Assembly: GCA_029210205.1 (NCBI GenBank)
Contig: JARGOD010000011.1
Coordinates: 1 to 64,000, forward strand
DNA from: Verrucomicrobiales bacterium
GTDB taxonomy: Bacteria; Verrucomicrobiota; Verrucomicrobiia; Verrucomicrobiales; DEV007
DNA: 64,000 nt
Reading direction: 5' to 3'
In this document: piece by piece, positions 1 to 64,000 of the stretch
Position numbering within the stretch: position 1 is the stretch's first letter
Layout: the number at the start of each line of letters is the position of its first letter
Made by a program: the position numbers and the translations under genes
Notes under the pieces: model-generated
Seen by the model: the letters and a program-made list of their open reading frames with translations, nothing else
Databases searched by the model: none
What the model was told of the DNA's origin: nothing

Positions 1-284
1 GCGAGTGTTTTTTTCATCAATTGTTTGTTCAGAGTTGGTTTTGTGTCGGACCGGACTTTTGCCGATCCGAGGAGACGTTGCCTGAGGGCAGGTTCCGCAT
101 CAAATGGCGACCCGTATCAATCTTGTCACAAACCCCCTCTTCATTTTTCTGCCCCGACTAGCCCTAAACCCCTTTCAGTCAATCGGTTAAGAGCAGTGAA
201 AACGTTTATTGGAAGAAGGGAGACAAAATTAAATGTCCCTATTTCAAGTTTGCCATGATTGGCCAATTTTGAGAATTTACCGGA
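1..284. other. Leading region with no supported gene
   Basis: The 77-codon plus-strand ORF here has a composition unlike the neighbouring proteins and resembles no family I know. The minus-strand ORF overlapping it is a shadow of the next gene. I see no RNA gene or strong hairpin. The stretch probably holds the 3' flank of a gene outside the window and the promoter of the gene that follows. Confidence 0.4.
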
Positions 285-713
285 ATGGAAGAAGCAGCAC
301 CTCCGACACCTCAAAAGACTTCGCCCGGAAAAATCGTCGCCTATGTCGGTTGTGGCTGCCTCGGGCTCGTCGCTCTTATTTTCGCCGGGGTCGCCATTCT
401 CTTTTTCGGAGTTCTCGGGATTATCAAAAAAAGCGATACCTACACGGATACGCTCGCTCTCGTCCAATCCCACCCAGAAGCGATCGAAGCGCTGGGCCAA
501 CCGATCGAGGTAGGTTTCTGGATGACTGGCAATGTCAGCATCGAAAACGGCGAAGGCGAATCCAGCTTGTCCGTTCCCGTCTCCGGGCCAAAAGGCAGCG
601 GCACATTCGTCGTCGAAGCCGATAAAGCATCCGGGGCTGCGAATTGGAACTACACGACACGTGAGCTTCGCATCGACGGAGATGACGCCGGGGTAATCCA
701 ACTCGGTCCGTGA
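285..713 (+). CDS. Small membrane-anchored protein, Coa1-like
   Basis: The 142-residue protein has a short Pro-rich N-terminus, one strongly hydrophobic segment at about residues 17-45, and a soluble domain. The part 'ALVQSHPEAIEALGQPIEVGFWMTGN' followed by 'GPKGSGTFVVEADK' resembles the Coa1 (cytochrome oxidase assembly protein 1) family of small anchored proteins. In that family the stretch after the membrane helix reads as a residue-poor beta domain. In bacteria the family's role is unclear, so a respiratory assembly function is only a guess. The gene is followed 57 bp later by another small membrane-protein gene on the same strand and may be cotranscribed with it. The frame is uninterrupted and codon use matches its neighbours. 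Confidence 0.6.
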   Translation: MEEAAPPTPQKTSPGKIVAYVGCGCLGLVALIFAGVAILFFGVLGIIKKSDTYTDTLALVQSHPEAIEALGQPIEVGFWMTGNVSIENGEGESSLSVPVSGPKGSGTFVVEADKASGAANWNYTTRELRIDGDDAGVIQLGP

Positions 714-770
714 TCAGAGTCCTTTCTTTGCGCCCGTTGCCACGGGCCACCCTTGGTGCGACCATCCCGC

Positions 771-1463
771 ATGTACATTTTCGTGTTCATTTTCATGATA
801 GCGCTCGGCATCACCTTCTGGGGACGCGGTCGATACGTGAAAATTTATGGTGAGGAGACGGAGAACAGACTCCTCGCAAATCTCTCCGGCAGTGAACTCG
901 CTGAGAAAATTCTAAATTCCCGGGGGATCGAAGGTGTGACCGTAGCGAAAAGCCGCAGCTTACTTGAAGATTTTTATTCCCCGGAAAAAAAAGAGATCTC
1001 TTTAGCCCCTTGTCACTTCGACGGCACCAATTTTCCCGCCCTCGCCGTCGCTGCCCAACAAGCCGGCAAGGCGATCCAGGATTTTGAAGGCCATCGTCCC
1101 CTCATGTGGCGAACCTCGGTGATCCGCTGGACTGTCTATTTAAGTATCCCACTCGCGATCGTGGCACTCGTGACAACCCTCATGGGCATGACCAAAACCA
1201 TTCTGCCCATGGTGCTTCTCATCTGGTCTGCGATTGCCTTTTGGAATGTTGCCACGATCCCGACAGAGCTCGATGCTGGAGAACGCGCCAAAAAGCAGCT
1301 CAAAAAGCTCAAGGTATTCCGGAACCTTGACGAGCGAGTCGGCGTCGAACGGGTCATGGGCGCCGCCAGCACCGCCTATCTTGACGGGTTTTTCACGGTC
1401 GCTTCGTGGGTCGGGAATATCCTGATGCCGTGGGCCCGGAAGCGAATGAATCCGGATCCGTGA
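771..1463 (+). CDS. Hypothetical membrane protein
   Basis: I do not recognise a family. The protein of about 230 residues has an N-terminal hydrophobic helix (starting 'MYIFVFIFMIALGITFW'), a soluble region of about 100 residues, then two hydrophobic segments in the middle ('IRWTVYLSIPLAIVALVTTLMGM' and 'ILPMVLLIWSAIAFWNVATI'), and a charged C-terminal part. The ORF track starts at a TTG at 753. The ATG at 771 is preferred because it begins the membrane helix directly. The gene converges with the DUF1080 gene on the other strand, with only 12 bp between their stops. Its position after the Coa1-like gene suggests a two-gene unit, but no function can be inferred. Confidence 0.6.
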   Translation: MYIFVFIFMIALGITFWGRGRYVKIYGEETENRLLANLSGSELAEKILNSRGIEGVTVAKSRSLLEDFYSPEKKEISLAPCHFDGTNFPALAVAAQQAGKAIQDFEGHRPLMWRTSVIRWTVYLSIPLAIVALVTTLMGMTKTILPMVLLIWSAIAFWNVATIPTELDAGERAKKQLKKLKVFRNLDERVGVERVMGAASTAYLDGFFTVASWVGNILMPWARKRMNPDP

Positions 1464-1475
1464 GGCTTCAATCGA

Positions 1476-2174
1476 TTAATCAAGCGGAGTCAGAATGATA
1501 TCCTTGAACCACACGACCTGACCGTGGTTCTGAAATCCAATGTAGCCTTTTCTCGGTTTGTCTTTGATCGCGACCTTAAACTTATTGGCAGTCCCATCAG
1601 GATTCTTACCCACTTCAGGCCAGTCATTCACATCGACGTTAAAGACTTCAACGCCGTTGATGTGACAAATAATCTGCGGACCTACGGCCCTCAGCTTGAG
1701 CGTGTCCCATTCCCCCACCGGATTTGCAGGATTCGCCGAAGGCCCCTTTCCTTCATAGAATGAACCATTGAGTTTCCGGACGTCTTTCTCCCCGTGCGTT
1801 TTTTGAAAACCAACATTGTCCATGAGCTGCACCTCGTGCCCCTGATGAACGGAATCATCTCTCGTTGAACGGTAAAACACCCCGCTGTTAGCTCCCTCGG
1901 AGAGCTTGTAGGAAAGAGTGAGTTCGAAATTTTCATACTCCCCTTTGGTCCAGAGATAGCCCATTCCTTGAATTTTCTTTTTCCCGTTCTTGTCGACGAC
2001 CTCTTTCATCTTGCAGGTCAAAGCGCCTTCTTCATCAATGAACCAAGCGCCTTCGGCAAAATCAAAAGCCCCCAGCGAGGTGCCGTCGAACAAGACCTGC
2101 GCCTTCTTCTCTTCAGCATTACTGAGAAGAAGGCCTGCGAAAAGTGAAAGCGAGCCAAGGAGGAGTGTTTTCAT
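1476..2174 (-). CDS. DUF1080 (3-keto-disaccharide hydrolase fold) exported protein
   Basis: DUF1080 proteins adopt a concanavalin-like fold and are very common in Verrucomicrobiota and Planctomycetota. Several are linked to 3-keto-glycoside hydrolysis or carbohydrate binding. The protein matches the family along its length: 'LFDGTSLGAFDF' near the start, 'YLWTKGEYENFELTLSYKL', 'NSGVFYRST', 'HEVQLMDN', 'GEWDTLKLRAVG' and 'KGYIGFQNHG' near the end. The ORF extends upstream, but the ATG at 2174 gives a typical signal peptide (MKTLLLGSLSLFAGLLLSNAEE), so the mature protein should be periplasmic. It lies 46 bp after the oligopeptide ATPase gene on the same strand and may be the last gene of that unit. 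The substrate is unknown. Confidence 0.85.
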   Translation of the reverse strand: MKTLLLGSLSLFAGLLLSNAEEKKAQVLFDGTSLGAFDFAEGAWFIDEEGALTCKMKEVVDKNGKKKIQGMGYLWTKGEYENFELTLSYKLSEGANSGVFYRSTRDDSVHQGHEVQLMDNVGFQKTHGEKDVRKLNGSFYEGKGPSANPANPVGEWDTLKLRAVGPQIICHINGVEVFNVDVNDWPEVGKNPDGTANKFKVAIKDKPRKGYIGFQNHGQVVWFKDIILTPLD

Positions 2175-2220
2175 GCGGAAAATCTGACAGGCTCGCCGCT
2201 GTTCGCCAAGCACGGGATCG

Positions 2221-3015
2221 CTATCGGATCTGCGGGATCGCGCTAAGGAGCACTTTCGTGACTTCGCTCTGCGGCGATTCAAAAACGCTGTCAGCCCCGC
2301 CCACTTCGACGATTTTCCCCTCGTCCATCACCGCAATGCGATCCGCGATATAGCGAACCACGGAGAGGTCGTGGGAAATGAAAATCATCGTAAGATTCAG
2401 TTCATCGCGAAGGTCGGCGAGCAAGTTCAGAATCTGCGATTGAATCGAAACATCCAGCGCCGAAACCGGCTCATCAGCGAGGATCAGCTTAGGTTCCGGC
2501 CCCAGCGCACGCGCGATCGCAATCCGCTGACGCTGACCGCCGGAAAATTCGTGGGGGTATTTGCGAATGTAACGACTGTCTAGACCGACGCGCTCCATCA
2601 GTTCGGAAACCGCCGCCTCGAGCCCGTCGCGATCCGATTGCAGTTCAGTCCTTCGCGTCAGGATTGCCTCCGCAAGGGTGCTGAAAATCGTCATCCGGGG
2701 ATTCAGCGACGCGTAAGGGTCCTGAAAAATCATCTGAAAATCGCGGCGGCGTTTTCGAATTTCGTCCGGAGGCAAGTCGGCGAGACGCTCACCTTCGAGA
2801 ACAACACTGCCTGAGGTCGGCGTCAACAGCTGCATGACGAGGCGCGAGAGCGTCGATTTTCCGCATCCACTTTCCCCGACGAGCCCTAAGATCTCCCCTT
2901 TCTCAATCGACAACGAAACATCATCGACTGCTTTCACCGTCGTCGTGGTATTTCCAAACCAGCCATCACGTTTTGTGAAATGCTTCGTCAGATTCTGAAG
3001 TTCGAGATAAGACAT
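2221..3015 (-). CDS. Oligopeptide/dipeptide ABC transporter ATP-binding protein (DppF/OppF type)
   Basis: This is a nucleotide-binding subunit of the peptide/nickel ABC import family and hydrolyses ATP on the cytoplasmic face of the transporter. Visible motifs are Walker A 'GESGCGKST', the Q-loop 'MIFQDPYASLNPRM', the signature 'FSGGQRQRIAIARAL', Walker B 'LILADEPVSALD' and the H-loop 'FISHDLSVV'. At 264 residues it stops right after the ATPase core and lacks the C-terminal oligopeptide-transporter extension of full-length OppF. It begins 9 bp after the DppD-type gene, so the two ATPases are surely cotranscribed and should form a heterodimer. No permease or binding-protein gene is nearby, so the substrate cannot be deduced. 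Confidence 0.9.
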   Translation of the reverse strand: MSYLELQNLTKHFTKRDGWFGNTTTTVKAVDDVSLSIEKGEILGLVGESGCGKSTLSRLVMQLLTPTSGSVVLEGERLADLPPDEIRKRRRDFQMIFQDPYASLNPRMTIFSTLAEAILTRRTELQSDRDGLEAAVSELMERVGLDSRYIRKYPHEFSGGQRQRIAIARALGPEPKLILADEPVSALDVSIQSQILNLLADLRDELNLTMIFISHDLSVVRYIADRIAVMDEGKIVEVGGADSVFESPQSEVTKVLLSAIPQIR

Positions 3016-3024
3016 GATTCTCTA

Positions 3025-4014
3025 TTAAGCGCTCAACTTCACGGCAAGACAAGCGGGGCAGTCCTGCACCCAATGACCCGGATCCACTTCTTTAAGCGCG
3101 GGCCTCGAGACAGCATGGGCGGGCATGCCTTCGTGCTCTGGACAGCGTGGGGCAAAGGCACATCCTCCAATGTCGTGCGCTAAATTCGGCGGCAAGCCGG
3201 GGATGGTATAAAGCTTTTCGCCCTTGGACTGCAGCGCCGGAATCGATCGCTGCAAAGCCCTCGTGTAGGCATGACGTGGGCAGGAAAAGAGCGTCTTCAC
3301 ATCAGCCCGCTCTACGAATCGACCGGCATACATCACATTCACTTGATCACAAACTTCGGAAACGACGGCGAGATCATGCGTGATAAAAATGACAGCCGTT
3401 CCCAATTCTTCCTGCCTCGCCTTGATGAGATCGAGCACCTGCCGCTGGATCGTGACGTCGAGCGCGGTCGTCGGCTCATCGGCGATCAAAATCTCAGGGC
3501 GCGTGATCAGCGCCATCGCGATCATGACCCGCTGTCGCATCCCTCCCGAGAACTCATGCGGATAACTGTGAATCCGTTTTTTCGCATCCGGAATTCCCAC
3601 CGCCTCAAGCTCGGCAACGGCCCGGTCGAGCGCTTCCGTCTTTCCGATCCCCTCGTGAATCAAGAGCGGCTCGATAAGCTGCGTCGAAATTCTGAGGTAG
3701 GGATTCAACGAAGTCATCGGGTCCTGAAAAATAAGGCCAATCCGTTTTCCGCGAACCTGGCGAATCTCGTCCTCTTTCAACGAAAGCAGATCGAGATCGC
3801 CGAACTTCGCGGTTCCTCCCTCGATCTTACCGGGAGGCTGCGGGATCAATTGCAGCAGGGAATAACAAGTCACCGACTTACCCGATCCCGACTCGCCGAC
3901 GATGCCGACCGTTTCCCCCGCCTCAACATTGAAAGAGACTCCGTCGACCGCCTTGACGACTCCGTCGCGGGTGTGGAACCAGGTTTTGAGATCGTTGACT
4001 TCGAGCAATGCCAT
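3025..4014 (-). CDS. Oligopeptide/dipeptide ABC transporter ATP-binding protein (DppD/OppD type)
   Basis: This is the partner ATPase of the adjacent DppF-type subunit. It carries Walker A 'GESGSGKSV', Q-loop 'LIFQDPMTSLNPYL', signature 'FSGGMRQRVMIAMAL', Walker B 'ILIADEPTTALD' and H-loop 'FITHDLAVV'. Unlike its partner it has the C-terminal oligopeptide domain, with 'IPGLPPNLAHDIGGCAFAPRCP' and further Cys residues near the end. In characterised homologues this domain is a Cys-rich region that can hold an Fe-S cluster. The length of 329 residues is normal. It follows the IF-1-like gene by 10 bp, so the transcript probably starts upstream of that small gene. The missing permeases must be encoded elsewhere. 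Confidence 0.9.
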   Translation of the reverse strand: MALLEVNDLKTWFHTRDGVVKAVDGVSFNVEAGETVGIVGESGSGKSVTCYSLLQLIPQPPGKIEGGTAKFGDLDLLSLKEDEIRQVRGKRIGLIFQDPMTSLNPYLRISTQLIEPLLIHEGIGKTEALDRAVAELEAVGIPDAKKRIHSYPHEFSGGMRQRVMIAMALITRPEILIADEPTTALDVTIQRQVLDLIKARQEELGTAVIFITHDLAVVSEVCDQVNVMYAGRFVERADVKTLFSCPRHAYTRALQRSIPALQSKGEKLYTIPGLPPNLAHDIGGCAFAPRCPEHEGMPAHAVSRPALKEVDPGHWVQDCPACLAVKLSA

Positions 4015-4024
4015 GGTTCAAAAA

Positions 4025-4255
4025 TTAATTTGCGGCGGTTAGCCATGCAATGACACGGCAACGGCTCATGTCGTAGGGAGAAAAATCCACCGTGACCGAA
4101 ATGCCGGATGGATCATCCAAAGGTGGCTTAGGCCCCTTTTTTTCCAGAATCGCATAGGCCCGATACCCGTTCGACATCTCGACTTCATAGAGCCGCGCCG
4201 CTTCATGCGTCTCTGTGATGCGCCCCTGCGCCCGTATCGGTGGTCGTTCCGCCAT
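4025..4255 (-). CDS. infA: Divergent translation initiation factor IF-1-like protein
   Basis: This is a 76-residue S1/OB-fold protein. It aligns with IF-1 over its whole length: '[29 protein letters not shown]' corresponds to the IF-1 beta1-beta3 region, and '[18 protein letters not shown]' to the highly conserved VTVELSPYDLTKGRI segment. IF-1 binds the 30S A site with IF-2 and IF-3 during initiation. The central part is atypical: the usual 'AHISGKMRKNxIRI' is replaced by '[14 protein letters not shown]', which removes several basic rRNA-contacting residues. It may be a second, specialised copy; canonical infA could lie elsewhere. It sits 10 bp before an ABC ATPase gene, which is unusual for infA. 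Confidence 0.72.
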
Positions 4256-4419
4256 ATCAGGATTGTGTCAGAGATTCAGGGCTTGGCAACGATAGAGCGG
4301 GTCATTTCAACAATCTGATGGTCCTGAGGATCGTAAATCCACCGCGAGCGCGAAAAATTCGTTGCTCTCTTCTCATCTTACCTCTCTATACAGGACAAAA
4401 TAACCCACCTTCTGGACTC

Positions 4420-5652
4420 ATGGCACGCATCAACGACAACTTCCTCAAACTCAAAGCCGGCTACCTTTTCCCCGAAATCGGGCGACGCGTCGGTGCTTAC
4501 ACCTCGGCAAATCCTGAAGCAGCCGGAAAACTGATCCGTTGCGGCATCGGCGATGTCACCGAGCCCCTTCCTCTCGCCTGCCGCGAAGCGATGCACGCCG
4601 CCGTCGATGAGCAGGGCAATTCCGAGACTTTCCGCGGCTACGGCCCCGAGCAGGGCTACGACTTTCTCCGCGAAGCAATTGTTGAGAATCAGTTCGCCGG
4701 TCTCGGCATCTCCGCTGACGAGGTCTTCATCTCCGACGGCTCCAAGTGTGACTCCGGAAACATTCTCGATATTTTCGGTCCCGGAAACAAGATCGCGATC
4801 ACCGATCCGGTTTACCCCGTCTATGTCGACACCAACGTCATGATCGGAAACACCGGCGAAGCGGATGATAATGGCGCATACGCAGGCCTCGTTTATCTGC
4901 CCTGCACCGCGGAGAACAGCTTCGTCCCCGCGATTCCCGAAGAGAAAGTCGATCTCATCTACCTCTGCTACCCGAACAATCCAACGGGCGAAACCGCGAC
5001 GCGCGAGCAGCTCGAAGCCTGGATTGCCTACGCAAAGGAGAACAAAGCGATCATCCTCTACGATGCCGCCTACGAAGCCTTCATCCAGGAAGATAACGTG
5101 CCGCACTCCATCTTCGAGATCGAAGGTGCTCACGAGTGCGCCATTGAATTCCGCAGCTTCTCCAAAAATGGCGGCTTCACTGGAACCCGCTGCGCCTACA
5201 CCGTGATTCCTAAAGCACTCATGGGATACACCGAGGGCGGCGATGCGCAATCAATCCACTCGCTCTGGTCGCGACGCCACAGCACGAAGTTCAACGGCGC
5301 GAGCTATCCTGTCCAGCGAGGAGCCGCCGCCGTTTTCTCCGAAGAAGGCAAGGCGCAAGTCTCCGCACTCATCAAGGGCTACATGGAAAATGCAGCCCTC
5401 TTGCGCGAAGCTTGCGAAAAAATCGGCCTCTCCGTTTTCGGCGGTATCAACGCCCCGTATGTCTGGGTCAGCTGCCCCGAAGGCGTAAGCTCATGGGACA
5501 TGTTTGACCGCATGCTTGAAGACGCGCAGGTCGTCATTACCCCCGGTGCCGGATTCGGCGCCGCCGGTGAAGGCTACTTCCGGATCTCCGCCTTCAACAG
5601 CCGCGCAAACGTCGAAGAAGTCTGCCGCCGAATCGCGGAGAACCTGGGCTAG
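4420..5652 (+). CDS. dapL: LL-diaminopimelate aminotransferase
   Basis: DapL converts tetrahydrodipicolinate directly to LL-2,6-diaminopimelate with glutamate as amino donor. This shortens the lysine and peptidoglycan pathway by skipping the succinylase/acetylase steps. It is a class I/II PLP enzyme. The start '[24 protein letters not shown]' is typical of the family and fixes the ATG at 4420; the ORF track extends 60 codons too far upstream. The resulting 410 residues match the usual length. The PLP lysine lies in '[13 protein letters not shown]' (about K249), and '[16 protein letters not shown]' is the conserved Asn-Pro-Thr-Gly motif. Use of DapL is typical of Verrucomicrobiota, Chlamydiae and plants. 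It is transcribed divergently from the IF-1-like gene. nuoB follows 103 bp downstream under its own apparent promoter. Confidence 0.95.
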
Positions 5653-5681
5653 TGACCAAGGACCTCAAGCTCCCCCTGAGC

Positions 5682-5699
5682 TTGTGAAATTTTTCACAA
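5682..5699. promoter_or_regulatory. Rex-type operator upstream of nuoB
   Basis: TTGTGAAATTTTTCACAA is a perfect inverted repeat: 8-bp arms TTGTGAAA and TTTCACAA around TT. It matches the known recognition sequence of the redox repressor Rex (TTGTGAA-N4-TTCACAA), which leaves DNA when NADH rises. It ends 5 bp before a candidate -35 box of nuoB. The identical 18-mer occurs before nuoD at 31239. Assignment to Rex is inferred from the motif and the target genes; no rex gene is in the window. Confidence 0.85.
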
Positions 5700-5704
5700 A
5701 CGGG

Positions 5705-5732
5705 TTGCTCAGGGGATTGGCGGACGTAACAT
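5705..5732 (+). promoter_or_regulatory. Candidate sigma70 promoter of nuoBC
   Basis: TTGCTC (-35) and TAACAT (-10) are separated by 16 bp, starting 5 bp after the Rex-type operator and ending 23 bp before the nuoB ATG. The boxes are weak matches to consensus. The position is supported by the parallel arrangement before nuoD. A repressor at the operator would overlap or abut RNA polymerase here. Confidence 0.45.
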
Positions 5733-5755
5733 CTGCTAAATAAGCCGACGAAACG

Positions 5756-6298
5756 ATGCCTGAAGCGATTGAACAGCACGCCGCCTACGACTCCAAGGTC
5801 GAAGGAAACATTATCTTCACCCAGGCTGATGCGGCCATTAACTGGATGAGGAAAAATTCGCTCTGGCCCATGCCAATGGGGCTCGCCTGCTGCGCCATCG
5901 AGCTGATGGGCTCCGCCTCCTCCCGCTTTGATATTGCCCGCTTCGGCGCCGAGGTGATGCGTTTTTCGCCCCGTCAATCCGACGTGATGATTGTCGCCGG
6001 CACGGTGACCTACAAAATGGCTCTCGCCGTAAAGCGCGTTTGGGACCAGATGCCCGAGCCAAAGTGGTGCATTGCAATGGGCGCCTGTGCCTCTTCCGGC
6101 GGCATGTATCGCAGCTATGCCGTTCTCCAGGGAATCGATAATCTCATCCCAGTCGATGTTTATGTTTCCGGCTGTCCTCCCCGCCCCGAGGCCCTCATCG
6201 AAGGTCTCATGAAGCTACAGGACAAGATTGCCGACTCGGAGTCTGCGAAGGAGCACTTTCAATCGAAAGAAGATTACCAACCTGAAAAGTCCGCCTGA
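5756..6298 (+). CDS. nuoB: NADH-quinone oxidoreductase subunit B
   Basis: NuoB (PSST) carries the terminal [4Fe-4S] cluster N2 that passes electrons to quinone at the interface with NuoD in the peripheral arm of complex I. All four ligand cysteines are visible: the tandem pair in '[10 protein letters not shown]' (C45, C46), C111 in '[10 protein letters not shown]' and C140 in '[12 protein letters not shown]'. The length of 180 residues is normal. nuoC begins one base after its stop. The usual preceding gene nuoA is absent; dapL is upstream instead. The rest of the nuo genes lie 25 kb downstream, but a shared operator links the two transcription units. Confidence 0.97.
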
Positions 6299-6299
6299 G

Positions 6300-6869
6300 A
6301 TGTCGAGTTCCGTTTCCACCCTTCAGGACCGCTTCGGTGAGTCCATCCTCGAACACGTCGAATTCCGCGGCGAGCAGACTCTCATCGTCGAGGCAACTAA
6401 GGCCAAAGACGTCCTCAAGTATTGCTTCGACGAGCTTGCTTTTGATTACCTCATCGATATCAGCAGTCTCGACAATTTCGGCGAAGAACCAAGGTGGACC
6501 ATGGTCTACGAGCTCTACACAATGGCAAACGGAGCAAATCACCATCTCCGAATCAAGTGCCACCTCAAGGAAGACGAGAAAGCTGACTCCGTTTCCGACC
6601 TCTGGCCCACCGCCGGATGGCACGAGCGCGAGATTTACGACATGATGGGAATCGAGTTCAATGGCCTCGAAGACCACCGCCGCATCCTCATGTGGGAAGG
6701 CTACCCTTATTTTCCGCTTCGCAAAGATTTCCCTCTCGCGGGTCGCCCCAGCGAAATGCCTGATGTTGCTTTCACTGAAAAAGCACCGCTCGAAGGCGGT
6801 CCTTTTGTGACCTCACCTACCTCATCGAGCACCGTCCACCGCGAGCCTCGTTCGCGTGAGATTGATTGA
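6300..6869 (+). CDS. nuoC: NADH-quinone oxidoreductase subunit C
   Basis: NuoC (30-kDa subunit) is a cluster-free structural subunit of the complex I peripheral arm, beside NuoD and NuoB. The family signature is clear in 'HEREIYDMMGIEFNGLEDHRRILM' and 'GYPYFPLRKDFPLAG'. The ORF track begins 24 codons too early; the ATG at 6300 follows the nuoB stop by one base, a coupling typical of nuo operons. At 189 residues it has a short Ser/Thr-rich and basic C-terminal tail ('TSPTSSSTVHREPRSREID') beyond the conserved core. It is not fused to NuoD, which is encoded 25 kb away. It is probably the last nuo gene of this unit. Confidence 0.95.
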   Translation: MSSSVSTLQDRFGESILEHVEFRGEQTLIVEATKAKDVLKYCFDELAFDYLIDISSLDNFGEEPRWTMVYELYTMANGANHHLRIKCHLKEDEKADSVSDLWPTAGWHEREIYDMMGIEFNGLEDHRRILMWEGYPYFPLRKDFPLAGRPSEMPDVAFTEKAPLEGGPFVTSPTSSSTVHREPRSREID

Positions 6870-6958
6870 GACTCCCGCTCTTTGAGGCGGTGCTGATAAG
6901 ATCGTCGCTGTGGGATTTTCAATTGATTCCGGTTCCACCTCGCCGCACTCTGCCGTCT

Positions 6959-7411
6959 ATGGAGTGGATCACTGAAAGCTGGGCTTACATCAAAGAACGC
7001 GAGACACTCTTCGCGTGGATCGGTTCCCTTTCCCTCGCCACCCTCATCGTCAGCGCGATTGTCGTCCCCATCGTGATCCGGCGGATGCCTCACGATTATT
7101 TCCTCGAAAACAGCGAGCAAACCGCAGCCCTCCGCGAAGGTCACCCCGTCCTGCGTGCCCTCTTTCTCATCATGAAAAACTTCGTCGGAGGAATTCTTGT
7201 CCTTGGCGGCATCCTCATGCTCATCACACCGGGACAAGGTGTCCTCACGATTCTGATCGGTCTTCTCCTCATGAACTTTCCGGGGAAACGCCGCTTCGAA
7301 ATTTGGCTGATCCGACTTGGGCCTTTGAACCGCGCGATCAACTGGATTCGTGATAAAGCGGGAAAGAGACCACTGGAATTGCCTGCACCACCCACGTCGA
7401 CGGCATCGTAA
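6959..7411 (+). CDS. PGPGW-type putative transmembrane protein
   Basis: The protein of about 150 residues has a first hydrophobic helix ('LFAWIGSLSLATLIVSAIVVPIVI'), a short charged loop, then a hairpin of two helices. The hairpin contains 'GGILVLGGILMLITPGQGVLTILIGLLLMNFPGKRRFE', the core of the PGPGW family of small inner-membrane proteins. The family's function is unknown. The track start at 6866 overlaps nuoC; the ATG at 6959 places the start just before the first helix and is preferred. It lies 89 bp after nuoC on the same strand. I see no sequence reason to make it part of complex I. Confidence 0.75.
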   Translation: MEWITESWAYIKERETLFAWIGSLSLATLIVSAIVVPIVIRRMPHDYFLENSEQTAALREGHPVLRALFLIMKNFVGGILVLGGILMLITPGQGVLTILIGLLLMNFPGKRRFEIWLIRLGPLNRAINWIRDKAGKRPLELPAPPTSTAS

Positions 7412-7474
7412 TCACCAAAGCCGATATGAAATTCGATTTGTGATTTCCGTATCGGCGTTCTTATTGCGCGACAC

Positions 7475-8554
7475 ATGAGCGATCACATCAGACTGCATAT
7501 TCCGGGACCCGTCGAGGTCTCGCCGGGAACCTACGAAGCGATGGCTGCCCCCATGATCGGGCACCGCAGCAAGGACTTCGTGAATCTTTACGACGACGTC
7601 CATCCTCGTCTCCAGTCTCTCATGGGCACGACGCAGCCCGTTTTTCTTTCCACTTCGTCTGCCTGGGGTGTCATGGAGGGTGCGATCCGCAACCTTGTGA
7701 ACAAAAAGGTGCTCTGCTGCTGCTCCGGTGCATTCTCCGACAAATGGGTCGATGTCGCGGTACGCTGTGGGAAAAATGCCGAAGCTCTTCAGTATGACTG
7801 GGGAACTCCCGTCGATCCCGCCGACGTCGATGCAAAGCTCACGACCGGTGAGTTTGATGTCGTCACTTTCATCCACAACGAGACCTCGACCGGAGTCATG
7901 AACCCCCTCGCCGAAGTCGCTGCGGTCGTGAACAAATATGACGATGTTCTTCTCGTGACCGACACCGTTTCCAGTTTCACGGTCGTCCCGATTGAGTTCG
8001 ATAAGCTCGGAATCGATGTCCTCCTCACCGGTAGCCAGAAGGCCTTCGCCCTCCCTCCCGGCCTCGCGATTTTCAGCGTCTCTGAAGCCGCATTCGAACG
8101 CGCCGCGGCAATGGAAGACCGTGGCTACTATTTTGACTTCATCGAGTTTCAAAAGAATCAGGCGAAATCAATGACGCCGAGCACACCCTGCATTGCGACG
8201 ATCTACGGACTCCGCCACCAGCTCGACGTGATCTTCGAAGAAGGCGTCGAAAACCGCTTCGCCCGCCATGAGAAGCTCAACAACACAGTCCACGACTGGG
8301 TCCGAGCGAACGGCTTCGACTTTTTCGCCCCGGAAGGCTTCCGCTCCAAGTCGCTGACCTGCCTCGCAAACAACAAAGGTATCGACGTGGCGCAGCTTCA
8401 AAAAATCATGCGCGAAGATCACGCCATGGCCATCGACGGTGGCTACGGCAAGATCAAAGGCACGACCTTCAGACTCTCCAACATGGGCGACGAAACCGAG
8501 GAGACAATTGGGAACCTCCTGAGCGCCCTCGACGATTCGCTCGCGAAGCTCTAG
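7475..8554 (+). CDS. Class V PLP-dependent aminotransferase (alanine/serine-glyoxylate type)
   Basis: The 359-residue protein is a fold-type I, class V aminotransferase. It opens with 'HIPGPVEVSPGTYEAMAAPMIGHRSKDF', which matches the LxxPGPTxV...HR start of the alanine-glyoxylate/serine-pyruvate group. The PLP lysine lies in 'LLTGSQKAFALPPGLA' (about K189), and 'LLVTDTVSSFTVVPIEFD' holds the Asp that binds the pyridine nitrogen. 'HNETSTGVMNP' is the family's conserved stretch. Related enzymes in bacteria lacking canonical SerC are thought to act as phosphoserine aminotransferases, so a role in serine synthesis is possible but unproven. trpF follows after a hairpin repeat. Confidence 0.88.
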   Translation: MSDHIRLHIPGPVEVSPGTYEAMAAPMIGHRSKDFVNLYDDVHPRLQSLMGTTQPVFLSTSSAWGVMEGAIRNLVNKKVLCCCSGAFSDKWVDVAVRCGKNAEALQYDWGTPVDPADVDAKLTTGEFDVVTFIHNETSTGVMNPLAEVAAVVNKYDDVLLVTDTVSSFTVVPIEFDKLGIDVLLTGSQKAFALPPGLAIFSVSEAAFERAAAMEDRGYYFDFIEFQKNQAKSMTPSTPCIATIYGLRHQLDVIFEEGVENRFARHEKLNNTVHDWVRANGFDFFAPEGFRSKSLTCLANNKGIDVAQLQKIMREDHAMAIDGGYGKIKGTTFRLSNMGDETEETIGNLLSALDDSLAKL

Positions 8555-8562
8555 ATTTCTCC

Positions 8563-8628
8563 CGTAGCAGCGAGCGTGAGCGAGCAGATCGATCAGGCAA
8601 CGGCTGCTCTCTCACCTTCGCTGCTACG
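8563..8628. repeat. REP-like inverted repeat directly before trpF
   Basis: Two 25-base arms, CGTAGCAGCGAGCGTGAGCG... at 8563-8587 and its near complement at 8604-8628, pair with three mismatches around a 16-base loop. The right arm ends on the base immediately before the trpF ATG. There is no Shine-Dalgarno-like sequence outside the arm. It may be a REP-type extragenic palindrome, a partial terminator for the upstream gene, or a structure that limits trpF translation. Confidence 0.75.
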
Positions 8629-9288
8629 ATGAACCCTCTCTTTCGACACGACCTCAACCGCACTGCGGTCAAGATCTGTGGGATCACTACGGGCGATCAG
8701 GCATCCGCGATCATTGAACTGGGAGCCGACGCTCTTGGCATCAATTTCTGGCCGGAATCAAAACGCTACATCGCACTGCCGGAAGCTCTCCCATGGCTTC
8801 TCGATCTCACCGGAACGGTCCCGCGTGTCGCGGTGACCGTCAACGCGACCGACGAGGAGCTGCTCGCCATCTACGAATCTGGCGGGATTGATTTCATCCA
8901 GCTTCACGGCGATGAGACACCTGACAGGGTTAGCTCATTGACCCAACAGGGTTTACCCGTCTTTAAAGCGATGGGCGTGAAAGACCGCGCCATGCTCGAA
9001 AGTGCCGCCGACTACGAATCCCCGACTCTCCTCCTCGACGCCTACGCTCCCACCGAATACGGCGGCAGTGGTGAAATGATGGATTGGTCGCTGGGTGCGA
9101 AAGCGGTCGGGCAATGGCCTGATCGCCAGATTATTCTTGCCGGCGGCCTCAAACCCGACAACGTCGCCGAGGCGGTTCGTCAGGTCCACCCCGTCGGTGT
9201 CGATGTCGCGAGCGGAGTCGAATCCTCCCCCGGCGTGAAGGATCTCGATTTGGTGAAAGCGTTTCTCGAAGCGGCTCGATCTACCTGA
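8629..9288 (+). CDS. trpF: Phosphoribosylanthranilate isomerase
   Basis: TrpF catalyses the Amadori rearrangement of N-(5-phosphoribosyl)anthranilate to CdRP, the third step from anthranilate in tryptophan synthesis. The 219-residue protein is a single TIM barrel. The catalytic Cys is in 'VKICGITTGDQA' near residue 17, and the general-acid Asp is in 'LLLDAY'. 'GINFWPESKRYI', 'IQLHGDE' and 'ILAGGLKPDNVAEAV' are family motifs, and 'GVDVASGVESSPGVKD' forms the phosphate-binding end. No other trp gene is in the window, so the pathway is dispersed. The stop is separated by a single base from the stop of the convergent U32 gene. Confidence 0.95.
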   Translation: MNPLFRHDLNRTAVKICGITTGDQASAIIELGADALGINFWPESKRYIALPEALPWLLDLTGTVPRVAVTVNATDEELLAIYESGGIDFIQLHGDETPDRVSSLTQQGLPVFKAMGVKDRAMLESAADYESPTLLLDAYAPTEYGGSGEMMDWSLGAKAVGQWPDRQIILAGGLKPDNVAEAVRQVHPVGVDVASGVESSPGVKDLDLVKAFLEAARST

Positions 9289-9289
9289 C

Positions 9290-11731
9290 TCACTGGGCTT
9301 CAAGAGTGCCCTCAACGACACCAAGACGCGATTCTACCTTCAATTGTTCGAGAAGGTCGGCTCCACTTTCTCCTTCGATCACGGAACGGTAGGAAGCAAT
9401 GATTCCGGTCGTTTCAAGCGCTGACTCCTGCAAGAGTTCGACTCGATAGAGTCGAAGCCCGGATTCCTGAAGCGGCTCGAAAAATCGTGCTCCGCTTTGA
9501 GCCCGTCCGTTGAAAAGCGTGTTCCGGCATCCCACATCCGCCTTTAGCGGATGTAGTTGTCCAACGCGGTCACGAAGTTGGACTTCGTGCTTGTCGCAGG
9601 GGCGACCGCAGTTCGTGACGTCAGTGCCTTCACTGAGGAAGGTGCAGAAAACGCAGTGCTCCATATGAAACATCGGCATGTGCTGGTGGAGGGTCAGCTC
9701 GAACCATTCCGGCGGCGCGGCTTGGAGGAGATCGAGGACTTGCTCGATGTTGAGGTCGTAGGAGATTGTGAGGTTTTCCATCCCCTGCTCCATGAGTCGG
9801 TCGGCACTGATCGGGTTGGCAATGTTGAGCGAAAAATCCCCGACCATTTTCAAGTCGGGATGATTTCGAAAATGTTTCACTCCGCCGAGATTGCGCACGA
9901 GAATCCCGTCCGGCTTCGCTTTTTCGACGACGCGGAAGAGTCCGGTTTCGCCTGCTTTCTGGATGCGTGGCGTCGCGAGAAATAGTTTCGTGTCAGGACT
10001 GTCGGAGCGAATCCTCTCGACGACTGTCCGGTAACGACGCACATCTTCGAGATCGACGTAGAGGGTTTCGATCCCGCTCTCAATCGCAGCTCCGATCTGT
10101 TCTTCGGTTCGGCAAAGAACACGCAGTTCGGCTTCTTCTGAACTCGCAGGATTTCGCTTTGGAAGCAAGTCCTCCACCGTGACGGCGGTGACGCGGCGAT
10201 GCTGGAGCGTCGATTCGGTCTTGAGGTCGAGCTGCTCGACGACGGCGCGGCGCATCCGATTCAGCTCACTCGCAGGACACATCGGCTCCCCTTCCAAGGT
10301 GAGCGTCAGCGTCTTGAGTTCATAGGCGGTGTTCCCGAGACGTCCCAATTGCTTCTCCAAATACTCTTGCGAAACGGGTCGTTTCTCCGCTGCCTCAAGC
10401 GGGAAGGTCGAAATAACTTCAATTCCATGAGTCTCATCACGCAGAACCATCGGCTTTCCGACGGAGGCCAGGATGCTCCAACTCAGCCCTGTCTTGCGGC
10501 CCTGAATATGTTCGCGCTTCCAGGTGCTTTGCAGCGAGGAATTCAGGGCCGGATCATCGGTTTTCCAGATCCGGTCCCCGACGGCCAGTTGATCGAATTT
10601 GATTCGGTCCCACTGAAAGGTGAGGCGGCGCTTCACGACCTCGTAAATCCGGCCGCCCTGCTCACGGTCGGTGTTCCCCCCGTTGTCAAAAGCGACGCCG
10701 TCTCCCTTTTTTATTTCCGAATCACCATCGACCTCAACCCAGTCCTTGCCGACTGCGGTGATGCGCCCGACGAAGGCACCGCGCTTCTTGCCAAAACGAG
10801 CGTGGACAAGCTTTTTGTTATCGATTCCCTTGAGCCAACCAGTCGAGAGTCCGCGTGAAAACGCCATCTCGAGTTCGTAATGATCCTCCGGGGTCGAGAC
10901 TTCGAGCTCACCCGCGTGCGCGGCATCGATCGCTTTGCGGTAGGCACGGGTCACGGCAGCGACATACTCGGGCGTCTTGAGCCGGCCCTCGATTTTGAAA
11001 CTGACGACGCCAAGGCGGATCAGCTCCGGAATCTGATCAATCCCCGCGAGATCCTGCGGCGAAAGGAGATATTTCTGGTCGCCCATCTCCATCGTTTTGC
11101 CATCGACGACGAGCTCATAGGGCATGCGACAGGCCTGGGCGCACTCACCTCGATTGGCGCTGCGCTGACCGAGGGATTCACTCGTGAGACATTGCCCGGA
11201 GTAGGCGACGCAGAGAGCCCCATGAACGAAAGTTTCGAGTTCTACAGCATCGGGCTCATTCGCATGAAAAAGTCGAATCTCGCTGAGAGAATTTTCGCGG
11301 GCGATAACAGCACGGTCGAGGATGAAGAGTTCATCTGCGAAGGCGAGCGCTTCGGGGGAGGTGATCGTCATCTGAGTCGACGCGTGGACATGCAAATCGG
11401 GCACCATCGCGCGGGCCATTGTCGCGAGTCCGAGATCCTGCACGATGATCGCATCGACGCCCGCTTCGCTGAGAAGCCGCAACTGTTCGGCCGCCGCTTC
11501 CAACTCAGAGGGAAAAACGAGGACGTTAAAAGCGACAAAACCCCGGACTCCGTGCTCGTGGAGGAAACGCATCAGCTCCGGAAGATCCTCCGGCGTGAAA
11601 TTGTCTGCCCGGATCCGCGCATTGAACTTCGGCATTCCGAAATAGATCGCATCGGCACCGTTCGCGACAGCGGCACGGGCGCACTCCCAGTTTCCGGCGG
11701 GTGCGAGCAGTTCTGTATTTCGAGGAGGCAT
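9290..11731 (-). CDS. U32 family peptidase-like protein (long form with DUF3656)
   Basis: At 813 residues this is the long form of the U32 ('collagenase-like') family. N-terminal hallmarks are 'ELLAPAGNWECARAAVANGADAIYFG', 'GVRGFVAFNVLVF', and the Cys-rich core 'SGQCLTSESLGQRSANRGECAQACRMPYEL'. 'YLLSPQDLAGIDQIPELIRLGVVSFKIEGRLKTPEYVAAV' completes that core. The middle is the DUF3656-like beta-rich region. A C-terminal half has more Cys ('HMEHCVFCTFLSEGTDVTNCGRPCDKH'). Some U32 members, such as E. coli RlhA, are not proteases but hydroxylate 23S rRNA C2501, and TrhP modifies tRNA. The conserved Cys set here fits an RNA-hydroxylation role better than proteolysis, but this is inference. The gene is probably monocistronic. 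Confidence 0.88.
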   Translation of the reverse strand: MPPRNTELLAPAGNWECARAAVANGADAIYFGMPKFNARIRADNFTPEDLPELMRFLHEHGVRGFVAFNVLVFPSELEAAAEQLRLLSEAGVDAIIVQDLGLATMARAMVPDLHVHASTQMTITSPEALAFADELFILDRAVIARENSLSEIRLFHANEPDAVELETFVHGALCVAYSGQCLTSESLGQRSANRGECAQACRMPYELVVDGKTMEMGDQKYLLSPQDLAGIDQIPELIRLGVVSFKIEGRLKTPEYVAAVTRAYRKAIDAAHAGELEVSTPEDHYELEMAFSRGLSTGWLKGIDNKKLVHARFGKKRGAFVGRITAVGKDWVEVDGDSEIKKGDGVAFDNGGNTDREQGGRIYEVVKRRLTFQWDRIKFDQLAVGDRIWKTDDPALNSSLQSTWKREHIQGRKTGLSWSILASVGKPMVLRDETHGIEVISTFPLEAAEKRPVSQEYLEKQLGRLGNTAYELKTLTLTLEGEPMCPASELNRMRRAVVEQLDLKTESTLQHRRVTAVTVEDLLPKRNPASSEEAELRVLCRTEEQIGAAIESGIETLYVDLEDVRRYRTVVERIRSDSPDTKLFLATPRIQKAGETGLFRVVEKAKPDGILVRNLGGVKHFRNHPDLKMVGDFSLNIANPISADRLMEQGMENLTISYDLNIEQVLDLLQAAPPEWFELTLHQHMPMFHMEHCVFCTFLSEGTDVTNCGRPCDKHEVQLRDRVGQLHPLKADVGCRNTLFNGRAQSGARFFEPLQESGLRLYRVELLQESALETTGIIASYRSVIEGESGADLLEQLKVESRLGVVEGTLEAQ

Positions 11732-11799
11732 CGCGCAACTCTATCACAGGGGGCAGTCTTCTCCTCTTGAAACTTGAGTCACGAACGGGAGACTAAGCC

Positions 11800-12396
11800 A
11801 TGACCAGTTCCCTCATTGTCGCGACCCACAATGCTCACAAAACCGGCGAGATGCGGGCGATTCTCGGCGACCTCTTTGACGCCATCGAAGATCTCGCTGC
11901 GATACCCGGCCTCGTTCCGCCGGAGGAAAACGGGAGCACCTTCGCAGAGAACTCGGCGATCAAAGCACTCGCGGCGGCGAAGGAGCGACCCGAAGCACTC
12001 ATCATCGCCGATGACTCCGGATTGGAAGTCGATGCGCTCGACGGAGCGCCGGGAATTTATTCCTCCCGGTTCGCCGGAGCAGACGCGACCGATGCCTCGA
12101 ACCGGGAAAAGTTGATCGTTGATCTCAAAGGCATCCCCGCTCCGAGAACGGCACGATTCCGCTGTGTCGTCACGGTCGCGCAGAAGAGTGAGGTCCTCGC
12201 AACTTTCGACGGAACCGTCGAGGGATCAATCGCGACAGAGATGAGCGGCGAAGGAGGATTCGGTTACGATCCACTCTTCATTCCCGAAGGCTATGACAAT
12301 TCCTTTGGCGAGTTGTCCGAAGAAATCAAAAACGGAATGAGCCACCGGGGAAGGGCGTTGGCAAAATTTCGGGAATGGCGAAGCGAACACTCTTAA
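11800..12396 (+). CDS. rdgB: Non-canonical purine NTP pyrophosphatase (RdgB/HAM1)
   Basis: This house-cleaning enzyme hydrolyses dITP, ITP and XTP to monophosphates and keeps deaminated purines out of DNA and RNA. The 198 residues contain all family motifs: 'IVATHNAHKTGEM' at the start (the usual T/S-x-N-x-x-K), 'ENSAIKALAAA', 'IIADDSGLEVDALDGAPGIYSSRFAG', 'GEGGFGYDPLFIPEG' and 'SHRGRALAKF' at the end. It is divergent from the U32 gene (68 bp between starts) and converges with xthA, whose stop lies 11 bp away. It thus neighbours another nucleic-acid maintenance gene. Confidence 0.95.
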   Translation: MTSSLIVATHNAHKTGEMRAILGDLFDAIEDLAAIPGLVPPEENGSTFAENSAIKALAAAKERPEALIIADDSGLEVDALDGAPGIYSSRFAGADATDASNREKLIVDLKGIPAPRTARFRCVVTVAQKSEVLATFDGTVEGSIATEMSGEGGFGYDPLFIPEGYDNSFGELSEEIKNGMSHRGRALAKFREWRSEHS

Positions 12397-12407
12397 CATT
12401 TTCTAGT

Positions 12408-13166
12408 TCAGCTCAGCTCAATTTGAACCGGACAATGATCCGAGCCCATCACTTCGGGGAGAATCACGGATGACTGCACGCGATCCAAAAACGGCTCGGA
12501 AACGCAGAAATAGTCAATGCGCCAGCCGACATTCTTCGCACGCGCTCCACCTCGATAGCTCCACCAGCTATAGTGGTCGGGCTCGTCTGGGTGGAAGTGG
12601 CGAAAAGTATCGACAAATCCAGCCGCGACAATGTCATCGAACCCGGCACGCTCTTCGTCGGAAAACCCGGCGCTCTTCCGATTGTTCTTCGGACGGGCAA
12701 GATCGATCTCCTGATGCGCGACATTGAGGTCCCCGGCAAAAACGACGGGTTTCGATTTTTCGAGGCTTTTCACGTGGTCGAGAAAAGCAGCATTCCATTC
12801 GATCCGATAAGGCAAACGCCGGAGCTCGTTCTGAGCATTCGGGGTGTAAACATTAACAACGAAAAAGTCATCAAACTCGAGGGTGAGGACGCGCCCCTCC
12901 TGATCGTGCTCGTGGAGCCCCAATCCCGCGCTCACTGAGAGCGGCTCGATTTTGCTTAGTACGGCAACTCCGGAATAGCCTTTCTTCACCGCGTGGTTCC
13001 AACTCACATGCCAGCCGTTTGCTTCAAAGGGCTCATCGACCTGATCCCGCTCTGCCTTAACTTCCTGGAGGAGGAGAATATCGGGGTCATGCTCACTAAG
13101 GAACTCAATGAAGTTCTTTTTCAAGACCGCACGGATTCCATTCACATTCCAACTGATCAATTTCAT
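12408..13166 (-). CDS. xthA: Exodeoxyribonuclease III
   Basis: This is a member of the exonuclease-endonuclease-phosphatase superfamily, the major AP endonuclease and 3'-repair diesterase in base-excision repair. Motifs seen are 'MKLISWNVNGIRAVLKKNF' (metal-binding Asn), 'ILLQEVKAE' (catalytic Glu), 'GYSGVAVLSK', 'VVFAGDLNVAHQEIDLARP' (Asp and Asn) and the final 'GSDHCPVQIEL' (catalytic Asp-His). The length of about 252 residues is normal. The ORF track starts at a GTG two codons upstream; the ATG at 13166 is equally placed and matches the usual MKLISWNVNG start. It is transcribed away from the ABC operon that follows. Confidence 0.95.
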   Translation of the reverse strand: MKLISWNVNGIRAVLKKNFIEFLSEHDPDILLLQEVKAERDQVDEPFEANGWHVSWNHAVKKGYSGVAVLSKIEPLSVSAGLGLHEHDQEGRVLTLEFDDFFVVNVYTPNAQNELRRLPYRIEWNAAFLDHVKSLEKSKPVVFAGDLNVAHQEIDLARPKNNRKSAGFSDEERAGFDDIVAAGFVDTFRHFHPDEPDHYSWWSYRGGARAKNVGWRIDYFCVSEPFLDRVQSSVILPEVMGSDHCPVQIELS

Positions 13167-13372
13167 CGCCACTTTTAACGCAATAAGGGCTTACGCGCTG
13201 GCTTTACTATGTAAAGAGTTTTTCCTTGCGAATCGCTGTATCGGGCTGAGATAGACAACGCGCAAAAGCCCCCGAACTGATGCGGATTTCGTCCGCTCAA
13301 ATTTTGCGATTTTTTTCAAACAAATCAGCGAACCCAATTCGCTTCAAAGTCCAAACCAAAGCGGTTTCAGCA

Positions 13373-14323
13373 ATGATAGAAGTCGAAAATCTACACAAGC
13401 ACTTCGGTGCCAAGGTCGCCGTTGATGGAGTTTCCTTCACGGTGAAGAAAGGAGAAGTCCTCGGATTTCTCGGGCCCAACGGAGCCGGCAAGTCGACCAC
13501 GATGCGTATGGTCACCGGATTCCTTCCCGCTACCGAGGGCAGGATCTCCATCGGAGGAGCCGATATCGAGGAAAACGAAATCGCCGCCAAGGCCAAAATC
13601 GGCTACCTCCCGGAAGCCGCTCCGCTCTACTCGGACATGACAGTGGAGGACTTTCTGAAGTTCTCCGCCGAGTTGCGCGGCGTCCCTGCCGCTGAGCTTG
13701 ATGCCGCAGTCGACAAGGCCATCAAGACCACTTTCCTCGAGCCGGTGCGGCATCAGAGTGTCGACACGCTTTCCAAAGGGTACCGCCACCGCACCTGCTT
13801 CGCCCAATCCATCATCCATGATCCGGAGGTGCTGATTCTCGACGAGCCGACCGACGGCCTCGATCCCAATCAGAAACACGAAGTGCGACAACTCATCAAG
13901 CGCATGGGTGAGACGAAGGCGATTATCTTCTCCACGCACATTCTCGAAGAGGTCGAAGCCTCCTGCACCCGGGCGATCATCATCGACCGCGGCCGCGTCA
14001 TTGCCGACGGGACTCCGGACGAACTGAAAGCGAAATCCAGAAACGCGGGCTCGACCATCCTCACCGTCTCCGGCCTCGCCGGGAGCGGAATCCAGGCGGA
14101 ACTGGAGAAGCTGAGTGAGGCATCCTCAGTCGAAGTCCTCGAGTCCGGCGACGACAATCTCAAAGCCCGCATTCTCCCGGCCAAAGGCAAGGCCGGCGAG
14201 CTGAGTTCAGCCATCTATCGGCTCTGCAAAGAGAAGGACCTCAACGTTTCCGAGCTCCGGATTGATGAGGGCCGTCTCGACGAACTCTTCCGTGAAATCA
14301 CCAAGACCGACTCCGAAGCCTGA
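13373..14323 (+). CDS. ABC transporter ATP-binding protein (GldA-like)
   Basis: This is the first gene of a four-gene operon (ATPase, permease, GldG-like, DUF4340). The protein of about 316 residues starts at ATG 13373 ('MIEVENLHKHFG'); the track extends 31 codons upstream into non-coding sequence. It has Walker A 'GPNGAGKST', Q-loop 'GYLPEAAPLYSDMT', an unusual signature 'LSKGYRHRTCFAQSI', Walker B 'VLILDEPTDGLDP' and H-loop 'IFSTHILEE'. A C-terminal domain of about 100 residues ends in 'SELRIDEGRLDELFREIT'. In Bacteroidetes GldA/F/G are needed for gliding, but homologues are widespread in non-gliders, where the role and substrate are unknown. Confidence 0.9.
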   Translation: MIEVENLHKHFGAKVAVDGVSFTVKKGEVLGFLGPNGAGKSTTMRMVTGFLPATEGRISIGGADIEENEIAAKAKIGYLPEAAPLYSDMTVEDFLKFSAELRGVPAAELDAAVDKAIKTTFLEPVRHQSVDTLSKGYRHRTCFAQSIIHDPEVLILDEPTDGLDPNQKHEVRQLIKRMGETKAIIFSTHILEEVEASCTRAIIIDRGRVIADGTPDELKAKSRNAGSTILTVSGLAGSGIQAELEKLSEASSVEVLESGDDNLKARILPAKGKAGELSSAIYRLCKEKDLNVSELRIDEGRLDELFREITKTDSEA

Positions 14324-14364
14324 GCGGATTTTCCCCACCTTCACTGACTCACCCATTTTAAGAC

Positions 14365-15207
14365 ATGTTGGATGCCCTTAAAACCTTGATCCTGGAATTC
14401 GCGATCCCCACGCTGGTGGTCTCCGCGATTTTCATTGCCATTCTCGTTTTCCTGCTTCCCCGGGAAGTTCGCACGATCTTCAAGCGGGAGCTGAAAAGCT
14501 ATTTCACCTCGCCGATCGCCTACGTTCTCTTTGTCGTTTTCCTCGGCATTTCGAACACGCTCTCGTTTTTCTTCACCGGGATTCTCGAAGGCGGAGAGGC
14601 GGACCTCTTCCTCCCCTATTTCCAATACCTTCCCTGGTATCTCGTCCTCATCGCTCCGGCGGTTGGAATGCGACTCTGGTCCGAAGAGCAGCGCCTCGGG
14701 ACGATGGAACTTCTCCTCACGATGCCGATTGCCCCTTGGCACGCCATCCTCGGAAAGTACCTCGCTGCAGCAGTCGTCCTCTTCGCGATGCTCGTACTTT
14801 CCTTCCCGATCGTGTGGACGATCAATTACCTCGGGGATCCGGATAATGGAGTGATCATGGCCGGATTTGTCGCGACGTTTTTCGTGGCGCTATGCTTTCT
14901 CGCTGTCACCTCGGTCGTCTCCGCGCTCACACGCAGCCAACTTGTCGCCCTACTCGTTTCAGTAACCATCTGCATGGTGCTTTGGCTCGGAGGCCTCCCA
15001 AACATCAGTGAGCTTCTCATGAACATGAAGGGCGGATGGCTTATCTTCTGGCCAGTCGTCAAACTCATTAACGTTGTCGGTCTGATGCCGCATTTTTCCG
15101 AGCTCGCCAAGGGTGTCCTCGGATTCCGCGACATCGTCTTCTTTCTCACTTTTATCGTTTTCTGCCTCTTTGCGACCTCAGTCGCGATCCGCCTTCGCAG
15201 AGCTTAA
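14365..15207 (+). CDS. ABC-2 type permease (GldF-like)
   Basis: The 280-residue membrane protein has six to seven hydrophobic segments. It has an extra N-terminal helix ('FAIPTLVVSAIFIAILVFLLP'), then the ABC-2 start 'VRTIFKRELKSYFTSPIAYVLFVVFLGI'. It continues with 'LAPAVGMRLWSEEQRLGTMELLLTMPI', a coupling-helix region typical of GldF-type permeases, and ends in a basic 'AIRLRRA'. It lies 41 bp after the ATPase gene and 42 bp before the GldG-like gene. With them it probably forms an inner-membrane exporter or mechanically coupled complex. 'RTIFKRELKSYFTSP' is a close match to the family and makes the assignment firm. Confidence 0.88.
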   Translation: MLDALKTLILEFAIPTLVVSAIFIAILVFLLPREVRTIFKRELKSYFTSPIAYVLFVVFLGISNTLSFFFTGILEGGEADLFLPYFQYLPWYLVLIAPAVGMRLWSEEQRLGTMELLLTMPIAPWHAILGKYLAAAVVLFAMLVLSFPIVWTINYLGDPDNGVIMAGFVATFFVALCFLAVTSVVSALTRSQLVALLVSVTICMVLWLGGLPNISELLMNMKGGWLIFWPVVKLINVVGLMPHFSELAKGVLGFRDIVFFLTFIVFCLFATSVAIRLRRA

Positions 15208-15249
15208 TCATTTCCCTTAGTTTCAAACTCAACAGCTTCCGATCATCCC

Positions 15250-17295
15250 ATGAGTGAATCGAACCAGGCTACCCGCCCCAAGCTTAACCGAACCAGCACG
15301 GCCCTCATCGGTCTTGCCATCGTCTTCGTCATCATTCTTCTCATCAACTTTGTTGCCGGGAAAATGAGTTTCCGCGTCGACCTGACGGAGTATAAAACCT
15401 TCACCCTTTCCGAAGGCACCAAGAATATTCTCGGGGGTCTCGATACTCCGGTGGAAGTTCGCTACTATGCAACCGACGACAGCAAGATCATGAGCCCGAG
15501 CGAACGTTCGAGCGCGCGCCGCGTTGAAGATCTTCTTAAGGAATTCGTTCAGGCATCCCCCGTCAAAGAAGTTGAAATCGCGAATGCTGACGGCGAATTC
15601 GAAACGAAGCGGATCAAAATGCTGACCGTGAAGAAGCTGAATCCTGAACCGAACACGGACGCTGAGGATTCCGCAATCATCGATGGACTTCAAGAAGGCT
15701 CTTCCGGCGAAACAGGCAATGCTCTCTACTTCGGCATTGCGGTCCAAAGCCTTGACGCCAATGAAGCGATTCCGTTCATCCCCGCACGTCCCGAGACCAT
15801 GCTGGAATACGATCTCGCCCGAGCGATTTCTACCGTTCACGGCGGAAAAGAGAAAAAGATTGTCATGATGACCGGCATGCCTGTCAGCGGTGGCTTTGGG
15901 GGAAACTTCCAGGCTCCACCCCAGCAACCGTGGATGCTCTACGAGCAGCTTGTCCGCGATTACGAAATCGAAGTGATTCCCTCGAACGCGACGGAAATCC
16001 CTGAGGGTACGACTACGCTTATCGTCATTCATCCCTATGACATCACTGACGACGGACAATTTGCGATTGACCAATACCTCCTCAAAGGAGGAAACGTACT
16101 CGCTTTTGTTGACCCAAACTTTTTCTACGCCCGGGCTATGGCGCAACAGCAGCCACAGATGCCCGGGATGCCCCCCCAGGGAGGCCCGGCACCAACTTCA
16201 GATCTCGACAAACTGTTCAAGGCCTGGGGCGTCAATTACGATTCGAATCGCGTCCTTGCCGACTTAAGTTTTGGATCTGAAATCATTCGACGTGGGAACT
16301 TTTCGCCTACATTCCTGACACTCGACCGGCAGGCCCTGGGATCCGACTCATCAGACCCCGGCTTGAGCGATCCGATGACGCAAATGCTGAATCAGCTCAA
16401 TATGCTCACTCCGGGGGCATTTGAGATCGACCCACCAACAGGGATCGAAGTCGACCGGCTCGTTCTTACTTCAGAGATGAATCAGCTTGTCGGGTCTTTC
16501 GACGCCGACCCAACTCAGGATGGCGGTGCGGACCGAATCAGGGAAGATTTCGAACCTTATGGCAAACGCCGGGCTCTCGTCGCCCGCCTCAGTGGAGAGT
16601 TTAAAACGGCCTTTCCCGAAGGTGACCCCTCAAAGGTTGCCGAAGAGGAAGTTGAAGAACCTGCCGAAGGAGATGACTCAGCTGAAGACGAAAAAAAGGA
16701 GGAGGCTGACAATTCACTCAAGGAAGCCACAGCTCCCGGTCGCGTTATCATCGTCTCTGATGTTGATTTCATCTACGATGCGAACGTCGTTCGCCGGAGT
16801 CAGATTCCCGGTCTCAACATCGTCATTCCCGAGATGCTCAATGAGAACCTCACTCTCGTGCAGAATGCCGCTGAGCAACTCTCGGGCGATCCCGACCTGA
16901 TCAATGTGCGCAGCCGAAACACAGTTCGGAGACCATTCACCCGACAGAATGAGTGGTATCGCGAAGCTCAGGAGAAATATGCGGCAGAGGTTGCTGACTT
17001 CAGCGCCAAGGCCGGTGAAGTGGAAGCCCGTCTCAACGAAATCCTCTCTCAAACCCCCGAAAATATCGATCAAGCGTTGCTGTCTCCCGAAGTTCAGGAT
17101 GAAATGCGCAAACTCCAGGAACAGGAGGTCGAATTCCGGCGCCGCGAACGTGAACTTCAAAAAGAGGTGACTAAGGAATTTCGTCGCAAGCTTGCCACCT
17201 ACAAATTCGGAAATGCGCTCTTCATGCCTGTGCTTGTCATTCTAATTGGAATCAGCCTTGCCATTGTCCGACGCAGACTTGTCGCCGCTCGATAG
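15250..17295 (+). CDS. gldG: GldG-like ABC transporter auxiliary protein
   Basis: The 681-residue protein is anchored by an N-terminal helix ('STALIGLAIVFVIILLINFVAG') and a C-terminal helix ('ALFMPVLVILIGISLAIVRRRL'), with a large periplasmic part between. 'RVDLTEYKTFTLSEGTKNILGGLDTPVEVRYYAT' is the conserved start of the GldG/IFT52-like region. An acidic low-complexity stretch ('EEEVEEPAEGDDSAEDEKKEE') and a Gln/Pro/Met-rich insertion ('QQQPQMPGMPPQGGP') interrupt it. Near the C-terminus, after residue 570, a charged helical segment precedes the last membrane helix. The family is thought to sense or bind a periplasmic partner for the ABC pair encoded just upstream. The function outside gliding bacteria is unknown. 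Confidence 0.88.
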   Translation: MSESNQATRPKLNRTSTALIGLAIVFVIILLINFVAGKMSFRVDLTEYKTFTLSEGTKNILGGLDTPVEVRYYATDDSKIMSPSERSSARRVEDLLKEFVQASPVKEVEIANADGEFETKRIKMLTVKKLNPEPNTDAEDSAIIDGLQEGSSGETGNALYFGIAVQSLDANEAIPFIPARPETMLEYDLARAISTVHGGKEKKIVMMTGMPVSGGFGGNFQAPPQQPWMLYEQLVRDYEIEVIPSNATEIPEGTTTLIVIHPYDITDDGQFAIDQYLLKGGNVLAFVDPNFFYARAMAQQQPQMPGMPPQGGPAPTSDLDKLFKAWGVNYDSNRVLADLSFGSEIIRRGNFSPTFLTLDRQALGSDSSDPGLSDPMTQMLNQLNMLTPGAFEIDPPTGIEVDRLVLTSEMNQLVGSFDADPTQDGGADRIREDFEPYGKRRALVARLSGEFKTAFPEGDPSKVAEEEVEEPAEGDDSAEDEKKEEADNSLKEATAPGRVIIVSDVDFIYDANVVRRSQIPGLNIVIPEMLNENLTLVQNAAEQLSGDPDLINVRSRNTVRRPFTRQNEWYREAQEKYAAEVADFSAKAGEVEARLNEILSQTPENIDQALLSPEVQDEMRKLQEQEVEFRRRERELQKEVTKEFRRKLATYKFGNALFMPVLVILIGISLAIVRRRLVAAR

Positions 17296-17342
17296 CTTTC
17301 TAGAAACCCCATCAAACTCTCAAACGATAAAATCGAACCACC

Positions 17343-18545
17343 ATGGGAACTAAAACACTCATTCGACTGATCATCGTGCTCGCAGTAATCGGCGGGATCG
17401 CTGCCGTTTTCCACTTCGCCGGATCTGGAGGCGGAGTCTCGCGAGAAATCGCTAAGACGAACAAAAGTAAAGTGTTCGGCGAATTTCCGATCAATGACGT
17501 TGCGGAGATCTTTGTGAAATCTCAAGAAGGTGAGCTTACGCTCAAGAAAGGTGCAGAAGCCTGGGTTGTCGAAGAGCGTGCCGGTTATCCTGCCAACGCA
17601 GAGCCTATCGTAGGGATGCTTCGGAAACTTTGGGATCTCAATATCGTTCAACCGGTCACGATTGGACGCAGCCAATATGGGAGGCTCAGCCTCATTGCTC
17701 CGGAAGAAGCAGGCTCCGCAGACGAAGCCGCTACCATCGTCACCTTCAAAGACAGCGAAAGTAAGGATCTTCATTCGCTGTGGCTCGGCAAAATCTTCGA
17801 GCGCTCGGAGGGACGTCCTGACCCTCTCGGTGGCGGAATGGCGACGAGCGAGGCCGGACGATACGTAAAAACCGGGAGTAGCAACTCTGTCTATCTTGTT
17901 GGAGAGACTTTTAGTGACATCACCATCGAACCGTCAGAGTGGATCGATAAATCCTTCTTCCGGGTCGAAGAGATAAAAACCATCGAGATCGTGTCTGGCG
18001 AAAAGAACGAAGATTGGAAACTTACCCGAAAAGAGGGTGAGGCAGACTTCACTCTTGCCGGAGCCAAAGAAGATGAAAAGCTGGATCAAAACAAAGTTTC
18101 CAGCATGAAGAGCGCCTTTTCCAATGCTCAGATGGAAGATGTCTTTATCGGAGATGAACTCAAAGAGAACAAACCTGAGGGAACTACATTCAAGATAAGT
18201 ACCTTCGATGGTTTTAATTATGTAATCTCAGTCGGCGAGAAGAATGATCTCAATGAATTGCCTCTCGCGATCAAAGTCTCCGGCAAATTCGAGGAGAAGC
18301 GAGCCGAAGGCGAAGAAGAAAGTGACGAGGAAAAGGCACGCCTTGATAAGGAACTTGCTGACTCCCTTGCCAAACTCAACGAGAAGCTTGCCGCTGAAAA
18401 AACGCTCGAAGGTCACGTCTTTAAAGTGAGGAGCTACATCGTCGATTCAATCATCAAAAATCGATCAGAACTTCTCGTCGAAGAGGAGCCGGAGACTTCT
18501 GCCACCGGTGGCGAAGAGATTGCTCCGGGAGTCAAGCTTCCCTGA
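17343..18545 (+). CDS. DUF4340 domain membrane-anchored protein
   Basis: This is the last gene of the Gld-like operon. The 400 residues have an N-terminal helix ('LIRLIIVLAVIGGIAAVFHFAG') and a periplasmic DUF4340 domain. 'FPINDVAEIFVKSQEGELTLKKGAEAWVVEERAGYPAN' is its classic opening. A repeat of the same fold follows around 'SFFRVEEIKTIEIVSGEKNEDWKLTRKEGEADFTL'. A Glu/Lys-rich helical stretch near residues 320-360 may form a coiled coil. DUF4340 proteins regularly follow GldG genes in Verrucomicrobiota, Planctomycetota and Myxococcota, so this is taken as a fixed component of that complex. An intrinsic terminator follows 60 bp after the stop. Confidence 0.88.
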   Translation: MGTKTLIRLIIVLAVIGGIAAVFHFAGSGGGVSREIAKTNKSKVFGEFPINDVAEIFVKSQEGELTLKKGAEAWVVEERAGYPANAEPIVGMLRKLWDLNIVQPVTIGRSQYGRLSLIAPEEAGSADEAATIVTFKDSESKDLHSLWLGKIFERSEGRPDPLGGGMATSEAGRYVKTGSSNSVYLVGETFSDITIEPSEWIDKSFFRVEEIKTIEIVSGEKNEDWKLTRKEGEADFTLAGAKEDEKLDQNKVSSMKSAFSNAQMEDVFIGDELKENKPEGTTFKISTFDGFNYVISVGEKNDLNELPLAIKVSGKFEEKRAEGEEESDEEKARLDKELADSLAKLNEKLAAEKTLEGHVFKVRSYIVDSIIKNRSELLVEEEPETSATGGEEIAPGVKLP

Positions 18546-18604
18546 TACCCGCTGCTCCCCCGATATTCCCGGTCACTGATTAGTAAACCCGGTTTCATTT
18601 GTCG

Positions 18605-18640
18605 AAAGACCGAAGAGGCTTTTAGCCCTTCGGTCTTTTT
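18605..18640 (+). terminator. Intrinsic terminator after the Gld-like operon
   Basis: AAAGACCGAAG pairs perfectly with CTTCGGTCTTT, extended by GGC/GCC after a one-base bulge, with a TTTTA loop and ending in TTTTT. This is a textbook rho-independent terminator. Because A residues flank the 5' arm it could also work for the minus strand. Confidence 0.9.
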
Positions 18641-18688
18641 CGTTAGAATTCAGCCTATTTAATCAATAATAAAAATGATAAATTATAA

Positions 18689-18718
18689 TTTACATAATTT
18701 TAATTAAAGTGATACATT
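18689..18718 (+). promoter_or_regulatory. Candidate promoter of the hybrid histidine kinase
   Basis: TTTACA and TACATT are separated by 18 bp inside a strikingly AT-rich island of about 65 bp, which may act as an UP element. The -10 box ends only 7 bp before the GTG start codon of the kinase ORF, implying a leaderless message or a start further downstream. Confidence 0.4.
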
Positions 18719-18725
18719 AGAACCA

Positions 18726-20435
18726 GTGAAGGAATCCCAGCATAATTTTGCCCAATCGACTCGTGATAGCACAATCGAGGCAGCACCTTCGCGCCATTCT
18801 GGAAAACCTGGTACGAAGAGACCTCAGCTCCACGCCGCTCCTCCACGAAAAAAGGACCTCTTGTTTCCGGTCCTTCGTCCCGGTGGTCATCGTCAGCAGT
18901 GGCTTTCAAAAATCCGTGACTATCTGGGAGTAGACAGTATCACTCTGACGTCGGTGCATTCCCACGCTTCCGGCTCACGGGATCCTTATTCAAGTCTGGA
19001 ATCAAAGACTGAGATCGCTTCTCTCGTGAAGTTTGTTCTCGGAAAGCTGGCCATCGAAAAAGTTTCTGAGCACCCAAGCTCGCAATGGATCGAAAGCTCT
19101 CTCGATTCCCGCTACCTCTATGCCGCCCTTATACCGGCGACGGAACTGGACAAAGCTTCTCTCGTAATCGTCGGAATGCCCGAAGAGGCGGTCGGTGCCC
19201 AACTGGAAAAACTTGTCCTCACGGCAACGCTCACGGCAAAAGAAGCGAGGCTCGTTCTGGAAACCGAGCGACGCACTTCCGCTGAAGAAATGTTCTACCA
19301 TTCCCAAAAGTTGAATTGCATGGGACAACTCGCCGGTGGCATCGCGCACGATTTCAACAATCTGCTGACGGTCATTCAGGGGCACACCGGATTCGTCGAG
19401 ATGGCAGCTCAAGAGTGGAACGATCCCAAGGTCACCGAGTCGATTGAGCTGATTCAAAACGCGACTTATCAATCAGTCGGACTTGTGAAGCAACTTCTCC
19501 TCTTCAGTAGAGATCAGAAAGCCAGCTTTGAGACTCTCGATCTCAATGTTGTGGTCGATGACTTCTCGAAGATGATTCGACGAATGGTCGAGGAAACGAT
19601 TGGACTGCGCCTTGAATTGGATAGGAATGCCGACTGCATTAGGGCCGACAAAGGTATGTTAAGCCAGGTTCTGATGAATCTGGTCGTAAATGCGAGAGAT
19701 GCGATGCCGGGAGGCGGCGAGATCCTGATCAAGACCTCTTATCGTCCTGAGGCCGAAGATGGTTCCCACCATCCTTGTGTTTTGTTGACCATCACTGACA
19801 CCGGCTGCGGGATCCCCAAAGATAAGCTCTCCAGAATTTTTGATCCATTTTATACAACTAAACCCAAAGGCACTGGCCTCGGACTTGCCAACGTGGCAGG
19901 CCTCTTGCGTCAGCACAGCGGAGTTATCGACGTATCCAGTGAGCCCGGGAAAGGAACAGAAGTCGAGATTCTATTTCCCGCAGTCAAAGGTTCTGCGAGG
20001 AAGAGACCCGAGCCTGCTATCAAGGAGCTCCCTGCCGAGAAGCAGAGTATAAGCGGGTCACGAGTTTTGCTGGTCGAAGACGAATCGGCCGTTCGAAAAC
20101 TGGTTCGAAAGCTCCTTGAGATGAATGGATGCAGTGTTATCGAAGCGAGATCTGGAAAAGAAGCTCTTGAGCTTTGGCCTGAAATCAGCGACGAAATTTC
20201 AGTAGTCGTCACTGATGTTGTCATGCCGGAAGGCGTTTCGGGCTGGGATCTGGCGAAACAACTCCACCGCCTTCGCCCTGAACTCGGCATACTCCTCACT
20301 AGTGGCTACAACGAAAAGCTTGTAGATCATGGTCTTGGAGATGCCCCGAACATTGCTTTTCTTCAAAAACCATATGAAGCGACAAAACTGAAGAGTGATC
20401 TCTTCGAACTCATTCGGGATCGAGAGATTTCGTAA
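18726..20435 (+). CDS. Hybrid sensor histidine kinase/response regulator
   Basis: The 569-residue protein has no membrane segment. Residues 45-190 form an input region I cannot assign, perhaps a degenerate GAF domain. The dimerisation/phospho-acceptor box is 'MGQLAGGIAHDFNNLLTVIQGH' (His about 208), in the style of NtrB-like kinases. The ATPase has N-box 'NLVVNARDAMPGGGEI', G1 'ITDTGCGIP', F-box 'IFDPFYTTKP' and G2 'GTGLGLANVAGLL'. The C-terminus is a receiver: 'VLLVEDESAVRKLVRKLL', phospho-acceptor Asp about 497 in 'VVTDVVMPEGVSGWDLA', and Lys in 'FLQKPYEA'. No output domain follows, so signal probably passes to another protein. The track start is GTG; a TTG at 18861 preceded by AAAGGA is an alternative start and would remove a low-complexity 45-residue tail. 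Confidence 0.9.
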   Translation: MKESQHNFAQSTRDSTIEAAPSRHSGKPGTKRPQLHAAPPRKKDLLFPVLRPGGHRQQWLSKIRDYLGVDSITLTSVHSHASGSRDPYSSLESKTEIASLVKFVLGKLAIEKVSEHPSSQWIESSLDSRYLYAALIPATELDKASLVIVGMPEEAVGAQLEKLVLTATLTAKEARLVLETERRTSAEEMFYHSQKLNCMGQLAGGIAHDFNNLLTVIQGHTGFVEMAAQEWNDPKVTESIELIQNATYQSVGLVKQLLLFSRDQKASFETLDLNVVVDDFSKMIRRMVEETIGLRLELDRNADCIRADKGMLSQVLMNLVVNARDAMPGGGEILIKTSYRPEAEDGSHHPCVLLTITDTGCGIPKDKLSRIFDPFYTTKPKGTGLGLANVAGLLRQHSGVIDVSSEPGKGTEVEILFPAVKGSARKRPEPAIKELPAEKQSISGSRVLLVEDESAVRKLVRKLLEMNGCSVIEARSGKEALELWPEISDEISVVVTDVVMPEGVSGWDLAKQLHRLRPELGILLTSGYNEKLVDHGLGDAPNIAFLQKPYEATKLKSDLFELIRDREIS

Positions 20436-20454
20436 GCAAGCTTCTTCAACGGGT

Positions 20455-21336
20455 TCAGAACAGCTCAAAGTCGATCAAATCGTCGCCGACCTCTGGCTTT
20501 TTGACCGTTTCATCGTCTCGATTGGTGACGAGGATAGCAATGGATTGATTTTGTTGAACTTCGTCGACTTTGATCCATCCGAGGATGTCGCCTCCGCGAC
20601 GAACCGCGAAACGTTGATCTTTTCTAACGTTCTGCGACGCCCCCGCATTGAAAGTGACAATCCCCCAATCGTCATCAAAACCTGTCACCCTGGCAAGCGA
20701 AGGTGCTTGTAGAACTTGATTCCTCATTCGCGCGAGACGCTCTTCGACTTCGGGGTTTCCACCGGGAGGATTCTCCACCGCGTTCCGGAGAAAATCCGGA
20801 AGCTCTTCGGAGATTTCCGGGGATTGTTGTGCACCGGTCTCCGGGGCGGAATTCATATTTCCGGCAATATCAAGAAACTGCTCTTCGGTCCGTCTGGATT
20901 GCTCTCTAACCTGCTCAAGTGAATTGCGGATCGAGTCGATCTCCGGATCAAGCGGTTGTGGCAAAGATGACTCGATCTGCATCGTTGCAGCGTTTTGAAC
21001 AAGCGCGGGACTCACCGCCTGAGTCGGTTGAGCTTGCAGCTGAGGCTGCTGGACTTGTTGAACCGTATTCCCCTGGGGTTGCTGCGGTTGCTGAAAGTTT
21101 GGATTCCGGCCTTGAATCGCCTGCTGACCGTTCGTAGTGAAAGGAGCAACCTGATAACCATGTCTTGCCAGAAGCTGGCGCTCTTTCTCAGAGTACTCCT
21201 TTTCGTAGCTGGTTCTCACGAAATCGCGATAGCTCATCGCTCCCACGATCAACAGTAGTAGGGCGGCAATGCCAAGTGCAATTGTCGGGGTGTGATTTAC
21301 TTGCCGACGTTCTCCCAAGTCCTCGTGATCCATCAT
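20455..21336 (-). CDS. Membrane-anchored Gln-rich protein with FlgT_C-like domain
   Basis: I do not recognise a named family. Starting at ATG 21336 the protein has about 293 residues: a short charged cytoplasmic tail ('MMDHEDLGERRQVNH'), one membrane helix ('TPTIALGIAALLLLIVGAM'), then a Gln/Asn/Pro-rich stretch ('FQQPQQPQGNTVQQVQQPQLQAQP'). After that comes a helical part that may be a coiled coil. The C-terminal 80 residues ('ARVTGFDDDWGIVTFNAGASQNVRKDQRFAVRRGGDILGWIKV') resemble the beta-barrel domain of FlgT C-termini found in many Verrucomicrobiota and Planctomycetota envelope proteins. It probably acts in the periplasm. The next gene upstream on this strand is also exported. Confidence 0.65.
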   Translation of the reverse strand: MMDHEDLGERRQVNHTPTIALGIAALLLLIVGAMSYRDFVRTSYEKEYSEKERQLLARHGYQVAPFTTNGQQAIQGRNPNFQQPQQPQGNTVQQVQQPQLQAQPTQAVSPALVQNAATMQIESSLPQPLDPEIDSIRNSLEQVREQSRRTEEQFLDIAGNMNSAPETGAQQSPEISEELPDFLRNAVENPPGGNPEVEERLARMRNQVLQAPSLARVTGFDDDWGIVTFNAGASQNVRKDQRFAVRRGGDILGWIKVDEVQQNQSIAILVTNRDDETVKKPEVGDDLIDFELF

Positions 21337-21421
21337 CTTAAGCGGATTATACCTTAGAGTTAACGTTCGGCCAATCGCCGTCTTAGAAAATACACTTTCA
21401 AGATTGTAGCGACAGCCGCTC

Positions 21422-21997
21422 TCAGTAAAGGAGATACGGCCGATTGTAAGGTAATTGGTAGGTAACAACCCCTGGAGGCCGGGGAACCAAACCTGTTGTG
21501 ATTAGAAAGTCATCAACCGCACGAGCACGACACTCCGGGATTCCGAGCCGGAGCCCCGGATGATATCGAGACCAATGCCGCGGCCAGACCCGGCGGTAGT
21601 CAGGACAACGACTTGAATAGACTCCCGAGTAGCAATGCAACGGCAAAATGGCACTGGTCCTTGCTGTCAGGAGAAGAGTCGCACCTTTATCAAACGACGA
21701 AAGCTCACTCAGAGGAAGTCCGGTCGCATCTGAGACAGTTGATTCCATCGGCATCTCCTCGACAGGCTCGTAGAGCATCCGGAGATTCATCGACAACTGC
21801 TCAAAGTTGATTTTTGCGATTCCCTTCGCATGCCGGAAAAGAAGTCCGTACTGATCAGAATCGAGAATAAGTATATTCTGATAGATTCTGCCGTTCTCTG
21901 TCGTAATTCGATCCAGATCAAAGGTGACGTCATTCGCCTCGACCCAACAGGAGCTGAAAGAGCAAATTAATAAAATTACGAATTTGAGAACCCTCAT
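21422..21997 (-). CDS. Exported hypothetical protein
   Basis: The 191-residue protein begins with a signal peptide ('MRVLKFVILLICSFSSCWVEA'). It then has the segment 'ITTENGRIYQNILILDSDQYGLLFRHAKGIAKINFEQLSMNLRMLYEP'. This pattern (TxDGxxYxNVxV...GIxxxHxxGIAKIxFExLP) recurs at the N-terminus of many exported Verrucomicrobiota proteins, often SH3-like, and supports the taxonomic call. The rest, with several Cys and Arg residues ('LHCYSGVYSSRCPDYRRVWPRHW') and a Tyr/Pro-rich end, is not recognised. It lies 85 bp upstream of the Gln-rich membrane protein and may share its transcript. The region between it and msrB (137 bp) should hold divergent promoters. Confidence 0.6.
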   Translation of the reverse strand: MRVLKFVILLICSFSSCWVEANDVTFDLDRITTENGRIYQNILILDSDQYGLLFRHAKGIAKINFEQLSMNLRMLYEPVEEMPMESTVSDATGLPLSELSSFDKGATLLLTARTSAILPLHCYSGVYSSRCPDYRRVWPRHWSRYHPGLRLGIPECRARAVDDFLITTGLVPRPPGVVTYQLPYNRPYLLY

Positions 21998-22134
21998 AAT
22001 ATTGAGAGTTATATTTGCGATTCATTGCAAAATAAAGCCCGAACTTAAGAATTCTTCCGCGTCAGTTCTGACGGAGCGGTCTTGATTCGTCATGAGATTC
22101 GTAATTTCATAGATCAACAACCGTCTCAACGAAC

Positions 22135-22533
22135 ATGTCTGAATCTCTCGAAAACTTGAAACAGCGGCTCACTGCCGATCAGTATCACATCGCCTGCGAA
22201 GGCGGTACGGAACCTCCGTTCGACAACGAATACTGGGATCACAAAGGTGAAGGTGTCTATGTTGACGTTATTTCCGGGAAGCCGCTCTTTTCTTCCGAAG
22301 CAAAATTCGATAGTGGGACCGGCTGGCCGAGTTTTTTCGCCCCGGTGGATCCTGACGAAGTTTTAGAGATAGAAGACACCAGCCATGGAATGAGACGGGT
22401 CGAAGTGCGGTCGAAATCGGGAAATGCACACCTCGGGCACGTTTTCCCCGATGGCCCCGAGCCGACCGGGCTGCGCTATTGCATCAATTCAGCAGCACTT
22501 CGTTTTGTCCCAAAAAGCGAAACCGAAGAATGA
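22135..22533 (+). CDS. msrB: Peptide-methionine (R)-S-oxide reductase
   Basis: MsrB reduces methionine-R-sulfoxide in oxidised proteins using thioredoxin. The 132-residue protein has the family core '[22 protein letters not shown]', '[19 protein letters not shown]' and the catalytic '[13 protein letters not shown]' (Cys116). The two CxxC pairs that bind structural zinc in many MsrB proteins are missing: 'VYVDVISG' and 'VRSKSGN' stand in their places. It therefore belongs to the metal-free form. Only one other Cys (C21) is present, so recycling may differ from the classical two-Cys mechanism. The stop lies one base from the convergent xerC stop. Confidence 0.95.
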
Positions 22534-22534
22534 G

Positions 22535-23449
22535 TCAGGCCCGCGGGTGGGTTTTTTCGTAGACCGTCTTCATCCTCTCGATCGATACATGAGTGTAGAT
22601 CTGGGTCGTTGAAAGGCTGGCATGTCCGAGCAGCGTCTGCACGCTTCTCAGATCGGCCCCGTGATCGAGAAGATGGGTCGCAAAACTATGTCGAAGTTTG
22701 TGAGGACTCACATTCACGGGAATGCTTGAGAGGGCGTGATACTTCTTAAAGACGTCAGAAATCGCGCGGGCGGAAAGGCGTCGACGCAGTTTACTGATAA
22801 ACAGCGCCCCATCCATAACGCGGGCTCGGTTGCGGTAATTGTGGATCGCCTCCGCCGCCATTGTCCCTACCGGGCAAATCCGCTCTTTGCCTCCCTTTCC
22901 GAAGACCCGAACGCATTCCTGATGAAAATCAAAATCATCAATGTTAAGCGATGCCAGCTCTGCCAGTCGAACACCTGAGCTATAAAAAAGTTCAAGGATT
23001 GCGGAGTCCCGCCATGCTGTCCATTCCGAGGCCTGCTTGGGTTGATCTGCTTTAAATGGCATCTCAAGCAACTCCGTCACCTGAGCCTGGGTTAGAACGA
23101 CCGGTAACTTTTTTTCCGCTTTAGGAAGCTGAACTTCAACGACAGGATTCACGGTGAGCCCCTCACGTCGAATGAGGAATTTGTAGAAACTCCGAAGTGC
23201 TGCGAAGTGCAGGCGAATTGTCGAGCGCGCTAGCTCAACTTTCATGCAGTCGTATAGATAATCCCGGAAACTGTCCGGGTCGACTTTCATCCAACCGGGG
23301 AAAGAAGGATGCCACTCCCGAAAACGGGTCATGGCATGATGGTAGTTGGAAAGAGTTCGGTGAGAAGAATTTTTCTCTACTGACAAATACTCCAGAAACG
23401 AATCGACGAGCCTGTCGCTCGTTTTTCCGCTGTTTGATGACTCCGTCAC
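22535..23449 (-). CDS. xerC: Tyrosine recombinase XerC/XerD
   Basis: The 304-residue protein has the two-domain layout of the chromosome-dimer resolving recombinases. An N-terminal SAM-like DNA-binding domain covers residues 10-100 and a catalytic domain follows. All active-site residues are present: R161 ('SGVRLAEL'), K185 ('GKGGKER'), H250 and R253 ('SPHKLRHSFATHLL'), H276 ('LLGHASLSTTQ') and nucleophile Y285 ('IYTHV'). Length and motifs fit XerC/XerD rather than a phage integrase, and there is no mobile-element context. It starts at GTG 23449, 12 bp after the DUF4912-like gene. No dif site was recognised nearby. Confidence 0.9.
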   Translation of the reverse strand: MTESSNSGKTSDRLVDSFLEYLSVEKNSSHRTLSNYHHAMTRFREWHPSFPGWMKVDPDSFRDYLYDCMKVELARSTIRLHFAALRSFYKFLIRREGLTVNPVVEVQLPKAEKKLPVVLTQAQVTELLEMPFKADQPKQASEWTAWRDSAILELFYSSGVRLAELASLNIDDFDFHQECVRVFGKGGKERICPVGTMAAEAIHNYRNRARVMDGALFISKLRRRLSARAISDVFKKYHALSSIPVNVSPHKLRHSFATHLLDHGADLRSVQTLLGHASLSTTQIYTHVSIERMKTVYEKTHPRA

Positions 23450-23461
23450 GGCAGTACCGGT

Positions 23462-23875
23462 CTAATTGACCGAAGAGCCGTATCCTTTCGGCCAAAAATG
23501 CGAGCCACGGAAACTCATCGAACTGCTCATCGCGCCGACAGAAGATCCCGGAAAGTCAGGGAGTTTGATGGACTGCTCAAAAACAGGACGGAACCCGTGT
23601 GTATCTGACCAACCCAGCGCAATCGAATACTCACGGTCGTGGGCAAGAAGCGGAACAATGAAGTGCCCGGATTCTCGATGGAGAATGATCGTTTCCTCTG
23701 CATCTGACTCTTTCCCGTTGATTTGGAGACAAAGCCTGACCTTGGAAGAAAAGGGCTGTCGCTCGCTCGTCAGGTTCCAATAAACAACCGCCGTGTCGCA
23801 ATTTCTTGGGATAACAGTAAAAGAGTCATCAAAAAAGGACTCCGACGAGGAAAGTTCAACAGCTGCAGCTTCCAT
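23462..23875 (-). CDS. DUF4912-like small protein
   Basis: The 137-residue protein contains 'FTVIPRNCDTAVVYWNLTSERQ', which resembles the L-x-V-R-D-P-x-x-x-x-x-Y-W-D/E-x opening of DUF4912. 'REYSIALGWSDTHGFRPVFEQSIKLP' matches the family's 'Y.v.lG......F..i..S..v.tP' part. The C-terminal 'SSMSFRGSHFWPKGYGSS' is consistent with that family's ends. Function is unknown; some DUF4912 proteins occur with glycogen or cell-surface genes. It is the first gene of a probable two-gene unit with xerC. There is no signal peptide or membrane helix. Confidence 0.6.
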   Translation of the reverse strand: MEAAAVELSSSESFFDDSFTVIPRNCDTAVVYWNLTSERQPFSSKVRLCLQINGKESDAEETIILHRESGHFIVPLLAHDREYSIALGWSDTHGFRPVFEQSIKLPDFPGSSVGAMSSSMSFRGSHFWPKGYGSSVN

Positions 23876-24005
23876 AACGAATACGAAACATATCTAATAA
23901 AAGTTAACCATTAATCGTTACTAATTACCAGAACTTTTGTGAAAATTATTCAAATTTTTTTCACTCATCTCTAAGCAGGAACGATTTGCGCTGCTATCTT
24001 GCCCC

Positions 24006-24791
24006 ATGCTGACCAAGCGAATCATCCCCTGTCTCGACGTTACCGATGGACGTGTCGTCAAAGGGACAAACTTTGTGAATCTTCGTGACGCAGGCGATCC
24101 CGTCGATTGTGCTGTCGAATATAATCGTCAAGGAGCTGATGAATTGGTCTTTCTCGACATCACTGCTTCTTCCGATGAAAGGAAAACGATGGTCGACGTT
24201 GTGAGACAAACCGCCGAGCGTTGTTTCATGCCAGTGACCGTCGGCGGAGGAATTCGCACTGTCGATGACATGCGCGAGATGCTCATGGCCGGAGCCGATA
24301 AGGTCGGAGTGAACACCGCTGCCGTAAACGATCCCGGAGTAGTCTCCGCAGGCTCAAAAGCATTCGGTGCCCAGTGCATCGTCGTTGCGATCGATGCAAA
24401 GCGCCGCACTGGCGAACCAAAGGACGGATGGGAAGTTTTCACCCATGGCGGGCGGAACCCGACGGGACGGGACGCAATTGAATGGGCTCGGGAAGTCCAT
24501 GAACGCGGTGCCGGCGAAATTTTGCTCACGAGCATGGACGCAGACGGCACCGGTGCCGGCTACGATCTCGAACTTACCGCCGCGATTAGCGAAGCTATTA
24601 CCATTCCGGTCATTGCCAGCGGTGGCGCCGGGAAAGACCTTAGCCACATGGTCGAAGTGTTAGACAAAGGAAAAGCCGACGCCGTTCTCGCCGCGAGCAT
24701 TTTTCACTTTGGTGACTACACCGTCGGTGATGTGAAGGAGTATCTCGGTCAGCACGGCGTACCGGTACGGCCACTTGTTTCGTGCTCTTGA
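24006..24791 (+). CDS. hisF: Imidazole glycerol phosphate synthase cyclase subunit
   Basis: HisF uses ammonia delivered by HisH to turn PRFAR into imidazole glycerol phosphate and AICAR, linking histidine and purine synthesis. The 261-residue TIM barrel begins '[33 protein letters not shown]', with catalytic Asp11. The second catalytic Asp lies in '[18 protein letters not shown]', and phosphate-binding loops are '[11 protein letters not shown]' and '[16 protein letters not shown]'. No hisH is adjacent, so the his genes are dispersed. The 130-bp AT-rich region shared with the divergent DUF4912-like gene should hold its promoter. It converges with pgi. Confidence 0.96.
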
Positions 24792-24817
24792 CTTTACTCC
24801 GGATCTTGATCTCGGCT

Positions 24818-24837
24818 GCCCGTCCGCGGACAGGGCC
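24818..24837. terminator. Imperfect palindrome between hisF and pgi
   Basis: GCCCGTCCGCGGACAGGGC is almost self-complementary around TCCGCGGA and sits midway between two convergent genes. It has no T tract, so intrinsic termination is uncertain. A role as a bidirectional stop or mRNA 3' stabiliser is plausible. Confidence 0.35.
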
Positions 24838-24919
24838 GGCCCGACGATCAAGCTACTGATTTCGCGACTGCTCTGGGGGGTTCCACCTTACCCACGATTT
24901 TCACGAATATTGAACCGCC

Positions 24920-26488
24920 CTAACACCGAAATACATCCTCGCCGGCCATCGCGCCCTCTTCGCGCGAGCAAAACGCATTCCCCGCGAGATGATTGAGGCA
25001 ATGGTAGACCGCTTCAATATCCGACTCGCCAAGATTGGACGCCATTTGCTCTGCGGTGACTCCGGAAGAACCAGTCTCCGCGAGGTGGCCCTTGACTTTC
25101 CCTAACAAGTCTAAAAACTTCCCTGCCGCTTTTTTACCGGCTTCGACTCCGGGCTGGTGATAAGCATTGATGTTGACGAGGCTCGCATAAAACGAAACGG
25201 CCCGCTCATAAAGCGCGATGAGCATTCCGACCGAAAACGCGTTGACCTGATCAAGTGAGATTGTCATCGAATTGCGCCCACTTTCGTAGAGTGCACCGCG
25301 CGTTCCCCGAAGAAATCCCTGGAGGAAATCCTCAGCCGTCGATCCCATCTCATCCATTGCGAGCGACTTTCCTTCACGAGTCGAACGTACTTCGATAAAG
25401 GTAACGAAAAAATTCGCGAGACCGTCGCGCAGCTGTTGCACATAGGCATGTTGGTCGGTTGATCCTTTGTTGCCGTAAACTGCGATCCCCTGATTCACGC
25501 CCTTGCCGTCGAGATCGTGCTCCTTGCCGAGCGACTCCATCACGAGTTGCTGCAAATATTTACTCATGAGATCAAGCCGGTCGCAGTATGGCAGGATCAC
25601 CATGTCCTTTTTCCCGATACCGTCTCCCGCGTGATGCCACATCAGGGCGAGCCTCATGGCGGCGTTCGAGGCGACTTCATCGACGCGGGTCTTTTCATCC
25701 ATCGCTTTAGCTCCAGCGAGAAACTCATCGATGTTGATGCCCAGAAGAGCAGCTGGAAGCAATCCGACTGCGCTCATCACCGAAGTCCGGCCTCCGATCC
25801 AATCGGACATCGGGACCTGCGTGATCCATCCTTTTTCCTCCGCATATTTCCCGAGCTTGCTGCCGACTCCCGTGACCGCGATGGCCTGCTTCGGAAAGTC
25901 GAGGCCACGCGCCGCGAAAGCTGCTTCCGTCTCCAGCATCCCGTTCCGCGTTTCAGCGGTGCCGCCGGATTTTGAGATCACGATAACCAGCGTCTCGGCG
26001 AGACCGGCTCCCAGCTGTTCGAAGGCGAAGTCCATCCCTCCCGGATCGGTGTTGTCGAGAAAGTGAATGTCGACCGGGGCGTTTGGCGGCAGGAGCGCTT
26101 TAGACACAAGCTGAGGCCCAAGCGCAGAGCCACCGATCCCGACGAGAAGAACGTGCCGGAATGAATTTCCATTTGGTGCCTGAATCTCTCCACCAAGAAC
26201 CTTTCGGGATATCTGCTTTACCTGATCGAGCACCTCAGTGATCCACTTTCCTTCCTCAGCCGGAGCAAGGGCAGGATTACGCAACCAATAATGCCCGACG
26301 GCACGGCCCTCATCCGGATTCATGATCTCCCCCGCTTCGGTCGCGGCGCGATCAGCGAAGGCCCGGTCAATTTTTGCCTGCATTTCGTCAGACCAGTTTG
26401 CCGGGGCATCCATGCGACTCGTGTCGAGGCTGAAGCCGAGATCGGGATAGCGAAGAAGTGATTGTTGGAAGGTCTGCCAGTTACTCAT
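24920..26488 (-). CDS. pgi: Glucose-6-phosphate isomerase
   Basis: PGI interconverts glucose-6-phosphate and fructose-6-phosphate in glycolysis and gluconeogenesis. The 522 residues carry the two SIS-type sugar isomerase domains. Phosphate-binding stretches are '[14 protein letters not shown]' and '[15 protein letters not shown]'. The family signature region is '[24 protein letters not shown]', and the catalytic Glu is within '[15 protein letters not shown]'. '[16 protein letters not shown]' holds the catalytic His and '[11 protein letters not shown]' the catalytic Lys. It is divergent from the Dabb gene, with 50 bp between starts. Confidence 0.95.
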
Positions 26489-26538
26489 GGATGACTTTTA
26501 TGTTCGACAGAACCGATCTTTACGCAAAAGGTTTCGAG

Positions 26539-26925
26539 ATGAAATTTCTTCGCCTTCTCACCCTGATTCTTTCATTTTCCGTGATCGCTTCGCCTGCCCT
26601 TGCGGACAGTCACGAGGGCCCTCCGTTTCGTCACGCTGTTTTCTTCAAGTTCAAAGAGACCGCCACCGATAACGATATTCAGCGGATCGTCGACGAGTTC
26701 ATGATGCTCAAAGGAAAGATCGACACCATCGTCGACATCGAGTGGGGTTTCTCCGAGAGTGTTGAAGGTTTGAACGATGAATTCACTCACGCTTTTCTCG
26801 TGACCTTCAAGGACAAAGCCGGACTGGAGACTTACATCCCGCACCCGGATCACATGGCCTTCGTCGAAATCCTGAAGCCGCATCTCGATAAGGTGTTCGT
26901 GTTTGATTACACGGCACGAAAGTAA
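26539..26925 (+). CDS. Exported Dabb (stress-responsive alpha/beta barrel) protein
   Basis: The protein of about 128 residues starts at ATG 26539 with a signal peptide ('MKFLRLLTLILSFSVIASPALAD'); the track start overlaps pgi. The rest is one Dabb domain: 'FRHAVFFKFKETATDNDIQRIVDEFMMLKGKIDTIVDIEWG', 'FTHAFLVTFKDKAGLETYIPHPDHMAFVEILKPHLDKVFVFDY'. The His-Pro-x-His near the end is the family signature. Dabb domains are dimeric ferredoxin-like folds with varied or unknown roles. Exported versions are frequent in Verrucomicrobiota and Planctomycetota. The role is unassigned. The next gene follows 24 bp later on the same strand. Confidence 0.85.
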   Translation: MKFLRLLTLILSFSVIASPALADSHEGPPFRHAVFFKFKETATDNDIQRIVDEFMMLKGKIDTIVDIEWGFSESVEGLNDEFTHAFLVTFKDKAGLETYIPHPDHMAFVEILKPHLDKVFVFDYTARK

Positions 26926-26949
26926 GATTTCTTCCCCGAACGGTCAGCC

Positions 26950-27321
26950 ATGTTTCAAAACGGACAACGCGTCGTCTGCATCGATGATTCCTTCGAGCCC
27001 TGGGTCTTTGACCTGTATAAGTCGCTTCCGAAAAAGAACTCGATTTACACGGTGAAAGCCGTGAAGTCAGGGCGCTCGAACCCGCAGTTTGTCGTCGACG
27101 ACAATGCCAATCTCTCAATCGGAGCAGCCGAGTTCGACATTCTCATCCTGCTTGAAGAGCTCCCCAACCCGAACGATCCCCATTCCAGCATCGAGCAGGA
27201 ACTGGGATTTCGCGCCGAGCGTTTTGCTCCCCTGCAGGAGGATCTTGAGGAAAACGAAGAGGTCGAGATGGTTGGCATCGGGCAGGAGGAAAAAGACTAC
27301 CCCGGCTTTCCGGGATCGTAG
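26950..27321 (+). CDS. Small acidic protein of unknown function
   Basis: The 123-residue soluble protein begins 'MFQNGQRVVCIDDSFEPWVFDLYKSLPKKNSIYTVKAV' and later has 'FRAERFAPL'. This beginning and end resemble a widespread group of small bacterial and phage proteins whose pattern is 'GxxVVCIDD...KGxxYTV...F...RFxPL'. These are predicted small beta-barrel (SH3/KOW-like) domains of unknown function. Here an acidic tail of about 35 residues ('DLEENEEVEMVGIGQEEKD') is added. It is probably cotranscribed with the Dabb gene. There is no signal or membrane segment. It converges with ftsB, with 130 bp between. Confidence 0.6.
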   Translation: MFQNGQRVVCIDDSFEPWVFDLYKSLPKKNSIYTVKAVKSGRSNPQFVVDDNANLSIGAAEFDILILLEELPNPNDPHSSIEQELGFRAERFAPLQEDLEENEEVEMVGIGQEEKDYPGFPGS

Positions 27322-27451
27322 CAGTGGCAGGTCGGCCCGCCTTTGCCATGGCTTCCGCTCAGTAATCTGCCCGGGAGTCAATTCTCCTTCCCCCGGTCTG
27401 TACGAGCATTCGCGACCGGAGGAAAAGAAAAAGGAAAAAGAAGCTTCGCTC

Positions 27452-27811
27452 CTACTCCCGCTCGATGCGGAAGATGTATTCCCCGGGGCGTTGCAACGCG
27501 AGTCGGTCCCGGGCGATCGCCTCAAGATAATCTTTATCGGTCTTAAGAAGCCGATGTTCCTGACGGAGCCTGATGACCTGCTCCTTTTTCGCCGCCTCGA
27601 TCTGCTGAAGACGATTGATCTCCGCCGTCAACTCTTCCTGCCGGGTGACTTCGGGCCCGAAGAGTTTGTAGACAGAAAGCAGAAGTAACAGGTATATCAC
27701 CACCTCCATGCCCCGGGAAAGCCGCTGCCAAAAATTTGACTTCGGCTTTCCGCCCTCTTCCTGAATCTGGAGAGGGAGATCGGGATGATCCTGAAATTCG
27801 GGGTCACGCAT
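27452..27811 (-). CDS. ftsB: Septum formation initiator, FtsB/DivIC family
   Basis: FtsB/DivIC is a bitopic divisome protein that bridges FtsQ and FtsL and helps activate septal peptidoglycan synthesis. The 119 residues show a cytoplasmic tail of about 35 residues, a single membrane helix ('MEVVIYLLLLLSVYKLFG') and a periplasmic coiled coil ('QEELTAEINRLQQIEAAKKEQVIRLRQEHRLLKTD'). The closing motif 'YLEAIARDRLALQRPGEYIFRI' matches the family's YIExxARxxLgmxkPGE. Its position 29 bp after eno is the conserved eno-ftsB pairing found in many bacteria, which strengthens the call. Confidence 0.9.
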   Translation of the reverse strand: MRDPEFQDHPDLPLQIQEEGGKPKSNFWQRLSRGMEVVIYLLLLLSVYKLFGPEVTRQEELTAEINRLQQIEAAKKEQVIRLRQEHRLLKTDKDYLEAIARDRLALQRPGEYIFRIERE

Positions 27812-27840
27812 AGGTGGGATAACGGCTTCAGCCGCGGGGG

Positions 27841-29148
<1,308 letters not shown>

Positions 29149-29294
29149 CTATTATTTTAGAAATCTTCAATATCAAAAGGACTGAAATTATAGTGAGTCC
29201 AATCGTACACTTCGGCCAGCGGTAATCGAACCCGCTCGAATTGCAAGCATCAACCTCGCAAGGTAGCGGGCTGGGGACGATTAAAAGCAGTGAT

Positions 29295-29915
29295 TCAAGC
29301 TCCGCGGCTCTGAACCATTTCGCGAATCGAATCCTCGAAAAGAATGAGCACTCCAAGAATCAAAATCGTGATCACGAGCCACGCATAGCCAATGAGCATG
29401 CCAATCGCGCCAAGTGTCTGACCGGGGGCCGGCTGCACTGGACTGTGTCTCGCCTTTGCCTGGGAAATGTGACCAAAAATGATCGCAATCGGGGAAAAGA
29501 GAATCCCGCCTACAATGCAGAGGACCACCCCGAGAACGCTCGCAACAAGGGAGATGGCGCCTGAAACCGGCGTAGGAACAACCATTTCATCGTCGTCATC
29601 CTCGCTAATTTCACTCTCCGCGGAATCCTCTTCTACTGAATCCTTCTCTGCCGACTTTTCCTGAACTCCCTGGCTCGCCTGCGGCGCCACATCTTCGAAA
29701 TCAGGAATTTCTCCAGGAAGATCAACCGGAGCTTTGTTCTCCTCCGGACTATAGTCCTCGGTTTTCAGAACGCCTGTTGGCCCGCCCCTGCTGGTTTCAC
29801 CCGGAAAATGAATCTCAGACGAGCAAACTGGACAAGGCACACTCGCACCGGCGAAGGTTTCATCCCCCGACACTTTCTGCCCACATTTGGGGCATGCCAC
29901 TTTGATGGTTGCCAT
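29295..29915 (-). CDS. Zinc-ribbon membrane protein (DUF4190-like C-terminus)
   Basis: The 206-residue protein starts with a zinc ribbon: 'VACPKCGQKVSGDETFAGASVPCPVCSSEI', with ligand pairs C8/C11 and C28/C31. A disordered acidic linker follows ('SAEKDSVEEDSAESEISEDDDDE'). The C-terminus has two membrane helices ('SLVASVLGVVLCIVGGILFSPIAIIFGHISQAKA' and 'GAIGMLIGYAWLVITILILGVLILF') in the style of DUF4190. That architecture is common in Verrucomicrobiota and Planctomycetota, but its function is unknown. It is probably monocistronic. The 167 bp between it and eno hold no gene I can support. Confidence 0.75.
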   Translation of the reverse strand: MATIKVACPKCGQKVSGDETFAGASVPCPVCSSEIHFPGETSRGGPTGVLKTEDYSPEENKAPVDLPGEIPDFEDVAPQASQGVQEKSAEKDSVEEDSAESEISEDDDDEMVVPTPVSGAISLVASVLGVVLCIVGGILFSPIAIIFGHISQAKARHSPVQPAPGQTLGAIGMLIGYAWLVITILILGVLILFEDSIREMVQSRGA

Positions 29916-30057
29916 TTCCTTTGGTTCCGATCAGGGATTGTCCCCGCGCGGGGCCAAGCAAAGCGGAATCCCACCTTACTGCAAACAAAATTCGACAGCA
30001 AGAGGTTCGCGAATTCACTTGATGGCCGGGATATCGAGGAGAAAGCTACTTCTTGTC

Positions 30058-30408
30058 ATGAAACACTTCGCTTTCTCCATAAGCATAGGACTGATCTCTT
30101 TAGCCATTTCCGGCTGCAACACAGTCGGTGACAATTCCTCCCTCGCGACAAGTCCTGACGCGCCTTCTTTCAAAGCGACAGCTGAGGCAGACCGGGAAGC
30201 CCGGCAAACTGATTCTTCGATCACACCTTACCCATTCAGGACTTGCGCGGTTCAGTTTCACAAACCGTTTAAAGATGGAAAGCCAAAGCACCGGCGCGTT
30301 TACAAAGGGCAGGAGGTTCTATTCTGCTGCACGCCATGCGTGAAGGCTTTCGATATGAATCCTGAACCTTACATGCCGAGGATTCTAGCAGCAGCGAATA
30401 GCCAGTAG
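30058..30408 (+). CDS. Lipoprotein with YHS/TRASH-like metal-binding motif
   Basis: The ORF track begins 57 codons upstream in unrelated sequence. ATG 30058 gives a lipoprotein signal, 'MKHFAFSISIGLISLAISGC', with lipobox I-S-G-C and lipidated Cys20. The mature part contains 'RTCAVQFHKPFKDGKPKHRRVYKGQEVLFCCTPCVKAFDMNPEPYMPRI'. This matches the pattern C-x-x...Y-x-G-x-x-x-x-F-C-C-x-x-C-x-x-x-F-x-x-N-P-x-x-Y of YHS/TRASH domains, which bind copper or other soft metals. A role in metal sensing or trafficking is inferred from the motif alone. It converges with the VOC gene, with 12 bp between stops. Confidence 0.72.
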   Translation: MKHFAFSISIGLISLAISGCNTVGDNSSLATSPDAPSFKATAEADREARQTDSSITPYPFRTCAVQFHKPFKDGKPKHRRVYKGQEVLFCCTPCVKAFDMNPEPYMPRILAAANSQ

Positions 30409-30420
30409 GTTGCGCTTCTT

Positions 30421-30768
30421 CTACCCGACGTATTGGGTCAGCATAACCTCATTTCCTTCCGGATCACGAATCGTGGCAAGGATAATGGGCTCTCCTTCGC
30501 GCTGCAAAGGCGAGGTCACCTCAGTCGCTCCCGCCTCTATCGCCACCCTAAACGAATCGGCGATGTCCGCATATTGAAGCGACAGGCCCGTTGATTTCGG
30601 AGTTCCGTCACCTCCCCCGTGAATCCCCAAAATAGCATCGCCGTGGGTCAATTCCGACCAGTAGGGCGAAACAATCTTTTCCTCAAATCCGAGAACATCT
30701 CGGTAAAATGCGACGGCTCGATCCATTTCGACCGCCTCAATCAAAAATTTAACGACCTGCGGTTTCAT
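30421..30768 (-). CDS. VOC family (glyoxalase/bleomycin-resistance-like) protein
   Basis: The 115-residue protein has one betaalphabetabetabeta repeat pair of the vicinal oxygen chelate fold. It starts 'VKFLIEAVEMDRAVAFYRDVLGFEEKIVSPYWSELTHGDAILGIHGGG' and ends 'VTSPLQREGEPIILATIRDPEGNEVMLTQYV'. The terminal 'xRDPEGNExxL' is the conserved metal-site strand. VOC proteins cover glyoxalases, dioxygenases, resistance proteins and others, and the substrate cannot be told here. No neighbour helps. The gene appears to be a single-gene unit. Confidence 0.85.
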   Translation of the reverse strand: MKPQVVKFLIEAVEMDRAVAFYRDVLGFEEKIVSPYWSELTHGDAILGIHGGGDGTPKSTGLSLQYADIADSFRVAIEAGATEVTSPLQREGEPIILATIRDPEGNEVMLTQYVG

Positions 30769-30782
30769 CAGGATCGAGGCTA

Positions 30783-30819
30783 AACAGGGTCAAGTCACCC
30801 AGTCAACCCTGTTGAATTC
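30783..30819. repeat. Short inverted repeat AACAGGGT/ACCCTGTT with shared 14-mer
   Basis: AACAGGGT at 30783-30790 is the exact reverse complement of ACCCTGTT at 30806-30813. The latter continues into ACCCTGTTGAATTC, which also occurs at 42147-42160 between nuoM and nuoN. It may be a small dispersed intergenic repeat. Confidence 0.55.
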
Positions 30820-30862
30820 TAAGTCTTGATCTTGATCCGCGCAGTCTCGCAGGAATCATGAT

Positions 30863-31156
30863 TCACTCTTGAGCCTCGACGTCGATGATGTCTGACTTCT
30901 CTTCATTTTTCTTTCTGCCGAAAAGTCCTCCGATGTCGACCCCGAAGTAAGCGAGGCAACTGATGAGGAGCGCAGCAGCGGCAGCTTCATCGAGATTTCC
31001 GACAACCGGAAGGTTATCAGGGATCAATTCGAGAAAGCCTGCGGTCGGGTTAAGGAGGTAAACGGCACTGAAAGCCCCTACTCCTCCGACAATGAGTGAA
31101 GTGATGACACTCCGTTTTTCCTTCACTTCTTCGTGAACAGCTTGTTCTTTTTCCAT
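30863..31156 (-). CDS. Small DUF1232-like membrane protein
   Basis: The 97-residue protein has two hydrophobic stretches. The segment 'AVYLLNPTAGFLELIPDNLPVVGNLDEAAAAALLISCLAYFG' matches the core of DUF1232 (YkvA family): 'YLlsPiDLIPDfiPvlGyLDD'. The N-terminus is charged and the C-terminus acidic and basic ('FGRKKNEEKSDIIDVEAQE'). Function is unknown. It is divergent from the nuoD operon, so part of the Rex-type operator region may lie in a shared intergenic space; its start codon is 83 bp from the operator. Confidence 0.7.
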   Translation of the reverse strand: MEKEQAVHEEVKEKRSVITSLIVGGVGAFSAVYLLNPTAGFLELIPDNLPVVGNLDEAAAAALLISCLAYFGVDIGGLFGRKKNEEKSDIIDVEAQE

Positions 31157-31238
31157 GGTTCGAATCCTCGCGGTTTTTGGTCAACGAAACGACTATAATC
31201 CGCTTCCCTTTTTATAACGTATCAACGGATGAAGGACT

Positions 31239-31256
31239 TTGTGAAATTTTTCACAA
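31239..31256. promoter_or_regulatory. Rex-type operator upstream of nuoD-N
   Basis: TTGTGAAATTTTTCACAA is identical over 18 bp (19 with the next A) to the site before nuoB, 25.5 kb away. The perfect 8-2-8 inverted repeat matches the Rex redox-repressor consensus. It lies inside the over-extended nuoD ORF of the track, which shows that the true nuoD start is the downstream ATG at 31351. Confidence 0.88.
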
Positions 31257-31263
31257 ACTCACC

Positions 31264-31292
31264 TTGAAACTCCAAAACGGCGCACCGATACT
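31264..31292 (+). promoter_or_regulatory. Candidate sigma70 promoter of nuoD-N
   Basis: TTGAAA (-35, five of six consensus bases) and GATACT (-10, four of six) are spaced by 17 bp, beginning 7 bp after the Rex-type operator. The predicted transcription start near 31299 gives a leader of about 50 bases before the nuoD ATG. This mirrors the nuoB layout. Confidence 0.6.
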
Positions 31293-31350
31293 CGAATTTC
31301 TTCGGAGACCGATAGGTAATCGAAACGACGATCGCGACTCCCCTCCTGCC

Positions 31351-32616
31351 ATGGCCACGACAACGAAAGAGCTCGAAATTCAGGACACTGCTGCACGCGC
31401 TGCTGCAGCGTCCGAGCTTGAGGGCTATCAGCAAACCACCGATGACCTCGTCGGTGAAAAACTGACCCTGAACATGGGTCCTTCCCACCCGGCGACTCAC
31501 GGGGTGCTTCGCATCGTCCTTGAACTTGACGGGGAAGTAATCACCAAGGCCGACCCCGACGTGGGTTATCTGCATCGCGGCGATGAGAAGATCGCCGAGA
31601 ACATGCAGTATAATCAATTCGTCCCCTACACGGACCGCCTCGATTACCTCGCACCTCTCGCCAACAACGTCGCCTACGCACTCGCCGTGGAAAAACTAAT
31701 GGGGTGGGAACTCCCCGCCCGCGGCCAGACGATCCGCACCATTTCCTGCGAAATGGCCCGCATCTCCGCCCACCTTCTCGGCATCGGAGCCTACGCCATG
31801 GATGTCGGGGCGATGACCGTCTTCCTCTACACTTTCACGCAGCGCGAATCGATCTACAACCTCTGTGAGTTGCTCACCGGTGCCCGTTTCACGACCAGCT
31901 TCACCCGGGTTGGCGGCCAGATTCGCGATCTTCCCGAGGGATTCACCGGGCAACTCAGCAAGTTCTGCGACGAGTTTATCCCGGCACTGGATGAAATCGA
32001 TACCCTCCTGACCCGGAACAAGATCTTTCTCGACCGAACGCGTGATATCGGCGTGATCTCCAAAGAAGATGCCATCGCCTGGGGATTGAGCGGGCCGAAC
32101 CTTCGCGGCTCCGGTGTCGAGCACGACCTTCGCAAAGCGAACCCCTATCTCGACTACGCGAATTACGATTTCGACATTCCGATCGGTGAGCACGGCGACT
32201 GTTATGATCGCTACCTCGTCCGCATGGAGGAAATGCGCCAAAGCGTCCGCATTCTGAAGCAGGCCATCAAAAATCTTCCTGACGGCCCCATTAACGTGGT
32301 CGACTGCAAGCAGAAGCTTCCGGAGAAAGAGCGGGTCCTCATGAGCATGGAGGAACTCATTCATCACTTTATTCTCGTCACCGAAGGCCTCGATGCACCG
32401 GCAGGCGAAGTCTACTTCGGGGCGGAAAACCCGAAAGGCGAACTTGGTTTTTACATCCACTCCAAAGGCGGTGGCGTTCCCTACCGCCTCAAGATTCGCG
32501 CCCCCTCTTTTGTGAACCTGAGCATCCTGCCGAAACTCCTTGAAGGCAACATGATGAGTGACACCGTGGCAATCCTCGGCAGTCTCGACTTCGTCATGGG
32601 TGAATGTGACCGCTAA
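31351..32616 (+). CDS. nuoD: NADH-quinone oxidoreductase subunit D
   Basis: NuoD (49-kDa subunit) forms the quinone pocket with NuoB. It descends from the large subunit of NiFe hydrogenases but lacks the metal-ligand cysteines. The protein of 421 residues begins at ATG 31351 ('MATTTKELEIQDTAARA'). It shows 'LNMGPSHPATHGVLRIVLELDGE' with the quinone-site His, 'VGYLHRGDEKIAENMQYNQFVPYTDRLDYLAPL', and 'RGSGVEHDLRKANPYLDY'. The C-terminal part is 'VNLSILPKLLEGNMMSDTVAILGSLDFVMGECDR'. It is the first gene of an 11-gene nuo operon whose gaps are mostly under 30 bp. Confidence 0.97.
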   Translation: MATTTKELEIQDTAARAAAASELEGYQQTTDDLVGEKLTLNMGPSHPATHGVLRIVLELDGEVITKADPDVGYLHRGDEKIAENMQYNQFVPYTDRLDYLAPLANNVAYALAVEKLMGWELPARGQTIRTISCEMARISAHLLGIGAYAMDVGAMTVFLYTFTQRESIYNLCELLTGARFTTSFTRVGGQIRDLPEGFTGQLSKFCDEFIPALDEIDTLLTRNKIFLDRTRDIGVISKEDAIAWGLSGPNLRGSGVEHDLRKANPYLDYANYDFDIPIGEHGDCYDRYLVRMEEMRQSVRILKQAIKNLPDGPINVVDCKQKLPEKERVLMSMEELIHHFILVTEGLDAPAGEVYFGAENPKGELGFYIHSKGGGVPYRLKIRAPSFVNLSILPKLLEGNMMSDTVAILGSLDFVMGECDR

Positions 32617-32627
32617 TTTTCCTGACC

Positions 32628-33122
32628 ATGTCTTTCGCTGTCCCATCCGATCTGGAAAAAGAAATTGATGACCGCATCACTCACTATCCGGTGAGCAAAC
32701 GGTCTGCCGTCCTTCCGGTCCTTCACGCCCTCCAGCATCACTTTGGCTTCATCGAAGAAGATGCCGTCGAATGGGCTGCTGCTAAACTTGAGCTTGAGCC
32801 GATCCAGGTTCTCGAAGTCGTCACTTTTTATCCCGGCTTCCGTCAGTCTGCTCCCGGCAAATGCCACATCCGCGTTTGCCGCACCCTCAGCTGCGCCATG
32901 GCGGGCAGCTACGAGTTGATGGACAGCATCTGCGAGAAAGCAGGGATCGACCGCTCCGGAGTGACCCACCACAACCCGATCGCCGTGAGCGACGACGGAA
33001 AGTTCAGTATCGAGTTCGCCGAGTGCCTCGCGAGCTGTGGCACCGGACCGGTTTGCCTCATGGGCGATGATTTCCACGAAGCGGTCACGGACGTCGACGG
33101 ACTCCTCAGCCAGTATAAGTAA
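32628..33122 (+). CDS. nuoE: NADH-quinone oxidoreductase subunit E
   Basis: NuoE (24-kDa subunit) is a thioredoxin-fold protein carrying the [2Fe-2S] cluster N1a next to the NADH site. The 164 residues have an N-terminal helical domain ('SAVLPVLHALQHHFGFIEEDAVEWAA') and the ligand set C84, C89 ('RVCRTLSCAM') plus C133, C137 ('AECLASCGTGP'). 'VVTFYPGFRQSAPGKCHIRVC' is the family signature. It lies 11 bp after nuoD and 4 bp before the nuoF start. The spacing implies translation coupling. Confidence 0.97.
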   Translation: MSFAVPSDLEKEIDDRITHYPVSKRSAVLPVLHALQHHFGFIEEDAVEWAAAKLELEPIQVLEVVTFYPGFRQSAPGKCHIRVCRTLSCAMAGSYELMDSICEKAGIDRSGVTHHNPIAVSDDGKFSIEFAECLASCGTGPVCLMGDDFHEAVTDVDGLLSQYK

Positions 33123-33126
33123 TTCT

Positions 33127-34520
<1,394 letters not shown>

Positions 34521-34524
<4 letters not shown>

Positions 34525-36233
34525 GCGAAGAAAAATCCGATTTGATAGACGTCCAGATCAACGGGGAATGGCATTCCTTCCCTAAAGGGACACGCATGAT
34601 CGAAGCCTGCCGCGAGGCCGGAGTCGAAGTGCCGCATTACTGCTATCACCCCAAGCTGACCTCGCCCGGCAACTGTCGCATGTGCCTCGTCGAAATGGGG
34701 ATGCCGCCACGCCCGCGTCCCGGCGAAGACCCGCCCGAGCCGGACGAGGACGGTCACCTTCCGATCTCCTGGATCCCGCGTCCCGCGATCGCCTGTGCGA
34801 ACACGATCGCTCCGAACATGGGCATCAACACGGAAAGTGCGATGACCGAGGAGTGTCGCAAAGGAGTCATGGAACTCCTCCTTGCGAATCACCCACTCGA
34901 TTGCCCGATCTGCGACCAGGCCGGTGAGTGTTCCCTTCAGGAATTCAGCGTTGAGCACGGAAAAGGTGAATCCCGCTTCCGTGAGCAGAAGGTCAAGAAA
35001 CCGAAAAACGTTGAAGTTGGTCCCCGCATCCGTCTCGACGACGAGCGATGCATCATGTGCAGTCGCTGTGTTCGGTTCACCGATGAAATTGCGGACGATC
35101 CCGTCCTCGGTTTCACGGATCGTGGCAGCCACACCGTTCTCACGGTTTATCCGGGCCGCGAACTGGCAAACAATTACTCGCTCAACACCGTCGACATTTG
35201 CCCCGTCGGAGCGTTGACCTCCAACGACTTCCGATTCCAGATGCGTGTCTGGTTCATGAAGGAAACCAAGACCATCGACGTGAACTGCGCGACCGGTGCC
35301 AATGTCACCGTCTACAGCCGCGAGGACAAAATTTACCGCATTACCCCGCGTCAGAACAACGACGTGAACTCCGACTGGATGCCCGATTCTCACCGTCTTA
35401 ACTTCCACTGGATCGAAAGCGACGCCCGTCTCACCGATCCTCTCGTGAAAAAGGGAGACACCCACAAGCAAGCGACCTGGCAGGAGGCTGTCGCGACCTC
35501 AGCAGACGCGCTTGCGAGCCTCGAAGGCAGCGAAATCGCCGTGATCGCTTCGGCACGGATGACAAATGAGGAACTCCTCATGACAAATCGTCTCGTCAAA
35601 CACCTCGGAGCCGGACACGTCGACACCGTTACTCGCACTGGTGAAGCAGACGGCTACCTCATTTCCGCTGATCGCAATCCGAACACGAACGGCGTGAAAC
35701 TCGTTCTCGGACTCGACGATCCCGGTTCGCAGATCGACGCGATCAAAGAAGGCATCGAGCAGGGCCGCATCAAAGCCATCATCGCCCTTCAGGAAAATCT
35801 CGTCGAGGACGCCGACTTCAGCGCTGACCTTCTCGGGAAGCTCGATTTCCTTCTCACGAGCTACCCGCTCGCGAACCCGACCGCCGATGTTGCGCACGTT
35901 GTCCTCCCGAGTGCCGGTTGGGCCGAGAAGTCGGGCACAATGATTAACGTGACCGGTCGTCTCCAGCGTCTCAACCAAGTCATCGACGGCCCCGGCCAAA
36001 CCCTCGAATCCTGGGAGATCATCCGTGACCTCATCCAGGCTACCGGCGGTGGCAACGGCATCTACGCGGTGAATGACATCTTTAAACAGCTGACACAGGA
36101 AGTGTCAGAATTCGAAGGCCTCACCTGGGGTCAAATCGGTGATCTGGGTATTCCCCTCATTGAAACCGGTGAAACGATTCCTCTCCTTGAACGCGAGGCG
36201 GAGCGAAAAGCCAAGGGTCTTATCGTAGGCTGA
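34521..36233 (+). CDS. nuoG: NADH-quinone oxidoreductase subunit G (short form)
   Basis: NuoG is the largest peripheral-arm subunit in most bacteria. The N-terminal ferredoxin-like part is complete: [2Fe-2S] ligands in 'HYCYHPKLTSPGNCRMC' and 'IACANTIAP', the His/Cys cluster 'HPLDCPICDQAGEC', and the N4 ligands 'CIMCSRCVRF' with 'VDICPVGAL'. An insertion 'PPRPRPGEDPPEPDEDGHLP' lies between the third and fourth [2Fe-2S] cysteines. The molybdopterin-oxidoreductase-like C-terminal half is strongly shortened: 570 residues in total against about 780-900 in E. coli or Thermus. The residual domain still has 'VAHVVLPSAGWAEKSGTMINVTGRLQRL'. No cofactor is expected there. Confidence 0.93.
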
Positions 36234-36246
36234 CCGACTTATTTTC

Positions 36247-37326
36247 ATGGATTGGCAAATCATCATCGCAGCGTCTATCAAGGTCGTGGTCTTCGTGTTT
36301 CTCGTGACACTTCCACTCGTCGCCATGTCGGTGTGGGCTGAGCGCCGCGTCAGTGCTGCGATTCAGGACCGCGTCGGACCAAACCGCGTCGGACCGGCGG
36401 GACTGCTTCAGGCAGTCGCCGACGGCATCAAATTCCTTCTCAAAGAGGACTTCACGCCAAATCACGTTCGCAAAGGCTACTTCTGGCTTGCCCCGGCGCT
36501 CGTCATGGTCCCGGCCCTGATGACTTCTGCGGTGCTTCCTTTCGGCAGCTCCCTCTTCGGTGAGAAAATGGTCATCGCTGACCTCGATGTCGGACCGCTC
36601 TTCGTTTTCGCCGTCGCTTCCCTTTCTGTTTACGGCATCGTCCTTGCGGGCTGGGCTTCCAATTCGAAATACCCATTCCTCGGGGGCGTTCGCTCGACGA
36701 GCCAGATGATCTCCTACGAGATTTCGCTTGGCCTCTCCGTTGTTCCGCTCATCATGATTTACGGTGAGTTGAATCTCAGCAGCATCGTTCTCTATCAGGC
36801 GCAAAACGGCTGGGCGCTTCTCCCGCTTTGGGGTGACGGCCTCAGCCTCAAAGGATTTCTCCTCTTCATCCCGATCCTGATCTCGTTCGTCGTCTTCATG
36901 ACCTCGATGTTCGCGGAAACGAACCGACTTCCTTTCGACCTTCCTGAGTGTGAAACCGAGCTCGTGGCTGGTTACCACACGGAATACAGTTCGATGAAGT
37001 TCGCGCTTTTCTTTCTCGGCGAATACGCTGCGATGATCATCGGTTCCGGCCTCGCCGTGACTCTCTTTCTCGGCGGATGGAGTCTCCCCTTCGGCTGGCT
37101 CACCCCGGAGAGCGCCGACGCGGTCGTGCCGTGGTGGCATGGCCTCATCCACATCGGAACTTTCTTCGCGAAAGTGATCCTCCTCATCCTTTTCTTCATC
37201 GTGATCCGCTGGACCCTTCCGCGTTTCCGCTACGACCAGCTCATGCGACTCGGCTGGGTCTTCTTCTTTGAAATCGCTCTGTTTAATGTCGTCCTGACCG
37301 CACTCCTCATGTGGTGGCTCGCCTGA
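36247..37326 (+). CDS. nuoH: NADH-quinone oxidoreductase subunit H
   Basis: NuoH (ND1) joins the peripheral and membrane arms and lines the quinone channel. The 359 residues have eight or so membrane helices. Hallmarks are 'AERRVSAAIQDRVGPNRVGPAGLLQAVADGIKFLLKEDFTP' after the first helix and 'NSKYPFLGGVRSTSQMISYEISLGL'. The acidic loop 'FAETNRLPFDLPECETELVAGYHTEYSSMKFALFFLGEYA' is involved in quinone coupling. It is the first membrane subunit in this operon. A long minus-strand ORF here is a shadow. Confidence 0.97.
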   Translation: MDWQIIIAASIKVVVFVFLVTLPLVAMSVWAERRVSAAIQDRVGPNRVGPAGLLQAVADGIKFLLKEDFTPNHVRKGYFWLAPALVMVPALMTSAVLPFGSSLFGEKMVIADLDVGPLFVFAVASLSVYGIVLAGWASNSKYPFLGGVRSTSQMISYEISLGLSVVPLIMIYGELNLSSIVLYQAQNGWALLPLWGDGLSLKGFLLFIPILISFVVFMTSMFAETNRLPFDLPECETELVAGYHTEYSSMKFALFFLGEYAAMIIGSGLAVTLFLGGWSLPFGWLTPESADAVVPWWHGLIHIGTFFAKVILLILFFIVIRWTLPRFRYDQLMRLGWVFFFEIALFNVVLTALLMWWLA

Positions 37327-37354
37327 AACTTTCGAATCCTTCCTCCCTGAACTC

Positions 37355-37885
37355 ATGGCTATCGTCGTAAAACGTCCAAAACTGAAATGGTGGGAACAGC
37401 TCTACATTCCCGGCATCATCTCCGGAATGCGAGTGACTCTCGGCCACTTTATCAAAATCGTGTCCGGGAAGAAAAAGGTCACGATGCAGTATCCCGAGGA
37501 GAAGTGGGACGAGCATCTCCCCGAGCATTACCGCGGAGCCCCCGCTCTGGTGAAGGACGAGCAGGACCGTGAACGCTGTGTCGCCTGCCAGCTCTGCGAA
37601 TTCATCTGCCCGCCACGTGCGATCACGATCAAACCGGAAGAAATTCCCAGCGACGACAAGTGGGCCAAGGTGGAGAAGCGCCCCAAAGCGTTCGACATCG
37701 ACATGATCCGCTGTATTTATTGCGGCCTCTGCGAAGAGGTTTGCCCGGAGCAGGCCATCTATCTCCGCAAAGATTACGCCATCACCGGCACAAGCCGTGA
37801 AGAGATGGTTCACGATAAAGACAGACTCTACGAGATCGGCGGCGTCCGCGTCGGCCTCGTGAATAAGTGGAACGAGCTTAAATGA
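37355..37885 (+). CDS. nuoI: NADH-quinone oxidoreductase subunit I
   Basis: NuoI (23-kDa, TYKY) is an 8Fe ferredoxin-type subunit carrying clusters N6a and N6b between NuoG and NuoB. Both CxxCxxCxxxCP motifs are intact: C75-C78-C81-C85 in 'ERCVACQLCEFICPP' and C120-C123-C126-C130 in 'IRCIYCGLCEEVCPE'. The 176-residue length is normal, with an amphipathic N-terminal helix ('LYIPGIISGMRVTLGHFIKIV') lying on the membrane. Its last codons overlap the nuoJ start by four bases (ATGA). Confidence 0.97.
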   Translation: MAIVVKRPKLKWWEQLYIPGIISGMRVTLGHFIKIVSGKKKVTMQYPEEKWDEHLPEHYRGAPALVKDEQDRERCVACQLCEFICPPRAITIKPEEIPSDDKWAKVEKRPKAFDIDMIRCIYCGLCEEVCPEQAIYLRKDYAITGTSREEMVHDKDRLYEIGGVRVGLVNKWNELK

Positions 37886-38391
37886 CTTTCCTTTTTTACA
37901 TCTTTGCCGCTCTTGCCCTTGTTGGCGGAATTGGAGTTGTCGTAAACCGAAATCCTGTTTCGGCAGCGTTTGCGATGATCCTTTCTTTCCTCGGATTGGC
38001 GGCACTGTTTATCCAGCTCGACGCCTATCTCGTCGGCGTTCTGCAAATCCTCGTCTACGCCGGAGCGATCATGGTGCTGTTTATCTTTATCATCATGCTC
38101 CTTGATGTGCAGGCTGAGGAAAAACGCCGCTTCCCTCTCTTCAACATTTTAGGGGCCGGTGGCGTTGCGGTCGCTTTTGGTGCGCTCCTCCTTGTGATCC
38201 TTAAACGCAGTGAGGTCGGAACCGCCTCCATCCCTCCGATCGAGCCCCTCGAGGGACCGGGCACGTCTGACGTGCATCGTATTGGTGAACTCCTTTTCAG
38301 TCAGTATTGGTTCCCGATCCAGGTGGTCGGGGTTCTCCTCTTAGTCGCTACGATCGGAGTGGTGGTTCTCAGTAAGAAAGAACTGAAGTAA
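37882..38391 (+). CDS. nuoJ: NADH-quinone oxidoreductase subunit J
   Basis: NuoJ (ND6) is a small membrane subunit with five predicted helices that takes part in proton translocation near NuoH. The 169 residues show the usual opening 'YIFAALALVGGIGVVVNRNPVSAAFAMILSFLGLAALFIQLDAYLVGVLQILVYAGAIMVLFIFIIMLLD', which is the conserved core including the pi-bulge helix. The end 'VGVLLLVATIGVVVLSKKE' is typical. It starts within the nuoI stop region (ATGA overlap), showing translational coupling. Confidence 0.96.
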   Translation: MTFLFYIFAALALVGGIGVVVNRNPVSAAFAMILSFLGLAALFIQLDAYLVGVLQILVYAGAIMVLFIFIIMLLDVQAEEKRRFPLFNILGAGGVAVAFGALLLVILKRSEVGTASIPPIEPLEGPGTSDVHRIGELLFSQYWFPIQVVGVLLLVATIGVVVLSKKELK

Positions 38392-38420
38392 AACTGACTT
38401 GAACGCTTGTTTGTGACTGT

Positions 38421-38747
38421 ATGGAAACCGCTATCACCCTGAACCACTTTCTCTTCGTCAGCGGAGTGTTGTTTGCGATTGGACTCGCCGGTGTTCTCGT
38501 GCGTCGCAATCTCATCATCATCTTTATGTGCCTCGAGTTGATGCTCGCGGCAGCCAACCTGACGCTCGTTGCTTTCTCCCGCTTCAACCTCAAAGACGGC
38601 CAGCCGGATTACGAAGGGCACGTCCTCCTCTTTTTTATCATCACCGTCGCGGCTGCTGAAGTCGCGGTGGGTCTCGCCATCATTGTGGCGCTCTTCCGTT
38701 CCAAAGGAACCACTGACGTCACGAAAGTGGACACGATGAAATACTAA
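38421..38747 (+). CDS. nuoK: NADH-quinone oxidoreductase subunit K
   Basis: NuoK (ND4L) is a three-helix membrane subunit with buried Glu residues in the proton path. The 108 residues carry '[45 protein letters not shown]' (first key Glu in 'MCLELML') and '[23 protein letters not shown]' (second Glu in 'AAAEVAVGL'). The order J-K-L is the conserved bacterial one. It lies 29 bp after nuoJ and 22 bp before the preferred nuoL start. Confidence 0.96.
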
Positions 38748-38769
38748 GACTTTCGACCGCTTGTTTTTA

Positions 38770-40587
38770 ATGGATGTGAATACCACCGCCTGGACCGTTC
38801 TTCTGCTGCCGCTCATTGTGGCCGCCTTGATCGTTGTCGGCCTTAAACGCTCGCCCGGACTCTCTTCACTTCTTTCGACAGGGTCTGCGCTCATCACTTT
38901 TATCCTCTGCGTTATTCTTGCCGGTGGCGAAGGCGGTGACGTGAAGGCCTTCCCATGGATTGACATGGGTGATCTCTTTCGTGTCGAGATCGGCTTCCAA
39001 CTCGATGAACTGAGCCGTGGCATGATGCTGATTGTGACCTCAATCGGCCTCCTCGTTCACATTTTCTCACTCGCCTACATGAAGGACGACAAGGGAAAGG
39101 CCCGCTACTTTGCCGGTCTTTCGCTCTTCATGTTCTCCATGACCGGAATCGTCCTCGCGAACAACTTCGTGATGATGTTCATCTTCTGGGAACTGGTTGG
39201 CGTCAGCTCCTACATTCTCATCGGCCACTGGTTCCACAAAGAGTCGGCTGCCGATGCCGCCAAGAAGGCGTTCCTTACGAACAAGATCGGCGACTTCGGT
39301 TTCATGATCGGGATTCTCCTCGTTTGGGTCCTCACCGGTTCGATCTACTTTGAGGAAATCAAAGAAGCAGTCGGCGGCGTCACGAACATGGTTCTCCTCA
39401 ACATCGCGGTTCTCTGTGTCTTCTGCGGTGCGATCGGAAAATCAGCTCAGCTTCCGCTTCACGTCTGGCTTCCCGACGCGATGGAAGGCCCCACGCCGGT
39501 TTCCGCTCTCATCCACGCAGCGACGATGGTCGCAGCGGGTGTCTTCATGCTCGCCCGCGTTGTCTTCCTTATCGAGGCGACTGAGATCGCCGCACAATGG
39601 ATTTCCTGGATCGGTGCCGCGACCGCAGTTGTTGCTGCGCTCATGGCGCTGCAACAAAACGACATCAAGCGCATCCTCGCTTACTCGACGCTATCTCAGC
39701 TCGGCTACATGGTCATGGCACAGGGCATTGCTCACGGCGGCAGCGACGCCGGCATGTTCCATCTCTACACTCACGCCTTTTTCAAAGCGCTTCTCTTCCT
39801 CGGCTCCGGAGCGGTCATTTACGCCTGCCACCACGAACAGGACATCTGGAAGATGGGTGGTCTACGCAAGAAGATGCCGATTACCTTCGTCACTTTTGCA
39901 CTGGGGACCGCAGCTCTCATCGCGGTTCCTTTCACGAGTGGTTTCTGGAGTAAGGAAATGATCCTCGAAACGGCCTACCACGAGGGAGCAATGTTCCCTT
40001 ACGTCTGCGGAATCATCGTCGCTTTCCTCACTCCCTTCTACATGACCCGCCTCGTCATCGTTGCTTTCTTTGGAAAAAATCGCACGAAGGATGCCGATCA
40101 CGCCAAAGAGGTTGGACCTCTCATGTGGGCTCCACTCGCGATCCTTGCGGTGATGGCCATATTCTCTGCCTACAAGCCGGTTTCCGGTCCGCTTCTCGCA
40201 ACAGGATATGGAAGCTTAAGCCACCTCGTTGAGCATTTCGGGCTTACTGCAATTCTCTCACTCACCGGCCTCGCAGTTGGAGTCATCGGCGCGATCTTCC
40301 TCTACAAAGGCAGAGACAGCGATCCGATCAGCATCCCGCTCTTCGCGAATCGTTTCTACATCGACGAGCTCTACATTGGCCTCGTCCGGATCTTTCAGGA
40401 TGCTGTCGCCGCCGTCCTCGACATCGTCGACCGATTCATCATCGATCCTCTCGTGGTTCGCCTCCCTGCCCTCGCCGCGATGGGCGCGGGATCGTTCCTT
40501 CGTGTCTTTCAAATTGGCAACGTTCAGTCTTACGCGCTTTTCTTCGGCATCGCGGTGATTGCTCTGATCCTTTTCCTCATTCTCTAA
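38770..40587 (+). CDS. nuoL: NADH-quinone oxidoreductase subunit L
   Basis: NuoL (ND5) is the distal antiporter-like proton-pumping subunit and carries the long lateral helix. The track starts at TTG 38761; ATG 38770 ('MDVNTTAWTVLLLPLIVAA') is preferred, giving 605 residues with about sixteen helices. Key parts are 'FIFWELVGVSSYILIGHWF', 'LTNKIGDFGFMIGI', 'GAIGKSAQLPLHVWLPDAMEGPTPVSALIHAATMVAAGVFMLAR' with the pump Lys, and 'QQNDIKRILAYSTLSQLGYMVMA'. The C-terminal end is helical and hydrophobic as expected. Confidence 0.96.
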   Translation: MDVNTTAWTVLLLPLIVAALIVVGLKRSPGLSSLLSTGSALITFILCVILAGGEGGDVKAFPWIDMGDLFRVEIGFQLDELSRGMMLIVTSIGLLVHIFSLAYMKDDKGKARYFAGLSLFMFSMTGIVLANNFVMMFIFWELVGVSSYILIGHWFHKESAADAAKKAFLTNKIGDFGFMIGILLVWVLTGSIYFEEIKEAVGGVTNMVLLNIAVLCVFCGAIGKSAQLPLHVWLPDAMEGPTPVSALIHAATMVAAGVFMLARVVFLIEATEIAAQWISWIGAATAVVAALMALQQNDIKRILAYSTLSQLGYMVMAQGIAHGGSDAGMFHLYTHAFFKALLFLGSGAVIYACHHEQDIWKMGGLRKKMPITFVTFALGTAALIAVPFTSGFWSKEMILETAYHEGAMFPYVCGIIVAFLTPFYMTRLVIVAFFGKNRTKDADHAKEVGPLMWAPLAILAVMAIFSAYKPVSGPLLATGYGSLSHLVEHFGLTAILSLTGLAVGVIGAIFLYKGRDSDPISIPLFANRFYIDELYIGLVRIFQDAVAAVLDIVDRFIIDPLVVRLPALAAMGAGSFLRVFQIGNVQSYALFFGIAVIALILFLIL

Positions 40588-40611
40588 CTGAACTTTTTCC
40601 CCGGAAACACC

Positions 40612-42120
40612 GTGAGTATCATCCTCGAAATCATCGTTTTCCTGCCCCTGATCGCTGCCATTGCGATTGGACTCGGGGCACCGGCACGCTTCTCAGCATT
40701 GGGAACTGCAGCTATTACTCTGCTCCTCACTCTCATCGTTGCAGTCCGGTTCGACACGAACGTTGAAGGCTCGTTTCAGTTCGCTTCGTCGCGCACCTTG
40801 CTCGACATGGAAGGCTTCCCAACTCTAAGCCTTGCCTTCGGAATTGATGGCATCAGCCTCGTTCTCCTGCTCCTCGCCACGCTCGTCATGCTGGCCGCAG
40901 TTCTTGTTTCTCCTCAGGAGCGCGAAATAAAAGGCAGTTCGAAACTCTACTACCTTTCACTTCTACTTATCGGCGGTGGTGCCATCGGTGCTTTCACGGC
41001 AACGGATCTTTTCTTTCTCTACGCGTTCCACGAGCTCGCTTTGATTCCGACCTTTCTTATGATCGGCATTTTTGGACACGGCGAGAATCGCGTCCGCACC
41101 GCCTGGACTATTACCATTTACCTTGGGATAGGCAGCTTAATCCTTCTCGTCGGACTCATTATGGCGGTCTTCGCACTCGGAGGCTCGACCTTTGCGATCG
41201 CTGACCTCATTGCTCTGGCAAAGAGTCCTGAGACTGGCATCGCGACAGAACAACAGACGTGGATCTTCGCCTTTCTTCTCGTCGGGTTTGGCATCCTTGT
41301 TTCCCTCTTCCCGTTTCACAGCTGGGCAGCTCCGGCTTACGCGGAAGCCCCTGCTCCTGTTGCGATGTTACATGCCGGTGTCCTGAAAAAATTCGGTCTC
41401 TACGGACTCATTCGCATCGCGATGCCGCTTGCACCGGAAGGCATGGCGGCATGGTTGAACGTCATTCTCGTCCTCCTCTTGGGAAATATCATCTACATCG
41501 GACTCGTCACTGTCGCGCAGAAGAAACTCGACCGCATGCTTGGTTACTCCAGCGTCATGCACATGGGCTATGTCTTCCTTGGGCTCGCAGCGATGAACCA
41601 ACTTGGCGTTTCCGGAGCAGTCCTCCTCATGTTCGCTCACGGAGTTTCCATCGCCCTCCTCTTCGGACTCTGCGGTTGGATCCGTGAAAAATACAACACC
41701 GTTCATTTCGAAGAACTGGGCGGCATCGCAAGCCACCTACCGAAACTGGGCCTTTTATTTGCCTTCGCCGCGTTTGCCTCTGCCGGCCTCCCCGGCTTTG
41801 CAAACTTCGCTGCTGAGGTTTCTGTTTTCTTTGGAGCGTTTAAAGACACCGCGGAATCGCTAGGTTGGCTCCAGTGGACAACGATCATCGCGCTATGGGG
41901 TGTCGTCATTTCTGCTGTCTACATGCTCCGTGCTTTCCGCAGCCTTTTCATGGGACCGCCCATGGAAAAAATGGCATCCCCCGATGAGCTCACGATGAAG
42001 GAGCGCCTCCCTCACTTTTTGCTCCTCGCAACGCTGATAGCCGTGGGCTTCGTCCCCGAACTTTTGAACCAGTTTATCCGCCCCGCCGTGGAAGGACTTT
42101 TCCTCCTCACTGCCGGATGA
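40612..42120 (+). CDS. nuoM: NADH-quinone oxidoreductase subunit M
   Basis: NuoM (ND4) is the middle antiporter-like subunit. It starts with GTG at 40612 and has 502 residues and about fourteen helices. Seen are 'FGIDGISLVLLLLATLVMLAAV', the conserved Glu in 'FFLYAFHELALIPTFLMIGIFG', 'FHSWAAPAYAEAPAPVAMLHAGVLKKFGLYGLIRI' with pump Lys, and 'QKKLDRMLGYSSVMHMGYVFLGLAAM'. The typical 'HTWLPDAH' reads 'HSWAAPAY' here, a mild divergence. Seventy bp containing a short repeat separate it from nuoN. Confidence 0.96.
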   Translation: MSIILEIIVFLPLIAAIAIGLGAPARFSALGTAAITLLLTLIVAVRFDTNVEGSFQFASSRTLLDMEGFPTLSLAFGIDGISLVLLLLATLVMLAAVLVSPQEREIKGSSKLYYLSLLLIGGGAIGAFTATDLFFLYAFHELALIPTFLMIGIFGHGENRVRTAWTITIYLGIGSLILLVGLIMAVFALGGSTFAIADLIALAKSPETGIATEQQTWIFAFLLVGFGILVSLFPFHSWAAPAYAEAPAPVAMLHAGVLKKFGLYGLIRIAMPLAPEGMAAWLNVILVLLLGNIIYIGLVTVAQKKLDRMLGYSSVMHMGYVFLGLAAMNQLGVSGAVLLMFAHGVSIALLFGLCGWIREKYNTVHFEELGGIASHLPKLGLLFAFAAFASAGLPGFANFAAEVSVFFGAFKDTAESLGWLQWTTIIALWGVVISAVYMLRAFRSLFMGPPMEKMASPDELTMKERLPHFLLLATLIAVGFVPELLNQFIRPAVEGLFLLTAG

Positions 42121-42124
42121 TTCA

Positions 42125-42160
42125 ACCCTGTTAAGTCTCCCACCTGACCCTGTTGAATTC
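42125..42160. repeat. ACCCTGTT direct repeat between nuoM and nuoN
   Basis: ACCCTGTT occurs twice here (42125-42132 and 42147-42154). The second copy extends to ACCCTGTTGAATTC, matching 14 of 14 bases with 30806-30819. No hairpin forms with the local copies because both have the same orientation. It interrupts the otherwise tight nuo operon. Confidence 0.5.
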
Positions 42161-42189
42161 CTATCCTCATTTTTTCTACCCTTCCTGAC

Positions 42190-43674
42190 ATGCCGGTTTA
42201 TTTCCTCGAAATCATTGTCGTCGCCCTCGGCATCATCATGCTGCTGGTGGATGCATTCGTGAAACTGGAAGACAAGCGATCGATTGCCTGGCTCGGCATG
42301 ATGGGCCTAGTCGTGACCTTTGGACTTCTCTTCCGCGTGCAGTGGCCCGAATCAACTGAGAGTCCTTTCTGGGATTTCTACACAACCGGAGACCAGATGG
42401 CACTCTACTTTAAGGGGATTGCGATTCTGACTACCTTAGGCGTTCTCATCATGGCCTCTGACTACAGCAGGATTGTTGTCGATCAGACGGCACCGCCCGA
42501 AAAAGGAGCACACCCGCAGTCAGGATTAGGCGAGTTTTTCGCGCTTCCGATGTTCGCCTGCGCCGGCCTCATGCTCATGTCTTCCGCGAATCATCTTGTG
42601 AGCATCTTTGTTGCTCTCGAAACGGTCACAATTGCCTTCTATGTGATGGTCGCCTATCTGCGCCGGAACGTCGGATCACTGGAGGCGGGAGTGAAGTATC
42701 TTATTCTCGGAGCACTCTCCACCGGCTTTCTCGTCTATGGCTTCGCCTGGCTCTATGGCATGACAGGCAGCATGCAGCTCGATGAAATCACAACGGCTCT
42801 TTCCGGCGACAATGTCAACGTTGCTGGTTCGCTATTCGCTTTTGCTCTTATCCTTGTCGCGCTGGCTTTTAAAGTAGGCGGCGCTCCCTTCCACTTCTGG
42901 ATCCCTGATGTTTACCAGGGCGCTCCGACACCGATCACTGCCTTTCTATCTGTCGGTTCGAAAGCGGCTGGCTTCATTGTCCTCCTTCGGCTTGTCGATC
43001 CATTTCTTTCGAGTGGTGAGCTCGTCGGTAAAGTCATTCTTGCGGTCACTGTGATTGCAGTCATCACTCTCATCGTGGGCAATCTTTCCGCTCTACCCCA
43101 AAAGAATTTTAAACGACTTCTAGCATACTCCAGCGTCGCCCATGCCGGTTTCCTTCTCATGGCTCTTGCCTGCACGCCGACAACATCTCAAGCTGGTGAG
43201 TTTCTCTCCCCGGCCAAAGTGATCGCGTTTTACCTCGGCGCATACCTGCTCATGACTCTCCTCGCGTTCCTGGTCATGACGGCGGTCCGCGTCAAAATGG
43301 CAGGCGAAGAGCTTTCCTCATACCGAGGGCTCGCGAAACGTTCTCCATTTCTCGCGTTCGCGATGATCATCTCGATGGCATCGCTTGCCGGGATACCTCT
43401 CACGGCTGGATTTTTCGGGAAGTTTTTCGTCTTTCAGCTCGCTGTTCAGCAGCAGCAGTGGTTCCTACTAACCGTTGGCCTCGTCGGCGCCGGCGCCGGA
43501 TTCTATTACTACCTGAAAATTGCGGCGTCCATGTTTCTCTCCGAAGAAGATCCTAAAGGCGACCATTCCGCGATTCCGGTCAGCAGTCTTTCCCGCATCG
43601 CGATGATTGTTCTCATCGTCTTGATTCTCATCGGCGGCGTGAATCCAAGTATCATCATGGGGCTGCTTCCCTGA
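42190..43674 (+). CDS. nuoN: NADH-quinone oxidoreductase subunit N
   Basis: NuoN (ND2) is the antiporter-like subunit next to NuoK and NuoJ. The 494 residues have about fourteen helices. It shows 'LVSIFVALETVTIAFYVMVAYLRRNVGSLEAGVKYLILGALSTGFLVYGFAWLYG', 'FKVGGAPFHFWIPDVYQGAPTPITAFLSVGSKAAGFIVLLRL' and 'LPQKNFKRLLAYSSVAHAGFLLMAL'. It ends with 'VLILIGGVNPSIIMGLLP'. It is the last nuo gene. No clear intrinsic terminator follows; the convergent FkbM gene ends 42 bp beyond. Confidence 0.96.
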   Translation: MPVYFLEIIVVALGIIMLLVDAFVKLEDKRSIAWLGMMGLVVTFGLLFRVQWPESTESPFWDFYTTGDQMALYFKGIAILTTLGVLIMASDYSRIVVDQTAPPEKGAHPQSGLGEFFALPMFACAGLMLMSSANHLVSIFVALETVTIAFYVMVAYLRRNVGSLEAGVKYLILGALSTGFLVYGFAWLYGMTGSMQLDEITTALSGDNVNVAGSLFAFALILVALAFKVGGAPFHFWIPDVYQGAPTPITAFLSVGSKAAGFIVLLRLVDPFLSSGELVGKVILAVTVIAVITLIVGNLSALPQKNFKRLLAYSSVAHAGFLLMALACTPTTSQAGEFLSPAKVIAFYLGAYLLMTLLAFLVMTAVRVKMAGEELSSYRGLAKRSPFLAFAMIISMASLAGIPLTAGFFGKFFVFQLAVQQQQWFLLTVGLVGAGAGFYYYLKIAASMFLSEEDPKGDHSAIPVSSLSRIAMIVLIVLILIGGVNPSIIMGLLP

Positions 43675-43715
43675 GGTGTGTTTCCGGTGCACTCAATCAA
43701 CAGTGACTGAGACCT

Positions 43716-44441
43716 TTAGAGCTGGCCGTTCACGTTTTCACGATGGATAAAGATAAAATCTTTCTCAGCTTTCGGATGGATCTCTCCTAGAAGCTGTGGG
43801 AGACGCGCTATAGGAGCCAGGCCTTGGTGAAAGAAAAAACCTTCGTAGCCTATTGATTCAAGGTAGTTGAAGACCTCGCAGTTCTCCTCCTGCCCCTCAT
43901 CGCATTCAAATATCAAGGCAGGCTTTTGCTCTTTGAGAAAGCTCTCGCCGCCCCGAAATACCCCGAGCTCGTGACCCTCCACATCACACTTTACAAGTTT
44001 GACTCCAGTGATCGCTTTCTCTTGAACGACATCCTCCAGTCTGACAAGGGGAACATCCATTGTGACTTCTTTACCGGTTATGGTTCGATCCTCGCAGAGC
44101 GTAGCTCCTCCCCAATTGTTATCGGGACGACGCAATTGAGCGGTTCCCGTCACATCGGAGAGTGCGTAGGGAACAACTTCTACTGACTTAAGGGAAAAAG
44201 CATGGATCACATCATTCAGTTCACTCTGCATTTCCGGCTGAGGCTCGAAAGCAAAGACTTTTCCTGAAATGCCCACGTACTTGGACATCCAGTATGTGTA
44301 AAGGCCGCGATTAGCTCCAATATCGAGACAAACATCTCCTTCTCTCAAAATCCTTCTAACATATTTCAAAGCAAACTTCTCTGAACGAAATCTGTAGCGC
44401 AATGCGCGATGAAGAAAATGGCTCTTTTCTATGAAATTCAT
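43716..44441 (-). CDS. FkbM family methyltransferase
   Basis: FkbM-type enzymes are SAM-dependent O-methyltransferases, often acting on sugars of polysaccharides or secondary metabolites. The 241-residue protein has motif I 'VCLDIGANRGLYTYWMSKYVG', 'VFAFEPQPEM', and 'VKLVKCDVEGHELGVFRGGESFLKEQKPALIFECDE', the family hallmark. Its start is 3 bp after the stop of the O-antigen ligase gene on the same strand, so the two are cotranscribed. This suggests methylation of a surface glycan, for example a capping sugar. The substrate is inferred only from context. Confidence 0.9.
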   Translation of the reverse strand: MNFIEKSHFLHRALRYRFRSEKFALKYVRRILREGDVCLDIGANRGLYTYWMSKYVGISGKVFAFEPQPEMQSELNDVIHAFSLKSVEVVPYALSDVTGTAQLRRPDNNWGGATLCEDRTITGKEVTMDVPLVRLEDVVQEKAITGVKLVKCDVEGHELGVFRGGESFLKEQKPALIFECDEGQEENCEVFNYLESIGYEGFFFHQGLAPIARLPQLLGEIHPKAEKDFIFIHRENVNGQL

Positions 44442-44444
44442 TTA

Positions 44445-45758
44445 CTAAAAAGTCTCTGAGGATGCTGCTTCATTGCATTCCCTCTTTGCTGTAGCACCAA
44501 CTGACCATGAAGCTGAGATTCCGATAGCCCAAGCGAAACAAATCGCAATGCGCAATGGAGTGTTAATCTGATCTGTCAGCACCGCAAACGCCACAAAAGC
44601 CTGAACCATCAGCGATCCCAACAGCAAGAATGTTGACCATGAATCTTGATCATACCTTAAGTGCCTCAGCCTATTCAAAGTCATCAAGAAAGTCGCGCCG
44701 ACAAAAACAAAATACAGCGAAAGTCCAATCCAGCCTGATCCAACTGCGATCTCCACATACTCGTTGTGCGAGTTACCGATCGTATAATTTTTTTCAAACC
44801 CAAGCTCATCGAATTTTTCACCCATTAATTTGTCGTTGGCGTTGTATCCAATTCCGAGGGGATACTCTTTCAAAATTTCCCAATTCGCCCGCCAAAGCTT
44901 AATCCGGTCGCTATTAGCCTCTTGGCTCGAATCAAACGCACTTAGGAATCGTTTTTGAACTCCACCATCAAACAAAATCCAGGCAGACCCAATTAGCGAA
45001 ATAGCTACAATAGCCGAGATCCAGAGTTTTTTCAGCGGCTTAGGAACCAAAAAGATGGAGATGAGCCCACTCACTGCGAGCGCGAGCCAAGCACCTCTTG
45101 ATTGGCTCGCGATGACAGAAATGAAACAACCGAGCGAAATTACCACTGCCAGAATCAAGTATCCACGTTTCCCAGCCAGTTTTGCGACGATTCCACCAGA
45201 GACAGAGATCCAGAAAAACAGCCCCATGAGTTGACCAAAAGTGATCGGATTTCGGAGCATTCCGCTCGAGCGCGGAGACATTGGGGTATCGAAAGCGTTA
45301 CCCGCAATAAGTGATCGATACATGTTCATACCGGCAATAGATTGCTGCAAAGCGAGAAAAATTTGAAATCCCAAGAGAGCAATAAGAAGGATCAATCCCG
45401 CTCGTTCTATAGCCCCAAGTCTCCAGTAGTTGAGCACCAAATGAGCCGGGACAAGAAGTCCCATCAAAATCGCGACCCATTTGAGTTCACCTAAAAATGA
45501 CACCTCCGCATAACTGCTAAAACAAATCACTAACGCAGAGACGATTGTGTAGGCCGCCAGGACAATGAAAGTATTTCGAGAAAACCCACAAATCTCCAAG
45601 AAACTGACACGTTCAAAATCGGCACTGAACCAGATAATCGCTGCGAATAAACTAAACAAACAAACAGCGATATAAGATGCGGATGGCCCTAGCGTAAGAG
45701 CAATCAGAACGAGAATCGCACAAGTTCTTACAGCGGTGAATTTTGATTCTCCTATCAC
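44445..45758 (-). CDS. O-antigen ligase/polymerase family membrane protein
   Basis: The 437-residue membrane protein has ten to twelve helices and the Wzy_C/WaaL pattern. 'SQSRGAWLALAVSGLISIFLV' precedes the large periplasmic loop 'DRIKLWRANWEILKEYPLGIGYNANDKLMGEKFDELGFEKNYTIGNSHNEYVEIAVGSGWIGLSLYFVFVG'. The G-x-G...HNxY...G-x-x-G residues are typical of ligases and polymerases of O-antigen or exopolysaccharide. Start is GTG at 45758. Whether it ligates or polymerises cannot be told from sequence. With the FkbM gene it forms a small surface-glycan unit, without glycosyltransferases nearby. It is somewhat more AT-rich than its neighbours. Confidence 0.85.
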   Translation of the reverse strand: MIGESKFTAVRTCAILVLIALTLGPSASYIAVCLFSLFAAIIWFSADFERVSFLEICGFSRNTFIVLAAYTIVSALVICFSSYAEVSFLGELKWVAILMGLLVPAHLVLNYWRLGAIERAGLILLIALLGFQIFLALQQSIAGMNMYRSLIAGNAFDTPMSPRSSGMLRNPITFGQLMGLFFWISVSGGIVAKLAGKRGYLILAVVISLGCFISVIASQSRGAWLALAVSGLISIFLVPKPLKKLWISAIVAISLIGSAWILFDGGVQKRFLSAFDSSQEANSDRIKLWRANWEILKEYPLGIGYNANDKLMGEKFDELGFEKNYTIGNSHNEYVEIAVGSGWIGLSLYFVFVGATFLMTLNRLRHLRYDQDSWSTFLLLGSLMVQAFVAFAVLTDQINTPLRIAICFAWAIGISASWSVGATAKRECNEAASSETF

Positions 45759-45971
45759 GATTCTGATCTTACCAAGCCCGTAACCTTATTCAATTTTTAT
45801 TGCCGTGAATCCCCCCATCAAGCGCGGAATCTCTGTCGCGCTTTTGGTGCCTGCCCACTCGTGTATCACGAACTTTCGCTCACCTGGCCGATTGCTCGAA
45901 TCAATCAATAGACCGAACCAGTTGGCTTGTCGCTACAGTTACGAGCATTCCTTGAAGCCCATGGTGAATCG

Positions 45972-47135
45972 CTAGTTCGCTTCGGGAACGGTCTGCAGCA
46001 GTCGAAACGCACGCGAACTCGAACGCGTCGGAAGTGCTCGATGGATAGTCGATTTCGCAGTCGGCTCCCGATCTCGTTCATGGGTCACATTCTTTAAACG
46101 AAAATAGGGCGGTTCCTCTTCGAATTCGTCAAGGATGCGGCGGGCTGCAACTGTTGGAATATCTGCGACCCCCCGCCCAAGCGGGAGAGGAGTTCCTATA
46201 GGCTCAAGGCGATGCAGAAATCCTAAACCAAGAGAGGCACAATTCTTTCGGAAGGCACGAAAATGGCCTGCCTCATGAATGACGGGGCGATCCCCAATAT
46301 GTTTCAGGAGGGTAACCTGCTCCTTGGATATCGGTAGAAACCAGCACTCCACGTAGCAGTGCCGGTATTCTGTTTGCGTATAGAGCCAGTCGTAGAGATT
46401 TTCAACAATTGCGCTCAGGAGGAGGCGATTATGCAAATTCAGCCCTTCGGTAAAACGGGGCGAACGGTTAAGGTCCCACGGAGCCCGGAAATCAAAGAGC
46501 ATATCACCCTCAGGGCTCCCCCCTTTCCTCCGAAGCGCGAAGCAAAAATGTCCATTAGTCGTCTTTTTGCCAAAGTGATCGTAGTGCAAATTGATGAGGA
46601 TCAAATGATGGGATCGATCCGGAGTTTGCGGCAATCCCATCCTTACCTTCCACCAGGCATCGAGCCACGGTTCTTCGGCCGGACGCCCGAGTAGTTTTCT
46701 TTCAGCGAGTGCAACAAAGTCATCTTCTTCCGGAATGAGAATTTTATCCAGCCCGAGGCGTCGCTCATGCCAATTACGATTTTCGCGGCTGAGGACCTTC
46801 TCATGAAAAGCTTCCGCAAAAATTTGCGCGGCATTTTCGGCGATACTCTTATCACTTGAGGTGCCATTTACGGGCAGGAAAAGGCGAGCGTCCCGGTTCC
46901 TGGTTTGAAACCCCATCTTTGGAGAAAAAGGCCTTGTTCCGGTAAGGTGCCCTTCACTCATTTTCTCTCCGTCAGGCAAGGTTTCAATAATTGGATCGCC
47001 CGCTAACGCCTTGAAAGCCGGCGGTAACGTCAAATAATCAGACGTACGGCCCGGTGATTCTGCAGCAAGACGACCTGCGCAAAAAAACACGGAGAGCAAT
47101 ATCATCCATTGGCGAATTCCCATGTAGGCATTCAT
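45972..47135 (-). CDS. Exported protein of unknown function (weak DUF4105/Lnb resemblance)
   Basis: The ORF track begins at TTG; ATG 47135 ('MNAYMGIRQWMILLSVFFCAGRLAAE') gives a signal peptide and about 387 residues. The central part reads 'RSHHLILINLHYDHFGKKTTNGHFCFALRRKGG' and later 'HCYVECWFLPISKEQVTLL...FRAFRKNCASLGLGFLHRLE'. The Asn-Cys-Ala-Ser after a run of aromatic and basic residues recalls the DUF4105/Lnb_N family of periplasmic Cys-peptidase-like proteins (Cys and His as catalytic pair). The similarity is weak and may be misleading. It is divergent from the cytochrome-type gene, with 88 bp between starts. Confidence 0.5.
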   Translation of the reverse strand: MNAYMGIRQWMILLSVFFCAGRLAAESPGRTSDYLTLPPAFKALAGDPIIETLPDGEKMSEGHLTGTRPFSPKMGFQTRNRDARLFLPVNGTSSDKSIAENAAQIFAEAFHEKVLSRENRNWHERRLGLDKILIPEEDDFVALAERKLLGRPAEEPWLDAWWKVRMGLPQTPDRSHHLILINLHYDHFGKKTTNGHFCFALRRKGGSPEGDMLFDFRAPWDLNRSPRFTEGLNLHNRLLLSAIVENLYDWLYTQTEYRHCYVECWFLPISKEQVTLLKHIGDRPVIHEAGHFRAFRKNCASLGLGFLHRLEPIGTPLPLGRGVADIPTVAARRILDEFEEEPPYFRLKNVTHERDREPTAKSTIHRALPTRSSSRAFRLLQTVPEAN

Positions 47136-47223
47136 GGCAAAGGACGGCCTATGATTCAAGGGTAGATTCTCCGCAGTTTAATACGTCATTGCCGAAACAA
47201 GCCAATACGTTCACCCTAAGGCC

Positions 47224-49830
47224 GTGATCGTTTCAAAATCTTTTCTAGTCTTGTGTCTGGCATTTTTCCTACTGCTTGAGCCTGACCCACTCAATGCGCA
47301 GCAAAATGCACACCTCAAAATTGAATCTCGTTTCGACTCTTTCGTCGAAGACGATTTCCCGTTCTTTACCCAGACGCTTGATGCACGGGAATTTGGAGAA
47401 AATCCCGAGCCAACTAATCTAACGCCACGCGGAATTATTGTGAAACTCGGAGAGGGATACTTCGGGTGCTTTGATCCCGATTTGCTTCGCTGGGCTCTTA
47501 TTTGGAAAGCGAACGAAGAGGGCGAATATCTCACCATGGACGGCATGGCTCCCGGTAGCTACCGCCTCCCAAATCGGAAGGCGCCGGCGGGACAGGAATC
47601 CCTGCCCAGGCCTATAGGAACTCCACTAATGGCTTCGCCGGCCCTTCCGGGCTGGTTTCCAGGCAACCCCCTTTCGAAGGAGGATCCGAGAGAACGGGCG
47701 AATTCGGACGCCGAGGAAATCGGGATCGGACCTCTTCCAGCCAATATCGGACGTTTTCGTGGGATCGAAGTTTCAGAAGGAGACCTTACCCTCGCTTACC
47801 GTGTCGGCGGTAAAACGATTCGAGAAGTCTCTTCAATCATGGAGAAAGACGGCGCTTTGTCTCTCCATCGTGACCTTGAGATAAAAGACTCTTCTGGAAA
47901 AATCCTCGATGAAAGGCAAGCCATGGGATTTGTCTTCGAATCTGCACGCAAGTCGATTAATAGCTCCGCGCTTTCAGAGTGGTTCACGAGCAGAACCAGC
48001 AGCCTTGAAGGCGACCCCGTAAGGCATTGGCCTCAAAAACTCACTCTTCCTGCAGGGTCACGCTCTTCAATAGAGGCGCCTTTGGTCTTTGACGACCTCC
48101 CCCTGCCCACCCCAAACCCATGGAGGCGAAATGTGCGCCTTTCCGGCTTCGATTTTTTTCCTGATGGCCGAGCAGCCTTCTGCACCTTTGATGGTGATAT
48201 CTGGATAGTCGAAGGGCTTGAAGAAAGCAGTAAAGAAGTCACCTGGACTCGCTTTGCCTCCGGCCTTCACGAGCCAAAAACAGTCTGCATTGTCGAGGGA
48301 GAAATTTACGTCTCTGATCGGAATGGTATCGTCCGCTTGCAAGATACTGATGGCAACGGCGAGGCCGATTGGTATGAGAATTTCTCCAATATTGTCCCTC
48401 AAACTGCGGAAACACGGGAGTTTGCGATGGATATGGTTGCAGCAAAAGACGGAGGCTTCTATCTCGCCAAAGGGGGGCAGGTCGGGAACACAAAAGGGAT
48501 CGCTAACGGCACCATCGTCAAGGTCGCCCCTGACGGTCTTTCCTACGAAGTCGTCGCGACAGGGCTTCGGCAGCCGTACATCGGCTACAATTCGGAAACA
48601 GCAGTCCTGACCTCCAGCGATCAACAAGGTCACTGGAAACCGGCCACTCCGATTTATCGGATCGAAGACGGAAAATACTACGGATTCCAGCCCGCGAAAT
48701 TTAAAGAAAAAGCAGTGCATCCGGCTCCGATTGCTCCACCGGAGGTTTGGATTCCTCATTTCATCAATCAATCCGGGGCCTCTCAGGTCTGGCTCAACGG
48801 CCCGTCAAAGATGGGATCTCTCAATGGCAGCCTCATTCACATTGGCTACAACCGGCCCGAGATTTTTAAGGTTTACCTCGATAAGGACCGTAAACAAGGG
48901 GCCGTCGCACCCCTGCTTTCAGGATTTCCATCGGGAATTCTCAAAGGGCGAGTCAATCCACTCGATGGACGGCTCTATGTCTGCGGATTCGAAATTTGGG
49001 GAACATCGGGAGAACGGGTGAGTGGCCTATTCAGAATCCGTCCCGGTGACGCGCCCTCGTTTCTACCAACCCGGGTGAAAGCATCGAAACGCGGCCTGCT
49101 CATGAGTTTCGATGAACCACTCTCCGAAGAACTCGCAAGTGAAATCGGAAGATACTCCGTTGATCGATGGAACTATGAACAAACTCACAACTACGGCTCG
49201 GGGAATTTCCGGCTCGATGGTGATCCCGGTCAGGAATCGGTTTCTGTCTCCAGCGCGATTCTATCGAAGGACCGGAAATCACTCTTCATCGGGATTCCTC
49301 AGATGCAGCCATCGCACTCGTTGAGACTTACATATCGGCTTCCGCATTCCGAGGTGACTAGTATTGAGAGCCTATACCTGACGATCCAGTCTCTGCAAAA
49401 AATAGACCTTCCCCAATTCGGCTTCGAAAACGATGACGTCGATCTCACTGTCCGCGCGGATTTGACGGGATCAGGTCCTGCCATTGAACCGACTGCCAAA
49501 ATTGGCGAGGAAGTCGCCCTGCGCTACGGCTGCATTGCCTGTCATGCGACTGACAAATCTACTCCTCCCGCTCCCTCGGGTGAGGGGGCTCTTGTCGCCG
49601 TCGGTCCCGCCTGGACAGGCCTATGGAATTCCTACCGCACCTTCACCGATGGTTCATTCATCAAGAAAGTCGATGAAACCTATCTCAGAGAGTCAATCCT
49701 CGATCCTGGCCGCCGCGTCGCTGAGGGATACAACACGGAAAAAACGGGCGTTGGAATGCCCTCTTACCTCGGTGTCCTAAAAGATCACGAAATTGAGTCG
49801 ATCATTCTCTTCATTAAGTCCCTGAAGTAA
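47224..49830 (+). CDS. DUF6797 and cytochrome c domain protein, exported
   Basis: The 868-residue protein has a signal peptide ('MIVSKSFLVLCLAFFLLLEPDPLNAQ'). An N-terminal region with 'FTQTLDAREFGENPEPTNLTPRGIIVKLGEGYFGCFDPDLLRWALIWKAN' matches DUF6797 as found in Verrucomicrobiota and Planctomycetota. A seven-bladed-propeller-like middle follows ('RLQDTDGNGEADWYENFSN'). The C-terminus is a class I cytochrome c domain with heme motif 'YGCIACHA' (C770, C773, H774) and probable axial Met in 'GVGMPSYLGVLKDHEIESIILFIKSLK'. Related proteins are thought to be extracytoplasmic sugar-type dehydrogenases passing electrons to the heme. The substrate is unknown. The start GTG at 47224 begins the signal peptide. 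Confidence 0.85.
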   Translation: MIVSKSFLVLCLAFFLLLEPDPLNAQQNAHLKIESRFDSFVEDDFPFFTQTLDAREFGENPEPTNLTPRGIIVKLGEGYFGCFDPDLLRWALIWKANEEGEYLTMDGMAPGSYRLPNRKAPAGQESLPRPIGTPLMASPALPGWFPGNPLSKEDPRERANSDAEEIGIGPLPANIGRFRGIEVSEGDLTLAYRVGGKTIREVSSIMEKDGALSLHRDLEIKDSSGKILDERQAMGFVFESARKSINSSALSEWFTSRTSSLEGDPVRHWPQKLTLPAGSRSSIEAPLVFDDLPLPTPNPWRRNVRLSGFDFFPDGRAAFCTFDGDIWIVEGLEESSKEVTWTRFASGLHEPKTVCIVEGEIYVSDRNGIVRLQDTDGNGEADWYENFSNIVPQTAETREFAMDMVAAKDGGFYLAKGGQVGNTKGIANGTIVKVAPDGLSYEVVATGLRQPYIGYNSETAVLTSSDQQGHWKPATPIYRIEDGKYYGFQPAKFKEKAVHPAPIAPPEVWIPHFINQSGASQVWLNGPSKMGSLNGSLIHIGYNRPEIFKVYLDKDRKQGAVAPLLSGFPSGILKGRVNPLDGRLYVCGFEIWGTSGERVSGLFRIRPGDAPSFLPTRVKASKRGLLMSFDEPLSEELASEIGRYSVDRWNYEQTHNYGSGNFRLDGDPGQESVSVSSAILSKDRKSLFIGIPQMQPSHSLRLTYRLPHSEVTSIESLYLTIQSLQKIDLPQFGFENDDVDLTVRADLTGSGPAIEPTAKIGEEVALRYGCIACHATDKSTPPAPSGEGALVAVGPAWTGLWNSYRTFTDGSFIKKVDETYLRESILDPGRRVAEGYNTEKTGVGMPSYLGVLKDHEIESIILFIKSLK

Positions 49831-49933
49831 GGAAAAGCCTCCGTGGAAACGCGCAAAACGGCTTGAACTCAGGGCGTTCCAAGGGAAGGAATAAGGGTGC
49901 GCACGATTCGGCACGCCCCCTTTTCAACCTACG

Positions 49934-50254
49934 ATGCCTAAAACCGAAAACAGTGAAGTCCAGAACACCGATGTTCCGGCCTTCGAGGACGCCCTTTCCC
50001 ACTTGGAAGAGCTTGTTCGCGAGATGGAATCTGACCAGATGCCACTTGAGGAGCTTATCAAGAATTATGAAGAAGGGACCCGACTGTTTAAAGTTTGCGA
50101 AAAAAGGCTCGATGAAGCGCAGGGACGTATTGAGATAATCCGAAAGAATCGTAGCGGACAGGGTGTAGTGGAACCCTTCGGCGATCAAGAAGAAGAAAAA
50201 ACAGCTGTTTCCGCCGATAAGGACGAATCCGATGAGCATGGAGAACTATTTTGA
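49934..50254 (+). CDS. xseB: Exodeoxyribonuclease VII small subunit
   Basis: XseB binds XseA to form exonuclease VII, which degrades single-stranded DNA. The 106 residues have the typical helical hairpin 'AFEDALSHLEELVREMESDQMPLEELIKNYEEGTRLFKVCEKRLDEAQGRIEII', followed by a charged tail of 35 residues. It overlaps dxs by 23 bp; xseB-dxs pairing is a conserved arrangement in many bacteria. The partner gene xseA lies 4.7 kb downstream on the opposite strand. The tail ends with 'DESDEHGELF', reading across the dxs start. Confidence 0.92.
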   Translation: MPKTENSEVQNTDVPAFEDALSHLEELVREMESDQMPLEELIKNYEEGTRLFKVCEKRLDEAQGRIEIIRKNRSGQGVVEPFGDQEEEKTAVSADKDESDEHGELF

Positions 50255-52157
50255 ATTTCCCGAAATTCCGACTGCGGAATTACCAAAAGTCGATAATGCG
50301 GCTGACCTGAAGAAGCTTCCTCTCGAGGATCTTCCCAAGCTTGCTGAGAACATTCGGCGGACGCTGATCAGCTCCCTCGCAAAAACCGGAGGCCACCTAG
50401 GCCCGAATCTCGGTGTTGTCGAGCTTTCGATCGCTCTCCATCGCATTTTCAGCACCCCGGATGACAAGTTTGTCTTCGATGTGAGCCACCAGGGCTACGT
50501 CCACAAAATGCTGACGGGACGTTGGGATGAAATCCACACAATCCGACAGTATGAAGGTCTCAACGGTTTCCTCCTTCGAACCGAAAGCGAGCACGATTGC
50601 TACGGCGCCGGACATGCTGGCACGGCGGTCTCGGCAGCGCTGGGAATGGCGTCCGCCCGGGACGTCTTGGAGAAAGATGATCATGTCGTTGCTGTCGCCG
50701 GTGATGCAGCCTTCACCTGCGGCCCAACTTTTGAGGCGCTGAACAACATCGCGAGTACGACGAAGAAGTTCATCCTCGTTCTGAATGACAATGAGTGGTC
50801 GATCGACCGAAACGTCGGGGCGATTGCAAAATATTTTCATGCGCTCCAAACGAGCTCGACCTATTCACACATTCACGAAAAGGCGGCGGAATTCGTCGAG
50901 CGCGTTGCCGGAAAAACAGGGCGCGACCTGGTTCACAAAGTCGAGCGCGGCGCTAAGAACCTTCTCTTTCCCAATGTGCTTTTCGAGAAATTCGGGATGC
51001 ACTACTACGGCCCGATCGATGGCCACGATGTCGACCTCCTTGTGAAGACCTTTGATTTTCTCAAGGATCAGGACGAGCCGGTGGTTCTTCACATCATCAC
51101 TGAAAAAGGTCGCGGTTACGAACCTGCCAAGGCGAATCCGATGAAGTTTCACGGTCTCGGCCCCTACAAGACTGAAACCGGCGAAACACCCGCGGCCGGC
51201 TCACCGACCTTTTCGCAGCTCTACGGCGAGCATCTCGGTAAATTTGCGAAAGAAGACGAGAAAATCGTCGCGGTCACCGCCGCAATGCCAAGTGGCACCG
51301 GCCTCACCGGATTCCAGGCCCAGGTTCCTGAGCGCTACTACGATGTTGGAATCGCGGAAGAGCATGCTGCTCTCTTCGCCTGTGGCCAGGCTGTCCAAGG
51401 CCTGAAGCCATTCCTCACGATTTACTCGACCTTCTTTCAGCGCGCCTACGACATGGCGGTGCATGACATGGGGATTCAAAATCTGCCGGTCCGCCTCTGT
51501 ATGGACCGTGCCGGTCTCAGCGGTGACGACGGCCCGACTCACCACGGTCTTTTCGATATTGGCTACATGCGCCACATTCCAAATTGGGTCTTCATGCAGC
51601 CAAAGGACGAAGACGAATTCGTCGACATGCTCTGGACAATGGCAAACTACGAAGACGGCCCGATCGCGGTTCGTTATCCTCGAGGCGCCGGCGTTGGAGC
51701 AACCGTGAAGGAAACTCCTGAACTTCTAGAGATCGGCAAAGCCGAAGTTCTCGAAGACGGAACCGACATCGCCCTTTTCGGACTCGGGCACTTTTTCGAA
51801 ATCGCCGAAGCGACAAGGACTGAGCTTGAGAAGATGGGCTACTCCGTTGCGCTTATCAATCCACGCTGGATTAAACCCCTCGACGCGAGCTGCATCGAAA
51901 AGTTTGCGCGGCAATGCCCAGTCGTGATGACTTTTGAAGACCACGTGCTCCATAACGGATTCGGAGCCGCCATCATTGAACATCTCAACGACACTGCCAT
52001 CCAGACCCCGGTGGAACGCATCGGCTGGCCTGATGAATTTGTCGAACACGGCGGAGTCGCGGTTCTTCGCGAGAAGCACGGCATTTCGGTGAAAGACGCA
52101 GTCGCGAAAGCGTTGAAGCATCTTCCCGCTCCAAAAGAAGAGTCTATCGCGAGCTGA
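50232..52157 (+). CDS. dxs: 1-deoxy-D-xylulose-5-phosphate synthase
   Basis: DXS is the first enzyme of the MEP isoprenoid pathway and condenses pyruvate and glyceraldehyde-3-phosphate with TPP. The 641-residue protein has 'GGHLGPNLGVVELSIALHRIFSTPDDKFVFDVSHQGYVHKMLTGR' and the TPP motif 'AVAGDAAFTCGPTFEALNNIAS' (usual form GDGAMTAGxAFEALN). The catalytic Glu lies in 'YDVGIAEEHAALFACG', and the C-terminal transketolase domain follows. The start overlaps the xseB end; an in-frame ATG two codons later is possible. The motif differences are mild and fit a divergent DXS lineage rather than a different transketolase. Confidence 0.93.
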   Translation: MSMENYFEFPEIPTAELPKVDNAADLKKLPLEDLPKLAENIRRTLISSLAKTGGHLGPNLGVVELSIALHRIFSTPDDKFVFDVSHQGYVHKMLTGRWDEIHTIRQYEGLNGFLLRTESEHDCYGAGHAGTAVSAALGMASARDVLEKDDHVVAVAGDAAFTCGPTFEALNNIASTTKKFILVLNDNEWSIDRNVGAIAKYFHALQTSSTYSHIHEKAAEFVERVAGKTGRDLVHKVERGAKNLLFPNVLFEKFGMHYYGPIDGHDVDLLVKTFDFLKDQDEPVVLHIITEKGRGYEPAKANPMKFHGLGPYKTETGETPAAGSPTFSQLYGEHLGKFAKEDEKIVAVTAAMPSGTGLTGFQAQVPERYYDVGIAEEHAALFACGQAVQGLKPFLTIYSTFFQRAYDMAVHDMGIQNLPVRLCMDRAGLSGDDGPTHHGLFDIGYMRHIPNWVFMQPKDEDEFVDMLWTMANYEDGPIAVRYPRGAGVGATVKETPELLEIGKAEVLEDGTDIALFGLGHFFEIAEATRTELEKMGYSVALINPRWIKPLDASCIEKFARQCPVVMTFEDHVLHNGFGAAIIEHLNDTAIQTPVERIGWPDEFVEHGGVAVLREKHGISVKDAVAKALKHLPAPKEESIAS

Positions 52158-52188
52158 GAAGAGGGCTCCTACTGGAAAGATTAACATC

Positions 52189-52221
52189 GTTCGCTACGCT
52201 TCTTTAGCTCCGTAGCGAAAC
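52189..52221. terminator. Hairpin between convergent dxs and secretin genes
   Basis: GTTCGCTACG pairs with CGTAGCGAAAC (one bulged base) around a 12-base loop. It lies in the 83 bp between two convergent genes. No T tract follows on either strand, so it may act as a bidirectional rho-dependent stop or 3' end stabiliser. Confidence 0.5.
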
Positions 52222-52240
52222 TGGTTACAGTTTTGTCGTT

Positions 52241-54739
52241 TCACTGCCCGTTCACCGGGAGCGGCTCGCGTTCTTTCTCCTTTTTTCCAAAGAGCTTCTG
52301 ACCGAGGCGCTTCAAGGGTTGGTCTTCCAACTCCACTTCCTCAATCATTTCGGCACGATGTTGGATCGTCGGCACGCCGGGCTCAGGAAAAGTCTGTGCC
52401 GCCGTTTCTCCGATTTCGGAACGAACGTCTTCGTCATAGCTGGAGGTGACGGCTTGCTGATTGTCATGAACCACGACGGGCTGGATGAAAATCATCAACT
52501 CCGTCCGCGTCGTCGATTTATTCGTCGTCTTCGCTGCGTTGCCGATGAACGGGAGATCCTTCAAGATTGGAATCCCGGAATCACTGGTGTTCTGACTCTC
52601 GGAGATGAGACCGCCGAGAATGATTGTGGAACGGTTTGCCACCGTCACCGTAGTGTTCAACTCCTGCTTTCCGATCACAGGAACTTCATTCTGATCAATG
52701 ATCGTGGTCGAAACGACCCGGTCGTTGATTTGCACAATGTCGAGCGTCACCTCGTCATTTTCATTAATGGTCGGAAGTACTTCCAATTTTAAAACAACAT
52801 CCTTGAAATCAGTCGTCGAACGAATTGAGTTCGGGTTGGTCGTATCAGAAACCGAACTGGCTGCAAAAGGGATCTCCTGGCCGGAAGTGATTTCCGCTCG
52901 CTTCCCGTTTTGCGTATAGACCACAGGACGGGAGAGAACTTTAAAACGGCTTGTCGCTTCCAAAGCCGTGATAATGACATCCAGCGATTCCCCGACCTGT
53001 CCATATATATTAAGACCTCCGGTGGGACCGAAAGGAGTGGTCGTAAGCATGTCTGCCACGTTGGCGATATTTCCCGTCGTGTTCGTTGCGCCGACGATAT
53101 CGTTTCGCCCGTTGATGAGCCCGCCGGTGAAACCACCCTCACTGCGATCACTCCCGCTCCAAGGAACAAATCGCTGAAGGTAATCCACGCCAAACTGAAC
53201 ATCATCTGTCAGCGTCAATTCACCAATCACCGTAGCGAGGTAAACCTGAACCGGCTTGTGATCGAGGCGATCAATCATGTCGAGAACGATTTCTTCTGCC
53301 TCGCGCGTTCCCATGATGATGATCGAGTTCGACTGACGATCTGCGATAATCCGGGTCTTCCCTACAAGAACAGAAATTGGAGCCACTTCATCGATCGGGA
53401 AAGAAATCTGATCCGCTCTTCCGCCGACTTCGTCGGTGGCACTCTGCTGCGTTCGGTTTTGATTGTTTTGATTACTCTGATTGGTACCAGTGAGGGTAGT
53501 CAACTGAGACGAGGTCACCGGAGTCGGTCGGCTTTGAATCTGTCGACCTCCAGGGAGCTGTGTCTGTCCGGTGCCCGTATCCTGCAAGATGTCGACAAGG
53601 ACGGGAAGGATGTCATTGGCTTTCACGTATCGCAACTTTCGCTCGACCGGGTCATGACTGTCGAGAGGCTGATCGAACTCACGAATGAGTTGTAGTATGT
53701 AAGCAGCGTCTGAAGGAGAGGCGACGACCATGATCCGGTTCATCCGGTCATCGGGAATTAGCTGCGCGGCAGGAAGGTTTGCAGTGCCCACACCGCTGAA
53801 TGTATTTGCGGCACTGCCATTTCGCTGGTTTCCCTGGCTGCCTGCATTCTGTCCCTGACCACCACTACCGTTGCTCTGATTGGTATTGTTGTTTCGCGCC
53901 TGCCCCGTAACCGTTCCCCGCGCTTCATTCTGCCGGGAACGCTCTTCCATCCGCGCGTCCATCGCAGCCTGAATGATCTGGGCGACAATATTTGCTTCCG
54001 CAAACTCCATATGAACAAACTCCGTGATCAGCGGGGCGTCCTCGATAGGATGATCGATGATCGAGCGCAAACGGATCAACTGCCGGACGATCGGGGTTGT
54101 CTCGGTAATCAACAACCCATGGGGATTCGAAACGGGGGTAATGCGACCAAATTCGTTCAACACGATGTGATTTCCAAAAATAGTAGCGGCATCTTCAGGA
54201 TCCACAAAATCCAGTTCCATGAAGAAACCAACGAGCGACTCTCCATCTGGAAGTGATTCAGCATCCGTGTAAATAACCACTCCTTCGCTAAATGAAGGAC
54301 TCCCTCCACCCTGACGGGCACCGCCGAGGAGAACTTTGACACTTTCATCTTCCGGCTCGGTCACCAGAATATACCCGTTCACGAGTAAAGCCGCCTCGAT
54401 GAGTCTGACAGCTTCGTCCCTTGGAACTTCACGAGGTGTGACCAAACTGACCTGAGGCCCCTCAAAGATCGAACTGTCTTTAACGATTGGCTTGCCGATG
54501 AGACGCTCATAGATACTCAAAATATCATTCACTGGATTCAGCGGAAACTGAAGGCTAACCCCGCCATCCGGGCCCGCTCCCGGACCACCGGGACGCTGAA
54601 GAAGAGAAGGAGCCTGTTGGGGTTCGGGCCGGTCTTCATCCTGCGACCAGAGAGAAGCCGTGAAATCAGGAGTCAATAGCAGGATGGTGGCCGCCGCGTA
54701 AAAGGAACCGCGGAGCTTGTTTCGAAGCTCGAATTTCAT
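52241..54739 (-). CDS. Secretin, type II/IV system outer-membrane channel (Amuc_1098-like)
   Basis: The protein of about 832 residues starts at ATG 54739 with a signal peptide ('MKFELRNKLRGSFYAAATILLLTPDFTASLWSQ'). Secretin N domains follow ('VNDILSIYERLIGKPIVKDSSIF', 'LRSIIDHPIEDAPLITEFVHMEFAEANIVAQIIQAAM', 'RKLRYVKANDILPVLVDILQD'). They are interrupted by a Gly/Asn/Gln-rich stretch ('NNNTNQSNGSGGQGQNAGSQGNQRNGS'). The C-terminal secretin domain has 'SGQEIPFAASSV', 'VKLEVLP'-type strands and 'RSTIILGGLISESQNTSDSGIPILKDLPFIGNAAK'. It ends with 'TELMIFIQPVVV'. It should form an outer-membrane ring for pilus or protein export. No other pilus gene is adjacent. Confidence 0.9.
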   Translation of the reverse strand: MKFELRNKLRGSFYAAATILLLTPDFTASLWSQDEDRPEPQQAPSLLQRPGGPGAGPDGGVSLQFPLNPVNDILSIYERLIGKPIVKDSSIFEGPQVSLVTPREVPRDEAVRLIEAALLVNGYILVTEPEDESVKVLLGGARQGGGSPSFSEGVVIYTDAESLPDGESLVGFFMELDFVDPEDAATIFGNHIVLNEFGRITPVSNPHGLLITETTPIVRQLIRLRSIIDHPIEDAPLITEFVHMEFAEANIVAQIIQAAMDARMEERSRQNEARGTVTGQARNNNTNQSNGSGGQGQNAGSQGNQRNGSAANTFSGVGTANLPAAQLIPDDRMNRIMVVASPSDAAYILQLIREFDQPLDSHDPVERKLRYVKANDILPVLVDILQDTGTGQTQLPGGRQIQSRPTPVTSSQLTTLTGTNQSNQNNQNRTQQSATDEVGGRADQISFPIDEVAPISVLVGKTRIIADRQSNSIIIMGTREAEEIVLDMIDRLDHKPVQVYLATVIGELTLTDDVQFGVDYLQRFVPWSGSDRSEGGFTGGLINGRNDIVGATNTTGNIANVADMLTTTPFGPTGGLNIYGQVGESLDVIITALEATSRFKVLSRPVVYTQNGKRAEITSGQEIPFAASSVSDTTNPNSIRSTTDFKDVVLKLEVLPTINENDEVTLDIVQINDRVVSTTIIDQNEVPVIGKQELNTTVTVANRSTIILGGLISESQNTSDSGIPILKDLPFIGNAAKTTNKSTTRTELMIFIQPVVVHDNQQAVTSSYDEDVRSEIGETAAQTFPEPGVPTIQHRAEMIEEVELEDQPLKRLGQKLFGKKEKEREPLPVNGQ

Positions 54740-54804
54740 GTTTTTGTGTTTCTCCGAAATATTCCCTCCGGAGCCGATGAAACACCGTAAGTGCCTCATT
54801 GATT

Positions 54805-54814
54805 CACAATTGTG
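54805..54814. promoter_or_regulatory. Palindrome CACAATTGTG upstream of secretin
   Basis: The perfect 10-bp palindrome CACAATTGTG, extended to TTCACAATTGTGGAA with one mismatch, lies 66 bp before the secretin ATG. It may be an operator. A short palindrome like this can occur by chance, so confidence is low. Confidence 0.25.
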
Positions 54815-54927
54815 GAAAAAAGTCAGGATGCTTGTTTTACCCTAATCGCTTCGACCCGACAACATGTGATGCAACGATTCTGCCTTATCGGCATACAGGA
54901 ATTTGAGCCAGTCTGAAAAGATGAATT

Positions 54928-56256
54928 TTATTCCACCACACTTTCCACCTCACCGTCAGAGAGACGAGTTTTCAGACGATCTCCTTTCTTCAGGGAAAGC
55001 ACACTGCTCACTGGCTTACCTTCAGCATCCATCGTAAGCGAAAATCCACGCTTAACGGTAGCATCGGGACTCAGAGAATGAAGCAAAAGGCTCAAGTTCT
55101 TGATCGATCTCCGGCGATCCGAGAGAGCACGACCAGTAGAGACCTCCGCTCCTTCGAAAGCTCTCGCAACTTTTTCACGGGCTATCACAAGCTTCTGCTC
55201 AGGCTGAATCAGGTACAACGCTCTCACATTAGCCTTCAATTCCTGCCCTAACTCTTGAAGCCGGATCGACACAGTGTTTTCAAGGCGTTCACCCAGAAAA
55301 TCCAACGATTGTGCCCATGACATAATCTTCCGGCCAGGCTCGCGAGCCTCAAGTTCACGATACAGAGCTGCCGAAAATTGCTCGTAACGAGCTAAGTGCC
55401 CCGCAACTCGATTATCGAGAGACGCTCGCAGGATATTCAGATGTCGAAAAAGCGTTTCGCTGTCCGGAGTTGCATTCTCGGCCGCTGCGCTTGGGGTGGG
55501 TTCTCTACGGTCTGACACAAAGTCCGCGATCGTGAAGTCAATCTCGTGACCAACGCCAGACATAACTGGAATCGAGCAGGACGCAATCGCCCGGGCAACG
55601 AGTTCCTCATTGAAGGACCACAAATCTTCGATACTTCCTCCCCCTCTGGAAACAATGATGAGATCCGGTTTCGGGACAATTGAACCCTCATCGAAAATCC
55701 TGACTCCCTCCGCAATTTCTTCCGCGGATCCCTCTCCCTGCACTCTCGCTGGATAAATAATTACCCTGATCCATGGAGCACGGCGATTGAAAATATTCAG
55801 CATATCACGAATTGCGGCCCCGGTTGGAGAAGTGACGATGCCAATAGTCCTTGGAAAGGCAGGGATCGGCTTTTTACTTTCGGGGGCGAAAAGCCCCTCC
55901 GCATCAAGTTTCCGTTTCAGCTCTTCAAAACGCTTCTGCAAGTCTCCAGCACCCTTAGTCTGAATGACTTTTGCAATAAGTTGATATTGGCCGCGAGCCT
56001 CATAGACCGAAATATCTCCTTGTACTTGAACCTGCAACCCATCACGCAGTTCAACAGGGCTACGCGAGGCAGCTCCCTTGAAAAAGACACAAGATAGCTG
56101 TGCGAAAGAATCTTTTAGAGTGAAGTAGGAATGTCCCGATCCAGGGCGCCGAAGATTACTGATTTCGCCCTCCACCCAGACGCTGCTGAATCGGTCCTCC
56201 AGTCTCGCCCGGATATCTGCCGTGATGTCCGAGACACTATGAACTTCTTCCGGCAT
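54928..56256 (-). CDS. xseA: Exodeoxyribonuclease VII large subunit
   Basis: XseA is the catalytic subunit of exonuclease VII. The 442 residues start with an OB-fold DNA-binding domain ('EEVHSVSDITADIRARLEDRFSSVWVEGEISNLRRPGSGHSYFTLKD'). The catalytic domain has 'TIGIVTSPTGAAIRDMLNIFNRRAPWIRVIIYPARVQGEGSAEEI', 'DLIIVSRGGGSIEDLWSFNEELVARAIASCSIPVMSGVGHEIDFTIADFVSDRREPTPSAAAE', and a helical C-terminal region that binds XseB. All signature residues are present. rpe starts 5 bp upstream on the same strand, forming an rpe-xseA pair. The secretin gene follows 188 bp downstream. Confidence 0.95.
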   Translation of the reverse strand: MPEEVHSVSDITADIRARLEDRFSSVWVEGEISNLRRPGSGHSYFTLKDSFAQLSCVFFKGAASRSPVELRDGLQVQVQGDISVYEARGQYQLIAKVIQTKGAGDLQKRFEELKRKLDAEGLFAPESKKPIPAFPRTIGIVTSPTGAAIRDMLNIFNRRAPWIRVIIYPARVQGEGSAEEIAEGVRIFDEGSIVPKPDLIIVSRGGGSIEDLWSFNEELVARAIASCSIPVMSGVGHEIDFTIADFVSDRREPTPSAAAENATPDSETLFRHLNILRASLDNRVAGHLARYEQFSAALYRELEAREPGRKIMSWAQSLDFLGERLENTVSIRLQELGQELKANVRALYLIQPEQKLVIAREKVARAFEGAEVSTGRALSDRRRSIKNLSLLLHSLSPDATVKRGFSLTMDAEGKPVSSVLSLKKGDRLKTRLSDGEVESVVE

Positions 56257-56261
56257 CGTGA

Positions 56262-56924
56262 TCAGCTTCGCATTGTCCGAATAGCCTCTGTCATGTTCGG
56301 AGCCTTGTAGAGAGAAGTGCCCGCAACCATGACATTAGCCCCATGGGCTGCTGCGATTTCGACGGTGCGATGATCAATCCCTCCATCGACTTCAATATGG
56401 AATTCCAGTCCTTCGGCATTTCTCAATTCAAAAGCTTCCTCGACCTTCGGCATCGTTTCGTCCTCCATGAAGGACTGTCCACCGAATCCCGGCACGACCG
56501 TCATGACGAGAAGAAGGTCGATCTGATCGAAAAATGGTTTCACCTCGTCGAGAGGGGTCGCCGGATTCAGCGCAAGACCACAGGGTAATCCCGCTTCCCG
56601 AATTCTCGAGAGTGTCTCAGCGACATCATGCTCTGCCTCAACATGCACCGTGATCCGATCGCATCCCGCCTCGATGAACATCGGGAGATACTTATCAGGG
56701 CGGGTGATCATGAGATGAGTGTCTAAAGTCAGTCCGGTATGCGGGCGAACTGCGGAAACAAATTGCGGACCAAATGAAATGTTTTCGACAAAATGTCCAT
56801 CCATCACATCGAGATGAATCCAATCTGCGCCGGAATCTTCAGCTCGACGTATTTCTTTCCCTATCTTCCCCCAGTCTGATGCGAGAACAGAAGGAGCTAT
56901 AATTCGGGTGTTGCAGTCACTCAT
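56262..56924 (-). CDS. rpe: Ribulose-phosphate 3-epimerase
   Basis: RPE interconverts ribulose-5-phosphate and xylulose-5-phosphate in the pentose phosphate pathway. The 220-residue TIM barrel has 'IIAPSVLASDWGKIGKEIRRAEDSGADWIHLDVMDGHFVENISFGPQFVSAVR' with metal-binding His and Asp. 'DTHLMITRPDKYL', 'LLVMTVVPGFGGQSFMEDETMPKVEE' and 'FHIEVDGGIDHRTVEIAAAHGANVMVAGTSLY' complete the active site. It is 5 bp before xseA and divergent from tadA, with 62 bp between starts. Confidence 0.96.
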   Translation of the reverse strand: MSDCNTRIIAPSVLASDWGKIGKEIRRAEDSGADWIHLDVMDGHFVENISFGPQFVSAVRPHTGLTLDTHLMITRPDKYLPMFIEAGCDRITVHVEAEHDVAETLSRIREAGLPCGLALNPATPLDEVKPFFDQIDLLLVMTVVPGFGGQSFMEDETMPKVEEAFELRNAEGLEFHIEVDGGIDHRTVEIAAAHGANVMVAGTSLYKAPNMTEAIRTMRS

Positions 56925-56986
56925 TGATAGGCATTATCTATACGCTTCGGCCATACCGCAAAAACTTTGTCCGCTGAATATCCATC

Positions 56987-57508
56987 ATGGTTGAAGAAAT
57001 GCTGCCCTCCCCCGATGACGAACCTGCAATCGATCTCGCCAGCGATACCTTCTTCATGGGACAGGCGATGCGGCAGGCACAAAAGGCTTACCTTTCGGAA
57101 GAAGTGCCGGTAGGGGCCGTCATCGTGCAAAGCGGTTCCATTGTCGCTCGTTCTCACAATCAAGTCGAAACCCTTCGAGACGCAACCGCCCACGCTGAAA
57201 TGCTCGCCCTCACTCAGGCACAGGAAGCCATGGGAGACTGGAGACTGACAGATTGTGACCTCTACGTGACGAAGGAGCCCTGCCCCATGTGCGCCGGCGC
57301 GATTATTCACTGCCGGATTCGTCGGGTTATTTTTGGATGTGGTGATCCAAAAGGCGGAGCTGCAGGTGGATTCATCAATTTGCTGCAGCAGCCGACTTTG
57401 AATCATTTCAGCGAAGTAACACCCGGGGTTCTCGAGGAGGATTCGAAATTGCTCCTGAAAACTTTCTTTTTGGAGGCGCGCACCAAAAAGAAGGGTGGCA
57501 TTGTCTAA
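56987..57508 (+). CDS. tadA: tRNA-specific adenosine deaminase
   Basis: TadA deaminates A34 of tRNA-Arg(ACG) to inosine. The 173-residue protein has the cytidine-deaminase-fold zinc site: H69-A-E71 in 'ATAHAEMLAL' and C99/C102 in 'KEPCPMCAGAI'. 'VPVGAVIVQSGSIVARSHNQVE' and 'VIFGCGDPKGGAAGGFINLLQ' are TadA-specific, the latter being the tRNA-binding part found in place of the cytosine deaminase loop. The length is near normal, with an N-terminal extension of about 20 residues. It lies 38 bp before the metallo-hydrolase gene, likely the same unit. Confidence 0.94.
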   Translation: MVEEMLPSPDDEPAIDLASDTFFMGQAMRQAQKAYLSEEVPVGAVIVQSGSIVARSHNQVETLRDATAHAEMLALTQAQEAMGDWRLTDCDLYVTKEPCPMCAGAIIHCRIRRVIFGCGDPKGGAAGGFINLLQQPTLNHFSEVTPGVLEEDSKLLLKTFFLEARTKKKGGIV

Positions 57509-57546
57509 ATTACAGCTCCAAGGTCCACGACCTTTTTTTCGCCTGC

Positions 57547-58920
57547 ATGATGCTTTTCAAGAACCTGGCACGTTTCCCTGATATCGGCTCCAACTCTTAC
57601 CTTCTCGATTTCGGAGAAACACGCATCGTACTTGACGCCGGAACCCATCCGAAACATACCGGTCGGGATACCCTGCCTCGATTCGAAGAGATCGAACCGG
57701 ATTCTGTTGATGCCATCTTTGTGAGTCACCCTCATCTCGACCATATCGGAGGTCTCCCCGTTCTAATGCAGCAACAGATCAGTGCGGCCGTGGCGATGAC
57801 CGCCCCAACCCGGGAGAGCGGGGCTGCATTACTTCACAATTCGGTGAACGTGATGCAATCACAGAAGGAAGAACTGAATGAGCCAGCTTATCCCCTTTAC
57901 TCGCACCGCCGTGTAAATGAATACGAGCGGCTTTGGTTTACCCGCGGAACCAGTGAAGTATTCTCTATCGGGACACGGGATCGAATCGAGTGCGAATTTT
58001 ACCCTGCGGGGCATGTTCAAGGCGCTGTTGGAATTCGCATGGAAAGCGACATGCACACCGTTTTCTACACGGGAGATGTTCACTTTGAAGATCAAACGAT
58101 GACCAAGGCTGCTGAGTTCCCGACAAAAGACATCGACACACTGATTGTCGAGACGACTCGGGGAGGCTACGAGCGCGATCCCGACTATACGAGGGAGCAA
58201 GAGAAGCAGCGCCTCGGTGAATCCATCCGAAAGACAATCGAGCGGGGTGGGGCCGTTCTCATTCCGGTCTTTGCCTTTGGCAAAACTCAGGAGCTTCTGC
58301 TAATGCTGCAGGAGCTACGCGAGGCGGGCAAGATTCCGCACGTGCCTGTCCATATCGGCGGCTTAAGCACGCGGATGTCGCAAATCGCCGACCGCTTTTC
58401 GGAAAGCGAAGAACGACTTCATCGCGGAACCCGCTTACTCGATGACTTTGAAGATCTCCACATTTTACCTCGCGGTCACCTTGAGCCGGAATTTCATCCG
58501 GGCAGGATTTACGCTCTCTCAAGTGGCATGATGTCAGAACACACGGTCTCAAATCGCTTCGCCCGCCACATTCTGCGCTCGGATAAACATTCCTTGATCT
58601 TCGTAGGCTATGCCGACAGCGAAACGCCGGCTGGCAAGATTCTCTCTGTCGGGCAGGGCGGCCGCGTGCAACTCGATGCGAAACGTGATCATGAAAGTGT
58701 CATCGAGTGCGAGGTTCACAGATTTGATTTCAGCGGCCATGCCCCGAGAGATCAGATTGCAGACTACGTTGTTACATGTAGACCAGAGAACGTCATCCTT
58801 GTTCATGGTGATCCGACGGCTCGCGCCTGGTTCAAAACGGAACTTTGCCGCCGCCTGCCCGAAAGCCGGGTGATTCTGCCCAAGCCGGGAGAAGAGATAA
58901 GCCTTGATTCACGCCCTTAG
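57547..58920 (+). CDS. MBL-fold beta-CASP RNase-like metallo-hydrolase
   Basis: The 457-residue protein combines a metallo-beta-lactamase domain and a beta-CASP domain, the architecture of CPSF73/YSH1-type nucleases. Metal site motifs are 'SHPHLDHIGGLP' (H61, H63, D65, H66), 'PAGHVQGAVGIRM' and 'FYTGDVHFEDQ'. The beta-CASP motifs are 'VLIPVFAFGKTQELLLML', 'YALSSGMMSEHTVSNRF', and 'FDFSGHAPRDQIADYV' near 'VILVHGDPTARAWFKTEL'. Such proteins cleave RNA in bacteria and archaea and are distinct from RNase J. The substrate is not known. The stop codon forms one end of the hairpin shared with lpxD. Confidence 0.88.
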   Translation: MMLFKNLARFPDIGSNSYLLDFGETRIVLDAGTHPKHTGRDTLPRFEEIEPDSVDAIFVSHPHLDHIGGLPVLMQQQISAAVAMTAPTRESGAALLHNSVNVMQSQKEELNEPAYPLYSHRRVNEYERLWFTRGTSEVFSIGTRDRIECEFYPAGHVQGAVGIRMESDMHTVFYTGDVHFEDQTMTKAAEFPTKDIDTLIVETTRGGYERDPDYTREQEKQRLGESIRKTIERGGAVLIPVFAFGKTQELLLMLQELREAGKIPHVPVHIGGLSTRMSQIADRFSESEERLHRGTRLLDDFEDLHILPRGHLEPEFHPGRIYALSSGMMSEHTVSNRFARHILRSDKHSLIFVGYADSETPAGKILSVGQGGRVQLDAKRDHESVIECEVHRFDFSGHAPRDQIADYVVTCRPENVILVHGDPTARAWFKTELCRRLPESRVILPKPGEEISLDSRP

Positions 58921-58937
58921 CGGTCGCAAGGCCGCTA
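58918..58937. terminator. GNRA-loop hairpin bridging two convergent stop codons
   Basis: TAGCGGTC-GCAA-GGCCGCTA is an 8-bp stem (one G-T pair) closed by a GCAA tetraloop. The left end TAG is the stop of the metallo-hydrolase gene, and the right end CTA is the stop (TAG) of lpxD. Equal function on both strands as a shared 3' hairpin is likely; there is no strong T tract. Confidence 0.7.
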
Positions 58938-59963
58938 GCCACCGGCTTCTTCCTCGAGTCTCTTCACTCGCTTGAGAAGACTTCCGAGTTGTTTAATGCG
59001 CATACTCTCGCGTCGATCATCTTTCAACGGTCTCGCTGGATATCCAAAGTACGTGCCGCCCGGTTCGGTGATTGAGGCAATGACGCCGGAGCGTCCGCCA
59101 CAGGTTACTTTATCAGCGATTGTGAGGTGCCCTGCGACACCACATTGGGCCGCGAGTGTCACATAATCGCCGATTCTTGTGCTACCGGAAATCCCAGTCT
59201 GCGCGACGATAATGCAGTGCTTTCCGATGATCACATTGTGACCGATCTGCACCTGATTATCGATCTTTGTCCCTTCGCCGATCACCGTTTCGCCAAAGCG
59301 GGCACGATCAATCGTTGTTGAAGCACCAATCTCAACATCACTCTCAATCCGGACAATCCCGAGTTGTTCCACTTTCTGATGAAGTCCTTCCACAAATTCG
59401 AATCCAAACCCATCTCCTCCGACGACCACACCGGCGTGCAGGATAACCCGATCTCCGATCACACATCCCTCCCGCACTGTGACATTCGGTCCGATTTCAC
59501 AATCTTTACCGATCGTGACATTTTCTCCGATGACAGCTCCGGAATTGACTCTCGTCCCATTTCCGATTGAGCCACCGGAATGAACTGTCGCATTGGCAAG
59601 AACGCTCACCTTGCTTCTATCAAGCTTCGTATCCGGGGCTACCCACGCAGCTTCGTGTACTCCACCGACAAACTGCGGAGGCCGCACACCAAAGGCCTTC
59701 ACGATCATGTCAAAAGCAAGGACAGGGTTATCGACCATGACCAGCGCTGCGGTCGCAGGAACATCAACTTCTCGAGAAGGAACGAGAACTAAGCCTGCTG
59801 AGGTCTCACTTAGCTGCTCCCTGTATTTTGCATTTCCAAAAAAGCTAACACAGGAGGCATCGGCCTGGTCGAGTGCCGCAAAGTTGGTAAGCAAAGCATT
59901 TTCATTCCCACAGAGAAGCTCTCCCTTAACGAGACTGGTAATTTCTCCTACGGTTGCTTTCAT
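58935..59963 (-). CDS. lpxD: UDP-3-O-(3-hydroxyacyl)glucosamine N-acyltransferase
   Basis: LpxD adds the second 3-hydroxyacyl chain in lipid A synthesis, so the cell makes LPS. The 342 residues have an N-terminal uridine-binding domain ('[38 protein letters not shown]', '[19 protein letters not shown]'). A left-handed beta-helix of hexapeptide repeats follows ('[44 protein letters not shown]'). The catalytic His lies after '[16 protein letters not shown]'. The C-terminal helix has '[15 protein letters not shown]'. It belongs to the bamA-ompH-lpxD order but is separated from ompH by an intrinsic terminator. Confidence 0.95.
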
Positions 59964-59980
59964 TCGTTGCTGGTGAACAC

Positions 59981-60006
59981 AAAAAAGCGGCGGTAAACCG
60001 CCGCTT
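59981..60006 (-). terminator. Intrinsic terminator between ompH and lpxD
   Basis: On the minus strand, AAGCGGCGG-TTTA-CCGCCGCTT is a perfect 9-bp stem with a 4-base loop, followed by TTTT (TTTTTT with the last stem bases). It lies 18 bp before the lpxD start and 29 bp after the ompH stop. lpxD expression must rely on readthrough or its own promoter. Confidence 0.88.
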
Positions 60007-60034
60007 CCGCGTTTCGTATATTAGACACTACCGT

Positions 60035-60619
60035 TCACTGCGAAGCTCCGGCGTTTAGAGCTCCAATCACTTCCTCCGTGAGATCTACAACGTTCTCTGA
60101 GGTATAAAGAATGGCCTTATTCGCCTTAGGAAGAAACGATTTGTCGAAAACAAGGTCATGTCCCTGAGCCTCGACAATGGCATTCACAGCATCTTTGATT
60201 TCACCGACAAGAGTCGCTTCCATCTCAGAACGTGCCGTCATCACCTCTGAAGAAGCCTTGCGCTGAGCGTCCTGAATTTCCTGCCCTTTTTGACCACGCT
60301 CCTGGGCTAATGCTTGTAACTTCTCCATGGCCTCTTTGCGCTTGTCCTCTGCTAACAGCGTATCTCGGACTGTTTTGTCGAGCTCAGTCATCTGATTAGT
60401 CATCATCTGATATGCAGCTTGTCGCTCATCGATATTCTTGCGTTTCTCTTCCGCCATACCGTTGATTTTCTCTACCTCAATCTCCGTTTTGTAGTAGCGA
60501 TTGAGCGCGTCCTGCATATCAACCACAGCGATCTTGAGACCCTGAGCTGAGGCATCCATTCCAACAGCGGAAAGAAGGATCGAAAACACACAGAAAAGAG
60601 CAGGCAGGTTAAACTTCAT
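60035..60619 (-). CDS. ompH: OmpH/Skp family periplasmic chaperone
   Basis: Skp/OmpH is a trimeric periplasmic chaperone that holds unfolded outer-membrane proteins for BamA. The 194-residue protein has a signal peptide ('MKFNLPALFCVFSILLSAVGMDASAQ'). The conserved start 'LKIAVVDMQDALNRYYKTEIEVEKINGMAEEKRKNIDERQAAYQMM' is followed by a long charged coiled coil ('LQALAQERGQKGQEIQDAQRKASSEVMTARSEM'). The closing part is 'IVEAQGHDLVFDKSFLPKANKAILYTSENVVDLTEEVI'. It follows bamA by 118 bp on the same strand. Confidence 0.93.
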   Translation of the reverse strand: MKFNLPALFCVFSILLSAVGMDASAQGLKIAVVDMQDALNRYYKTEIEVEKINGMAEEKRKNIDERQAAYQMMTNQMTELDKTVRDTLLAEDKRKEAMEKLQALAQERGQKGQEIQDAQRKASSEVMTARSEMEATLVGEIKDAVNAIVEAQGHDLVFDKSFLPKANKAILYTSENVVDLTEEVIGALNAGASQ

Positions 60620-60737
60620 ATTTATCAGATGAGCTAGATAGGGATTTTAGTGTCGGGCGTGAGACGATGCGTTTCGCAACCTTTGAAAAGACGCAGAATG
60701 CAGAGAATTTATTAGGAAGATCTTCTCCGATCAGCAA

Positions 60738-63038
60738 TTAAAACTGTGCACCCATGGTGAACTGAAAGCGCCCCCCATCGTCATTGAAAGCATCCGTCTG
60801 TAGCGGGAATGCATAATCCAGTTTGACTGGTGCACTTCCGAGAATGAACAGACGAAGACCAAGGCCCCAGTCGGAATTCATTCCACTCTCGATAGAGCCA
60901 ACAGGTCCATCGGACACTTCACCGGCGTCATAGAAAGCCGCGCCGCGGATCTTTTCAATAATTGGAAATGTCACTTCGGCGCTGACATTCCATGCCTGTT
61001 TACCGCCAAGCGTCTCGCCACTGATTGGATCACGAGGACCAACATCGCGGAAGTCAAATCCCCGAAGGTTATTTGCACCACCGAGAAAGTGTCGCATAAA
61101 GATCTGGTCACCATCAGCAGAACGACGGAAGCCACCATTGATACTGAAGATGAAGTCGTAAGGAAGCTCAAAATACTGAGCGGCGGTGACGGTAGCAATG
61201 GTATCATCAACATCCCCCCCCACGCCGGCGAATTCAAACCCGGCATTCACTTTATGACCCTCACGAGGCATGAAAAGATTATCCCGCGTGTCACGAGTAA
61301 CGTTGACTCCAACACTACCTTTGAAAAAGTCCCCATCTTCATCGAGGAAAGCCTGCGAAGCGTTTGTCTCGGCATCCACATTTATCTGCTCTCCACGGAG
61401 TTCAAGAACACCATACGTAAATTCCCCGAGGGATTTACGAAGTGAAACAGAAGCCCCTGCCTCAGTCTGATCGAATTGGTCACTGAGGAACAAAAGGTTA
61501 CGGTAATAAGCCTCCGTAGTAAGAGCAAGGCGCTGCCCCATGAACCATGGCTCGGTGATAGAGATACTCGCGTCACGACGCTCACTACCCGCGCGGATGT
61601 TGAGACGGAACCGCTGCCCTGCTCCAGTGAAACTCGGCCAATCGAAAAGATCAAAGTTTGTTTGTGTGACCTCCACAAATCCGGTCACGCTGTCAATCGA
61701 GCTGAAACCGGCACCAAAATTAACCGTTCCGGTAGGCTTTTCAGTAACGCGAATGAGAAGGTCCTTTTCGTCGAGATAACTCGTATCCACCGGCATGAGC
61801 TCGACGTTACTGAAGTAATTCATGTTCTCAAGACGACGCTTGGTCACGTCCATTCTTGTCGTGTCAAAAGCTTGACCAGGCTCAAGAGGAAGCTCACGTC
61901 GGATGACGCGATCCTGAGTTTTATCATTACCTTCAATTTGGATCTTACCGATCTTGTAGGCACGGCCCTCAGTCACATCAAGAACAACTTTGACGCCTCC
62001 ATTACCAGCATCCTCAAGACGCGGAACAACACGAACATCCGCGTAGCCCTGAGCTCCATACTGATCAGCGATCAAAGAAATGTCGTCGGTCAACTTGTTA
62101 CCTGCAAACTGGTCACCGGCCTTGGTCTTAAGATAAGGAAGAATATCCTCAGGAAGTGAGAGCGCCTGCACCCCGGTGATTGCGAGACTATCGACCTGAT
62201 AAGTGTCACCTTCGTCGATCGTTATCACCACATCCACATGCTTTGCGTCAGCACGGACCCGGGACACATTCACCACCTTGGCATTAAGAAAACCGTTATC
62301 GCGATAGAAATCTTCGATCGCACGAACATCCTGGGCCAAGGTCTCTGCGTCAGTCGATCCACTTGAGCCAAAGAGAGATTTAAAGCCTTTCTCTTTCTGA
62401 GTCATCTCCTCTTTGAGACGAGTGGCCGGGAAAGAAACATTCCCAACGAAACTTATATCGCGAAGAACTCCCTGCGTCCCCTCATTGATCGTGTAAATGA
62501 CCGTAGAGTACCCCTCAGAAGTAGGGGCACCGATACGATAAGTGACGGTCGCTTCTGAAAAGCCCTTTTTGCGATACATCTCCTGAATCTCCTGGCGGGC
62601 CGTCTTCAGAACCCCCTCATCAATCGGCTTATTCACTTTCAGGTCGACTTTCTTCTGGAGCTTGGAAGTATCAATGAGGGTGTTTCCGACAAATTGGACG
62701 CCACCATAAACAGCACGCGTCTGGACAACAGCAATAAGTGCCACTCCGCCTGAGACATTCTCTGAAAGAATACGGACGTTCTCAACATCCCCACTGGCGT
62801 AGAGGTTTTTCACATCTTCATCAACCTGCGAAAGCGAAAGCTTGTCACCGACGCGGGACGCCATTTGAGAACGAATTCGATCCGGAGAAACCGTCTGATT
62901 ACCAACGTATTGCACGTCAATTGACTTAATTATCTTACCCTCTTGAGCGAAGGCAGGAGCGGACAGCGAAGCGGCAATGGCAATCATTGCGAGCCATGTG
63001 CATGTTAGGTAAGGTCTCAGCCTTCTGGAAAAATTCAT
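60738..63038 (-). CDS. bamA: Outer-membrane protein assembly factor BamA
   Basis: BamA inserts beta-barrel proteins into the outer membrane. The 766 residues include a signal peptide ('AMIAIAASLSAPAFAQ'), five POTRA repeats (beginning at 'IIKSIDVQYVGNQTVSPDRIRSQM', 'RAVYGGVQFVGNTLIDTSKLQKKV', 'GVLRDISFVGNVSFPATRLKEEM', 'YQVDSLAITGVQALSLPEDI', 'YKIGKIQIEGNDKTQDRVIRREL') and a 16-strand barrel. The barrel contains the loop-6 motif 'GGANNLRGFDFRDVGPRDP' and a C-terminal 'FQFTMGAQF' ending in Phe, as usual. It heads the bamA-ompH-(lpxD) unit. Confidence 0.97.
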   Translation of the reverse strand: MNFSRRLRPYLTCTWLAMIAIAASLSAPAFAQEGKIIKSIDVQYVGNQTVSPDRIRSQMASRVGDKLSLSQVDEDVKNLYASGDVENVRILSENVSGGVALIAVVQTRAVYGGVQFVGNTLIDTSKLQKKVDLKVNKPIDEGVLKTARQEIQEMYRKKGFSEATVTYRIGAPTSEGYSTVIYTINEGTQGVLRDISFVGNVSFPATRLKEEMTQKEKGFKSLFGSSGSTDAETLAQDVRAIEDFYRDNGFLNAKVVNVSRVRADAKHVDVVITIDEGDTYQVDSLAITGVQALSLPEDILPYLKTKAGDQFAGNKLTDDISLIADQYGAQGYADVRVVPRLEDAGNGGVKVVLDVTEGRAYKIGKIQIEGNDKTQDRVIRRELPLEPGQAFDTTRMDVTKRRLENMNYFSNVELMPVDTSYLDEKDLLIRVTEKPTGTVNFGAGFSSIDSVTGFVEVTQTNFDLFDWPSFTGAGQRFRLNIRAGSERRDASISITEPWFMGQRLALTTEAYYRNLLFLSDQFDQTEAGASVSLRKSLGEFTYGVLELRGEQINVDAETNASQAFLDEDGDFFKGSVGVNVTRDTRDNLFMPREGHKVNAGFEFAGVGGDVDDTIATVTAAQYFELPYDFIFSINGGFRRSADGDQIFMRHFLGGANNLRGFDFRDVGPRDPISGETLGGKQAWNVSAEVTFPIIEKIRGAAFYDAGEVSDGPVGSIESGMNSDWGLGLRLFILGSAPVKLDYAFPLQTDAFNDDGGRFQFTMGAQF

Positions 63039-63365
63039 ACAAAGAGTGGTAGGTCCGTTCTCGGCGGTTGGGAAAGTCGTGCGGTTTGGTCGTGCAAGAG
63101 AGGCCCTCTTAGATAAGAGAATTCAGCAGTTCGTCAAGGTAGAAATTAGCCATACTCATTGTTTCTGAGAGGCTAATTCCGTGCCAAATAAACGTCGAAA
63201 GTCCCTTCATCGCAATCGATTATCTCAGATCGAATTATCTGCAAGTAAAACATATCGACATTTATAATTATTAGGATATCTTAAATATTCGTAAATACAA
63301 AACAAAAGAGAGGGTCATTTCTAACTGAACTTCCGCTAAAATTTCCCGCCCTAGCCCCTTGCATA
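63039..63365. other. AT-rich intergenic region between divergent bamA and ruvB
   Basis: These 327 bp carry no supported gene; the 69- and 86-residue minus-strand ORFs are shadows or random. The half near ruvB is notably AT-rich (for example TTTATAATTATTAGGATATC) and must hold the divergent promoters. I could not define -35/-10 pairs with confidence. Confidence 0.5.
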
Positions 63366-64000
63366 GTGTCTGAGCCGTCCCAAACCGATCCTGCTGATGC
63401 ACCAACGCAGGAGTTCGAACAAAGCCTTCGCCCGCCTGACTTTGAAGAGTTTTGCGGCCAGCAGAAGGTGAAGGATCGCCTGATGCTCATGATCGAGGCG
63501 GCAAAACAACGCAGCGATGCTTTGGATCATGTTCTTCTCTGCGGCCCTCCCGGACTGGGGAAAACCACCCTCGCTCACATCCTTTGCCGTGCCTTTGGGT
63601 CTGAGATGCATCTCACCAGCGGACCCCAGATTGAAAAAGCGGGAGATCTTGCCGGTTTGCTAACTACCATACAGCATGGTGATTTTCTCTTCATCGACGA
63701 GATTCACCGACTTCACCCGGCGATTGAGGAGTACCTCTATCCGGCGATGGAGGACTACAAGCTTGATATTCTGATCGACCAGGGCCCCAATGCCCGCTCG
63801 ATTTCGCTCAATATTCCAAAATTTACTCTCGTCGGCGCCACGACAAAGGCGGGAATGCTGACGAGACCGCTGCTTTCCCGCTTCGGGATCAACAATAGAC
63901 TCGATTATTACACTCCGGAGGAACTGGTCATTATAATCACCCGCTCTGCGAAGCTCCTGAATGTTCATATTGAGCACGATGGGGCCCTTGAGATCGGCTC
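63366..64000 (+). CDS. ruvB: Holliday junction branch migration helicase RuvB, 5' part
   Basis: The gene runs off the window; 211 codons are visible and it is absent from the ORF track because it has no stop here. RuvB is the AAA+ hexameric motor that, with RuvA, drives branch migration of Holliday junctions. Translation from GTG 63366 gives '[46 protein letters not shown]' and Walker A '[11 protein letters not shown]' (about residues 60-70). '[18 protein letters not shown]', Walker B '[31 protein letters not shown]' and sensor 1 '[23 protein letters not shown]' follow. All are typical. No ruvA or ruvC is seen. The start lacks an obvious Shine-Dalgarno sequence. Confidence 0.95.

Follow-up and report, generated by a model that had tools for sequence, protein, structure and literature searches.

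Predicted Rex operators precede the complex I, alternative complex III and ATP synthase operons of a Verrucomicrobiales bacterium

In the stretch of Verrucomicrobiales DNA analyzed here (64,000 nucleotides, positions 1 to 64,000 of contig JARGOD010000011.1, assembly GCA_029210205.1; hereafter "the window"), two separated groups of complex I genes, nuoBC and nuoDEFGHIJKLMN, are each preceded by the same 18-bp word. The original prediction held that this word is an operator for the regulator Rex, and that it places both operons under the control of the NADH/NAD+ ratio. Two questions follow: which regulator reads the word, and which other genes are joined by it. The relevant features of the window are these:

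5682..5699, + strand: predicted Rex operator of nuoBC, TTGTGAAATTTTTCACAA; exact match, kept upstream of nuoB in relatives
5705..5732, + strand: predicted promoter of nuoBC, -35 TTGCTC (5705-5710), 16 bp, -10 TAACAT (5727-5732); read from sequence, operator spacing kept across the order's nuo/atp promoters
5756..6298, + strand: nuoB; over the cut-off of NCBIfam NuoB models
6303..6869, + strand: nuoC; Pfam Complex1_30kDa, predicted start codon, open frame from 6228
30863..31156, - strand: small divergent ORF of 97 aa lacking a family match, separated from nuoD by the nuoD operator; this neighbor is conserved in the genus
31239..31256, + strand: predicted Rex operator of nuoD-N, TTGTGAAATTTTTCACAA; exact match, kept upstream of nuoD in relatives
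31264..31292, + strand: predicted promoter of nuoD-N, -35 TTGAAA (31264-31269), 17 bp, -10 GATACT (31287-31292); read from sequence, spacing conserved
31351..32616, + strand: nuoD; over the cut-off of TIGR01962
32628..33122, + strand: nuoE; ORF, name read from the protein sequence
33127..34524, + strand: nuoF; ORF, predicted start codon, name read from the protein sequence
34521..36233, + strand: nuoG; ORF, name read from the protein sequence
36247..37326, + strand: nuoH; ORF, name read from the protein sequence
37355..37885, + strand: nuoI; 4Fe-4S domains and position
37882..38747, + strand: nuoJ and nuoK; ORFs, names assigned from position and length alone
38761..43674, + strand: nuoL, nuoM and nuoN; Proton_antipo_M / Proton_antipo_N

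Both copies of the word lie exactly where they had been placed, 5682 (nuoBC) and 31239 (nuoD-N), and the claim that the window holds no others also stood: they are its sole matches at up to three mismatches (0.10 expected), a count reached by 0 of 100 shuffles. Each copy reads TTGTGAAA-TT-TTTCACAA. The word had been described as a perfect 18-bp inverted repeat, which has to be narrowed to its 8-bp arms; the non-palindromic TT centre breaks the symmetry, so that the reverse strand matches with two mismatches. The description of complex I as lying in two halves likewise gives way to three pieces in this assembly, with nuoA encoded apart from the window's nuo genes, on contig C96 (34719-35027; L259). 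No Rex-like site with fewer than six mismatches was present in the 3.3 kb surrounding nuoA, and this gene was therefore dropped as a further member of the regulon; operator coverage thus misses some complex I subunits in this genome. The product of the small divergent ORF (30863-31156) is membrane-like, and its homologues hold the same place in the genus (L046, L048, L049, L111). Around the nuoB operator, a 9-bp inverted repeat, CCCCTGAGC/GCTCAGGGG (5673-5681 and 5707-5715), flanks the site on both sides; the GAGC at its left belongs to the conserved flank of the operator, and the GCTC at its right to the -35 region.

Throughout the assembly (4.91 Mb in 195 contigs, 86.6% complete), only four exact matches to TTGTGAAANNTTTCACAA (any centre) were found, compared with ~0.0006 expected from base composition. 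Rather than being scattered among unrelated genes, all four precede oxidative-phosphorylation operons, beginning with nuoB, nuoD, actA and atpB. The third site (C87:5556) is followed 49 bp later by actA, which encodes a multihaem cytochrome c; its operon reads as alternative complex III from the protein sequences, and the adjoining genes may encode oxidase subunits. The fourth (C169:8902) lies 101 bp before atpB, which encodes ATP synthase F0 subunit a. Thus, Rex co-control of the two nuo operons was supported as far as it went, but it was drawn too narrowly, as alternative complex III and ATP synthase are also joined. The next-best matches were two 2-mismatch sites on C131 and C159, one beside an aroA-like gene and the other inside a lexA-like gene, which we treated as chance occurrences. 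A fixed strand orientation of the TT centre, hinted at by the four sites of this genome, was rejected on the basis of the relatives (58 TT vs. 42 AA). As the assembly is 86.6% complete, further regulators or sites may be missing from it.

The regulator itself, on which the original prediction depends, is present: the genome carries one rex gene, on C186, whose product scores 238 bits against the NCBI Rex equivalog model NF003992, above its cut-off of 226, and also passes the subfamily model NF003995. It contains the N-terminal winged-helix domain (PF06971, 69.8 bits) and the Rossmann NAD(H)-binding domain (PF02629, 56.4 bits), with a visible nucleotide-binding signature, GVGNLG, and the nearest solved structures are the Rex proteins 3keo and 2vt2. 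Eleven of the 12 residues through which Thermotoga maritima Rex contacts DNA (PDB 7WB3; PMC8836258) are identical, including Arg48 and Lys49 of the recognition helix, as well as Arg60 and Gly61, which contact the outer T bases; the outer TT..AA of the word is read in the minor groove (PMC8836258). Ser52 of the T. maritima protein is Gly here, and the targets of the two regulators also differ. The match to the Rex consensus was confirmed over its full length, all 18 positions fitting the tested Staphylococcus aureus binding sequence TTGTGAAW4TTCACAA, to which the word is identical (PMC2883068). We consider it almost certain that the two 18-mers are Rex sites. Within 600 bp of rex itself no site was found in this genome (best, seven mismatches), a negative result with respect to autoregulation.

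We compared the distribution of rex with that of the motif, called at up to one mismatch, across 142 sampled genomes from the order. The motif was found in 118 genomes, and rex was detected in 111. Every rex-positive genome carried the motif (111/111), and every motif-less genome lacked rex (24/24), an association with a Fisher p of ~3e-21 when relatedness is ignored; a reversed control pattern had zero matches across the same sample. Seven genomes carry sites with no detected rex, which we attribute to incomplete or fragmented assemblies, as most of the seven are. The 24 motif-less genomes consist of 23 from one genus (g2, genomes of 2.2-3.5 Mb, probably Akkermansia) and a single genome, G216, from another. 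In the 13 g2 genomes sampled for nuoD, the gene is kept with no site nearby (best, four to seven mismatches). G216 has no rex, but has kept nuoD together with a one-mismatch relic, CTGTGAAAATTTTCACAA, at C61:20001-20018 (L156), apparently a decaying nuoD operator; apart from this relic, G216 contains no site with fewer than three mismatches. Its congeners G306, G315 and G349 have both rex and sites, those of G306 and G349 being intact. As the motif-less genomes fall in two genera, rex and its sites have probably been lost jointly, and independently, at least twice. Such joint loss ties the motif to Rex and not to another regulator, and in g2 it constitutes a natural experiment.

Outside the order, such sites are rare (241-genome phylum sample). 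In two distant members of the phylum, G163 and G056, the one site present directly precedes rex, which ties the word to Rex independently; in G083 and G037, a site lies near genes reading as NuoE/NuoF-type or hydrogenase subunits, suggesting that the Rex regulon differs in these distant genomes. Their near-perfect sites are located at L251:1643, L252:1552, L255:2348 and L258:1895.

The breadth of the regulon within the order was assessed by fetching ~115 further site loci and assigning the downstream genes by blastp; the sample is biased, as the loci were picked for good sites and came from selected genomes. Respiratory, ATP-synthase or polyprenyl synthase genes were found downstream of 115 sites, the four of this genome included: ActA (20), AtpB (19), NuoD (18), NuoB (16), NuoG (10), polyprenyl synthase (8), NuoF (5), NDH-2 (4), cytochrome oxidase subunit I (3), NuoH (3), NuoE (3), NuoN (2), AtpA-like (2, one a weak assignment at 23% identity), AtpG (1) and ActE (1). 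Three more targets (NuoB, NuoB and NuoI) were assigned by eye, another six sites have no assigned gene, and several of the less obvious targets were backed by Pfam. Conservation of the palindromes upstream of nuoB and nuoD, which the earlier proposal implied, was therefore found throughout the order, and extends to other respiratory genes. In families f3 and f58, nuo genes are located at several separate places, with their own operator at each. The scattered nuo genes of these families (B, D, E, F, G, H, I and N) also show the same promoter spacing (L071-L073, L081-L085, L095-L110, L117-L128). The polyprenyl synthase target is probably the enzyme that makes the quinone tail. We propose that the Rex regulon of this genome would comprise complex I, alternative complex III and ATP synthase, to which relatives would add NDH-2, cytochrome oxidase and polyprenyl synthase. 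From these sequence patterns, most of this order's respiratory chain is probably governed by a single redox signal, and the explanation as a whole, in which the sites are operators of a single Rex governing an oxidative-phosphorylation regulon, is very likely to be correct.

At the nuo and atp sites, the operator holds a nearly fixed position relative to the promoter. In 80 of 82 sites, a TTG begins 4-8 bp past the operator (mean of shuffles, 6.0; maximum, 13), at 7 bp in 54 cases, 5 bp in 17, 6 bp in 8 and 8 bp in 1, and most of these -35 elements read TTGC. In 39 of the 80, a -10-like hexamer follows the TTG at a spacing of 16-18 (mean of shuffles, 4.6; maximum, 14). Separately collected nuoD loci from named genomes, which may overlap in species with the 82-site set, yielded the same 4-8 bp spacing at 35 of 36 sites with up to one mismatch. 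The two promoters proposed for the window, TTGCTC-16-TAACAT and TTGAAA-17-GATACT, are backed by this operator-to-TTG spacing in the relatives. Given the fixed -35 offset, the centre of the nuo/atp operators would fall near -51, and these operators lie wholly upstream of the -35, unlike the classical position of a repressor. Conservation in their flanks continues beyond the 18 bp, with GAGC or GACT on the left; on the right is an A, in many cases followed by TTC or CTC. An apparent -35 at position 11 was discarded as an artefact, caused by the resemblance of the operator's TTCACA to TTGACA.

A different geometry is present at the other targets. In the act promoters, the operator's own TTGTGA is usable as a -35, followed by a TAAAT-like -10; a -10 with at least four of six matching positions was found at 10 of 21 act sites (shuffles, 2.1; maximum, 7). 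The gene starts 19-49 bp further on, and the operator is flanked by GC on both sides. For polyprenyl synthase, inspection by eye placed a TTGC or TTGACT ~15-27 bp upstream, and the operator would probably cover the -10. The geometry at act and polyprenyl synthase fits direct repression.

By analogy with its homologues, Rex would bind these operators as a homodimer in its NAD+-bound form and be released by NADH, such that a rising NADH/NAD+ ratio would change the expression of the respiratory chain. On or beside a promoter, Rex-NAD+ would keep RNA polymerase off; build-up of NADH would then free Rex from the DNA and allow more of the NADH-oxidizing, proton-pumping and ATP-making machinery to be produced. 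At act the operator would overlap the promoter itself, at polyprenyl synthase it would probably lie over the -10, and at nuo and atp, where it abuts the -35 from upstream, repression would result from steric conflict with RNA polymerase. We favor repression as the sign of Rex regulation at nuo and atp, and hold it to be probable.

The position of the nuo/atp operators is also what would be anticipated if Rex acted there as an activator (centre near -51, NAD+ high), while repressing act and polyprenyl synthase. Activators typically bind at a rigid distance ahead of a weak -35, and the offset from the operator to the -35 is rigid both in the main set (80/82) and in the separate nuoD sites (35/36). 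Such a role has been proposed for Rex in Streptococcus mutans and Enterococcus faecalis (PMC3441419). Nevertheless, the well-studied Rex proteins are mainly repressors, nuo and atp included: that of Streptomyces avermitilis is a direct repressor of nuo, atp, cyd and ndh2 (PMC5355995). In S. aureus, Rex sites within a promoter or a few bp from it are held to block RNA polymerase, and those a few bp upstream have been interpreted as repressing (PMC2883068). It would, in addition, be physiologically odd for one signal to drive complex I and complex III in opposite directions, and we regard activation at nuo and atp as unlikely. We find it distinctly unlikely that in this order a dual Rex switches on complex I and ATP synthase at high NAD+ and blocks the promoters that contain its site, with each fragment having kept or acquired the same operator-promoter module whenever the nuo cluster broke up. 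The fixed spacing upstream of the -35 renders the choice between repressor and activator directly testable.

Readings that dispense with Rex fare much worse. The inner letters of the word fit TGTGA-N6-TCACA, the textbook CRP consensus, and would suit a regulator of the CRP/FNR family; further, CRP and Arc are reported to regulate NADH dehydrogenase genes in Shewanella (PMC12210985). However, the longer Rex word fits at every position, its outer TT..AA included, and the HTH_Crp_2 match in this genome is no more than marginal (E 5e-4). At threshold, HTH_Crp_2 is absent from several site-rich genomes, while matches occur in site-less genomes; we rejected a CRP/FNR site, which we consider highly improbable, because the distribution of this regulator is uncorrelated with the sites, whereas that of rex follows them almost perfectly. 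The 9-bp outer repeat around the nuoB operator (5673-5715) might instead suggest that the repeats are RNA hairpins, terminators or chance, with CCCCTGAGC/GCTCAGGGG extending the stem at nuoB. Yet the outer arms, considered as a hairpin, are absent at the other nuoB sites compared, and the terminator or hairpin reading was rejected at nuoB for this lack of conservation. The repeats also have no terminal T run and precede genes, they occur with their asymmetric centre in either orientation, and their occurrence tracks rex, leaving this reading with a vanishingly small likelihood.

Operators of a single Rex, the reading that we prefer, place this genome beside several described systems. S. avermitilis and S. 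coelicolor (PMC5355995) share Rex, the operator TTGTGAANNNNTTCACAA, and nuoA-N, the atp operon and ndh2 as targets; in Streptomyces, cytochrome bd, haem genes and the rex gene are controlled as well. Their operators overlap the -35 and spacer, as at nuo and atp of S. avermitilis (PMC5355995), or lie past the start site, whereas here the nuo and atp operators are upstream of the -35 with fixed spacing. Also in contrast to Streptomyces, alternative complex III and polyprenyl synthase are targets here, and rex is without a site of its own. In S. aureus, the regulon consists mainly of fermentation and nitrate-respiration genes, compared with the aerobic oxidative-phosphorylation genes described here. 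Rex and its operator, as well as Rex control over complex I and ATP synthase, are already known, and what is new is the lineage, the breadth of the regulon and the fixed position upstream of the -35. We found no description of a Rex regulon in Verrucomicrobiota, or of Rex control of alternative complex III, in full-text searches of an open-access library. In this large order, a near-invariant 18-bp word would subject NADH entry, the quinone-to-cytochrome step and ATP synthesis to a common redox signal, and named targets are now at hand for NADH control of alternative complex III.

Some individual loci merit mention. Two sequences, L195 (titled Verrucomicrobiota) and L197 (Chthoniobacteraceae), have a one-mismatch site before nuoD with the same spacing; either the operator-promoter module may extend outside the order, or the two bins may be mislabelled. 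In contrast to the small-genome genus g2, several metagenome bins titled Akkermansia (L192, L202, L217, L222, L227, L230, L234) have a nuoD closer to that of the window, in some cases with a perfect Rex site; these titles are probably wrong or broad. Upstream of actA in G303, two operators are arranged in tandem, 25 bp apart (L149:2501 and 2526).
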